Part shown: piece after piece, positions 1-39,941 of the stretch
Position numbering within the stretch: the stretch's first letter is position 1
Layout: every line of letters begins with the position of its first letter
Assembly: GCA_002171515.1 (NCBI GenBank)
Contig: NHEP01000091.1
Coordinates: forward strand, 1 to 39,941
DNA from: a bacterium TMED88
GTDB taxonomy: Bacteria; Myxococcota_A; UBA9160; UBA4427
Direction: 5' to 3'
Length of the DNA: 39,941 nucleotides
Program-made: the position numbers and the translations under genes
The notes under the pieces: generated by a model
What the model was told of the DNA's origin: nothing
The model's database searches: none
The model's input: only the letters and a program-made list of their open reading frames with translations

Positions 1-1
1 G

Positions 2-907
2 GATCCGAATCTCTGGCGAGAAATTATGGATGAATCCCAGCAGGCGCTTGCCGATGGAGCCGACCTCTACCCTCAGATTGCTGGACGCCCCTTTGGCATG
101 TTGATCGGACATCAATGCGACTATCACCCCTTTCGTGAACGCCCAAGCTACGAGGCCCTGATGTCGCTTCCTTTTGAGGAGAGAGTGGTCGAGCTGCGTC
201 GGCCGGAGGTCCGCGAGGCGATTCTTTCTGAAAAAGTCGAGCATGCGGATCCCATGGCGGCCTACATCATGTCCAGCTTTGGAAAGCTTTTCCCTCTAGG
301 TGAACCCCTAGACTACGAGCCCACACCGGAACAGAGCATTGCCGCCATTGCCGAGCGGGAAGGGCGTTCGCCGGAGGAAGTGCTCTATGACCGGATGCTT
401 GATCAAGACGGTCGAGAGCTGATTCTCTTTCCGTTACTTAACTACAGTGATGGAAATTGCGATCCGATTTATGAAATGATCCATCATCCGCGGGCCGCCC
501 TAGGATTGGGGGATGGGGGCGCCCATTGCGGCATTATTTGTGACGCCAGCATTACAACTTTTATGTTGAGTCATTGGGTACGCGACAGGAAAAGGGGTCC
601 GAAGATTCCCGTCGAATTGGCCGTAAGGAGGATGACTCGGGACACCGCCGAGCTGTATGGCCTTTGCGATCGCGGTCTGTTGAAACCCGGCTACAAGGCC
701 GACGTCAATATCATTGACTTGGACCAAGTGAGCCTTCATCTCCCCACCATGCAGTTTGATCTGCCAGCGGGAGGGCGCAGGCTTTTGCAACGGGCAGACG
801 GTTACCGCTATACGATCGTGAGCGGTCAAGTCACCATGGAAGACGGAGAGCCGACGGGGGCGCTGCCTGGGGGCCTGATTCGGGGAGAGCGTTCGGCGCC
901 GGCCTGA
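2..907 (+). CDS. N-acyl-D-amino-acid deacylase-like amidohydrolase, 3' part
   Basis: The reading frame is open from base 2, so the gene begins outside the window; 301 residues are visible. The frame runs through ATG codons without a convincing ribosome site, so these are internal methionines. The signature GDGGAH (about residue 175) matches the metal-site region of the D-aminoacylase branch of the amidohydrolase superfamily. The late segment with RMTRDTAELYGL, RGLLKPGYKADVNIIDLD and the closing beta-sandwich is typical of the C-terminus of these enzymes. The family hydrolyses N-acyl-D-amino acids or related cyclic amides in the cytoplasm. The substrate cannot be told from this part, and many homologues in catabolic genomes have no proven activity. 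The stop lies 10 nt from the convergent hemF stop. Confidence 0.85.
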   Translation, partial: DPNLWREIMDESQQALADGADLYPQIAGRPFGMLIGHQCDYHPFRERPSYEALMSLPFEERVVELRRPEVREAILSEKVEHADPMAAYIMSSFGKLFPLGEPLDYEPTPEQSIAAIAEREGRSPEEVLYDRMLDQDGRELILFPLLNYSDGNCDPIYEMIHHPRAALGLGDGGAHCGIICDASITTFMLSHWVRDRKRGPKIPVELAVRRMTRDTAELYGLCDRGLLKPGYKADVNIIDLDQVSLHLPTMQFDLPAGGRRLLQRADGYRYTIVSGQVTMEDGEPTGALPGGLIRGERSAPA

Positions 908-917
908 AGTCTGCCGC

Positions 918-1871
918 TTAGGAAGACTCTGAAGCCCAATCGCGGGGCCTCAGAAAGTCCGCATACAGGGCCGCTTCGGGCGTCCCGGGGTCTGGATGCC
1001 AGTCATAGCGCCAGCTCACCATGGGGGGCATCGACGCGAGGACTGATTCGACTCGTGTGGCGGCCTGCAGGCCGAAGAGCGTGCCGCGATCCTGAAGCAG
1101 ATTGAACTCGACGTACCGTCCCCGGCGATAGAGCTGAAAGTCGCGTTCGCGCTCTCCGTAAGGCTGATCCTTCCGTTTCTTGAGAATCGGTAAATACGCC
1201 TCGAGGTAGGCTTCGCTGATCCGGCGCACGAAGGAAAAGGCCGAGTCGAACCCGCCTTCATCAAAGTCGTCAAAGAAGAGGCCTCCGATGCCTCTTGGCT
1301 CCTGGCGATGAGGGAGAAAGAAATATTCATCGCAGGCCTTCTTGAATCGAGGGTACAGACCTTCACCGAAGGGAGTGCAGGCGTTTTTCGCGGTTTGATG
1401 CCAGAAAATCGCATCCTCCTCGAAGCCGTAGTAAGGCGTGAGGTCAAATCCGCCGCCAAACCACCAAGTCGGCTCCGCTGTTTGGGCCTCCGCAGGCGGC
1501 TGGGCGAAGAAACACCTGAAATTGGCATGTGAGGTCGGTGCATACGGGTTTTGGGGGTGGACGATGAGAGAAATCGAGGCAGCCTGATAGGTGCCCCCAG
1601 CGAGCTCGGGTCGCCGTTGGGTGGCGGCGGGCGGCATTCGATGACCGAGCGTGTGCGTGAAGTTCACTGCAGCTTTCTCGATGACCGCGCCCCCCTCCAG
1701 AACCCGCGGTCGGGAGAGGCCTCCGCCTTCGCGAGGGATCTCGTCTCGGCGAAAACGAGCTTGATCTTCCTGAGCTTCGAGCGCCGTACAAATTTCATCC
1801 TGCAGGCTTTTTAGATGCGCCGAGACGCTTTCGATTTTGGAACCGTCCGGCGCGTTCGACTGATCAGGCAT
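918..1871 (-). CDS. hemF: Oxygen-dependent coproporphyrinogen III oxidase
   Basis: A 317-residue protein of normal HemF length. It converts coproporphyrinogen III to protoporphyrinogen IX with O2 in the cytoplasm, a late step of haem synthesis. Recognised by the family segments SHANFRCFF, the [13 protein letters not shown] block, the [10 protein letters not shown] block and [12 protein letters not shown] near the C-terminus. The ATG at 1869-1871 follows a good ribosome site (AAGGAGA). The gene is divergent from the MFS transporter at 1948, with 76 nt between them that must hold both promoters. It implies aerobic haem synthesis, which fits the cytochrome domain encoded at 22.6-24.8 kb. The N-terminal 40 residues are less conserved. 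Confidence 0.97.
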
Positions 1872-1947
1872 GCCTATTCTCCTTGATACCCACCAAATGG
1901 TAACCTGACGGGGCCATCTTTGGGGACCGAGCCCACTTGGGAGTCGC

Positions 1948-3159
1948 GTGGATCACGCTGAATCGCCTTGTCGAGGAGTAGAGCAGAGCCCCAGCGGGCT
2001 CGTCATGCAGGGAATCGTTGCGGTTCTTATGTTGATTCCTGTGACTTTGCCGGTCCCGGTTCTTCGGGAATTGGTCCATGAGCGATTTCAAGTTTCTGAA
2101 TTTCTGACTTCGCTCTTTATGTCGATCAATATGGTCGGGGCGGTCTTAGCCGCGCCCTTGATGGGGACATTGGCCGATCGTTGGGGGCAGCGAAAGCGGA
2201 TGGTCCTTTGGGCCCTCGCCCTCGATGCTTTTTGTTTTTTTGCCATGACGGCTGAGATTCCATTCTCGGCCTTTATGAGCCTGCGATTCATCGAAGGCGC
2301 GGCGCATATCACGGCTTTGTCGATGTTGCTTTCGCTGGCCTCGACCAGTGTTCGAGCCTCTCATCGCGGGCGCGCCATGGGGTGGGTGGGGGCCGGGCTG
2401 CTCTTTGGGGTCGCCATCGGCGCACCGATTGGGGGTGCGGTCGGGGCCCTCCAGCCTGTCCGGACCCTTTGGCTTGGGGGTTTCATCGTTTTGATCGCGG
2501 CGGCGCTTTCGGTCAAGGTCTTGCGGGATGGGGACATGGACGACCGGGAGCCGTGGACATTCTCCCGCCTGCTGGTCGCGTTTCGCGCGCATCGTCGCTT
2601 GGCGATCCCGCTTTTATTCGCCTTTGCGGATCGTTTTACCGTGGGTTTTTACACCACGACGTTCAGCCTCTACGTCAGCCGGATTCACGGGGCGGACCCT
2701 CCGCAGATCGGCCTCTTGATCAGCGCCTTTATGTTGCCCTTTGCCCTGCTCTCCTACCCATTTGGGCTGCTTTCCGAACGGACTTCCCGGGTTGGGCTGC
2801 TCGGGGTCGGCAGCATTCTGTATGGAATCGGCACCGCGACCCTCGTTCTGTGGCCTGCTGCTTGGCTGCCTTTTGTGATGGCCTCGATTGGTATCGCCGC
2901 CGCGGTCATGTTTGTCCCGACCATGTTGCTGGTCACTGAGTACGCCCCTGACGATCTGAGGTCGACGGCACTCTCCGCTTTTAACGCTGCGGGGAGTCTC
3001 GGGTTTATCGTCGGTCCTTTGGTGGGTGGAGCGATCAGCGTCTGGTTTGGGTCCGACGGGCATTGGGAGGAAGGCTATGGAATGGCGTTTGCGGTCGCCG
3101 GTGGAAGTGAATTGATCCTCGTGGCGATTGCGCTTCCCCTTCTTTATCGGATGAGGTGA
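1948..3159 (+). CDS. MFS transporter
   Basis: A 403-residue inner-membrane protein with about 12 hydrophobic segments. The loop [12 protein letters not shown] after the second segment is the classic major-facilitator loop 2-3 motif (G-x-x-x-D-R-x-G-R-R). A central basic loop near residues 190-215 separates the two six-helix halves, and [13 protein letters not shown] repeats the motif weakly in the second half. I chose the GTG at 1948 because GGGAG lies 5 nt upstream; an ATG at 2005 would remove 19 non-hydrophobic residues and is an alternative. The substrate is unknown; drug or metabolite efflux is the usual default for this branch. The next small ORF begins 5 nt after the stop. Confidence 0.9.
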
Positions 3160-3164
3160 AGATA

Positions 3165-3332
3165 TTGGAACTGATTCTTGTCGGCTTTGCGGTTGTTTTT
3201 ATTTACGCGTGGTTCAGCCGAAAGTCATCCCGGTCGAGGGGCCGTCAAAAGAAAATCTCGCCGTCGGTCCCTGAGCCACCGGCCCAAAGTGTTGATGGTT
3301 GGGGGGATTCGGGGGGCGATGGTGGGGTGTGA
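3165..3332 (+). CDS. Small single-span membrane protein (55 aa), hypothetical
   Basis: A short frame starting with TTG right behind the MFS gene, with GAGGTGA (3153-3159, overlapping the MFS stop) as ribosome site. The product has one hydrophobic segment (ELILVGFAVVFIYAWF, residues 2-17), then a strongly basic stretch (RKSSRSRGRQKK) and a Gly/Asp-rich tail ending WGDSGGDGGV. This N-out, positive-inside layout is a plausible tail-anchored or single-pass protein. I do not recognise a family. Position and ribosome site suggest co-translation with the transporter. The alternative is a chance ORF in the intergenic space. Confidence 0.45.
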   Translation: MELILVGFAVVFIYAWFSRKSSRSRGRQKKISPSVPEPPAQSVDGWGDSGGDGGV

Positions 3333-3414
3333 AAAAGGACGCCGGCCTTTTTCGTTTTTGCGAAAGGATGCAAGGGCGACTTGAACCGGCAGTGAGGCGT
3401 CGAAGGGGGCCGAA

Positions 3415-3987
3415 TTACCGCTGTGGGAAGCCGAGGGCCTTGAGTTGCTCCACCATGTCTTCGCCGTGGGAAGACGGATTGACGCCCTTGTCGATCGACC
3501 GGATGATACCGCTCTGATCGATATAGAAGGTCCAGCGCTTTGGGTACCGACCTCCCGCGCTGACGACCCCATAGGCTTGGGCCGCTTTTCGGTTGGGGTC
3601 ACTGAGAACCGGGAAGGCAGCGCCGACTGATTCAGCGAAAGCCCGGTTGGCCTCTGTATCATCGAGGCTCGCCATCGCGTAAGTGACGTCGAATTCGGCG
3701 AGCGCTGTCTCGCTGTCACGCAGCGAGGTGAGTTCCGCCGTTCAGCCAGGTGTGAAAGCCTTGGGAAACCAAGCGAGCACTAAGCCCTTGGAATCGGCGA
3801 GAATGCCTTCAAGGGTGTAAGTCTGGCCGTCGCTCCCAGAAAGTGAGAAACCAGGTGCTGCGTCTCCCACCCGAAGCGTTTGCGCGTATGCCCCGCCTGC
3901 CCAGACGAAACAAAGAGCCAGGATCGAGGAGGTCAGGGCCAAGCCCAAGGAACGAGATCTAGCCCGAAAGAATTTTGAAGGTTTCAT
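3415..3987 (-). CDS. Secreted selenocysteine-containing peroxiredoxin (BCP/PrxQ type), TGA = Sec
   Basis: Read through one in-frame TGA (3742-3744), this frame gives 190 residues. An ATG at 3985-3987 follows GAGGG. Residues 1-37 are a signal peptide (basic start, hydrophobic core, cleavage after AYA), so the enzyme acts outside the cytoplasm. The mature part follows the thioredoxin-fold peroxiredoxin order: GDAAPGFSL, then the active-site loop FPKAFTPG-U-TAEL with U at residue 82. In BCP/PrxQ proteins this is the peroxidatic cysteine of TPGC. Then come SLRD, VLSDPNRKAAQAYGV and the end segment WTFYIDQSGIIR. The frame stays open and family-like on both sides of the TGA, which is not what decay would leave. 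A hairpin fitting a bacterial SECIS follows the TGA. The mature chain has no Cys. Likely reduces peroxides. A Cys-to-stop pseudogene is the alternative, but is unlikely. Confidence 0.9.
3709..3727 (-). promoter_or_regulatory. Candidate bacterial SECIS hairpin
   Basis: On the coding strand CTCGCTG (3727-3721), loop CGTGA (3720-3716) and CAGCGAG (3715-3709) form a perfect 7-bp stem. The stem begins 14 nt after the TGA, so the apical loop begins 21 nt after it. Known bacterial SECIS elements lie inside the coding region just after UGA, with a small apical loop about 16-37 nt downstream and a G in its first two positions. The loop CG... satisfies this. It would bind SelB with Sec-tRNA. Confidence 0.8.
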
Positions 3988-4100
3988 TGGTCCCTCAATT
4001 TGGCGCCTACTCAAGTGAAGACTCCGCCCATAGGATAGCCAAGGATTTTGACCGAGGCGTCGGCATCGCCCTGAGGCGGGCATGGGAGGCCACTGAAGCT

Positions 4101-5231
4101 CTATGTACTCGGTTCATCCCGTGCCGGATTGGCAGAGGGCGGGTGGGGGCCGCCGCCGCTTGCTTCGGTCACCGGGAGATAAGCGGAGAAGGCCTCGCCG
4201 TAAATTTCCCAAACGGTCACGAAGAGTGCCGCGATGATCGGCCCGACCACGAGGCCCGTCGGACCGAACAGGAGAAGCCCCCCCAGCGTGGAGAGCATGA
4301 TGAGGAGATCTGACATCTGTGTGTCCCGGCCCACAAGGGTTGGGCGGAGAACGTTGTCGACCGTGCCCACGACGATCACGCACCAGAAAGTCAGCCCGGC
4401 ACTGGCCACACTCTGCCCATTGACCGCCAGAAAAATGGCCGCAGGAACCCAGACAAGAGCGGTTCCGATGCCGGGAATGATCGACAGGACGGCCATCACG
4501 GTTCCCCAAAATGCCGCCCCCTCGATGCCCACGACTGCGAAAGCCAGCCCGGCTAGGCCCCCTTGGACAATTCCAATCACCAAGGAGCCTTTGAGCGTCG
4601 CCCGAGTCACCGAGACAAATTTGTCGACCATTCGGTACTCATCATCGCTCTCCAGAGGCATGTAGTAGAGGATCTTGTCAAGAATTTTGGATCCGTCACG
4701 AAGAAAGAAAAACATCGCGTACAGCATGATGAACAGCATGAAAAAGAAGTTGGCGGTTCCCCGAGTGGCCGCGGCAAGACTGTTGAGCAGAAATTCACCG
4801 ACTCGAGACGTTAATTCTCCTGCTTTCGCATAGACTTGGGATTCATACGGCTCCAGTGCATCAGGGAGGTCAATAAAGCGCTCCACGCTCAGTTCGCCTT
4901 GCCCGCTGATTTGTTCTTGGATCCAAGGCTGGACAGCGCTGCTCACCTCGACGGCTTGACTCGTCACGATGCCCAAGAATCCAAGAAGCGGCCCGATGAT
5001 TCCGATGAGGAGGATCAAGATGGTCACTAGGCTCGCCAGCACAGGCCGTCCACCAAACCAACGCAAAAGTCGAGAATGGAGTGGCTGACACAGAGCAGAA
5101 AAGATCGCCGCCAGCAGTAAGGCGGTGAGAAAGCCTTGAATCATGATCAGAAAAGCGATGGAAATTCCAGTCACGAGCAGAAGTAAAAAGGCTCGGCGGA
5201 ATCTTTCGACGTCGAAGTGGGTTTGGCGCAA
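4101..5231 (-). CDS. AI-2E family transporter (PerM/TqsA-like permease)
   Basis: About 376 residues with seven to eight membrane segments arranged as in the AI-2E exporter family: hydrophobic pairs near residues 10-50 and 55-85, a soluble loop with short helices (about 90-150), then further segments. The family signature appears in the SIIPGIGTALVWVP segment and in DNVLRPTLVGR followed by GGLLLFGPTGLVVGP. Members export small molecules or ions; assignment to autoinducer-2 is proven for few. I prefer the TTG at 5229-5231, preceded at 7 nt by GGAGAGGAGA, over a longer TTG start at 5252 that would swallow this ribosome site. The seleno-peroxiredoxin lies 113 nt downstream on the same strand, so joint transcription is possible. 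Confidence 0.9.
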   Translation of the reverse strand: MRQTHFDVERFRRAFLLLLVTGISIAFLIMIQGFLTALLLAAIFSALCQPLHSRLLRWFGGRPVLASLVTILILLIGIIGPLLGFLGIVTSQAVEVSSAVQPWIQEQISGQGELSVERFIDLPDALEPYESQVYAKAGELTSRVGEFLLNSLAAATRGTANFFFMLFIMLYAMFFFLRDGSKILDKILYYMPLESDDEYRMVDKFVSVTRATLKGSLVIGIVQGGLAGLAFAVVGIEGAAFWGTVMAVLSIIPGIGTALVWVPAAIFLAVNGQSVASAGLTFWCVIVVGTVDNVLRPTLVGRDTQMSDLLIMLSTLGGLLLFGPTGLVVGPIIAALFVTVWEIYGEAFSAYLPVTEASGGGPHPPSANPARDEPST

Positions 5232-5374
5232 GGTCTGGTCTCCTCTCCGCAAACCCGGTCACGCGGGTCACCGGACTCTAGCTCAGCCGGCTGCGGAATT
5301 TCTCGGCCCTTCGCCGGGAACGTCTATAGTGGCGCTCAGAGAGCAGCCCTTTTTGTCCGTTTGAAGGATTCGCC

Positions 5375-6823
5375 ATGACGAAAGAAAGTCGACCGCCGGG
5401 GCAAGTCAGCAAGGCGACCTTCCGGCTCCGTGTTCCGGAGCTTCGCGAGCAATTGCTTGAAGCGCAGTTCGACCTCCGTGCTCGCGCCCATTCTGCGCTC
5501 TTACTGGTGGTCGCGGGTTCGGAGCCCGAGTCGCAATCCGCGCTGGGGCATCGGCTCGCGGAGTGGCTCGATATGCGATTTGTTGAAACGAAAGCCTTTG
5601 AGGCGCCCAGTAAGCTCGAGCGAAAGATGCCTTGGTTATGGCGTTACTGGCAAAAATTACCCGCGAAAGGGACAACAGGCCTCTTTTACGGGTCTTGGTA
5701 CAACGACGCTCTTTTAAGCACAGTGGGCGAGGGTTTGGACGCCGCGGTTCTTGAAAATCAATTGCGTCGCATCAATAACTTTGAACGGATGCTTTCGTTG
5801 GAAAGCATCCGGATTCTCAAGGTCTGGCTCGATGACGAAGAAGCTGAAGGGGATATCAAAAAAAAACGCGGTCGAGCAGAGCAATGGCGATCCTTCGGCT
5901 CAGGCGGCGATCGTTGGCATGCGGCCGTCGAAGATATGTTGACCCTGACCAGCACAGGGCACGCGCCCTGGGTTCGGATTGATGGAGCCAGGTCAAGAAG
6001 CCGTGATCTCCGCGTCGGCGAAATGGTCCTCCAAGTGATGAAGCAAGTGAAGGACGGGGCTGCGGATGCGTTGAGCGTGGCCTCACCCGTATTGGAGAGG
6101 GCTCCACTCCGCGCTTCGTTTGTTTTCGATTCGGAAGAACCGCTGCCCTCTGAGGTCTATGAGGAGGATCTCAAGAAGCAGCAGCGTAAATTTTCAAAAC
6201 GGATTGCCTCATCGGCTTTCAAGAAACGTGGACTGCTGTTGGTTTTCGAGGGGGCTGATGCAGCAGGGAAGGGGGGCGTGATCCGCAGGATCTCCGAGTC
6301 CCTCGACCCCCGCCTGTTCGAAGTACATCCCTATTCCGCGCCCAATGTCTACGAACGTCTCTACCCTTATCTTTGGCGATTTTGGGTCAATCTGCCCCCG
6401 CTCGGCCGAGTCGGGATTTTCGACCGCAGCCATTACGGCCGTGTGTTGGTCGAGCGGGTTGAGTCGTTCGCGGACGCTGCTCAGTGGGGCCGTGCCTACA
6501 CTGAGATCAGCAGCTTCGAAAAGCAGCTGATTCGCTCTGGCATGATGGTGCAAAAATTCTGGCTCTCGATCTCAAAGGAAGAGCAGTACAGGCGCTTTCA
6601 GGAGCGCCGCAACACGCCCTGGAAGAGGCATAAGATCACCGACGAGGACTGGCGGAACCGGGAACGCTGGGACGAATATCAGGTGGCAGCAAGCGAGATG
6701 ATCGCTCGCACTCATTCCGCTGACGCCCCGTGGCACGTCGTGAATAGCGAGGACAAGAAACGGGCGCGGATCGAGGTCCTCAGGATCCTGAACGAAGAAC
6801 TGGATGGGCGGCTGAAACGTTAG
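5375..6823 (+). CDS. pap: Polyphosphate kinase 2, two-domain class (polyphosphate:AMP phosphotransferase)
   Basis: 482 residues made of two PPK2 domains. The C-terminal domain has an intact Walker A (GADAAGKGG, residues 293-301) and a Walker B/lid region (FDRSHYGRVLVERV). The N-terminal domain (about 20-240) keeps the fold pattern, but its P-loop position reads SEPESQSAL (49-57) without GK, so it should be inactive. Fused proteins with this layout and length form the PPK2 class that phosphorylates AMP to ADP with polyphosphate, as in Acinetobacter Pap. The role here would be nucleotide energy recovery from polyphosphate in the cytoplasm. ATG at 5375 after AAGGA. Convergent with the PEP carboxykinase gene. 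Confidence 0.93.
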   Translation: MTKESRPPGQVSKATFRLRVPELREQLLEAQFDLRARAHSALLLVVAGSEPESQSALGHRLAEWLDMRFVETKAFEAPSKLERKMPWLWRYWQKLPAKGTTGLFYGSWYNDALLSTVGEGLDAAVLENQLRRINNFERMLSLESIRILKVWLDDEEAEGDIKKKRGRAEQWRSFGSGGDRWHAAVEDMLTLTSTGHAPWVRIDGARSRSRDLRVGEMVLQVMKQVKDGAADALSVASPVLERAPLRASFVFDSEEPLPSEVYEEDLKKQQRKFSKRIASSAFKKRGLLLVFEGADAAGKGGVIRRISESLDPRLFEVHPYSAPNVYERLYPYLWRFWVNLPPLGRVGIFDRSHYGRVLVERVESFADAAQWGRAYTEISSFEKQLIRSGMMVQKFWLSISKEEQYRRFQERRNTPWKRHKITDEDWRNRERWDEYQVAASEMIARTHSADAPWHVVNSEDKKRARIEVLRILNEELDGRLKR

Positions 6824-6840
6824 GGTGTCCTTCGCCCGGC

Positions 6841-6862
6841 CCCGCTGCTTCTCCGAAGCGGG
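6841..6862. terminator. Candidate hairpin between convergent genes
   Basis: CCCGCT (6841-6846) and AGCGGG (6857-6862) form a 6-bp GC-rich stem with a 10-nt loop between the convergent pap and pckG stops. There is no T tract on either side, so an intrinsic terminator role is uncertain. Confidence 0.35.
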
Positions 6863-6877
6863 CCCGGACGTGAGTCA

Positions 6878-8665
6878 CTAAGCCGACCGGAGCCGCTCTT
6901 CCAATTCATCCACGAGATCGTGGAGAGCCCGGGGTACCCGATCACCGAACTGCTCGTAGTATTCGCGAATGAGCGGGAGCTCAGTGAGCCAGCCCTCGTG
7001 ATCAACGGCCAGCAAGATCTCGAGATCTTCTCGATCCAGATCAAGGCCCGAGAGGTCGAGGGCGTCGGGAGTCGGCACATTTCCGATGGGCGTCTCGACC
7101 GCCTTTGCGGTCCCTGCGCAGCGTTCGAAAACCCATTTCAGGATTCGGCTGTTTTCGCCGAAGCCGGGCCAGAGGAAGTCGCCCCCATCGCTCTTGCGAA
7201 ACCAATTCACATAGTAGATAGAGGGCAGCTGTGCGCCTTGTCGCTCGCCAATCTTCAACCAGTGCGCCCAGTAGTCGGCCATGTTGTAGCCGCAGAAGGG
7301 CAGCATGGCCATCGGGTCACGTCGAAGCTCACCGATTTTGCCCGCGGCAGCGGCTGTTTTTTCGCTGCTGATAATCGACCCCATGAAGGTTCCGTGGGTC
7401 CAGTCGCGCGCCTCGCAGACCAGCGGCACGACGGTGGCTCGGCGGCCGCCGAAAAGGATGGCGCTGATAGGAACGCCCTCGGGGTTTTCCCATTCCGAGG
7501 CGATCACTGGGCACTGGCTCGCGCTCACCGTGAAGCGAGCATTCGGATGGGCCGCGGGCGTTTCGGTTCCCGGCGCCCATTCGTTACCTCGCCAGTCGAT
7601 CAAGTTGGCCGGTGCGTCCTTACTGAGCCCTTCCCACCAGACGTCACCCTCGCGAGTGTGAGCGACATTGGTAAAGATGGCGTTTTCACCCAGGGTTCCC
7701 AGCGCATTGGGATTTGAATCATTGCTTGTACCCGGGGCGACTCCAAAAAAACCGGCTTCGGGGTTGATCGCGTAGAGCTGGCCGTCTTCTCGGAATTTCA
7801 TCCAGGCGATATCGTCGCCAATGGTCTCCACTTTCCAGCCATCAACGGTCGGATTCAGCATCGCGAGGTTCGTTTTGCCACAGGCGCTTGGAAAGGCGCC
7901 ACAGACGTACTTGACGTCGCCGGTAGGGGAAGTGAGTTTGAGGATCAGCATGTGCTCTGCAAGCCAGCCCTCGTCTCTGGCCATCGCCGAGGCGATTCGC
8001 AAAGCAAAGCATTTTTTACCGAGAAGGGCGTTGCCCCCATAGCCAGAACCATATGACCAAATCTCGCGAGATTCGGGGAAATGAACGATGTACTTGTTTT
8101 CCCCGTCGCAGGGCCATTCCACTTCTTCTCGACCATCAGCGAGGGGGTGGCCGACTGAATGGAGACAGGGAACGAATTCGCCGTCTTCGCCCAAAACTTC
8201 GAGGGCCTTGGCGCCCATCCGAGTCATGGTTCGCATGTTGGCCACCACGTACGGTGAGTCCGTCAACTGCACACCGATATGGGCGATATGCGATCCAAGG
8301 GGACCCATGCTGAAGGGGACGACATACATCGTCCGCCCCTTCATCGATCCTCGGAACAGCTCCGTCAGCTTGACACGCATTTCTTCCGGGTCGGCCCAGT
8401 TATTGTTGGGCCCAGCGTCCAGTTCATTTTTAGAGCAGATAAAAGTCCGGTCTTCGACCCGGGCCACATCTGCTGGATCTGAGCGAACGAGGTACGAGTT
8501 CGGCCGAAGCTTCTCGTCCAGCTTCTGAGCCGTTCCGCTGGCCACCATCAACGCGAACATTTCATCGTACTCTTCGCGCGAACCGTCGCACCAACGAATT
8601 TCGTCGGGCTCGCAAAGCGCCGACATTTCGTTGACCCAATTATTGAGCTTCTGGTTGGAGGTCAT
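6878..8665 (-). CDS. pckG: Phosphoenolpyruvate carboxykinase (GTP)
   Basis: 595 residues, the usual length of GTP-dependent PEPCK. It interconverts oxaloacetate plus GTP with phosphoenolpyruvate, GDP and CO2 in the cytoplasm, feeding gluconeogenesis. The kinase P-loop reads [10 protein letters not shown] (257-266), characteristic of the GTP class rather than the ATP class. Further family segments are [21 protein letters not shown] (about 203-223), the metal site TIGDDIAWM (281-289) and [13 protein letters not shown] (301-313). The ATG at 8663-8665 follows GGGGGAGATCCAA; an upstream frame start would lack a ribosome site. It stands alone between a convergent kinase and a 434-nt leader gap. With the CoA ligase and CoA-transferase it suggests growth on organic acids. 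Confidence 0.97.
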
Positions 8666-9099
8666 TTGGATCTCCCCCCTGCATGGATGTCCGGCGACGC
8701 TTCGTAAAGTCGCCGCTCGGGTTGGCAAAACGATTTTAATTTCTTAGTGGACGCGGCGGACCCATCATTGAAGAGGGCATCGCGACCGAAAACAAAAACC
8801 ACCGGGCTGCATTCTGGAGCGCCCCGGTCGGGCGCCGCGAACGATCCCAGCGGACCGCAAACCCTATCACGATCCCTCCCCTGAAGGCAGCCGGAACTTG
8901 AAGGACTTGAAGTAAGTGCGCCGCCTCCGCAGGAGGTGACGCATTGGAGATAGCAAGATCTGTTTTTTTTCTGCGTTTCGCGGAAAACGTCGATCCCTCC
9001 CGCGGGGAGCGTAGGTGGGAGGGACCCGTCGGGTATCCGGAGGGCAGTTGAGGCGCTACGAGTCCTCGACTGAGGATCAGGCCGAGGGGTCAGCCGCGT
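8666..9099. other. Gene-free gap with inverted repeats upstream of pckG
   Basis: No convincing ORF. It holds the pckG leader and the downstream flank of the SDR gene. CGGCGAC (8692-8698) and GTCGCCG (8709-8715) form a perfect 7-bp hairpin 27 nt before the pckG start. TCCCTCCC (8994-9001) and GGGAGGGA (9017-9024) form an 8-bp inverted repeat near a run of eight T at 8963-8970. No clear sigma-70 promoter boxes could be assigned. Confidence 0.5.
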
Positions 9100-9927
9100 T
9101 TATTCGGGTCGATGAGAGAGCGGGCCATTGGGCAGGCTGCCGTCGACATCGCGAAACCCGTAGGCCTCTGCGAGGGCTCGAGAAGTCCAAGCGCGGCCCG
9201 TCCGCTCGAGCCGTTGGGGATCGGCTGCGAGGGCCGCGGCCGCGCGGCCGGTAAAATAGAGAGACTCGGCTCCCGACCAGTCCAGGGCAGGCCCCCCCGC
9301 TTTCGCGGCGCCCTCGTTTCGCTCGGTGCGAACCAGCCCAGGCCAGAGCGAGGCGACGGTGATCGATCGCGACCTGAGTTCATGGGCAAAATCCGCCGTC
9401 ATGCGGTCGAGCGCTGCTTTACCGACCCCGTAGGCGACGTGCCAGGCGTATTCCTGGGCCCCAGAACTGCTGATGTTGATCAGGGTTGCCCCCGCGGAGC
9501 TCGCCATCAGAGGGACTGCGTGCCAGCTGGCCACGTAGGCTGAGCGAGTCCCGACGCCGATCATGTCGTCCCAATTCGAGATGGGGTTTTCGTGAAAGGG
9601 CCGGCGGGAGGTGAGCTCGGGTGGGATCTTGAAGGCGTTGTTGACGAGGACGTCGAGACGCCCCTGGTCTGCCCGAACCCTTTCGAACAGCGCTGCGACC
9701 GCCGCGTCGTCCCGGTGATCGCAAGCGATGGCGATGCCGTGCCCCCCCGCCTCGGTGACCTCCGACGCAGTGGTGCCGACTGTTCCAGGCATGTGGTTTC
9801 GGGGCTCGACGGTGCGGCCCGTGACGTAGACCGTGGCGCCGGCCCGGCCGAGTTCCACCGCGCATCCGCGACCAATTCCGCGACTGGCCCCGGTAACCAC
9901 CGCGACGGATCCCGAAAGCGAGGTCAA
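9100..9927 (-). CDS. SDR family NAD(P)-dependent oxidoreductase
   Basis: 275 residues. The cofactor motif TGASRGIG (12-19), NNA (95-97), the Ser at the ISSSG turn (about 152-155) and the Y165-x3-K169 catalytic pair are all present, so an active classical short-chain dehydrogenase is expected. The overall pattern, including the long loop after the NNA motif, resembles the DHRS1-like branch. The substrate is unknown. The start is TTG at 9925-9927, one base after the stop of the upstream amidohydrolase, with GGGAGCG in that gene's end serving as ribosome site. This tight spacing implies translational coupling, so it probably oxidises or reduces an intermediate made by the amidohydrolase. Third gene of the 11979-to-9100 operon. 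Confidence 0.93.
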   Translation of the reverse strand: MTSLSGSVAVVTGASRGIGRGCAVELGRAGATVYVTGRTVEPRNHMPGTVGTTASEVTEAGGHGIAIACDHRDDAAVAALFERVRADQGRLDVLVNNAFKIPPELTSRRPFHENPISNWDDMIGVGTRSAYVASWHAVPLMASSAGATLINISSSGAQEYAWHVAYGVGKAALDRMTADFAHELRSRSITVASLWPGLVRTERNEGAAKAGGPALDWSGAESLYFTGRAAAALAADPQRLERTGRAWTSRALAEAYGFRDVDGSLPNGPLSHRPE

Positions 9928-9928
9928 C

Positions 9929-11428
9929 TTATTCGCTCCCGGTGGCGAGGATCTGGGCGGCCTCGGCTTCTACCCGAGTGCCCACGAAAAAGTCAGGGTT
10001 CACCGTCGTATAGAAACGCACTGGGTTGGTGAAAACGAAATCTCGGAATCCGGCTTCATCCAGATTGCCATCCTCCACCAGTTCCCAGGCCTCTTCCAAA
10101 ATGCCACTCATTTCGGGCACGTCCCAATGGCCCATGTCTGAGCTGAACATGGCTCGAAGCTGCGCCCCCATCGGGTTGATTCGCTCGTCGAAGGCCCAGG
10201 CCACCATCGGGTCATCGGCTTCGCATCCGAAGTAGAACCTCGGGACGAAGAGATCGCGGATGTCTTCCTTCTGGGTGATCTCGCAGGCGGCATATTCGTC
10301 GAGATCAGGCGGTTCCGGTTCGAGACTTTGAAACGCCGTTGCGATGGCTTCACCCTCTTTCTTCATTCGTTCATTGCCATATCGGTCGAATAGATCGAGC
10401 AGCAGCGCACGGTCGATCCGGGCCGGGTCTAGCTGGTGAATCGACTGAGCATTGCGTTTTTCCCAATGGGAAACGAGCCCCGCGTAGAGCTCACAGGCCC
10501 AGGAGACACCGCCTTCCAGCAACCCGAAAGACAATTCGGGAAAGCGTCGGGTCACGCCGCCGAGAAAGAGCGAGCGACAGAGTGCCTCCATGCTCGCGCC
10601 AAACGAACCGATGTGATTCGAGACATAGCTCGAAATAGAACGGCGACTTCCCCAGCCCATGCCGGGGGTGTGGGACGCGGGGGCCACCTTGAGTTCAACG
10701 CAGCGGCGCCAAAAGGGGTCATAATCGTACGCGCTGTCGAGGCCAAGGGTGTCGATTCTTTCACCTGAGCCGGCACCCCAGTTGGGCTGCTGGCCGTGCA
10801 TGCTGTTGGCCTCGCCGGCATCGCCGATGGGGCGGTGGACGAGACCATTGATCATGATGGCCTTGAGGCCGAGCTCTCCGACAGCGTGCTCAAGTTCCGC
10901 GATGCCTTCTTCGGGCGTATGCATCGGAATCATGGCCGTGGGGGTCATGCGGTCTCCATATCCCCCGTAGAGTTCGGCGTGGTAGACATTCAGGGCCCGA
11001 CAGGCAATTTGACGAAGTTCCGCCTCTTTGATCGCGGGGGTCGTCAGAGTTCGGCTTGGGTAGAGAACGGCAAAGTCAATCCCAAAGTCATCCAGTCGCT
11101 CATAGAGGAGATTAGGGAGATGGGCGGTGGCTCGGTCGAGAGTGTTCGAGGACGGCAGCGTCCACCAAGGCGGCCGGGTGGTCCAGAGTTCGCGCCTTTC
11201 CTGCTCGCTCATCCGGCTCCAGGGGCGTAGCACGGTGTCGTCGTAATCGAGCCCACCTGCGGACTCGAATCGAGCGGCCAACTCGGGGCCCCCGAGGTCT
11301 TTCACGAAATCGAGAAAGAACCCCTTCATCACCGGGGCGGTCTCGATCCAGTGTCCATCCGCATCGACGACAGGGTGGCCAAGGTTTTGGCGTATCTTTG
11401 CGGAGCGTGTTTCGCGGGATCCGATCAT
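9929..11428 (-). CDS. Amidohydrolase family protein (COG2159-type TIM barrel)
   Basis: 499 residues from the ATG at 11426-11428, preceded by AGGAGAG. The N-terminal VDADGHW (about 21-27) and the late SSDMGHWDVPE (about residue 430) are the metal-binding ends of the barrel in the amidohydrolase_2 group, which includes decarboxylases such as ACMSD and C-C or C-N hydrolases of aromatic catabolism. The first metal motif reads DxDGHW instead of the usual DxHxH, so the metal site is modified. A cytoplasmic catabolic enzyme is inferred; the substrate is unknown. The start shares one base with the stop of the upstream unknown gene (TGATG), and the SDR begins 1 nt after its stop. The longer open frame upstream lacks a ribosome site and is coded by the other gene. 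Confidence 0.88.
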   Translation of the reverse strand: MIGSRETRSAKIRQNLGHPVVDADGHWIETAPVMKGFFLDFVKDLGGPELAARFESAGGLDYDDTVLRPWSRMSEQERRELWTTRPPWWTLPSSNTLDRATAHLPNLLYERLDDFGIDFAVLYPSRTLTTPAIKEAELRQIACRALNVYHAELYGGYGDRMTPTAMIPMHTPEEGIAELEHAVGELGLKAIMINGLVHRPIGDAGEANSMHGQQPNWGAGSGERIDTLGLDSAYDYDPFWRRCVELKVAPASHTPGMGWGSRRSISSYVSNHIGSFGASMEALCRSLFLGGVTRRFPELSFGLLEGGVSWACELYAGLVSHWEKRNAQSIHQLDPARIDRALLLDLFDRYGNERMKKEGEAIATAFQSLEPEPPDLDEYAACEITQKEDIRDLFVPRFYFGCEADDPMVAWAFDERINPMGAQLRAMFSSDMGHWDVPEMSGILEEAWELVEDGNLDEAGFRDFVFTNPVRFYTTVNPDFFVGTRVEAEAAQILATGSE

Positions 11429-11979
11429 CAGTCCATCTCTCCTAGCGCGCTGATTCGAACCGCTTGCTCGTCGGAATTGAAACGCGCTTGGTACGCCGCC
11501 TCGGTGACCCGGGGCAGTATGGTTTGCAGGGCGATCAGGTCGAGTTTTTTGACTGTTTCTTCTGCGCCCGCCCGGTCCAACATTTGCGGAAGGCGGGTGC
11601 CGATGCAGTCGAGTGCCCAGTCCACGGGGTCCCCGACCGCCGCCACGTCGATATGAACCATTTGGTTGGTTCGATCTTTCCACGAGACGTAGTGGTAATG
11701 GGGGTCCTCGTCAAAGCAGTCGAAGCGCAGGTGTTCCAATTTCTCGCCCCCTTCCACCGCATACACATGAAGGGAAACGCCGCGATCATCCATCCCTGCG
11801 CCCGGGCCCATGTCTGATCCCCGGGCGGTGGCTGTCTCACTGGAGGCTGCGATTTCTTCATCGAGTAGCCGGTACTCAACCCCAATCACAATTGGATTGG
11901 CTTTAAAAAATCGCGTCTGCGCCTCAATCGGAGGGATGGGCATGAGGTCGTAGTGGGTCACGCCTCGATCGTCTGCCAT
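11428..11979 (-). CDS. Hypothetical protein, first gene of the amidohydrolase-SDR operon
   Basis: 183 residues from an ATG at 11977-11979 preceded by AGGGGAG. I do not recognise the family. It is soluble, acidic, without signal peptide or membrane segment. Visible points are a His/Tyr cluster DPHYHY with an adjacent VSWKD in the middle, a DWALDCIGTRL helix, and a charged C-terminal helical part. Its TGA overlaps the next ATG by one base, so it is made with the amidohydrolase in a fixed ratio. A partner or accessory subunit is a reasonable guess but nothing in the sequence proves it. A second amidohydrolase gene is divergent on the other side, 201 nt away. Confidence 0.8.
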   Translation of the reverse strand: MADDRGVTHYDLMPIPPIEAQTRFFKANPIVIGVEYRLLDEEIAASSETATARGSDMGPGAGMDDRGVSLHVYAVEGGEKLEHLRFDCFDEDPHYHYVSWKDRTNQMVHIDVAAVGDPVDWALDCIGTRLPQMLDRAGAEETVKKLDLIALQTILPRVTEAAYQARFNSDEQAVRISALGEMD

Positions 11980-12180
11980 AGGCAACTCCCCTTCTTTCAC
12001 GGCCAAGAACGCATCCAGAGGGCCCTGGCCGCCCTCTAACATCGCGCAGTTGGCCGGACTTGCCAGGGGGGGCGCCGCCCAGCCTCGATGGCCCATCGTG
12101 CATTATAATCCGGACGGCGATCAACCCCTGCGCGACTCTCCGCGGGCATTGATCCCTTTACTGCAAGAGGAGGTCGACCC

Positions 12181-13356
12181 ATGGCGGATCTTGGATTCAA
12201 AGCGTTCGACGCCGATCATCACTACTACGAAGCCGAAGACGCATTTATCCGGCACGTCGATCCTAAGATGCAGCGTCGGTGCATGCAGTGGGCCGAATTG
12301 GGGGGTCGCAAGCGTCTTCTGGTGGGCGGTCGAATCAATCGCTTTATTCCGAATCCGACGTTTGACCCCGTGGCGCAACCGGGCTGCCTTGATGAATTTT
12401 TTCGAGGAAGGAACCCCGAAAATAAGAGCATGCCCGAGCTTTTCGGCCGGCTCGATCCGATCCATCCGGCCTATCGCAATCGAGAGGCTCGCCTCGACCA
12501 GCTAGACGATCAGGGGATCGAAGGGGCCTTTCTTTTTCCGACCCTCGGGGTGGGAATGCAGGAAAGCATGAGGAGTGACCCCGAAGCGGCCTGCGCGGCC
12601 TTTCGAGGGTTCAACCATTGGCTCGAGGAAGATTGGGGTTTCGCGTATCAGGAACGACTTTTTGCAGCGCCTTACATTTCCCTGGTGAATCCGCAGTGGG
12701 CGGAAGAAGAGGCCGAGTCACTGATCAGGCGAGGGGTTCGACTCGTTTGCATGGTGCCGGGGCCTGTGCCGTCCCTCGGTGGCACGCGCTCGCCGGGCGC
12801 CCCTGAGTTCGACGGCTTTTGGAGCCGCGTCGCCGAGGCCGGTGTCACGGTGGCTTTTCATTCGGGTGATGCCGGCTACCGGGTCTTCAGCGAGGCCTAC
12901 GGGGGGACTCGAGAGTTCAAAGCCTTCGCCTTTGATCCACTCGAACGCTGCATGTCGCCTGAACCGATTCACGACACCATGGCGGCTTTAGTGTGCCACG
13001 GTGTCTTCAATCGATTTCCAAAACTTCGCGTCGCGACCATTGAGTGTGGGAGTCAGTGGGTGGCCCCGCTCATTCGCCAGATGAAGAAGACCTACGGACA
13101 GATGTCGACGGCTTTCGAGGCGGACCCGGTCGAGCAATTCAGAGAACACGTTTGGGTTTCGCCCTACTACGAAGATGACCTAACGGGGCTAGCCACTCTG
13201 ATTGGCTCGGAGCGGATTCTCTTCGGATCGGACTATCCCCATGCGGAGGGACTCAGCGAGCCAACCGAGTTCATTCATGATCTCAAAGGCTTCTCTCAGG
13301 AAGCCGTTCGAGAGGTCATGCAGACGAACGCTCGCGCGCTCGTTCAAGCCTCCTGA
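12181..13356 (+). CDS. Amidohydrolase family protein (COG2159-type)
   Basis: 391 residues from an ATG with a strong AGGAGG site 8 nt upstream. The motifs DADHHYYE (10-17), a mid-barrel His in VAFHSGD and the late FGSDYPHAEG (348-357, metal Asp at 351) place it in the amidohydrolase_2 group. The first motif has D-x-D-H-H rather than D-x-H-x-H, a variant common in uncharacterised catabolic members. Cytoplasmic, probably Zn or Mn dependent. It is a distant relative of the amidohydrolase at 9929-11428 and transcribed away from it, so the two may serve related steps. Substrate unknown. Confidence 0.92.
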   Translation: MADLGFKAFDADHHYYEAEDAFIRHVDPKMQRRCMQWAELGGRKRLLVGGRINRFIPNPTFDPVAQPGCLDEFFRGRNPENKSMPELFGRLDPIHPAYRNREARLDQLDDQGIEGAFLFPTLGVGMQESMRSDPEAACAAFRGFNHWLEEDWGFAYQERLFAAPYISLVNPQWAEEEAESLIRRGVRLVCMVPGPVPSLGGTRSPGAPEFDGFWSRVAEAGVTVAFHSGDAGYRVFSEAYGGTREFKAFAFDPLERCMSPEPIHDTMAALVCHGVFNRFPKLRVATIECGSQWVAPLIRQMKKTYGQMSTAFEADPVEQFREHVWVSPYYEDDLTGLATLIGSERILFGSDYPHAEGLSEPTEFIHDLKGFSQEAVREVMQTNARALVQAS

Positions 13357-13383
13357 CCTGAACCGCCAGATGTCTTGGCCGGT

Positions 13384-14259
13384 TCAGCGTGCGTCCGAAG
13401 GGGCGATCTGATCTCGCTTCAGACTCACAAGATCCGAGAGCTTTTCGATGAGGGCCTCGGGAGCGCCCTTCCGAGTAAAGAGCACCGCCTGGGTGCAAAT
13501 GGTTTGAATCTTGGGCCCCTTGCCGCCGGGGCCGCCCATCACCGTACGGGCTTCGTAGACCGGCGAACCGTCGGAGCGAGCTGCCGTGAGTGCCTGATTA
13601 TTCAGGGGCATGAGTTCGAGTGCCTCGTTGGCATGAACTGCCCGCAGCATCTTGTGATCGCGATTGTTGGGATCGGTCACCCAGCCTACCGCGTCTAGGG
13701 ACCCGAGGGCCAAGTGGTTCAAAGCCAATGTGCCGCTTTCGGTTGACGCTCTGACGCGATCGAGTCCCACGATTAAGCTCTGAATGTAAGCCCAGCTCCA
13801 CAGCATCCCGCTGTCATAGTTTCCGATGGCGATTACCGCATAGGCCTCAGTGGCTTTTCCGGCGAGTTCTTCAAGGGTGGCTTTGGGGTCTTGTGCTCTT
13901 CGCGCGATGTACACGCATTCTGGAGCGATACGACCCACCGGCAGGATGTCTCGATATCGTTCGGCCTCTTGAGACTGCTTGACTGCGAAGACATCCGCTT
14001 GGGCGAAGGCGACATCGGCCTTACCCATCGCTAGGAGGTCTAGATTTTGACCGGATCCCTCGCTGGGCAGGTAGGCGAACTTGTAACCGGGCATCAGCTT
14101 TTCAAGGTTCCGGGCATAGACCGCCCGGTAGGTAAACCCCTTTCGACCGCTGGCGATTCGAATGACCGAGTCGTCGGCCTGGGCCCTACCTGAATCACCG
14201 GCCCCGATCAAAAGGAAGCAAAAAACGGTCACGAGTGAGAAAATGTGAGATCTTTTCAT
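13384..14259 (-). CDS. TAXI family TRAP transporter solute receptor
   Basis: 291 residues with a clear signal peptide (hydrophobic core SLVTVFCFLLIGAG, cleavage near AQA), so the protein is periplasmic. The pattern VIRIASGRKGFTYRAVYARNLEKL followed by a segment like SEGSGQNLDLLAMGKADVAFAQAD is that of TAXI receptors, which bind small organic acids or amino acids for a TRAP permease. No membrane subunit (DctM/DctQM fusion) is encoded nearby, so the receptor is an orphan here or works with a permease elsewhere. The ATG at 14257-14259 has no strong ribosome site. The start region overlaps the earliest possible start of the divergent gene but not its preferred one. Confidence 0.85.
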   Translation of the reverse strand: MKRSHIFSLVTVFCFLLIGAGDSGRAQADDSVIRIASGRKGFTYRAVYARNLEKLMPGYKFAYLPSEGSGQNLDLLAMGKADVAFAQADVFAVKQSQEAERYRDILPVGRIAPECVYIARRAQDPKATLEELAGKATEAYAVIAIGNYDSGMLWSWAYIQSLIVGLDRVRASTESGTLALNHLALGSLDAVGWVTDPNNRDHKMLRAVHANEALELMPLNNQALTAARSDGSPVYEARTVMGGPGGKGPKIQTICTQAVLFTRKGAPEALIEKLSDLVSLKRDQIAPSDAR

Positions 14260-14337
14260 GGTCAGATGGTATCGCGAGTGGGATGGGTCACCATTGGGAG
14301 ATTGATCTCATTCGCCAAGGGTTGGGGAAGGGCCGGA

Positions 14338-15780
14338 ATGCTCGCTCTCATGGTTCGGACCCAAGAAAAGGGCCCTCATGGTCTTCAGGCTTCTCGCCGG
14401 TTTCGATGCAGCCCGCTTGGGCTTCTCGCAACCATTGGCCTGTTCAGCGCGCTCGGGGCCGGGACACCACCCCACGATCCCGTTCAAGTCTTCTACCCGC
14501 AAGGGGAATGCGAAACGGGCGTTCTCGAGATTGAACTCTGGAACAGGACACTGAAGGCTTGGCGCCCCCATCCAGATCATCCCCGAGTCATGGCGAACAC
14601 ATGCCAAACCGAAGACGCTGGAGACCTCCTTAACGAGATCCGCGTCCGCTGCGCGGACCCCGCCAACGCGGCTCGAGGTTCCTCGTGGGTCACTGGGGTG
14701 CAGGTGTACGAACCCTCTGGAGCACCGGGTTGTCAGGGTCCAAACTTTTCTCTCCGGCGCCCAAATAGCCCGCGGATCACTCTGACGGCGCCCAGGGCGG
14801 ATCGCCCGGTCTCCGAACCGAACCGGACCCCGGCGCTCCGAGGCCAGGTCGAACTGACCCATGACGTGGTGGTGCTGGTTGATCAAACCCTCTTTACCTC
14901 GCTGGCTGCCTCCGAAGTTGAACCGGGGCGCGGTCCGCGCCTGACGCCAGAGCAGCTGATGCAGACCCTTGAAAAAGCGATTGGGGGCGCACTGGATCTT
15001 GAGGGGCCTCTGCGGCTGGCTTGGATTCCCTTCGCGGATCGGGGTGCCGCGCGCCCCCCGGTCGCGCGGCAGCCTGTGCCTCTTCTTTCCGACTCAGCCG
15101 GATGGCGGGCCGAGTCCCGTATCTTGGATCAAAAGGGAGCCGCGGCCCCAAGCTGGGTTTCGGGACTCGATCAGGCGATGGCCTCCTTGGGGGCCACTCA
15201 GGCCCCTGAAGCCCGACAGACGATTCTTTCAATCTTAGACGCTGCGGCGGCGTATCCGCTGGGACGGGCGGCTGGTTCATCCCCCGGGCATCGGCAGCGA
15301 GTGCTGTCGGCCGTGGAGCGGGCCGCGCAGTCTGGGATTGCCTTGGAGTTTCTCGTCATCGGTGCACCCGAGCGCGACTTACCCGAACTCGCTGGCCAAG
15401 TCCGGGCCAAGATTCGATCCGCCGGCTCCGGAGGCAGCGTGGCCGCCATTCCGGATAGCGAGGCCCTCACCCCTTCGGTTCTGGCCTTGCGGGTGCTCAG
15501 TCTGAGAGAGGTCCGGGTCGAGAACCTGACTACGGGAGGGGTCGCCGATCCGCTGGAGTGGGACGCCAGCGGGCAATTCAAAGGGCGCATTCCGCTTCAA
15601 GCTGGCCGCAACTTACTCCGGGTTCGCGCGCGTTTGTCTGGCGGCGAAGAGTTGACGGCCGATTTTGAAAGAGGATTTGACCCTTCGGCGCTTCGGCAGA
15701 AGCTTCGCGCCGAGGAGCGGGCCCGCATCGAGCGGGCCCGCTTGGGTGAGCTTTCGATCAAGGTCGAGGAGAGGCGCTAA
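14338..15780 (+). CDS. Exported protein with a degenerate VWA-like domain, hypothetical
   Basis: 480 residues from the ATG at 14338 (GGGGAAGGG upstream); ATGs at 14245, 14266 and 14350 are other options. The N-terminus carries a basic stretch and a hydrophobic segment (LGLLATIGLFSALGAG), which suggests export. The middle begins VVVLVDQTLFTS, which looks like the first strand of a von Willebrand A fold with the DxSxS metal motif replaced by DQTLF, so metal-dependent adhesion is doubtful. The region to about residue 400 alternates helices and strands as VWA domains do. The C-terminus is a beta-rich part and a charged helix. I do not recognise a named family. Its stop is 9 nt from the convergent peroxiredoxin stop. 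Confidence 0.8.
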   Translation: MLALMVRTQEKGPHGLQASRRFRCSPLGLLATIGLFSALGAGTPPHDPVQVFYPQGECETGVLEIELWNRTLKAWRPHPDHPRVMANTCQTEDAGDLLNEIRVRCADPANAARGSSWVTGVQVYEPSGAPGCQGPNFSLRRPNSPRITLTAPRADRPVSEPNRTPALRGQVELTHDVVVLVDQTLFTSLAASEVEPGRGPRLTPEQLMQTLEKAIGGALDLEGPLRLAWIPFADRGAARPPVARQPVPLLSDSAGWRAESRILDQKGAAAPSWVSGLDQAMASLGATQAPEARQTILSILDAAAAYPLGRAAGSSPGHRQRVLSAVERAAQSGIALEFLVIGAPERDLPELAGQVRAKIRSAGSGGSVAAIPDSEALTPSVLALRVLSLREVRVENLTTGGVADPLEWDASGQFKGRIPLQAGRNLLRVRARLSGGEELTADFERGFDPSALRQKLRAEERARIERARLGELSIKVEERR

Positions 15781-15789
15781 AAACGCCGG

Positions 15790-16263
15790 CTAAAGGGCGG
15801 CGAGGATCGATTCAGCGCTGCTGACGTCGAACTTCATCGGCTGTTCGACGGCGAGCTTGGTGACGACTCCGTCTTCGACGATGGCGGCGAAACGTTGTGC
15901 GCGCACGCCAAACCCGATCCCCGAGCCATCGAAGTCGAGCCCGAGTGCTCGGGACAGGTCGGCGTTTCCATCGGCGATCATGGTGACTTTGCCATCAGCA
16001 CCTCGGTCCTTGCCCCAGGCCTTCATCACGAAGGCATCATTCACCGAGAGGCAGATGATGTCGTCGACACCCTTGGCCTTGATCTCACTGGCTTTCTCGA
16101 TGAAGCCCGGGAGGTGTTGTTCCGAGCAGGTTGGTGTGAATGCGCCCGGCACGGCGAAGAGCACGACTTTTTTTCCGCCAAAAAGTTGCTCAGTGGTGAC
16201 GTCCTGCATGTCCTCGGTCTTGACGGTGACCGCGGGAATTTTCTCACCTTCTTGAATCGGCAT
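15790..16263 (-). CDS. Peroxiredoxin, Prx5/AhpE-like redoxin family
   Basis: 157 residues starting at the ATG 16261-16263; the longer open frame upstream has no ribosome site and no family similarity. The active-site segment is FAVPGAFTPTCSEQHLPGF, with the peroxidatic Cys at residue 46, as in bacterial and mitochondrial Prx5-type enzymes. The chain otherwise ends typically with AERFAAIVEDGVV and a short helix. It reduces H2O2 or organic hydroperoxides in the cytoplasm, with reducing power from glutaredoxin or thioredoxin depending on the branch. Here cysteine is kept, unlike the Sec form at 3415-3987, so the two are independent enzymes in different compartments. Confidence 0.95.
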   Translation of the reverse strand: MPIQEGEKIPAVTVKTEDMQDVTTEQLFGGKKVVLFAVPGAFTPTCSEQHLPGFIEKASEIKAKGVDDIICLSVNDAFVMKAWGKDRGADGKVTMIADGNADLSRALGLDFDGSGIGFGVRAQRFAAIVEDGVVTKLAVEQPMKFDVSSAESILAAL

Positions 16264-16468
16264 TTCTTGACTCCTGAATGGCTCCGGATTGCGACCGGTC
16301 TGAGGGGCACGATTATTAGGGCTCCAGAGCCTAACCCAGACCGCGGCGGCCGCAGGCTCTCTCCAGCAGGAAAAACAGCGCTCCCGGCTATACTGCCAGC
16401 TCCGTTTCAAGCCACTGATGAGGTTCGATTGTCGGGGCCCACGGATTACCGCTAAGAGGAGAGCGCCG

Positions 16469-18862
16469 ATGCGATCGCTAGCTGGACTTCGAGTGATGGA
16501 CTGGGCGGTCGAAAAGGGAGAACTCTGCGGGCGGTTGCTTGCGGATTTTGGCGCCGAGGTGATCCGCGTTGAGCCCCCGACGGGCGCTGAATCTCGAAGC
16601 TTTCCTCCCTTCGCCCCCGATGGAGAGACCAGCCTGTACTTTGGTTTTCGGAATGCGGGCAAGCGGGGAGCGACTTTTGATCCCGAGGATGAGCGCCAGC
16701 GCGAGCTCTTTCACGCCCGACTGGCTGAAGCAGACGTATTGATCGAAGCACAGGGCCCCATCCGGTTGGAGCAGTGGGGTCTCTCGACCGAGTCAATCCA
16801 GCGTCGTCATCCGCACCTCATCATCACTTCGATCAGCGACTTCGGTTACGACGGGCCCTATGCGAACTATCAAGGCACTGAACTGACCGCTTTCGCGCTC
16901 GGGGGAATGATGCATCGAGCCGGTCGGTTTGAGAAACCACCGCTCGTTGCACCAGGCTCGATCGCGTACGACACCGCAGGCATTCATGCCGCTTTCGGAA
17001 CGCTCTTGGCCCTCTATAAGCGCATGCAGACAGGCCTCGGCCAACACCTCGACGTTTCAGCCGTCGAGGCGGCCGCCAATTTATCCGATTGGTCGTTGCC
17101 GAATTACTCCGTGAATCCAACAGTGGGTCCGCGGGCTGGCGCGGGCATCTACACCCTATATCGATGTCGCGATGGCTACATTCGAATGATCATTCTGGTG
17201 AAACACCATTGGCACGCTTTGCTGGATTGGGTGGGCCACCCGGCTGAACTCGAAGACCCGAAGTATGACCACTTTGTGAATCGTCTGATGGAGCTTCCCA
17301 AAATTGTTGCGGTCTTGGAGCGGTTTTTTGAGGATAAAGGCAATGTCGAGGTCGCCCGCGAGGCGCAGGCCCGCGGCATACCGGCGACACCCTTGCTCCG
17401 ACCCGCCGAAGCCATGCAGCACGAGCACGCAGTGGCTCGAGGCACTTTTCATGAAATAGAGATGGGGGGCGGCCAGCGGGCCCAAGCCCCTTCGGGCTTC
17501 CTTACGGTGGACGGTGAGCGGATCGGCCCTCGGGTCGGCCCCCCGGATCTGGGTGGATCACTTGCGGAGCCCTTTGCCGATGGGCCCGAGCGGCAAAGCT
17601 TCGCCGAGTTGTTCGACAATCCAACGGGCGCAGTCGGAGACGGCCACCCGCTGCGAGGCGTGAGGGTTGTCGATTGCGGAGTCGGCGCGGTGGGGGTCGA
17701 AGTCGGACGCTTGCTCGCTGAGTATGGCGCCGACGTGATTAAGATCGAGACCCAAACGGCACCCGATTTCATCCGGATCATTATGAGCACTTGGATGAAC
17801 CCCTCTTTCGCTTCCTCGAGTCGAAGCAAGCGGAGCTTCGGGGTGGACATGAAAGGCGCTGAGGGCGCGGCCTTGGTTGGACGTTTGGTCGATCAAGCGG
17901 ATGTCTTCATCGAAAACAACGCCACCGGCACCACCGAGCGTTTGGGATTTGGCGCGGAGGCTCTTCGAGGTCGAAATCCCCGGATCGTCAGTTTCTCAAG
18001 CCAGATGGTGGGCAGTTGGGGTCCATGGAAGGATTGGGTGGGATACGGTCCGAATACCCATCCCGTCAGTGGCTTGCAGTACCTCTGGAACTATCCTGAA
18101 GACGAAGACCAGCCGGCGGGCTCGACCAACGTCTACCCCGATCATCTCGTCGGTCGTCTCGGCGCGATGGCGGTGATGGCCGGTCTGATTGGTCGGGCGC
18201 GCACGGGGCAAGGCGGTCACATCGACGCGGCTCAATTCGAAACCGCGGTCAACATGCTTGGCGACTTGATGGCGCAGGAGAGCCTTTCACCGGGCAGCGT
18301 CCGACCGCTGGGCAATGCAAGTGAAAGAGGCGCGCCCTGGGGTTGCTATCGCTGCGCCGGTGAAGACGAGTGGTGTGTGATTTCCGTCCGGTCTGATGCC
18401 GAGTGGGCCGCCTTGAAGGAAATTTTGGGCCAACCCGCGTGGGCCGAATCAACGGACTTCGATACCGCGGCTGGCCGGAAGGCCAATCGGTCTTCCATCG
18501 ACGTTCACTTGGAAGAGTGGACCCGCGAGCGCTCACCCCGCGACGCGATGGAGGCCATCCAGTCTGGGGGGATTCCGTGTGGCATTGTGGCTCACCCTGA
18601 ACACCACCTCGGGGATCCTCAGTTGGCGCATCGGGGCTATCCGCAGTTCGTCGATCAGCAGGGTTTGACCAGCATGCTTTTTGAAGGGCCAGCTTTCTTG
18701 GCCAGCGACATGCCGCCGGTGATTGTCACCCAAGCTCCTTGGCTGGCGGAGCACACGCGTGAAATCGCCCGTGAAGAGTTGAGTCTCCCCGATGAGGAGA
18801 TCGATCGCCTCATCGCGGAGGGGGTTCTCGAAGAGTCTCCTGAAGGCTTCGAGGTGGAGTAA
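16469..18862 (+). CDS. Fused tandem CaiB/BaiF-type (family III) CoA-transferase
   Basis: 797 residues from an ATG preceded by AGAGGAG. Two family III CoA-transferase modules follow each other: residues about 3-375 and about 405-797. Each opens with the Rossmann-like pattern (LAGLRVMDWA and LRGVRVVDCG, then a GAEVIRVE / GADVIKIE segment). Each has the catalytic aspartate motif: GQHLDVSAVE with D195 and GGHIDAAQFE with D586, so both sites may be active. Usual members are single modules of about 400 residues that act as interlocked dimers; a fusion would build the dimer in one chain. It transfers CoA between carboxylic acids in the cytoplasm. The substrate is unknown. Divergent from the Prx5 gene. 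Confidence 0.92.
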   Translation: MRSLAGLRVMDWAVEKGELCGRLLADFGAEVIRVEPPTGAESRSFPPFAPDGETSLYFGFRNAGKRGATFDPEDERQRELFHARLAEADVLIEAQGPIRLEQWGLSTESIQRRHPHLIITSISDFGYDGPYANYQGTELTAFALGGMMHRAGRFEKPPLVAPGSIAYDTAGIHAAFGTLLALYKRMQTGLGQHLDVSAVEAAANLSDWSLPNYSVNPTVGPRAGAGIYTLYRCRDGYIRMIILVKHHWHALLDWVGHPAELEDPKYDHFVNRLMELPKIVAVLERFFEDKGNVEVAREAQARGIPATPLLRPAEAMQHEHAVARGTFHEIEMGGGQRAQAPSGFLTVDGERIGPRVGPPDLGGSLAEPFADGPERQSFAELFDNPTGAVGDGHPLRGVRVVDCGVGAVGVEVGRLLAEYGADVIKIETQTAPDFIRIIMSTWMNPSFASSSRSKRSFGVDMKGAEGAALVGRLVDQADVFIENNATGTTERLGFGAEALRGRNPRIVSFSSQMVGSWGPWKDWVGYGPNTHPVSGLQYLWNYPEDEDQPAGSTNVYPDHLVGRLGAMAVMAGLIGRARTGQGGHIDAAQFETAVNMLGDLMAQESLSPGSVRPLGNASERGAPWGCYRCAGEDEWCVISVRSDAEWAALKEILGQPAWAESTDFDTAAGRKANRSSIDVHLEEWTRERSPRDAMEAIQSGGIPCGIVAHPEHHLGDPQLAHRGYPQFVDQQGLTSMLFEGPAFLASDMPPVIVTQAPWLAEHTREIAREELSLPDEEIDRLIAEGVLEESPEGFEVE

Positions 18863-18899
18863 CCGCAGCCTGAGGGCCAGATCGCGGTAGAGGGTTGAA

Positions 18900-21113
18900 T
18901 CAGAAAGTCACCTTCAACCCGACACGTCCCTCGCGAGCGGGCAGGGGGAGCAAGTCCTTCAGGAATGAACTCGCAACACGACCTTCCGCGTTGGTGAGAT
19001 TTCGGCCCTGCACAATCAGTGTGACGTTGTCTCGGTCCGGGAAGGGATGAGCGGTGAACATGAGATTGAGCATGAGGTAGCCGTCCGTCGGCAACTCGAA
19101 GGCGGCGGTTCGGTTCTGAGGCGTCACGTACCAAAGTTCGAATCGCAGGTCGGCCCGTTCGGTTCGGCCCTCGACTCCAAATTTGAGTCGCGCCGGCGGA
19201 ATCCGCGGGAGCCGCGAATTGGGAGAAGTCGCCGGGGCACCTCCCGGCGGATTGAAGGAAGCCGGAGGATCCATTGTGGCCTTGACCCAGTCGAAGCCGA
19301 CATCGAGCACCCCGGTAAAATGTTCGGTCTGGATTGCCTCGACGGACCCTGTGATTTCTCCGCCGAAGAACTGCGCATTCACCGGCGTGTATTGTCGACC
19401 CATGAGGTCTCCGTTGGGGTCCAGGGTGCCATCCTCCTCGACATATCCGTAATTGAGCAAGGCAATAAAGTCATCGAATTGGGTCCAATAGATATTCGCC
19501 CCAAAGCCCCATCGGCCACGCCGTTTGCGGAACGTCCCCTCAATGGTCAGGCCAGTTTCTTTATCGAGGTTAGGGTCGCCGGTCTCAAAGCCGGCGGTGG
19601 CGAGATGCGGTCCACTGGAGAGAAGCTCTTCAGCCGTCGGGGCTCTCTCTGTTCGAGATAGGCTGAAGCCCACCAGCCAATTTTCAATAAATTCCCAGCT
19701 TGCGCCGAGGGAGAAGCTGCCGGTATTCCAATCTCGGTTGTAGGGCGCATTCACAACGGCGCCCGCGACGACTTGCTTGGCTTGGATAGTTTGCCTTTCG
19801 AAACGGACGCCGGCCTCGAAGGTAAAGGGTTCAAGGTGGTATTCTTCAACGGCGTAAAGGCCCCATGAAATTGTTTCGCTCGGAGGAACGAAGGCTTCCT
19901 CGCCGGTGACCACATAGTCGCGCGAGATGACCTGGGCACCCATTGCGCCGTGGAGATCGCGCCAGGGTTTTTGAATGAGGTCGATGCGGCCCTCGTTGCC
20001 CTTGTCTTTGAAAGTCGTCACGACTTCGACTTCACCATCGGGCTCCGCTTCAAGCTCCTGATGCTGATAGTCGCCATATGCGTATTTGAAGTCAGCGGAA
20101 TCAAAGATGAGAAAGGGCCGATCAATTTTGCCATTGACGTCTCCCCGCTTTTGGCTGACGTCGATCGTAATCGGCACGTTCGGTTCTGAAGGGACCCCGT
20201 AGCTGCTATCGAAGGCCCCATACGCACCGCCGAGGAGTCCATCTTCTCCGATCCAAGAGCCGCCGAGGGTCCCCGCTTTCGTGCTTGTGCTTGTATTTTC
20301 GGCGACCCCGTAAGGTCCAAGCGGTGTGCCCCTCGCCTCGTTCAATTGACTTGAGGTGGCGTAGCCGGGGATCTGGAGATTGCTTGAATCACGAAATAAA
20401 CCGGCGCCCCGGAAGGCGAATGGACCGAGCTTGGTTGTGATCCCGCCCGCTGCAGCTTTTTCGTTTGCGGCACTGCCGTAGAGGCCGCGAAGGCTGCCTT
20501 CAACAATTTCCGTGGGCAGTTCCTGAGGGATTCGACCGTCGTCCAGATTAATGACGCCTCCGATTGCGGATGGGCCATAGGCGAGTGTCCCCGCACCGCG
20601 AAGGATTTCGATTCGGGAAGCGGCCAGGGGGTCAGCGACAACCTGATGGTCTGGGCTCGTCGTCGAGGCGTCCATCGTGCTCATACCGTTTTGGATGACC
20701 CGCATGCGGGGGCCATCGAGACCGCGGATGATGGGCCGACCGGCTCCCGGACCGAAGGCGGTCGAGGAAATGCCTGGCATCTCGGCAAGGGTCTGTCCGA
20801 GATTTGATTGAAGGGCTCTTTCAAGGGTTTCCTGGGAGAGGACCGAGGTGCCCTGAATCACGTCGAATCGTCGCTTGCCGAGCGGTGAGCCAATGACAAC
20901 CAGTTCGTCGTAGTCGGAGTGTTGGGCGATCTCGCCGTGGGGTGATTCAGTGGATGGCGATTCGGGTTCGGGATGGTGAAGGGCGGAGTGGTCGCCCCCA
21001 TTGTCTTGGCCCTGACCTTGGAGGGCGTCGTCCGCTTTGCCTTCGGGTGCCCAAAAAAGAATGGGGACAACAGCAAGAACTAAGTGGAAAGAGAAAGCAA
21101 AAAAGCTTTTCAT
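18900..21113 (-). CDS. TonB-dependent receptor, ZnuD-like
   Basis: 737 residues with a signal peptide (1-27), an N-terminal plug domain and a C-terminal 22-strand barrel ending in the usual Phe. The plug pattern GPRMRVIQNGMSTMDAS, then SPDHQVVADPLAASRIEILRG, a YGPSAIGGVINL segment and DGRIP follows ZnuD, the zinc receptor of Neisseria and its relatives. Between signal and plug lies a His-rich stretch (41-66, seven His), as found in metal receptors. Role inferred: uptake of zinc or a similar chelate across the outer membrane with TonB. The ATG follows a weak site (CGAGG). A 7-bp hairpin lies 12 nt upstream. No TonB/ExbBD is encoded in the window. Confidence 0.93.
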   Translation of the reverse strand: MKSFFAFSFHLVLAVVPILFWAPEGKADDALQGQGQDNGGDHSALHHPEPESPSTESPHGEIAQHSDYDELVVIGSPLGKRRFDVIQGTSVLSQETLERALQSNLGQTLAEMPGISSTAFGPGAGRPIIRGLDGPRMRVIQNGMSTMDASTTSPDHQVVADPLAASRIEILRGAGTLAYGPSAIGGVINLDDGRIPQELPTEIVEGSLRGLYGSAANEKAAAGGITTKLGPFAFRGAGLFRDSSNLQIPGYATSSQLNEARGTPLGPYGVAENTSTSTKAGTLGGSWIGEDGLLGGAYGAFDSSYGVPSEPNVPITIDVSQKRGDVNGKIDRPFLIFDSADFKYAYGDYQHQELEAEPDGEVEVVTTFKDKGNEGRIDLIQKPWRDLHGAMGAQVISRDYVVTGEEAFVPPSETISWGLYAVEEYHLEPFTFEAGVRFERQTIQAKQVVAGAVVNAPYNRDWNTGSFSLGASWEFIENWLVGFSLSRTERAPTAEELLSSGPHLATAGFETGDPNLDKETGLTIEGTFRKRRGRWGFGANIYWTQFDDFIALLNYGYVEEDGTLDPNGDLMGRQYTPVNAQFFGGEITGSVEAIQTEHFTGVLDVGFDWVKATMDPPASFNPPGGAPATSPNSRLPRIPPARLKFGVEGRTERADLRFELWYVTPQNRTAAFELPTDGYLMLNLMFTAHPFPDRDNVTLIVQGRNLTNAEGRVASSFLKDLLPLPAREGRVGLKVTF

Positions 21114-21438
21114 GCAGTGCCCTCGCGAGCGGATTGACCGCTCGTTCTTCGAAACTGTTCGCTTGAACCGGTTCGTTTACAGATAGAGCGATGGGGTCGG
21201 CAAGGGGCCTGCTTCGTGCAAAACAAACCGATTTTCATCTGTGTATCGAAAGCCGGTCGCTGCAGGGGTCAAGCTAAACGAAAGCCTTCGCGCTTGCAAG
21301 CAAATAGTTCCCACGTGGCTCGAAGAGGTGTATGCATATCGGTTGCAAGATGCCGGCGGCGATGGCTCGGGCGAGGGGTATCCTCAACGTGACTCAATCG
21401 CTGTGGGTTTTTGAAAAAACGGAGGGGAGTCAGAAGTG
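21114..21438. promoter_or_regulatory. Divergent intergenic region with hairpin and palindrome
   Basis: 325 nt between the divergent receptor and phosphodiesterase genes. CGAGCGG (21126-21132) and CCGCTCG (21138-21144) form a perfect hairpin 12 nt before the receptor start, possibly masking its ribosome site. GAACCGGTTC (21165-21174) is a 10-bp palindrome that could be an operator. I see no cobalamin riboswitch core and no clear Fur or Zur box. Confidence 0.4.
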
Positions 21439-22479
21439 ATGCGACCCCGCATTCTGTTCGTGATCCTTGATGCGTTTCCCTTCAACGGTCTTTCCTCTTC
21501 CTCAACACCCACCTTGGCTGGACTTGCCCGCGAAGGCGGATGGTCTCAAAGCGGGGGCCAGTCGGTTTTATCGGCCTCGACCTATCCCAATCATGCGAGC
21601 TTCGTGACGGGTGTGGGTCCTGAACGGCATGGTGTCTTGGCCTCTCGGGCCCCGGTAGACGGCGAATGGAAGCCGGCCCGGGAAGTCCCCCTCGCGTCCC
21701 CGACACTTTTCGAGGATTGTCGCGCGGCTGATCTGCGGGCGGTTGGTTTATTCGGAGATCAAAATTTGGTTCACGTTTGCGGCGCCCTTGAGGCCGATGT
21801 CCACTGGCCGCCGCAAGGTCAGTTGCCCGACTCGTGTGCTCGGGGCCTGCTCGGATACGGAGCCGATCAAGCGGTTGTTGAGGCTGCGGCATCGATTGAA
21901 CTCAATGCTGCCGATCTTGCGGTGATTCAGCTCGACGAGGTTGATACGGTGCGACACTTGAGGGGGCCCGACGCGCCGGAATCGCGGGAACAGTACACCG
22001 CGACCGACGCGGCCTTGGGTGAACTCCTCGAATCGTTGAGGGGGCAGTGGGCGGAGACCTTGGTGATTGTGGTCAGCGATCATGATATGGAACCGGTCGA
22101 ACCTGGCGCGGTCGACCTTCACGCCGAAGCGCTCGACCGAGGTCTCTCGGTTCACGTCGAACATGATGGGACCGCCTGCTGGGCGGTGGGTGACACAACG
22201 GAGGAAGAGCTTTTGGGGCTGCCCTCTGTGGACGGTGTTCAGTGGGTGGCGGATCGACATTGGATTCTATGGGGACAGCCCGGTCAACAATATGGAATTG
22301 ATTTTGGTTTAGCGGGCCAGCATGGCAGCCCGCGTACGGCTCGTCAGCTGGCCGTTGTCGGCGGCGGTCATGCGGTGGCTGGACCCCTGGGTGACTGGCT
22401 TCGTCGCGAGACTCCCACGGGCACCGATTGGGCTCCCATCATCCGCCACAATCTCGGCCTGCTTGTGGGGGGAGCTTAA
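21439..22479 (+). CDS. Alkaline phosphatase-fold phosphodiesterase/nucleotide pyrophosphatase
   Basis: 346 residues from ATG 21439 (a GTG immediately before it is possible); GGAGGGGAG lies upstream. The segment ILFVILDAF carries the first metal Asp, and ASTYPNHASFVTG the Thr nucleophile region of type I phosphodiesterase/nucleotide pyrophosphatase enzymes. VVVSDHDME is the second metal pair, and the late GQHG the third metal His. All the metal-site stations of the alkaline-phosphatase superfamily are therefore present. No signal peptide is visible, so it is probably cytoplasmic, which is unusual for this family. The substrate is unknown; phosphodiesters or phosphonates are possible. Confidence 0.87.
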   Translation: MRPRILFVILDAFPFNGLSSSSTPTLAGLAREGGWSQSGGQSVLSASTYPNHASFVTGVGPERHGVLASRAPVDGEWKPAREVPLASPTLFEDCRAADLRAVGLFGDQNLVHVCGALEADVHWPPQGQLPDSCARGLLGYGADQAVVEAAASIELNAADLAVIQLDEVDTVRHLRGPDAPESREQYTATDAALGELLESLRGQWAETLVIVVSDHDMEPVEPGAVDLHAEALDRGLSVHVEHDGTACWAVGDTTEEELLGLPSVDGVQWVADRHWILWGQPGQQYGIDFGLAGQHGSPRTARQLAVVGGGHAVAGPLGDWLRRETPTGTDWAPIIRHNLGLLVGGA

Positions 22480-22491
22480 TCTGCAGTGTGT

Positions 22492-22510
22492 GTTTGATCG
22501 CAGTTTGATC
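22492..22510 (+). repeat. Two direct GTTTGATC repeats, 11-bp spacing
   Basis: GTTTGATC occurs at 22492-22499 and again at 22503-22510, one helical turn apart, about 85 nt before the PQQ dehydrogenase start. Such spacing suits a regulator that binds direct repeats on one DNA face. Function inferred. Confidence 0.35.
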
Positions 22511-22594
22511 TGCCATAATTCGACACTCTTAACACCGGTGCTGTCGGCATGTGCCTCATGACATCGCCTGGCGGGACGAACGGGGAGCGAACCG

Positions 22595-24778
22595 ATGAAT
22601 CGATCGATCGTGTTTTTTGGGCCAAGCCGTCTTTTGATCTCAGCAGGTCTAATGCTCGCTGTAATGGGGTGTTCAGGTCATCCCGGTCCGGCCCCGGAGT
22701 CCGCTTCGGATCAGTCATCGGAGGCCGCACGGAAGGTTGACGCCCAGCGAGTTGCGAATGCCGATGCCACCCCCGAAGAATGGCTGACGCATGGGCGGAC
22801 CTATCGCGAAGAGCGCTTCTCGCCCCTTGATCAGATCCGTGCTGGCAATGTGTCCGACTTAGGCCTGGCTTGGTTTGCCGATCTCCCGACTCGTCGCGGG
22901 ATCGAAACCACACCGCTGATGGCCGATGGTCGCCTCTATGTCACGGCTGCGTGGGGACATGTCTTGGCTTACGATGCTCGAACGGGCGAGTTGCTTTGGC
23001 ATTTTGATCCCAAGGTGCCGAAAGCCTATGCACGCCACGCGTGCTGTGATGTCGTCAATCGAGGAGTAGCGCTTTGGGGTGACCGGGTTTATGCCGCGAG
23101 CCTGGATGGCCGCCTGCGCGCTTTGGATCGAGACAACGGACAAGTCATCTGGGAAGTAGACACCCGTTTGAACGATCACGATTCTTATACCATTACCGGT
23201 GCACCCCGGGTCGTGAACGGAAAGGTGATTATCGGGAATGGCGGCGCCGAAATGGCGGTTCGGGGTTATGTCACCGCGTATGATGCCCAAACCGGCGACG
23301 AGGTCTGGCGCTTTTTCACCGTTCCGGGAGACCCTTCGAAGGGTTTCGAAGATAAAACGCAAGAGTGGATCGCGTCGACTTGGACCGGAGAATGGTGGAA
23401 GAATGGTAAAGGGGGCGGGACGGCGTGGGATTCCTTTGCCTTCGACCCCGATTTGAACTTGCTTTATATCGGAGTGGGCAATGCGGCGAGCTGGAACCGA
23501 AAGGTGCGAAGCCCTGAAGGCGGGGACAATCTTTTTGTTTCTTCGATCGTTGCGGTCGACGCGGACACAGGCGCCTACCGCTGGCACTACCAGACGACAC
23601 CCGGTGATCACTGGGACTACACAGCGACCCAGCACATGATTCTCGCTGAGATTGCAATCAATGGTGGTCAGCGCGAAGTCATCATGCAGGCGCCAAAAAA
23701 TGGCTTCTTCTACGTCCTGGATCGTCAGACGGGGGAGCTGCTATCGGCAGAAAAATATATGCCTGTGACCTGGGCGACGCATGTCGACCTTGAGACGGGC
23801 CGACCCGTCGAAGCAGCCGGCGTTCGCGATACCGATGAAGATCGGCCCATCGTTCCGGGACCGAGTGGATCCCACAATTGGCACCCTATGAGCTTTAGTC
23901 CGGATACGGGTTATGTCTACATACCCGCCAAGGTTTCGAGCGGCGTCTATCGAGATGACTTTGTGACCCAGCGACGCAAAACGATCTGGACTGTGAACTA
24001 TGAAGTTTCCAAAATGATCGCTTTGCCCGACGAGATGCCTTTCGAAGAGAGAGCAGCGACCGGGGCAGTGTTGGCCTCTGGAATCTTGATCGCTTGGAAT
24101 CCGTCGACGCGTCAGGAGGTTTGGCGAGTCCCGACCGGTTTTTATTCGGGGGGCGGCTTGCTATCGACCCATGGCAACCTGGTTTTTCAGGGCGATTTGT
24201 CCGGTCAGTTCAACGCGTACGCGGCGGACACAGGGGAGACCCTCTGGAGCTACCCCACCCAGGGCGGCATTATGGGCTCTCCCATCAGCTACTCCCTGGA
24301 CGGTGAGCAGTACGTTGCGGTGGCCCAGGGCTGGGGGGGCGAGAGCAGCCTGCCTTTTGGCGCAATCAGCGGTCCCCAAGGGATGGTGAACATTAGTCGT
24401 CTCTTGGTCTTCAAGCCCGGTGGGCAGGCGAAGCTGCCCATCGTCGAGACCCAGGAGGAAACCCTCGAGGCGCATGCCCTCGCCGCGGCTTCTCCGGAAA
24501 CCATTGAAAACGGACGAGCGCTCTACAACACCTACTGCTCCGTCTGTCATGGGGGGAATGCCGTCAGCGGTGGGCTCGTCCCGGATCTACGCTACCGGAT
24601 CGGGGCCTTGGCCCCGGCCTGGAGGGCCATTGTGATTGAGGGCGCCTTGGTTGAGGCCGGGATGCCGGGCTGGGCGCCTTTCATGTCTCCCGAAGAGGCC
24701 GATGAGATCTTGGCCTACGTGGCCCATGAGGCCACCCTTGGGCATCAACGGGGTGAGAAGCGCGTCGTTCGCCGGTAA
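22595..24778 (+). CDS. PQQ-dependent quinohaemoprotein alcohol dehydrogenase (lipoprotein)
   Basis: 727 residues. The signal sequence ends in a lipobox (AVMGC, Cys26), so the enzyme is exported and probably lipid-anchored. An eight-bladed PQQ propeller follows (about 60-590) with repeated WxW-type tryptophan-docking blades, the vicinal cysteines C150-C151, and WDYTATQ with catalytic Asp341. The residue two after it is Thr343, not the Asp of lanthanide enzymes, so calcium is the expected cofactor. A C-terminal cytochrome c domain binds haem through CSVCH (648-652), with a Met ligand in the GMPGWAPFMSPEEAD part. It oxidises alcohols or similar substrates and passes electrons through its own haem, as in quinohaemoprotein ADHs. 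No pqq biosynthesis genes are nearby. Confidence 0.95.
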   Translation: MNRSIVFFGPSRLLISAGLMLAVMGCSGHPGPAPESASDQSSEAARKVDAQRVANADATPEEWLTHGRTYREERFSPLDQIRAGNVSDLGLAWFADLPTRRGIETTPLMADGRLYVTAAWGHVLAYDARTGELLWHFDPKVPKAYARHACCDVVNRGVALWGDRVYAASLDGRLRALDRDNGQVIWEVDTRLNDHDSYTITGAPRVVNGKVIIGNGGAEMAVRGYVTAYDAQTGDEVWRFFTVPGDPSKGFEDKTQEWIASTWTGEWWKNGKGGGTAWDSFAFDPDLNLLYIGVGNAASWNRKVRSPEGGDNLFVSSIVAVDADTGAYRWHYQTTPGDHWDYTATQHMILAEIAINGGQREVIMQAPKNGFFYVLDRQTGELLSAEKYMPVTWATHVDLETGRPVEAAGVRDTDEDRPIVPGPSGSHNWHPMSFSPDTGYVYIPAKVSSGVYRDDFVTQRRKTIWTVNYEVSKMIALPDEMPFEERAATGAVLASGILIAWNPSTRQEVWRVPTGFYSGGGLLSTHGNLVFQGDLSGQFNAYAADTGETLWSYPTQGGIMGSPISYSLDGEQYVAVAQGWGGESSLPFGAISGPQGMVNISRLLVFKPGGQAKLPIVETQEETLEAHALAAASPETIENGRALYNTYCSVCHGGNAVSGGLVPDLRYRIGALAPAWRAIVIEGALVEAGMPGWAPFMSPEEADEILAYVAHEATLGHQRGEKRVVRR

Positions 24779-24801
24779 GGGAGGCCTGCGACGCGCTTCT
24801 C
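24755..24801. terminator. Perfect 13-bp inverted repeat between convergent genes
   Basis: GAGAAGCGCGTCG (24755-24767) is repeated inverted as CGACGCGCTTCTC (24789-24801), a perfect 13-bp stem with a 21-nt loop. It spans the stop of the PQQ dehydrogenase and lies before the convergent amt stop. It fits a bidirectional terminator, although no T tract follows. Confidence 0.6.
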
Positions 24802-24819
24802 TCAACCGCGGATCGGGAT

Positions 24820-26193
24820 CTAGAGCCGATAGCCCGTCTCTTCATGGAGAGAGATATCGAGCCCTTCGTTCTCGTCGTCTGCATCCACGCGAAGGCCGAT
24901 CCAAGCATCCACCACTTTCAGGATGATCCAGGTGATGATTCCGGTGTAGACCACGGTCGCGATGGAGGCCGCGAGTTGCTTTCCGACTTGCGTCCCGATG
25001 CTGATCTCGCCCATGTTGCCACCGAATAACTCTGCGCAAAAAACTCCAGCGAGTACGGTGCCCACGAAACCTCCGACGCCATGAACACCAAAGACGTCGA
25101 GCGAATCGTCGTAGCCTAGAGCTTGTTTGATTGTCGTCGAAGCGAAGTAGCAAACGGCCCCTGCGGCGATACCGATGAGCAGGCCTCCGATCGGTCCGAT
25201 GAAGCCCGAGGCGGGGGTGACCGCCGCGAGTCCGGCGATGGCGCCGGTGGCCAAGCCCAGAGCGCTCGGCTTGCCGTGGATCCCCCATTCGATGGCCATC
25301 CAGGTCAGGGCCGCCGAGGAAGCCGAGAGATGAGTCACAGTGATCGCCATGGCGGCATCGCCATTGGCGGCCAGGGCACTGCCTCCGTTGAATCCGAACC
25401 AACCGACCCACAGCATGCCGGTCCCAGTCAACGTCATCGTCAAATTGTGCGGAAACATGGGCGTTGAGCCGTAGCCCATGCGGGGTCCGATCACGATACA
25501 GGCCACCAACGCGCCGATCCCTGCAGTGATATGGACCACGATGCCGCCGGCAAAGTCGAGGACGCCCCAGTCGCCGAAGAAACTCCCGGCCCCGCCCCAC
25601 ACCATGTGACAAATTGGGAGATAGACCACTACCAACCAGACGAGCGAGAAGATCAGCATCGCGCTGAACTTCATCCTCTCAGCGAAAGCGCCAATGATCA
25701 GGGCCGGTGTGATGATGGCGAAAGTCATTTGAAAGGAGAAGAAAAGAATTTCGGGGATCGTTCCCCAGGTGGTGTTGCCGTCGACGCCGGTCATGAAGGC
25801 CCGCGAAAATCCGCCGATGAAAGAGTGAAGTCCCGTTGAACCTTCCTGCATACCTGTCGGATCAAACGCGAGGCTGTATCCAAAGACCAACCACAGCACG
25901 CTGACCGCAGCCGTTAGGACGAGGCATTGCATCAAGACAGACAAGACATTCTTTTGGTGAACCAGGCCGCCATAGAAAAGGGCAAGGCCGGGAATCGTCA
26001 TAAAGAGGACAAGTGCCGTAGAAATCAGGATCCAGGCGGTGTCGGCGCCGTTGATTTCGTCCGCCGCCAAGGCAACTGAAGGTGCGAAAAGAAGAACGAA
26101 GCCGACCCAAAGGGCCAGCCAGCGCCCGGGCCGGCCAGGGCCCTTCGTCGAGGCGATGGGAATGATTGGATAGGTCAGATTGCAGCTCTGCAT
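24820..26193 (-). CDS. amt: Ammonium transporter
   Basis: 457 residues with an N-terminal cleavable segment (cleavage near ALAA, about residue 43) followed by 11 membrane spans. The Amt signature is clear: GLALFYGGLVHQKN, the AFAERMKFSAMLIFS region, DFAGGIVVHITAGIGAL with the pore His, and a second His in DVFGVHGVGGFVGT. It conducts ammonium or ammonia into the cell as a trimer. The ATG at 26191-26193 has GGAG 8 nt before it. The usual partner glnK (PII) is not adjacent in this window, so regulation by PII would be from another locus. Confidence 0.97.
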   Translation of the reverse strand: MQSCNLTYPIIPIASTKGPGRPGRWLALWVGFVLLFAPSVALAADEINGADTAWILISTALVLFMTIPGLALFYGGLVHQKNVLSVLMQCLVLTAAVSVLWLVFGYSLAFDPTGMQEGSTGLHSFIGGFSRAFMTGVDGNTTWGTIPEILFFSFQMTFAIITPALIIGAFAERMKFSAMLIFSLVWLVVVYLPICHMVWGGAGSFFGDWGVLDFAGGIVVHITAGIGALVACIVIGPRMGYGSTPMFPHNLTMTLTGTGMLWVGWFGFNGGSALAANGDAAMAITVTHLSASSAALTWMAIEWGIHGKPSALGLATGAIAGLAAVTPASGFIGPIGGLLIGIAAGAVCYFASTTIKQALGYDDSLDVFGVHGVGGFVGTVLAGVFCAELFGGNMGEISIGTQVGKQLAASIATVVYTGIITWIILKVVDAWIGLRVDADDENEGLDISLHEETGYRL

Positions 26194-26627
26194 CTTGGCT
26201 CCTGGGTCCGTCGATGTGGGACGGGCATGTTGTGGGAGAAAGGGCCGGCTGGGCGGCGCCGATACTATGCGAAATAAATGGCCCAGTAGGGCTCAAGAAG
26301 GCACATAATCGACCAACCAGCGCCCTTCTGGCTCGATGATCCGACCTGGATGTGCTGAAATCTGCACAGTTTGGGTTGCTTGTCCCCCGTTGGCTTGGCT
26401 GAGCGGCCAAGCCTTGGGGTCGAAGCGGATTGGGCTACTCGGGCTCGGGATGTTGTTTCAGGGGGTCGGGCCAAGGGCGAGGATCAACGGGCGCTTGAAG
26501 CAGATGCGACTTCGGGCCCGACTCAAGGGAACCGGTTGCCACGCCATGGCCCCTTTTGCTGTTCATCTGATCGCACTTCTTCCACGAGCCGGGTCACTGG
26601 GCCTGCATGCGTTAGTCTCGACCAACT
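26194..26627. other. Gene-free divergent region between amt and the metallophosphoesterase
   Basis: I see no convincing gene. It must hold promoters for both genes. TGTGC and GCACA at 26351-26368 form an imperfectly spaced inverted repeat that could be an operator. I could not place a clear sigma-54 or NtrC site upstream of amt. Confidence 0.4.
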
Positions 26628-27947
26628 GTGATCGAATTGATTGAACTCGCCTTTCCATTTCTGGCTCTTCTGACTTTCATTGTTGTCCCCCTTTATGCCT
26701 GGCTCCAACGCGGCCGGACTTTTGCGATCTTCAGCGCTGTCGTCATGGCGCTGTCTCTGGCCGGGGCCTGGGTGGTTCACATTCGTTTACCGCTCTGGCT
26801 TCACGGCAGCGAGCTTCGCCTCGCCCAAGTTGCCATGACGTATGGAATGGCGGCGGCCGCCTGGCACTACGCTCACTTGGTTCGAGCCCGAATGAGAGGC
26901 CCGCTTTTCCGGTGGGCGATTTCGGTGCCTGGTCAGACCTTCATCGCATCGAGCTTTTTAGCCACTTTTTGGATGCTGATCCTGCTGTGCGTGAGGGCGC
27001 CATTTTGGTTTTTCGACGTACACAGCGTTCAGACAGTCCTGGCGCCCCTCGATGGCCTTCCTTACTTGGTCGGTCTCGTCGCAGCCTTTGTCTCGGCTCG
27101 CCCCTTGGCTGAAACCGTTTTCTTTGATTTAGCGTCAGAGGGCCCAACGAGCTTTAAAAGGTTGAGCCATATACGACGGCGAGGACGACCGGAGAGGAAG
27201 CAGGATTCGGGGAACCGCCCCTTGAGGGTCGTCCAAATCACGGATCCGCACCTTGGGCCTTGGCAGCCGATTCATCGCCTTCGGGCTCTGGTCGAGGACC
27301 TCGTTTGCCATGACCCAGATCTCGTTTTGCTGACCGGCGACTTTTTGACCATGGAAAGTAATGAAACGCCCGGGGCCTTGGCTGAGGCCCTCGCGCCACT
27401 GCGTGATCTGCCCGGCCGCTGCTATGCGATCTTCGGCAATCACGATCACGAAGCGCCCGACGAAGTTCGGGAGGGCCTCGCTGCCAACGGCGTGAGATTG
27501 CTCGTCGATGAAGGATGTATCCATCAGTCTTCCCTTGGACCCATTCAGATTATTGGCGCCGACTACACCCGACATCAACGAGAAGAGCATCTCGCCCAAC
27601 TTCTGAATGCTTTCCCGGCGCTTCCAGGACATTTACGCCTGCTTCTGCTGCACGATCCAAGTGCCTTTCATGATCTCCCTCAGGACGCCGTCGATCTCGT
27701 TTTTTCAGGCCACACTCATGGCGGTCAGGTCGGCTTGGTCAGTTTGGGTTTCAACTGGACCGTGCTTTCCCGAAGTCGGTGGCCCGATCACGGCCTCTTC
27801 GCGCGCGGTCGGAGCCGTTTGTACGTTCATCGTGGCACGGGTTTTTATGGCTTCCCTCTTCGACTGGGCGTTCCGGGCGAGGCTTCTGTCATGGAGATTA
27901 ACTGGCCCGGAACCGAATGGGCCTCGGTTCAGAGTGAATCCAGCTGA
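26628..27947 (+). CDS. Membrane-anchored metallophosphoesterase
   Basis: 439 residues from a GTG start. The first 180 residues hold about four to five hydrophobic segments; the rest is a calcineurin-like phosphoesterase domain. All metal motifs are present: D206-x-H208 in ITDPHLG, D238 in TGDFL, GNHDH (270-274) and H362-x-H364 in GHTHGG. This follows the YkuE/YaeI-like group of membrane phosphoesterases, whose substrates include lipid-linked or cyclic phosphates, mostly unproven. The stop TGA overlaps the next ATG by one base (TGATG), so it is translationally coupled to the NUDIX gene. Confidence 0.9.
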   Translation: MIELIELAFPFLALLTFIVVPLYAWLQRGRTFAIFSAVVMALSLAGAWVVHIRLPLWLHGSELRLAQVAMTYGMAAAAWHYAHLVRARMRGPLFRWAISVPGQTFIASSFLATFWMLILLCVRAPFWFFDVHSVQTVLAPLDGLPYLVGLVAAFVSARPLAETVFFDLASEGPTSFKRLSHIRRRGRPERKQDSGNRPLRVVQITDPHLGPWQPIHRLRALVEDLVCHDPDLVLLTGDFLTMESNETPGALAEALAPLRDLPGRCYAIFGNHDHEAPDEVREGLAANGVRLLVDEGCIHQSSLGPIQIIGADYTRHQREEHLAQLLNAFPALPGHLRLLLLHDPSAFHDLPQDAVDLVFSGHTHGGQVGLVSLGFNWTVLSRSRWPDHGLFARGRSRLYVHRGTGFYGFPLRLGVPGEASVMEINWPGTEWASVQSESS

Positions 27948-28705
27948 TGCGTGCTCACTCCTCGGTGGCCCCGGCCGAAGCCGAGATGCAGAAGCGTTTT
28001 GAGGCGGCCGAAAAAATCTGCGTCGGCGACACGCTCCTCAGGCGCGCCTCGTTAACGGTCAGTCTCGCGTCGCTGCGGGCGCATTTTGGCCGGCAAGTCG
28101 GACAAACGCCCAAGGAACTCAAGAATCCCCATGTGGAGCCCCGCGTTACTCCTTCAGAGCGGGAACGCGCGACTCCTGCCGCGGTTCTCTTGGGTCTAGT
28201 CGCCCGCGAGTCAGGTTTGAGTTTGATCGTGACCCGACGCCATCCAGACATCTCGTATCCGGGCCATTGGGTCTTTCCCGGCGGCCGGGCTGATGCCGGA
28301 GATGCCAATGCTTTTCAAACCGCTTTGCGGGAAGCCCACGAAGAGATCGGTCTCGAAGCCAATCGAGTTGAGATCATGGGTCGGCTCGGGGACTATGTCA
28401 GCCATAGCGGCTACCGGATTGCTCCTATTGTCGGTTTCGTGAAGCCGCCCGATGAGTGGAGGCTTAACCCGGGTGAAGTCGAAGCCCTAACGGAAATCGA
28501 GCTCGATCGGGTTTTAGACTGCGATAGCTACTTTCTGTATCGCTTTCCCGGCCGCGAGGACAGAGCACACTTCGCCTTGGCTTTACCGCCAAGCGGAAAA
28601 GAAGACGGCGAACTTTGGTTGACCGGCGTGACCGCATCTCTGTGTATCGGCTTGTATGAGGAGCTGGCAAAGACTCATTCAGAGCAGCTCACAGACTTTC
28701 GCTGA
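27947..28705 (+). CDS. NUDIX hydrolase, CoA pyrophosphatase-like
   Basis: 252 residues, starting at an ATG that shares one base with the metallophosphoesterase stop. The NUDIX region runs from GHWVFPGGRAD to ALREAHEEIGL (about 106-136), where the RE..EE pair supplies the metal ligands. The spacing of GG-R-x-D to the helix is like that of CoA pyrophosphatases (NudL group), so hydrolysis of CoA or a nucleoside diphosphate derivative is the likely reaction. The protein is soluble. The first 55 residues are not conserved. Coupling to a phosphoesterase suggests a shared role in nucleotide or cofactor turnover. Confidence 0.85.
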   Translation: MRAHSSVAPAEAEMQKRFEAAEKICVGDTLLRRASLTVSLASLRAHFGRQVGQTPKELKNPHVEPRVTPSERERATPAAVLLGLVARESGLSLIVTRRHPDISYPGHWVFPGGRADAGDANAFQTALREAHEEIGLEANRVEIMGRLGDYVSHSGYRIAPIVGFVKPPDEWRLNPGEVEALTEIELDRVLDCDSYFLYRFPGREDRAHFALALPPSGKEDGELWLTGVTASLCIGLYEELAKTHSEQLTDFR

Positions 28706-28827
28706 ACCCTTTGGGCCCGAGTGTCAGTCGAGCTGCTGACTTCGCCCAGTATTCGGTGAGTGCATCTCGCCCAGGCGGTTCGAATTCGATTAGGATCGAT
28801 TTGTATCACTGTCACTTTTGGCTGCTT

Positions 28828-30765
28828 TCACTTGAGGATCTCATAGTCCTGCAGGTCGGGTCGCAGGGTCCACTCCCAATAGTCAACAAGGAGCCAAGGT
28901 GAGGTGGCCGTGACGCGACCTGTCTCGTTCTTGTACCAGCTGTTAACACCCGGATGGGACCAGACGGTTCGGGAAAGGGCTTCCTCGAGGCGGTGATTGA
29001 AGTCGTCGTTGGCGCCCTCGCGACAGTCGAGCGCTTGCGCGTCCTGCTCGAAGAGCGCCTTGAGGCAACCGAGGATATATCGGACTTGGCATTCTGAGTG
29101 GAAAATGATGCTGCCCGCGTGTGCGAGGTTGGTGGCCGGTCCATACAGGCAAAAGAAATTGGGAAAGTGGGGGATCGTCATCCCGAGGTAGGCCTTCGGA
29201 TCATCTCCCCATTTTTCCGAGAGTGTGACTCCGCCCCGTCCAATGACTTTCATCGGCCAGAGGAAACGATTGGCGTGAAAGCCTGTTGCCAGCACGATGG
29301 CATCGACGGGGTGGCGGGTTCCGTCTTGCGTCACGATCGCACGTTTTTCAACGTGATCGATCCCCTCAGTGACCAAGGAGACATTGTTCTGTTTCAAAGT
29401 CGCGAGCCAACTGCCGTTGTCTTGGAGCATTCTTTTCCCGAAAGGGGGATAAGACGGAACGACTTTCTCAATCAATTCGGGACAGTCCATAAGCTGCGAC
29501 TCGATGTATTCGGTAAAACCGATTCGGGCTTCTTCATTCAGCGCATTGACGCTTCGCTCCGGATGGGGCCAATCCGGGTCCACGATCAAAGAAGGCATGA
29601 GGCCGTCCGAGCCCGGCCAAAAAAGCAGGAAGCGATACCAGCGGGCGTAAAAAGGAACATGGGCTAGGAGCCATCGCTTGCCGTCCTCAACCGGTCGGTG
29701 GTAGTCAGGGTTTGGGAACATCCAGGCTGGGGAGCGCTGAAAAACGGATAAGTGCGCAGCGATTTTGGCCAGCTCGGGACCGATCTGAAACGCGCTGGCG
29801 CCGGTCCCCACCAAGGCGACCTGCTGATTCTGGAGCGAATGCTCGTGGTCCCAACAAGCCGAGTGAAAACTGGGCCCCTCAAAGTCATCAAGGCCCGGGA
29901 TATCGGGGACGCGGGGTCGATTGAGTTGCCCCACGGCGCTGACGACGGCGTTAAAAGTCGTCTTTTCGACTGTGCCGTCCTGACTTCGAGCAGTGATTTC
30001 CCAGGTACAGGTGGAATCCTGAAATCGTGCTTCCAGGATCTCTGTATTGAAGCGGATCTGGTCGCGCACTGCGTATTTTTCCGCGCAGTGTTCGAAATAC
30101 GCGCGTAACTCAGGCTGCCGGGCGAAGTATTCGCTCCACTCGGGGTTGGGCTCAAAGGAGTAACAATAAAAGTGATTGCCGATGTCGACTCGGCACCCCG
30201 GGTAGCTGTTTTCGTACCAGGTCCCTCCGACCGCTTCATTTTTTTCAAAGACCGTGTAGGAAATGCCCGCTTGCCCGAGTTGAATGGCAGTCAGTAGGCC
30301 CGACATTCCAGCGCCGATGACAGCGACATGAAAATTTTTTCGAGTCGCCTCGGGAATTCCTCGCCAATCCACACTTCGCATGTCGGCATCACCCAGCGCG
30401 AGCTCTTCGAGCATCATGGGGACATAACGCTCGGGCACTTCTTGGCCGACCACGAAGCTCATCATCTCATGGATGATTTCAGGGGGCGGCGGCGGCAAAG
30501 GCGGGCAGCCTGCGTCTCGGTATTCGACTAAAGCACGGAGAGCCCGCTGTCGAACTTCTTCGGCCTCGGACTCTGCGATGCCACCGGTGGTGTCCCCGAG
30601 GACGGCCGTTTCGGGTCGGATAGAGCCCTCAAGAAGGGTGTGGTCCCCGGTCAGATGAACGAGGGCTGCCAGCAAGGTGGGAATGCTGGCCTCGGCGAGG
30701 GCGGAGCGAATGAAGGCCTCGTCCTCGGTGATGGGTCGAAGCGATTCGGGTCGCGTGTCGCTCAC
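28828..30765 (-). CDS. Flavin-dependent Baeyer-Villiger monooxygenase (HAPMO-like)
   Basis: 645 residues from the GTG at 30763-30765. This start lies in a 4-nt overlap (GTGA) with the upstream hydrolase gene; an earlier start would add residues inside that gene. The FAD motif GAGMSG is at 151-156, the Baeyer-Villiger fingerprint FxGxxxHxxxW reads FEGPSFHSACW (295-305), and the NADP motif GTGASA is at 320-325. A 145-residue N-terminal extension is like that of 4-hydroxyacetophenone monooxygenase (640 residues). It inserts oxygen into a ketone with NADPH and O2 to give an ester. Together with the coupled alpha/beta hydrolase it may convert a ketone to an alcohol plus an acid. Confidence 0.94.
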   Translation of the reverse strand: MSDTRPESLRPITEDEAFIRSALAEASIPTLLAALVHLTGDHTLLEGSIRPETAVLGDTTGGIAESEAEEVRQRALRALVEYRDAGCPPLPPPPPEIIHEMMSFVVGQEVPERYVPMMLEELALGDADMRSVDWRGIPEATRKNFHVAVIGAGMSGLLTAIQLGQAGISYTVFEKNEAVGGTWYENSYPGCRVDIGNHFYCYSFEPNPEWSEYFARQPELRAYFEHCAEKYAVRDQIRFNTEILEARFQDSTCTWEITARSQDGTVEKTTFNAVVSAVGQLNRPRVPDIPGLDDFEGPSFHSACWDHEHSLQNQQVALVGTGASAFQIGPELAKIAAHLSVFQRSPAWMFPNPDYHRPVEDGKRWLLAHVPFYARWYRFLLFWPGSDGLMPSLIVDPDWPHPERSVNALNEEARIGFTEYIESQLMDCPELIEKVVPSYPPFGKRMLQDNGSWLATLKQNNVSLVTEGIDHVEKRAIVTQDGTRHPVDAIVLATGFHANRFLWPMKVIGRGGVTLSEKWGDDPKAYLGMTIPHFPNFFCLYGPATNLAHAGSIIFHSECQVRYILGCLKALFEQDAQALDCREGANDDFNHRLEEALSRTVWSHPGVNSWYKNETGRVTATSPWLLVDYWEWTLRPDLQDYEILK

Positions 30766-31496
30766 GAGGGGGTCGCCCCATCGCGGTGTGTCAGAAGGAA
30801 GGTCCGCACGGCCTCTACGGCGGCGGGCAGGCCTTCGGGTGACTTCCAATCCTCGATCAGCTGGGCCTGTGGGGCGGCTTGGGCGATCTCCCGCGATGTG
30901 GACTGGGGGTGGTAGAGGTCATTGCCCATCAGAATCAGCAACGGGGTGGGGCACTCTTTTACGAAGTCCCGACTCACGTTGAAGACGAAGTCCCCGTCGT
31001 ACATATTGCTTCGAAAGCGCTCCCAGTCTGTGTTCGTGAGATGGGGGTATTGAGATCGCAGATCCGCCGCCCAGCCGTCAAACATTTCGTAAAAAGCGGT
31101 GCGGTTGTCCTCAAAGCCAATGGGTTGTTGAAGCACCGCCGCGGCCACACGCTGCGGGGCCTGTTGAATGACCCCGAGGCAGTAGGGCCCGCCGATGCAA
31201 CCCCCGAGAAGGTGGCATCGCTCGATTTCCAAATGGTCGAGGAGGGCGATGTGATCCTGCGTGTAGGTCGTCCAGCCGTCGCTCGCCGAGACGGGGCCTC
31301 GGGATCGTCCGGCATTGCGTTGGTCCATCGCGATCACGCGGAAATGGTCGCTTAAAGCTTCGATCGGGTTCCATGGAGATTGGGCCCAGAAAGAAATGGC
31401 GGACCGCATTCCTCCCGGAGCAAAAAGGAGGATCGGAAAACCCTCGCCGGTTTCTTCGTAATAGAGTTCGGTATCGCCTTGGACGAAAGTCGGCAT
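30762..31496 (-). CDS. Alpha/beta-hydrolase with a cysteine in the nucleophile elbow
   Basis: 244 residues. The alpha/beta fold is clear: oxyanion-side segment APGGMRSA, DQRNAGRS, and the nucleophile elbow GGCIGG with Cys100 where Ser is usual. MGNDLYHP (190-197) gives the acid D193. The usual final His position reads EDWKSPE, so no canonical catalytic His is visible near the C-terminus; His196 may substitute. Esterase activity is inferred from fold and context: the stop overlaps the start of the Baeyer-Villiger monooxygenase, and ester hydrolysis would follow ester formation. Other fates, such as thioester chemistry or loss of activity, are possible. Confidence 0.88.
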   Translation of the reverse strand: MPTFVQGDTELYYEETGEGFPILLFAPGGMRSAISFWAQSPWNPIEALSDHFRVIAMDQRNAGRSRGPVSASDGWTTYTQDHIALLDHLEIERCHLLGGCIGGPYCLGVIQQAPQRVAAAVLQQPIGFEDNRTAFYEMFDGWAADLRSQYPHLTNTDWERFRSNMYDGDFVFNVSRDFVKECPTPLLILMGNDLYHPQSTSREIAQAAPQAQLIEDWKSPEGLPAAVEAVRTFLLTHRDGATPS

Positions 31497-31585
31497 GGAA
31501 TTCCTCTGGGGGAACAGGCGTTCAACAGGGGTGCCCCACCAAGATGAAGCAGTGAACTCGCCGAGACAAGTCGCCCCGGGAAAGC

Positions 31586-32923
31586 TTACGGGTGCTCGTC
31601 GCTCGGAGGACTGGCCTGGATGATCACGGCCTGGGGGGCGCGGTAAGGGTTCTTCAGGCCCATGCGGGCTCGTCGAGCCGCGCGCTGGCTGCCGTGGGGG
31701 GGGTCGTAGTCGAGGATTTTCTGATAGAGGACGAGGGCCTGCTCACGTTGACCCGCGGCATCGAGCGCCTGGGCGTGGATCAAGTCAATCCAGGCGGTTG
31801 CCCAAAGCGGGTTTTCGGGGGGCGTTGCGATTTCGGGGGCGAGCAGCTGAAGAGCACGGTCGGGATCCCCCTCAAGCAGCGCGGCCCGCGCTTTCCAAGT
31901 CGGCGCCATTCGGATCCAGCTTTCTTCCGCGGTGTTTCGAGGCTTGCGATCCGCGAGGGCATTGGCGGTCGCAATGACTTCTTGAGGCTTTCCGGTCTCG
32001 TAGAGCGCCTCGATCAATTCAAATTGCAAGAGGACGTTTTGCGGATAGCGCTGCGCCAAGGAACGGATGATGGGCAGGCCGAGTTCGGCCTGATTTTCAC
32101 GGAAGTTGATGTAGATGTTGCCCTTCATGTAGAGCGCATCTTCCCGATAAAGGGTGCCGGTTTCGGCAACTTTCTCGATCAACACGACGCCTTCTTCCGC
32201 GTTCCCGGTCGGGATGAACCACAGCCAACCCAGCCAACGGGTTACGAGATCCGGGATGAGGCTGACAAAAAAGTAATACATGCCCAGGTAATACTCGGCG
32301 TCCGTCCAGTCAGGGCGGAGTTCCAAGGTCTTCTCAAGATGCTTTCGGGCCCGTTCGCCGTCTCGACCGGCTTTGTAATACCGACCTCGCCAGCCATGGA
32401 GCCGGCCGAGATTCATCAGGGCCTGGCCTTTGAGGTAATGGGCTTCAGCCTCTTCATCGTTTCGGTCAAGGCGCTCGTCCGCCAGTTCGATGGTTCGTTG
32501 GCATGATTTTTCGATCGGTACGTCGTATTGGGTGTCTTCGTCGTCGTAGAGCATCAGCCAGAACAGGGTGTAGGTCTCAAGAACGAAGGGCCATGCGCTT
32601 TCCGGATGGGCCGCCTTGAGCTGATCGGCCATCCTCAAAGCTTCCTGGTGCCGACCCTGGAAATTCAGCTGAACGCCCTGCATCAGGTCCGCCTCTCTCA
32701 AGGGCGGTTTTTCGGGGATTCCCACGGAAGTGCCTTGACGGGCGGCGTCGAGGTCCTCTCCGCGGCTCGGCGAAGGTCCGATCAGGCAGAAAAAGAGCCC
32801 CGCCATGGCAAGCACGCTGGCCCCAATAGGACGGGCTCGGAGGCCCATTGAGCGGGAGAAAGCCCGCTGTGTACGTTTCTGCGGCCCCACTGGGGTCGAG
32901 CGGATATGAGTGGGACGGGTCAT
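31586..32923 (-). CDS. Exported TPR-repeat protein, hypothetical
   Basis: 445 residues. The N-terminus (ASVLAMAGLFFCLIGPSPSRG, about 36-56) is hydrophobic and ends in a cleavage-like site, so export or lipid anchoring is likely. The rest is helical and repeats the TPR pattern: AHYLKGQALMNLGRL..., a block at DAEYYLGMYYFFVS and a last block at AQALDAAGQREQALVLYQKILDYDPPH. TPR arrays bind partner proteins. The start is uncertain: the ATG at 32921-32923 has only a weak ribosome site, and an ATG at 32848 is possible. The final part is Pro/Ala-rich. Divergent from the CoA ligase; I see no named family. Confidence 0.8.
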   Translation of the reverse strand: MTRPTHIRSTPVGPQKRTQRAFSRSMGLRARPIGASVLAMAGLFFCLIGPSPSRGEDLDAARQGTSVGIPEKPPLREADLMQGVQLNFQGRHQEALRMADQLKAAHPESAWPFVLETYTLFWLMLYDDEDTQYDVPIEKSCQRTIELADERLDRNDEEAEAHYLKGQALMNLGRLHGWRGRYYKAGRDGERARKHLEKTLELRPDWTDAEYYLGMYYFFVSLIPDLVTRWLGWLWFIPTGNAEEGVVLIEKVAETGTLYREDALYMKGNIYINFRENQAELGLPIIRSLAQRYPQNVLLQFELIEALYETGKPQEVIATANALADRKPRNTAEESWIRMAPTWKARAALLEGDPDRALQLLAPEIATPPENPLWATAWIDLIHAQALDAAGQREQALVLYQKILDYDPPHGSQRAARRARMGLKNPYRAPQAVIIQASPPSDEHP

Positions 32924-33098
32924 GAATGATCGCTGCCTCGCGGGCTCCGGGTTTCGCGGAGCCATCGTGGAAAGAATGGGGCGGCCCGGGCTCGCCGTCC
33001 AGTGGGCCGACCCTCGCCGGAGCCGCCTCCGCGGTCTACGATGTGGTGCTCAGTTCGTCGCCGAGTCGGGTGGCGCTCAAAATCCGTGGGAGAGATCC

Positions 33099-34802
33099 AT
33101 GTACGAAGAGTTGCGTCAGGTATGGGGACAGTTGACTGCAGAAGGGGGACCCTTCGAGATTGAACAGGTCACCGTTCGCGGGGTGCCGGTGAAGAGCTTC
33201 AAAAATGCAGCCCCCACCCTCCGCGATTTTTGGCTTCAGTCGGCCGCGCAGGGCGACAAAGATCACCTTGTGTATGGGGACGAGCGCTGGACTTTTGCGG
33301 ACGCTCATCGAGAAGTGGCCTCCGCGGCCGCTTGGCTTTCTTCTCAGGGAATCGGGTCGGGGGACCGCGTCGCGATTGCCATGCGGAACTATCCCGAATG
33401 GATGCTCGCTTATTGGGCCACGGTTTCCATCGGCGCCACGGCGGTGGGTATGAACGCTTGGTGGACCGGCCCTGAGATGGTTTACGGCCTTCAGGATGCT
33501 GCACCACGTGTACTGATTGCCGATGCACAACGCCTCGAGATTTTGGCCCCACAGCGATCCGAGGTGGGTGATTTCATCACGGTGAGCGTTCGCGCCGAGG
33601 GCGCCGGACCGTCTGATGCCGTGGATTGGTCCGAGCTCAAGGCGGCCCCCTCTGAAATGCCCGAGGTGGAGGTAGATCCCGATTCGGACGCCTGCATTTT
33701 CTACACATCAGGGACGACCGGCCGACCGAAGGGAGCGCAACTGACTCACCGAGGGTGCACGAATAACATCATGGGGGTCGCTTTCGGAGGATTGGCTTTC
33801 GCGAGTGCCTCTCGGCTGGCCCAAGGGACGCAACAAGAAACTCCGCCGAGTCCGCCGCGGTCTCTCTCCGCATTGGTCGTGACGCCTCTGTTTCATGTGA
33901 CGGCGAACAACTGCGTTGCGCACGCCGCGACACTGGCCGGCGGCAAGCTGGTCCTGATGTACAAGTGGGAGCCGGGCGAAGCCCTCAAGCTGATCGAGCG
34001 GGAACAGATCACCAATTTGAGTGGTGTACCCGTCATGGCTCGGGAGTTGATCGCTCATCCCGATTTTTCGAAATACGACACGTCTTCGCTCGCGGCGTTG
34101 GGCGGCGGGGGAGCGCCCCTTCAGCCGGACCTCGTCGAGAAAATCGACAAGCAGGTCGCGACGGCTCGCCCCAGCACTGGATACGGGATGACCGAGACCT
34201 GCGGGATCATTACTTCCAATGCTGCTGATTTCTTCGTCGATAAACCGGCAAGCGCCGGCCCCGCGATGCCCAATTTTGAGGCGAAGTGTGTCGACGACTC
34301 CGGGAAGGATTTGGCCCCCGGAGAGGTTGGCGAACTCTGGGTCCGGAGCGCCCAAATCATCGCAGGCTATTTGAATCGGCCTGAGGCCACGGCGGAAAGC
34401 ATCACTGAGGGTTGGCTCCATACCGGAGACGTGGCGCGGATCGACGAGGATGGATTCATCTTTATTGTCGACCGGGCCAAAGACATGGTTCTGCGGGGGG
34501 GCGAAAACGTGTACTGCGCCGAGGTGGAGACGGTGGTCTTCGAACACGACGATGTGGCCGAGTGCGCAGTTTTTGGGGTTCCGGACGATCGACTGGGAGA
34601 AGAAGTCGCGGCGGCGGTCGTCCTGAAGTCGGGGTCGGCCACCACAGCCGAGGATCTTCGGGCTCACTGCGGGGCTCGGCTCGCCAAGTACAAGATCCCT
34701 CGATACATCTGGCTCTTGGAAGAGTCCTTACCTCGGAATGCAAATGGGAAGTTCCTCAAAAGGCAGCTTCGGGATGAGCTGGATCTTGCCGAGGCCACCT
34801 AG
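33099..34802 (+). CDS. Acyl-CoA synthetase / AMP-dependent ligase
   Basis: 567 residues from an ATG preceded by GGGAGAG; the longer frame to 32910 has no ribosome site. The ANL enzyme motifs are complete: YTSGTTGRPKG (202-212), YGMTETCG, HTGDVARIDEDGFIFIVDRAKDM and the catalytic Lys551 in NANGKFLKRQL. It activates a carboxylic acid to the acyl-AMP and then the CoA thioester in the cytoplasm. The chain fits medium- or long-chain or aromatic acid ligases; the substrate cannot be read from sequence. The window has no adjacent beta-oxidation genes. Divergent from the TPR protein gene. Confidence 0.94.
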   Translation: MYEELRQVWGQLTAEGGPFEIEQVTVRGVPVKSFKNAAPTLRDFWLQSAAQGDKDHLVYGDERWTFADAHREVASAAAWLSSQGIGSGDRVAIAMRNYPEWMLAYWATVSIGATAVGMNAWWTGPEMVYGLQDAAPRVLIADAQRLEILAPQRSEVGDFITVSVRAEGAGPSDAVDWSELKAAPSEMPEVEVDPDSDACIFYTSGTTGRPKGAQLTHRGCTNNIMGVAFGGLAFASASRLAQGTQQETPPSPPRSLSALVVTPLFHVTANNCVAHAATLAGGKLVLMYKWEPGEALKLIEREQITNLSGVPVMARELIAHPDFSKYDTSSLAALGGGGAPLQPDLVEKIDKQVATARPSTGYGMTETCGIITSNAADFFVDKPASAGPAMPNFEAKCVDDSGKDLAPGEVGELWVRSAQIIAGYLNRPEATAESITEGWLHTGDVARIDEDGFIFIVDRAKDMVLRGGENVYCAEVETVVFEHDDVAECAVFGVPDDRLGEEVAAAVVLKSGSATTAEDLRAHCGARLAKYKIPRYIWLLEESLPRNANGKFLKRQLRDELDLAEAT

Positions 34803-34809
34803 AACAAAT

Positions 34810-34837
34810 CCCCCGATGGCGTGAAAAACCGAGGGGG
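34810..34837. terminator. Weak hairpin after the CoA ligase
   Basis: CCCCC (34810-34814) and GGGGG (34833-34837) pair with a small inner mismatch, followed by TTTCTTT. It may terminate the ligase transcript before the copper ATPase. Confidence 0.3.
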
Positions 34838-34889
34838 TGACATTTCTTTGGGGGCTTGATCCGGCGGGTGCAACGACAGGAGGTTGTCC

Positions 34890-37289
34890 GTGTCGCTGGA
34901 AGAAGGATCCGTGAAAGACCCCGTCTGCGGAATGCAGGTTGCCTCGGATGCGGCGAGTCACTTCGACTGGGTCGGGCAGGTCTATCGCTTCTGCTCTGAT
35001 CGCTGCCGCGATCGTTTTGCATCCGATCCCGAGGCCTTTCTCAATCCGCAGCCCGCGCTTCCCTCGCCCTCGGGCACCCGCTACATCTGCCCCATGCACC
35101 CCGAGGTGAATGAGTCTGAGCCGGGGGACTGCCCGGACTGCGGGATGGCGCTCGAACCCCTGATTCCTGTTGCGACTGCACGCTGGACTTGTCCGATGCA
35201 TCCCGAGATCGTTGAAGACGGTCCTGGCGATTGTCCGCTTTGCGGGATGGCTCTTGAACCGATGGAAGTGTCCTCTGAGCCGAACGCAGAGCTCATCGAC
35301 ATGTCCCGTCGGTTTGGATGGGCAGTGCTTCTAACGCTTCCTGTTTTTGGCTTAGCGATGGGAGAAATGATCCCGGGTAACCCGTTGAACGAGTGGCTCG
35401 GCGCGAAACCGCGTAGCTGGGTCGAGGGAATCCTCGCGACGCCGGTCGTTCTCTGGTGTGGGGCGCCTTTCCTCGTTCGGGGTTGGAACTCAATTCGTAC
35501 CCTCCACCTGAATATGTTCACGTTGGTGGCCATCGGGAGCGGTGCGGCCTGGGCATACAGTGTTTTTGCGACGCTGCGACCCGGTCTATTTCCGCCCTCT
35601 TTCCACGGGCCAGATGGATCCGTGGCCGTTTATTTCGAGGCGGCCTCGGTCATCGTCACCTTAGTCTTGCTGGGACAGGTGCTTGAGTTGCGGGCGCGAG
35701 ACCGGACCGGGGAAGCCATCCGATCGCTTTTGGGGTTGGCGCCGAAAACGGCTCGACGGGTTGATCCTCAAGGCGAAGAAGAAGACGTGGCGCTGGACCA
35801 GGTGATTGCGGGAGACCGGCTTCGCATTCGCCCTGGCGAGAAGGTGCCGACCGACGGGATTGTGATCGATGGGCAAAGCACCGTCGATGAGTCGATGATC
35901 AGCGGGGAGCCGGTGCCTGTGCTGAAGCAGGCGGGTGATTCTGTCACCGGAGCAACGGTGAATGGAACGGGCTCCCTGCTGATTCGAGCGGAACGGGTGG
36001 GCTCTGAGACAATGCTGTCTCAGATTGTCCAGATGGTGGCGGAAGCCCAGCGCAGTCGTGCGCCGATCCAAGGCATTGCCGATGCCGTGGCGAGTTGGTT
36101 CGTGCCCATTGTCCTTTTGAGTGCCGCCTTGACGTTTGGCGTGTGGGCTCTCTATGGCCCCGAGCCTCGCCTGTCCCATGCGTTGATTGGCGCTGTGGCG
36201 GTTTTGATCATTGCTTGCCCTTGTGCCCTCGGGCTTGCAACGCCGATGTCCATCATGGTTGCGACCGGTCGCGGTGCCTCTCAAGGCGTCCTATTTCGAA
36301 ACGCCGAAGCCATCGAGCGCTTTCGCGAGGTTGATACGGTCGTCGTCGATAAAACGGGAACCTTGACCGAGGGGCGACCGAGTCTTGTGGCAATCCGCTG
36401 TAACAAAGCGTTCAACGAGTTGGAGCTGATCGAGCTGGCGGCGGCCCTGGAACGATCGAGCGAACACCCCTTAGCGGCCGCCATTGTGGAGGGCGGCCGT
36501 GAGCGAGGCGCTCGGGCTCTGGAAGCAACCCATTTCGAGTCTTACACCGGGCAGGGCGTTGTGGCCGAAGCCGACAACCGGGCGATCGCCGTCGGCAACG
36601 AGGGCCTCATGGAGCGTCTCGGTGTCGACATCACGGTTTTGATGGCCGAAGCGGATGAAATGCGAGCGTCGGGGCAGACGGTGATGTTTGTTGCCGTTGA
36701 TGGTGAGCCCGGGGGATTGCTCGGCGTGACCGACCCCATCAAAAAATCTTCCCCCGAGGCCGTGGAGGGCCTCCACCGCGAGGGGCTTCGAGTCATCATG
36801 CTGACGGGCGATACAAAGAAAACCGCTGAGGCTGTCGCCGGCCGTTTGGGTCTCGACGATGTTGTCGCGGGTGTTCTGCCGGAGCAAAAAGCTGAGGTCG
36901 TTCAAGCCCTTCAGGCCAAGGGACATGTTGTTGCCATGGCGGGGGACGGTGTCAATGACGCGCCCGCATTGGCCCAAGCTGATGTGGGGGTCGCCATGGG
37001 GACGGGCACGGATGTTGCGATGGAGAGTGCCGGCGTGACGCTTTTGCAAGGCGACCTGAGAGGGATCTTGCGTGCACGTCGACTGAGCTCTTCCGCGATG
37101 CGGAATATTCGTCAGAATCTTTTCTTCGCCTTCGTGTACAACGCCGTCGGCGTGCCGATTGCGGCCGGTGTTCTCTACCCCTCTTTCGGCATCTTGCTCA
37201 GCCCAATGATCGCTGCTGCGGCGATGAGTCTGAGCTCTGTCTCCGTGATCAGCAATGCTTTGCGACTCCGCCGCGTTTCGCTTGGATGA
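34890..37289 (+). CDS. copA: Cu+-exporting P1B-type ATPase with YHS and two heavy-metal-binding domains
   Basis: 799 residues from a GTG preceded by AGGAGG at 6 nt. The N-terminus has a YHS domain (DPVCGM, then [10 protein letters not shown], residues 10-50). Two heavy-metal-binding repeats follow, of the form CPMHPE...GDCPxCGMALEP (about 67-90 and 101-124). There is no classic CxxC HMA domain. Eight membrane spans follow, with the transport site CPC (443-445), the phosphorylation site DKTGT (Asp487), the HP motif [21 protein letters not shown] and a terminal [16 protein letters not shown] helix that marks the Cu+ group. It pumps Cu+ (or Ag+) out of the cytoplasm. Regulator or chaperone genes are not visible next to it. 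Confidence 0.96.
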
Positions 37290-37290
37290 G

Positions 37291-37896
37291 TCACTTCTCG
37301 GCAGCGTGCGCGTGGACCTCGACGATCCGTTCGTCGATATCGTCGTATTCAAGCTTGAGCGCTCTCGACATGATGGCATGCATTTCGTAGAGCGCCGTGA
37401 CGTAGGTCAATTCGAGAATCTCTTTTTCACCGAGGTGTTCGGATAGCCGCTCGAAGGTCTGATCCTGAACCCGCCCGTTGGCGAGAACCAGTTCGTCGAC
37501 GTACGCCAGCACAGAGCGTTCTTTGTGACTGAAGGCATCGCTGGTTGTCCACGTGGGAATCTCACGAATTTGTTCTTCAGACAGACCAACCAATCGTGCC
37601 GCTTTGCAATGCTGAGAAAAAACGAATTGGCTCTCTCGCAGGAAGCCTGCGCGAGTTTGGCCCAGTTCGCGAAGCTTGGGGTCGAGTTCGCGTGAACGAC
37701 TTCGGTAAAAGGCAAATCCCGCGACGGCATGTCGAAAACAGTCCGGCACGAGGGCGAAAACCGTCCACCAGTTTCCCTTGGTTCCGGTGGCCGTCCCCGG
37801 GTCTGTGACCGGGTCACGACCGTCGAAGAGCATGTCGTAAATTTTCTGGATGTCTTCCGGGGCATCCTTTCGCGAGACTTGACTTAATCGAGGCAT
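37291..37896 (-). CDS. Carboxymuconolactone decarboxylase/AhpD-like family protein
   Basis: 201 residues from an ATG with AAGGAG before it. The helical CMD fold is shown by FVFSQHCKAARLVGLSEEQI (about 95-115), with the conserved His and its helix, and by the later helices ERSVLAYVDELV and ELTYVTALYEMHAIMSRAL. The usual CxxC redox pair of AhpD is not present (SQHC), so disulfide reductase activity is unlikely; many such members are uncharacterised. It ends 1 nt from the convergent ATPase stop. The DCC and MFS genes lie upstream on the same strand, about 108 nt away. Confidence 0.85.
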   Translation of the reverse strand: MPRLSQVSRKDAPEDIQKIYDMLFDGRDPVTDPGTATGTKGNWWTVFALVPDCFRHAVAGFAFYRSRSRELDPKLRELGQTRAGFLRESQFVFSQHCKAARLVGLSEEQIREIPTWTTSDAFSHKERSVLAYVDELVLANGRVQDQTFERLSEHLGEKEILELTYVTALYEMHAIMSRALKLEYDDIDERIVEVHAHAAEK

Positions 37897-38004
37897 ACTG
37901 TGCTCCTTCGCTGGCTAGGGGCCGCTGGATTAGAGAAATTTCACCATACCGGTTGTCCGCGAGGCGAGCCCGAGGCTTTCTAGAGAAAACGTGAGTCGAG
38001 GGGC

Positions 38005-38388
38005 TTAGAGACGGGGCTCGGTGGGTTCACGGGTAAAGAGAAAACGACTCGCGATCTGACGATTCCGAGCCACGAGCCAATAGCCGAACTCAATTGCCCA
38101 GACCCACGGGCGCTGGGCGCCCAGCCGAGCGAGGCGGGTGTAACCGATGACGCCGAAGAGATAGAGGATCGCTCGCCCCGCGCGGATTTGTTCGCCGTTT
38201 GGGCGAATGACATAAAGCGCTTTTTGGCAGGCCCGAGCGAGGGCCGGTGTCATGGGCGGGGAGGGGGCTTGCTGGTAGGGCACCATTTTAAGTCTTGTGT
38301 TCACATCGCGTTTCTGAAACCAGAGAATGCCCCGCCGGCAGAAAGCGCACTCGCCGTCCCAGAGAACGATATCCGGTTCATGGTCCAC
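38005..38388 (-). CDS. DCC family thiol-disulfide oxidoreductase
   Basis: 127 residues from a GTG start with AAAGGAA upstream. The family signature LWDGECAFC (9-17) gives the Cys14-x2-Cys17 pair from which the DCC family takes its name, followed by the usual helix and GVIGYTRLARLG and Tyr-rich end. Members are small, thioredoxin-like and mostly of unknown role. It begins 28 nt after the MFS stop on the same strand, so the two are likely co-transcribed. Confidence 0.9.
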   Translation of the reverse strand: MDHEPDIVLWDGECAFCRRGILWFQKRDVNTRLKMVPYQQAPSPPMTPALARACQKALYVIRPNGEQIRAGRAILYLFGVIGYTRLARLGAQRPWVWAIEFGYWLVARNRQIASRFLFTREPTEPRL

Positions 38389-38416
38389 GGTGATTGATTC
38401 CTTTCCGCCTCACAGT

Positions 38417-39715
38417 CTACTGCACGGATGCCGCGTCCCGTGGCTCGGTTGTGTCCTCGGTGGGTCCGTGGACTTGGGAGAGAACGGCAGCGCCCAGAAT
38501 GGACGAGAGGGCCAGCCAGCGAAGGGCCGCGGGGTAATGGCCATAAACGGTGAAGAGCCATCCGACCATGAGGGGACCCGTTGAGCTGATCAACTGTGAG
38601 CCGAGCTGCACTGCCCCGAACACCCGGCCAAACGACGGAATCCCAAAGAGGTCGGCGGTGATCAGACTCTGGAGCATAAAAATGCTGCCAATCGTCAGGC
38701 CAAAGAGAGCTGTGGAGGCGAAGAGGGAGACGGGTGATGTCGAGAAGGAGAAGGCCAAGATCCCGAGCCCTTGAAGAAGGAAGAGGCCGATGGCCACTCG
38801 TCGCTTTTCAAAGCGGTCGGCAACGGATCCGACGATGAGCCGCCCGACCACGCTCCCGATCGGAACAAGGCTCCCGCCCCACATCGCTGTTTCGCGGGGG
38901 ATCTGTTCCGACAAGGCGGCCAGTTGGTGAGCGATCATTCCGACTTGGGCCGCCAGTCCGAAGCCGAAAGCGAGGCATAATTTCCAGAAGGTTGAGGTTT
39001 GAAGCGCTTCCCGTCTTTGCCACTCGCGGTGTTGCACTGACAGAGAGAGGTGGCGGTTTTTTCGAACCCATTCGAGAGATCCGTCCGGCTCGAGCCCATA
39101 GGCCCGCGGATCCCAGCGGAGAATAAAGATCACCACCGGAATCGTGACGAGGACGATCGTGATGGCGAGTCCAGCCGTCGTCACGGCGAGGCCTTCATGC
39201 AGGATCCAATAAGTCGCGATGGGGATCATGAATGCGCCGCCGACGGAGACGCCCGTCTGGGAAAGCGTTGTGGCGAGGGCTCTTCGGGCAATGAACCAAC
39301 GGGTGAGAAGCGCGCCTGTCGGAACGCTGGTGGAAAGGGCAAACCCGAAGGCGAGCAGCGCAAAAGCCAATGGGAGTTCAGCGGTCGAGTCCAGTCGACC
39401 GATCCAAATTAGCGCGATGGCCTGAATCAGGGCTCCAAAGAAAATGAAGCCTCGCGCTCCCGCTCGATCGACGAGTGGACCGATTCCAAAGCCGAAGAGT
39501 CCTGTCAATAAAAAAAAGAGGCTCGATGCAGCTGAAACTTCAACCCGTTCGAAATGATGTACGGCGGGCAGAGCGTCCACCAGGACTTGCTGGCTGTAGA
39601 AGCCGATACCGACGCAGACCATCAGTTGAAGAAAGGTGCCGCCGACCACGAACCATCCGTAGTAGACTTGCGGGAATAGCCGATGAATTGCGGGCAGCGC
39701 CCGACGCTCAGTCAT
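38417..39715 (-). CDS. MFS transporter (monocarboxylate/oxalate-formate antiporter-like)
   Basis: 432 residues, 12 membrane segments. The start is taken at the ATG 39713-39715; the longer frame to 39760 lacks a ribosome site. The GFGIGPLVDRAGARGFIFFG loop after the second pair of segments and SVADRFEKRRVAIG in the second half are the paired major-facilitator motifs. The opening YYGWFVVGGTFLQLMVC is seen in the monocarboxylate/oxalate-formate antiporter-like branch. It probably moves an organic acid; the substrate is not visible. Divergent from the molybdopterin enzyme gene. Confidence 0.9.
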   Translation of the reverse strand: MTERRALPAIHRLFPQVYYGWFVVGGTFLQLMVCVGIGFYSQQVLVDALPAVHHFERVEVSAASSLFFLLTGLFGFGIGPLVDRAGARGFIFFGALIQAIALIWIGRLDSTAELPLAFALLAFGFALSTSVPTGALLTRWFIARRALATTLSQTGVSVGGAFMIPIATYWILHEGLAVTTAGLAITIVLVTIPVVIFILRWDPRAYGLEPDGSLEWVRKNRHLSLSVQHREWQRREALQTSTFWKLCLAFGFGLAAQVGMIAHQLAALSEQIPRETAMWGGSLVPIGSVVGRLIVGSVADRFEKRRVAIGLFLLQGLGILAFSFSTSPVSLFASTALFGLTIGSIFMLQSLITADLFGIPSFGRVFGAVQLGSQLISSTGPLMVGWLFTVYGHYPAALRWLALSSILGAAVLSQVHGPTEDTTEPRDAASVQ

Positions 39716-39798
39716 GACTGCGGAGCATAGGGCGCGGTCTCTCGAAATAGAAGCAGCCAAGGCACGCTCTGCGTGACCGACTCCGTGGGAGAGAAAGC

Positions 39799-39941
39799 AT
39801 GACGCCTGAGCCCGAAATTCGTACGAAAACGTGTCCGCTGTGTGAAGCGATGTGTGGCCTGCATGTGGAAATCGAGGCCGGGCAGGTGACCAAAATCCGA
39901 CCGAACCCGAAGGACGTTTGGAGCGAGGGCTACATGTGCCC
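39799..39941 (+). CDS. Molybdopterin oxidoreductase, N-terminal part (cut by the window end)
   Basis: 47 residues are visible from an ATG preceded by GGGAGAG. TCPLCEAMCGL with the C-x2-C-x3-C pattern and a fourth Cys in the GYMCP segment is the [4Fe-4S] domain at the start of molybdopterin oxidoreductases (formate dehydrogenase or nitrate reductase family). The catalytic domain is missing, so the substrate and whether the metal ligand is Ser, Cys or Sec cannot be seen. In this family formate dehydrogenases are often selenoproteins, which is relevant given the likely Sec use in this genome. Confidence 0.9.
   Translation, partial: MTPEPEIRTKTCPLCEAMCGLHVEIEAGQVTKIRPNPKDVWSEGYMC

Follow-up and report, generated by a model that had tools for sequence, protein, structure and literature searches.

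Two adjacent open reading frames on the minus strand of a bacterium TMED88 contig (NHEP01000091.1) raise the question of whether the TGA between them breaks a peroxiredoxin gene in two or encodes selenocysteine (Sec, U). The window, that is, the whole stretch of DNA analysed here, is 39,941 nucleotides long. A program-made ORF list shows the two frames at 3742-3987 and 3415-3675, and standard annotation would accordingly yield two broken pieces, as the original prediction had said. When the TGA is read through, the two fragments form one protein: the frame 3418-3987 has 190 codons and is open except for the single TGA, and the stretch between the fragments (3676-3741) belongs to the same frame. 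An intact gene that standard annotation would split in two is recovered in this way. The reading that we consider very probable is that of an exported peroxiredoxin in which UGA 82 is decoded as Sec by way of SelB, with a mature form of the 1-Sec kind and an outside donor that reduces Sec82. The gene and its signals are as follows.

3415..3987, minus strand: complete selenoprotein peroxiredoxin gene, 190 aa, from ATG 3987 to the TAA stop at 3415-3417
3992..3996, minus strand: Shine-Dalgarno-like GAGGG 5' of ATG 3987, from the sequence
3742..3744, minus strand: in-frame TGA encoding the peroxidatic residue, selenocysteine 82, from the translation and the homologue alignment

In the sister species, the start codon is aligned with ATG 3987 and the same TGA is present. 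Between the two genes, dN/dS is about 0.03 upstream of the TGA and about 0.15 downstream, values which indicate that purifying selection acts on both halves and that neither is decaying.

Residues 40-164 of the read-through product match the Pfam family AhpC-TSA (7.9e-27; 94 bits, with the cut-off at 26), and Redoxin is matched at 8.9e-19; both matches span the TGA. The context of the TGA is PKAFTPG-U-TAE, a BCP/AhpE-like peroxidatic position, and the corresponding PxxxTxxU motif has been described (PMC13188914). Among 55 aligned homologues, P75, T79, G81, residue 82 (U or C) and R151 are invariant. Two of these residues can be located as further active-site features.

3751..3753, minus strand: Thr79, active-site threonine of the TxxU motif, invariant in the alignment
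3535..3537, minus strand: Arg151, invariant and perhaps the active-site arginine that peroxiredoxins conserve

Thr79, residue 82 and Arg151 together make up what we take to be the pattern expected of a peroxiredoxin active site. In the AlphaFold model, where pLDDT is about 98 for most of the mature domain, residue 82 sits close to the beginning of helix 80-91. A Foldseek comparison with Bcp1 gives 1e-15, and the top hits in the PDB are Sulfolobus Bcp1, with 33% identity, and Mycobacterium tuberculosis AhpE, with 34-35%.

The codon at the position of the TGA was compared across 110 homologous loci, some of which are one gene reached by two tools (the distinct proteins number 95). It is TGA in 80, TGC in 25, TGT in 5 and nothing else; residue 82 is thus Sec or Cys throughout, with no other residue, and the TGA sits at the catalytic position as had been claimed. 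On the homologue tree, the Sec/Cys state switches at least eight times. Among related genomes, SelA is encoded by 33 of the 34 in which the best close homologue carries one TGA and is missing from three of the eight in which it is stop-free, a modest association (one-sided Fisher p = 0.018, with kinship and completeness ignored). Plasmid records contain only distant homologues, at less than 60% identity.

A hairpin lies shortly downstream of the TGA, within the coding sequence.

3709..3727, minus strand: bacterial SECIS hairpin, CUCGCUG (3727-3721), loop CGUGA (3720-3716), CAGCGAG (3715-3709)

The 7-bp stem starts 14 nt past the UGA, there are 21 nt from the UGA to the loop, and G is the second loop base. 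In the bSECIS model of PMC13188914, the loop lies 16-37 nt after the UGA and is 3-9 nt long, the stem has at least 4 bp, and a G is found within the first two loop positions; the hairpin in the window agrees with this model in stem, loop size, loop position and loop G. Given the high GC content here, its folding energy alone is ordinary (z = -0.59); the case for a SECIS element rests on position and covariation. An Rfam scan of the window matched no RNA family. Of 65 distinct TGA sequences, 62 have the loop at +21, whereas its positions are scattered in the Cys forms. Pairing is kept in about 95% of the TGA homologues, with double compensatory changes, and RNAalifold predicts the hairpin for the Sec forms and no structure for the Cys forms. 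At the closing pair, 36 of the 64 Sec sequences have G-C and 26 have C-G, and only 7 of 29 Cys sequences form the pair at all; 63 of the 64 Sec sequences are paired against 32 expected by shuffling, which ignores relatedness, although the Sec/Cys state changes repeatedly on the tree. Elsewhere in the stem, the Sec sequences have C-G (54) or U-A (8) as the third pair and U-G (33), G-C (15) or U-A (12) as the sixth.

Because the hairpin is coding, the protein sequence follows its pairing. Coding variants that keep the stem include LRDS (CTG CGT GAC AGC), LRES (CTC CGT GAG AGC) and FREN (TTC CGT GAG AAC); at 3709-3727 of the window and at the same site in the homologous loci L016-L125, these alternate in step with compensatory base pairs. 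The SECIS hairpin appears to dictate these residues, a clear case of RNA structure shaping a protein beside its active site.

The machinery for Sec insertion can be looked for in the host metagenome-assembled genome. The assembly encodes full-length SelA (2.5e-127), SelB above the curated cut-off and with its C-terminal winged-helix domains, and a tRNA-Sec with anticodon tca (UCA), which was not found within the window itself. The proposed check for selA to selD and tRNA-Sec thus turned up everything except selD. SelD was not found in the assembly, which is 80.9% complete; since SelD is above its cut-off in 26 of 30 genomes of the family, sister species included, incompleteness is the likely reason. 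Two AIR-synthase-type matches in the genome were rejected as SelD, one being ThiL-like and the other another member of the superfamily.

Two other loci of the same genome contain Prx-like proteins with an in-frame TGA. At L130 (G000:C99, plus strand, at about 1500-1840 of the locus), a UxxC protein (FYRSAVW-U-PPCWTQL) has a stable hairpin after the TGA and is likely a second selenoprotein; at L133 (G000:C17, minus strand of the locus), the motif is HW-U-PYCVAEL, likely marking a third. L133 adjoins a DsbD-like gene, identified by eye and seemingly a transmembrane reductase, which is no evidence for the donor of the window protein. Among read-through extensions of the other genes in the window, which were viewed without comparison with families, no second selenoprotein stood out.

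These data bear directly on two readings in which UGA 82 is not Sec. A Cys codon (TGC or TGT) could have mutated or been misread to TGA, leaving two broken fragments; the change is a single base, and standard annotation would indeed give two ORFs. However, the same TGA recurs in 80 of the 110 loci, in several phyla, a SECIS hairpin is tied to it, both halves of the gene are under purifying selection, and the genome encodes Sec machinery. The conserved TGA and the covarying hairpin refute this reading, to which we give next to no weight, and the many other TGA loci together with that covariation likewise exclude a sequencing error at 3742-3744. Genome-wide reassignment of UGA, for example to Trp (code 4) or Gly (code 25), would keep the frame open just as well, but it is refuted by neighbouring genes: TGA terminates many genes in the window and is a normal stop here. 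Moreover, homologues substitute only Cys, and a tRNA-Sec with a UCA anticodon is encoded along with SelA and SelB. We regard reassignment as the least probable reading of all. With UGA 82 taken as Sec, SelB would bind the hairpin 15-33 nt past the UGA and direct decoding, a step for which the sequence, the covariation and the presence of the machinery argue.

The second part of the prediction was that the protein has a signal peptide.

3883..3987, minus strand: predicted Sec-type signal peptide, residues 1-35, MKPSKFFRARSRS-LGLALTSSILALCFVWAGGAYA, cleavage before Q

The first 35 residues combine a basic n-region with a hydrophobic core of 2.2 KD units and a cleavage-like A-Y-A site, and AlphaFold confidence is low across them. 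Among the distinct homologues, a comparable hydrophobic N terminus is found in 62 of the 66 with Sec and 26 of the 29 with Cys; all three signal features occur together in 57 and 22 of them, respectively, as judged by a simple hydrophobicity rule. As controls for this rule, eight presumably cytosolic proteins of the window fall below the hydrophobicity threshold, and a TonB-dependent receptor and a PQQ enzyme, also of the window, reach it. The rule thus supports the predicted signal peptide in the window protein and in most homologues, and we infer export to the periplasmic or outer-membrane side, where the signal peptide would be removed.

The sole cysteine of the precursor, C26, is within the signal peptide and would leave with it, so that the predicted mature protein would contain Sec and no cysteine at all. 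In homologues from Acidobacteriota, Planctomycetota and Verrucomicrobiota, a cysteine follows the U or C at +4 (UTAEC); in the branch of the window protein, this position is Leu, occasionally Ala, Met or Ile, and the state of the +4 cysteine need change only once on the tree. The branch without it (SH-aLRT 92) has 32 members, 31 with Sec and one with Cys, whereas the other Cys forms all keep the second cysteine (28 of 28). Since all this comes down to a single evolutionary event, it can do no more than hint at a link between having Sec and losing the second cysteine. Sec may have let the lineage discard its partner cysteine, giving an exported, thiol-free 1-Sec peroxidase whose recharging would fall to a dedicated periplasmic donor, to small thiols or to sulfide; we hold this idea tentatively, at slightly less than an even chance. 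The sole Cys form in the cysteine-less branch is L035 (G041:C225), PKAFTPGCTAEL. It keeps a SECIS-like remnant, CGCTG-CGCGA-CGGCG, the G041 genome has SelA, and the locus looks like a recent switch from Sec to Cys. Having switched between Sec and Cys at least eight times and changed its second cysteine once, the subfamily offers a natural experiment on the benefit of selenocysteine outside the cytoplasm.

By analogy, we expect the window protein to use the catalysis of a 1-Cys peroxiredoxin, with Sec taking the role of Cys, as a 1-Sec analogue of enzymes such as AhpE. Positioned close to the beginning of helix 80-91 together with Thr79 and Arg151, the Sec82 selenolate would, if the family mechanism applies, reduce H2O2 to water or organic hydroperoxides to the alcohol and become a selenenic acid. 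Because the mature protein would have no cysteine, an internal selenosulfide is impossible and an outside donor is required; candidates are sulfide, small thiols and thioredoxin-like proteins of the periplasm. The search for a conserved gene neighbourhood found none beyond the sister species, and hence the context gives no clue to the reductant. An AI-2E-type transporter gene upstream and the convergent MFS gene represent genus-level synteny.

Two other readings accept the selenoprotein but not all of this account. In one, the protein stays in the cytoplasm or is anchored in the membrane by an uncleaved N terminus, as might be argued from the rule-based signal peptide call and from two Sec homologues without a clear signal peptide; the positive n-region, hydrophobic core and AYA cleavage-like site of the window protein, and the full set of criteria in most Sec and Cys homologues, make this improbable. 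In the other, which we find about equally unlikely, the protein is not mainly a peroxidase and serves instead in thiol-disulfide or selenenyl exchange, as a sensor or as a sulfide/persulfide enzyme. The peroxiredoxin signature P-x3-T-x2-U ... R is invariant, known 1-Cys peroxiredoxins are peroxidases, and thiol exchange proteins of the same fold usually keep CxxC or UxxC, all of which argue for a peroxidase. On the other side, the mature protein lacks any cysteine that could resolve an oxidised Sec, and sulfide chemistry is plausible, given that H2S reduces oxidised Prx6-type 1-Cys peroxiredoxins (PMC12697902), a reaction that says nothing about the donor of the window protein. The two Sec homologues mentioned above are L024 and L038 (G021 and G006); in place of a typical signal peptide they have a segment such as SSTALFGGGPDALAV, and they are perhaps cytosolic members.

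Sec peroxiredoxins (COG1225/Bcp, TxxU) are an established selenoprotein family (PMC9312934, PMC1794560, PMC1088965, PMC2398784). They are entered as COG1225 in PMC9312934; 43 Sec-containing peroxiredoxin genes were reported from the Sargasso Sea (PMC1088965) and 253 from GOS data (PMC2398784), and Deltaproteobacteria have them too, with three in Anaeromyxobacter (PMC1794560). The window protein belongs to this kind, being of the same superfamily with Sec at the peroxidatic position, and adds a predicted signal peptide and a cysteine-free predicted mature form. The main texts of the literature searched contain no discussion of export or of loss of the second cysteine in Sec peroxiredoxins, although supplementary lists may hide exported members. 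The claim that exported BCP-type selenoproteins are rarely described needs the qualification that Sec peroxiredoxins of the Bcp/TxxU kind are already established. The core finding is of a known kind, and the apparently exported and cysteine-free branch with its covarying SECIS is a modest addition.

Compared with BCP/PrxQ proteins (NF006960, NF053650; 3drn Bcp1, 4gqf PrxQ), the window protein is alike in sequence and fold, but it scores only 68.7 bits against a cut-off of 140 for NF006960 and 50.9 against 260 for NF053650, lacks the resolving cysteine, is predicted to be exported and has Sec for Cys. In the 2-Cys PrxQ/BCP subtype, the resolving cysteine lies five residues after the peroxidatic residue; the mature window protein has no cysteine, and the sister branch has one at +4 instead. 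The proposed BCP/PrxQ type is therefore right in part: the AhpC-TSA match and the structural match to Bcp1 agree with it, whereas the PrxQ mechanism does not carry over to a protein that has no second cysteine and has AhpE among its nearest structures. AhpE (1xvw/4x1u), a 1-Cys enzyme that works without an internal resolving cysteine, is among the best PDB matches in sequence and structure, and the window protein differs from it by Sec for Cys and by the predicted signal peptide. PrxU of Eubacterium acidaminophilum (NF040737) is also a selenocysteine peroxiredoxin, but at 36.2 bits against a cut-off of 270 the window protein falls outside that subfamily. Prx-like UxxC thiol:disulfide oxidoreductase selenoproteins, with the two host candidates L130 and L133, share the superfamily and the use of Sec; their motif is the thioredoxin-like UxxC, in contrast to TxxU in the window protein. 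No NCBIfam model reaches its cut-off on the window protein, and the models that it matches are also those matched by other members of the wider subfamily. The locus points to a whole subfamily of exported Sec peroxiredoxins in Myxococcota, Acidobacteriota, Planctomycetota and Verrucomicrobiota that has no curated model of its own.

Further peroxiredoxin genes, about 35% identical to the query and with one TGA each, are present at, for example, G067:C429, G066:C152 and G064:C298, suggesting a second Sec-Bcp type in genomes such as these. Elsewhere in the window, the plus strand encodes a PQQ-type alcohol dehydrogenase (22595-24778) that starts with a lipoprotein-like signal peptide and ends in a cytochrome c domain, and a P-type metal ATPase with N-terminal YHS and heavy-metal-binding (HMBD) domains (34884-37289).
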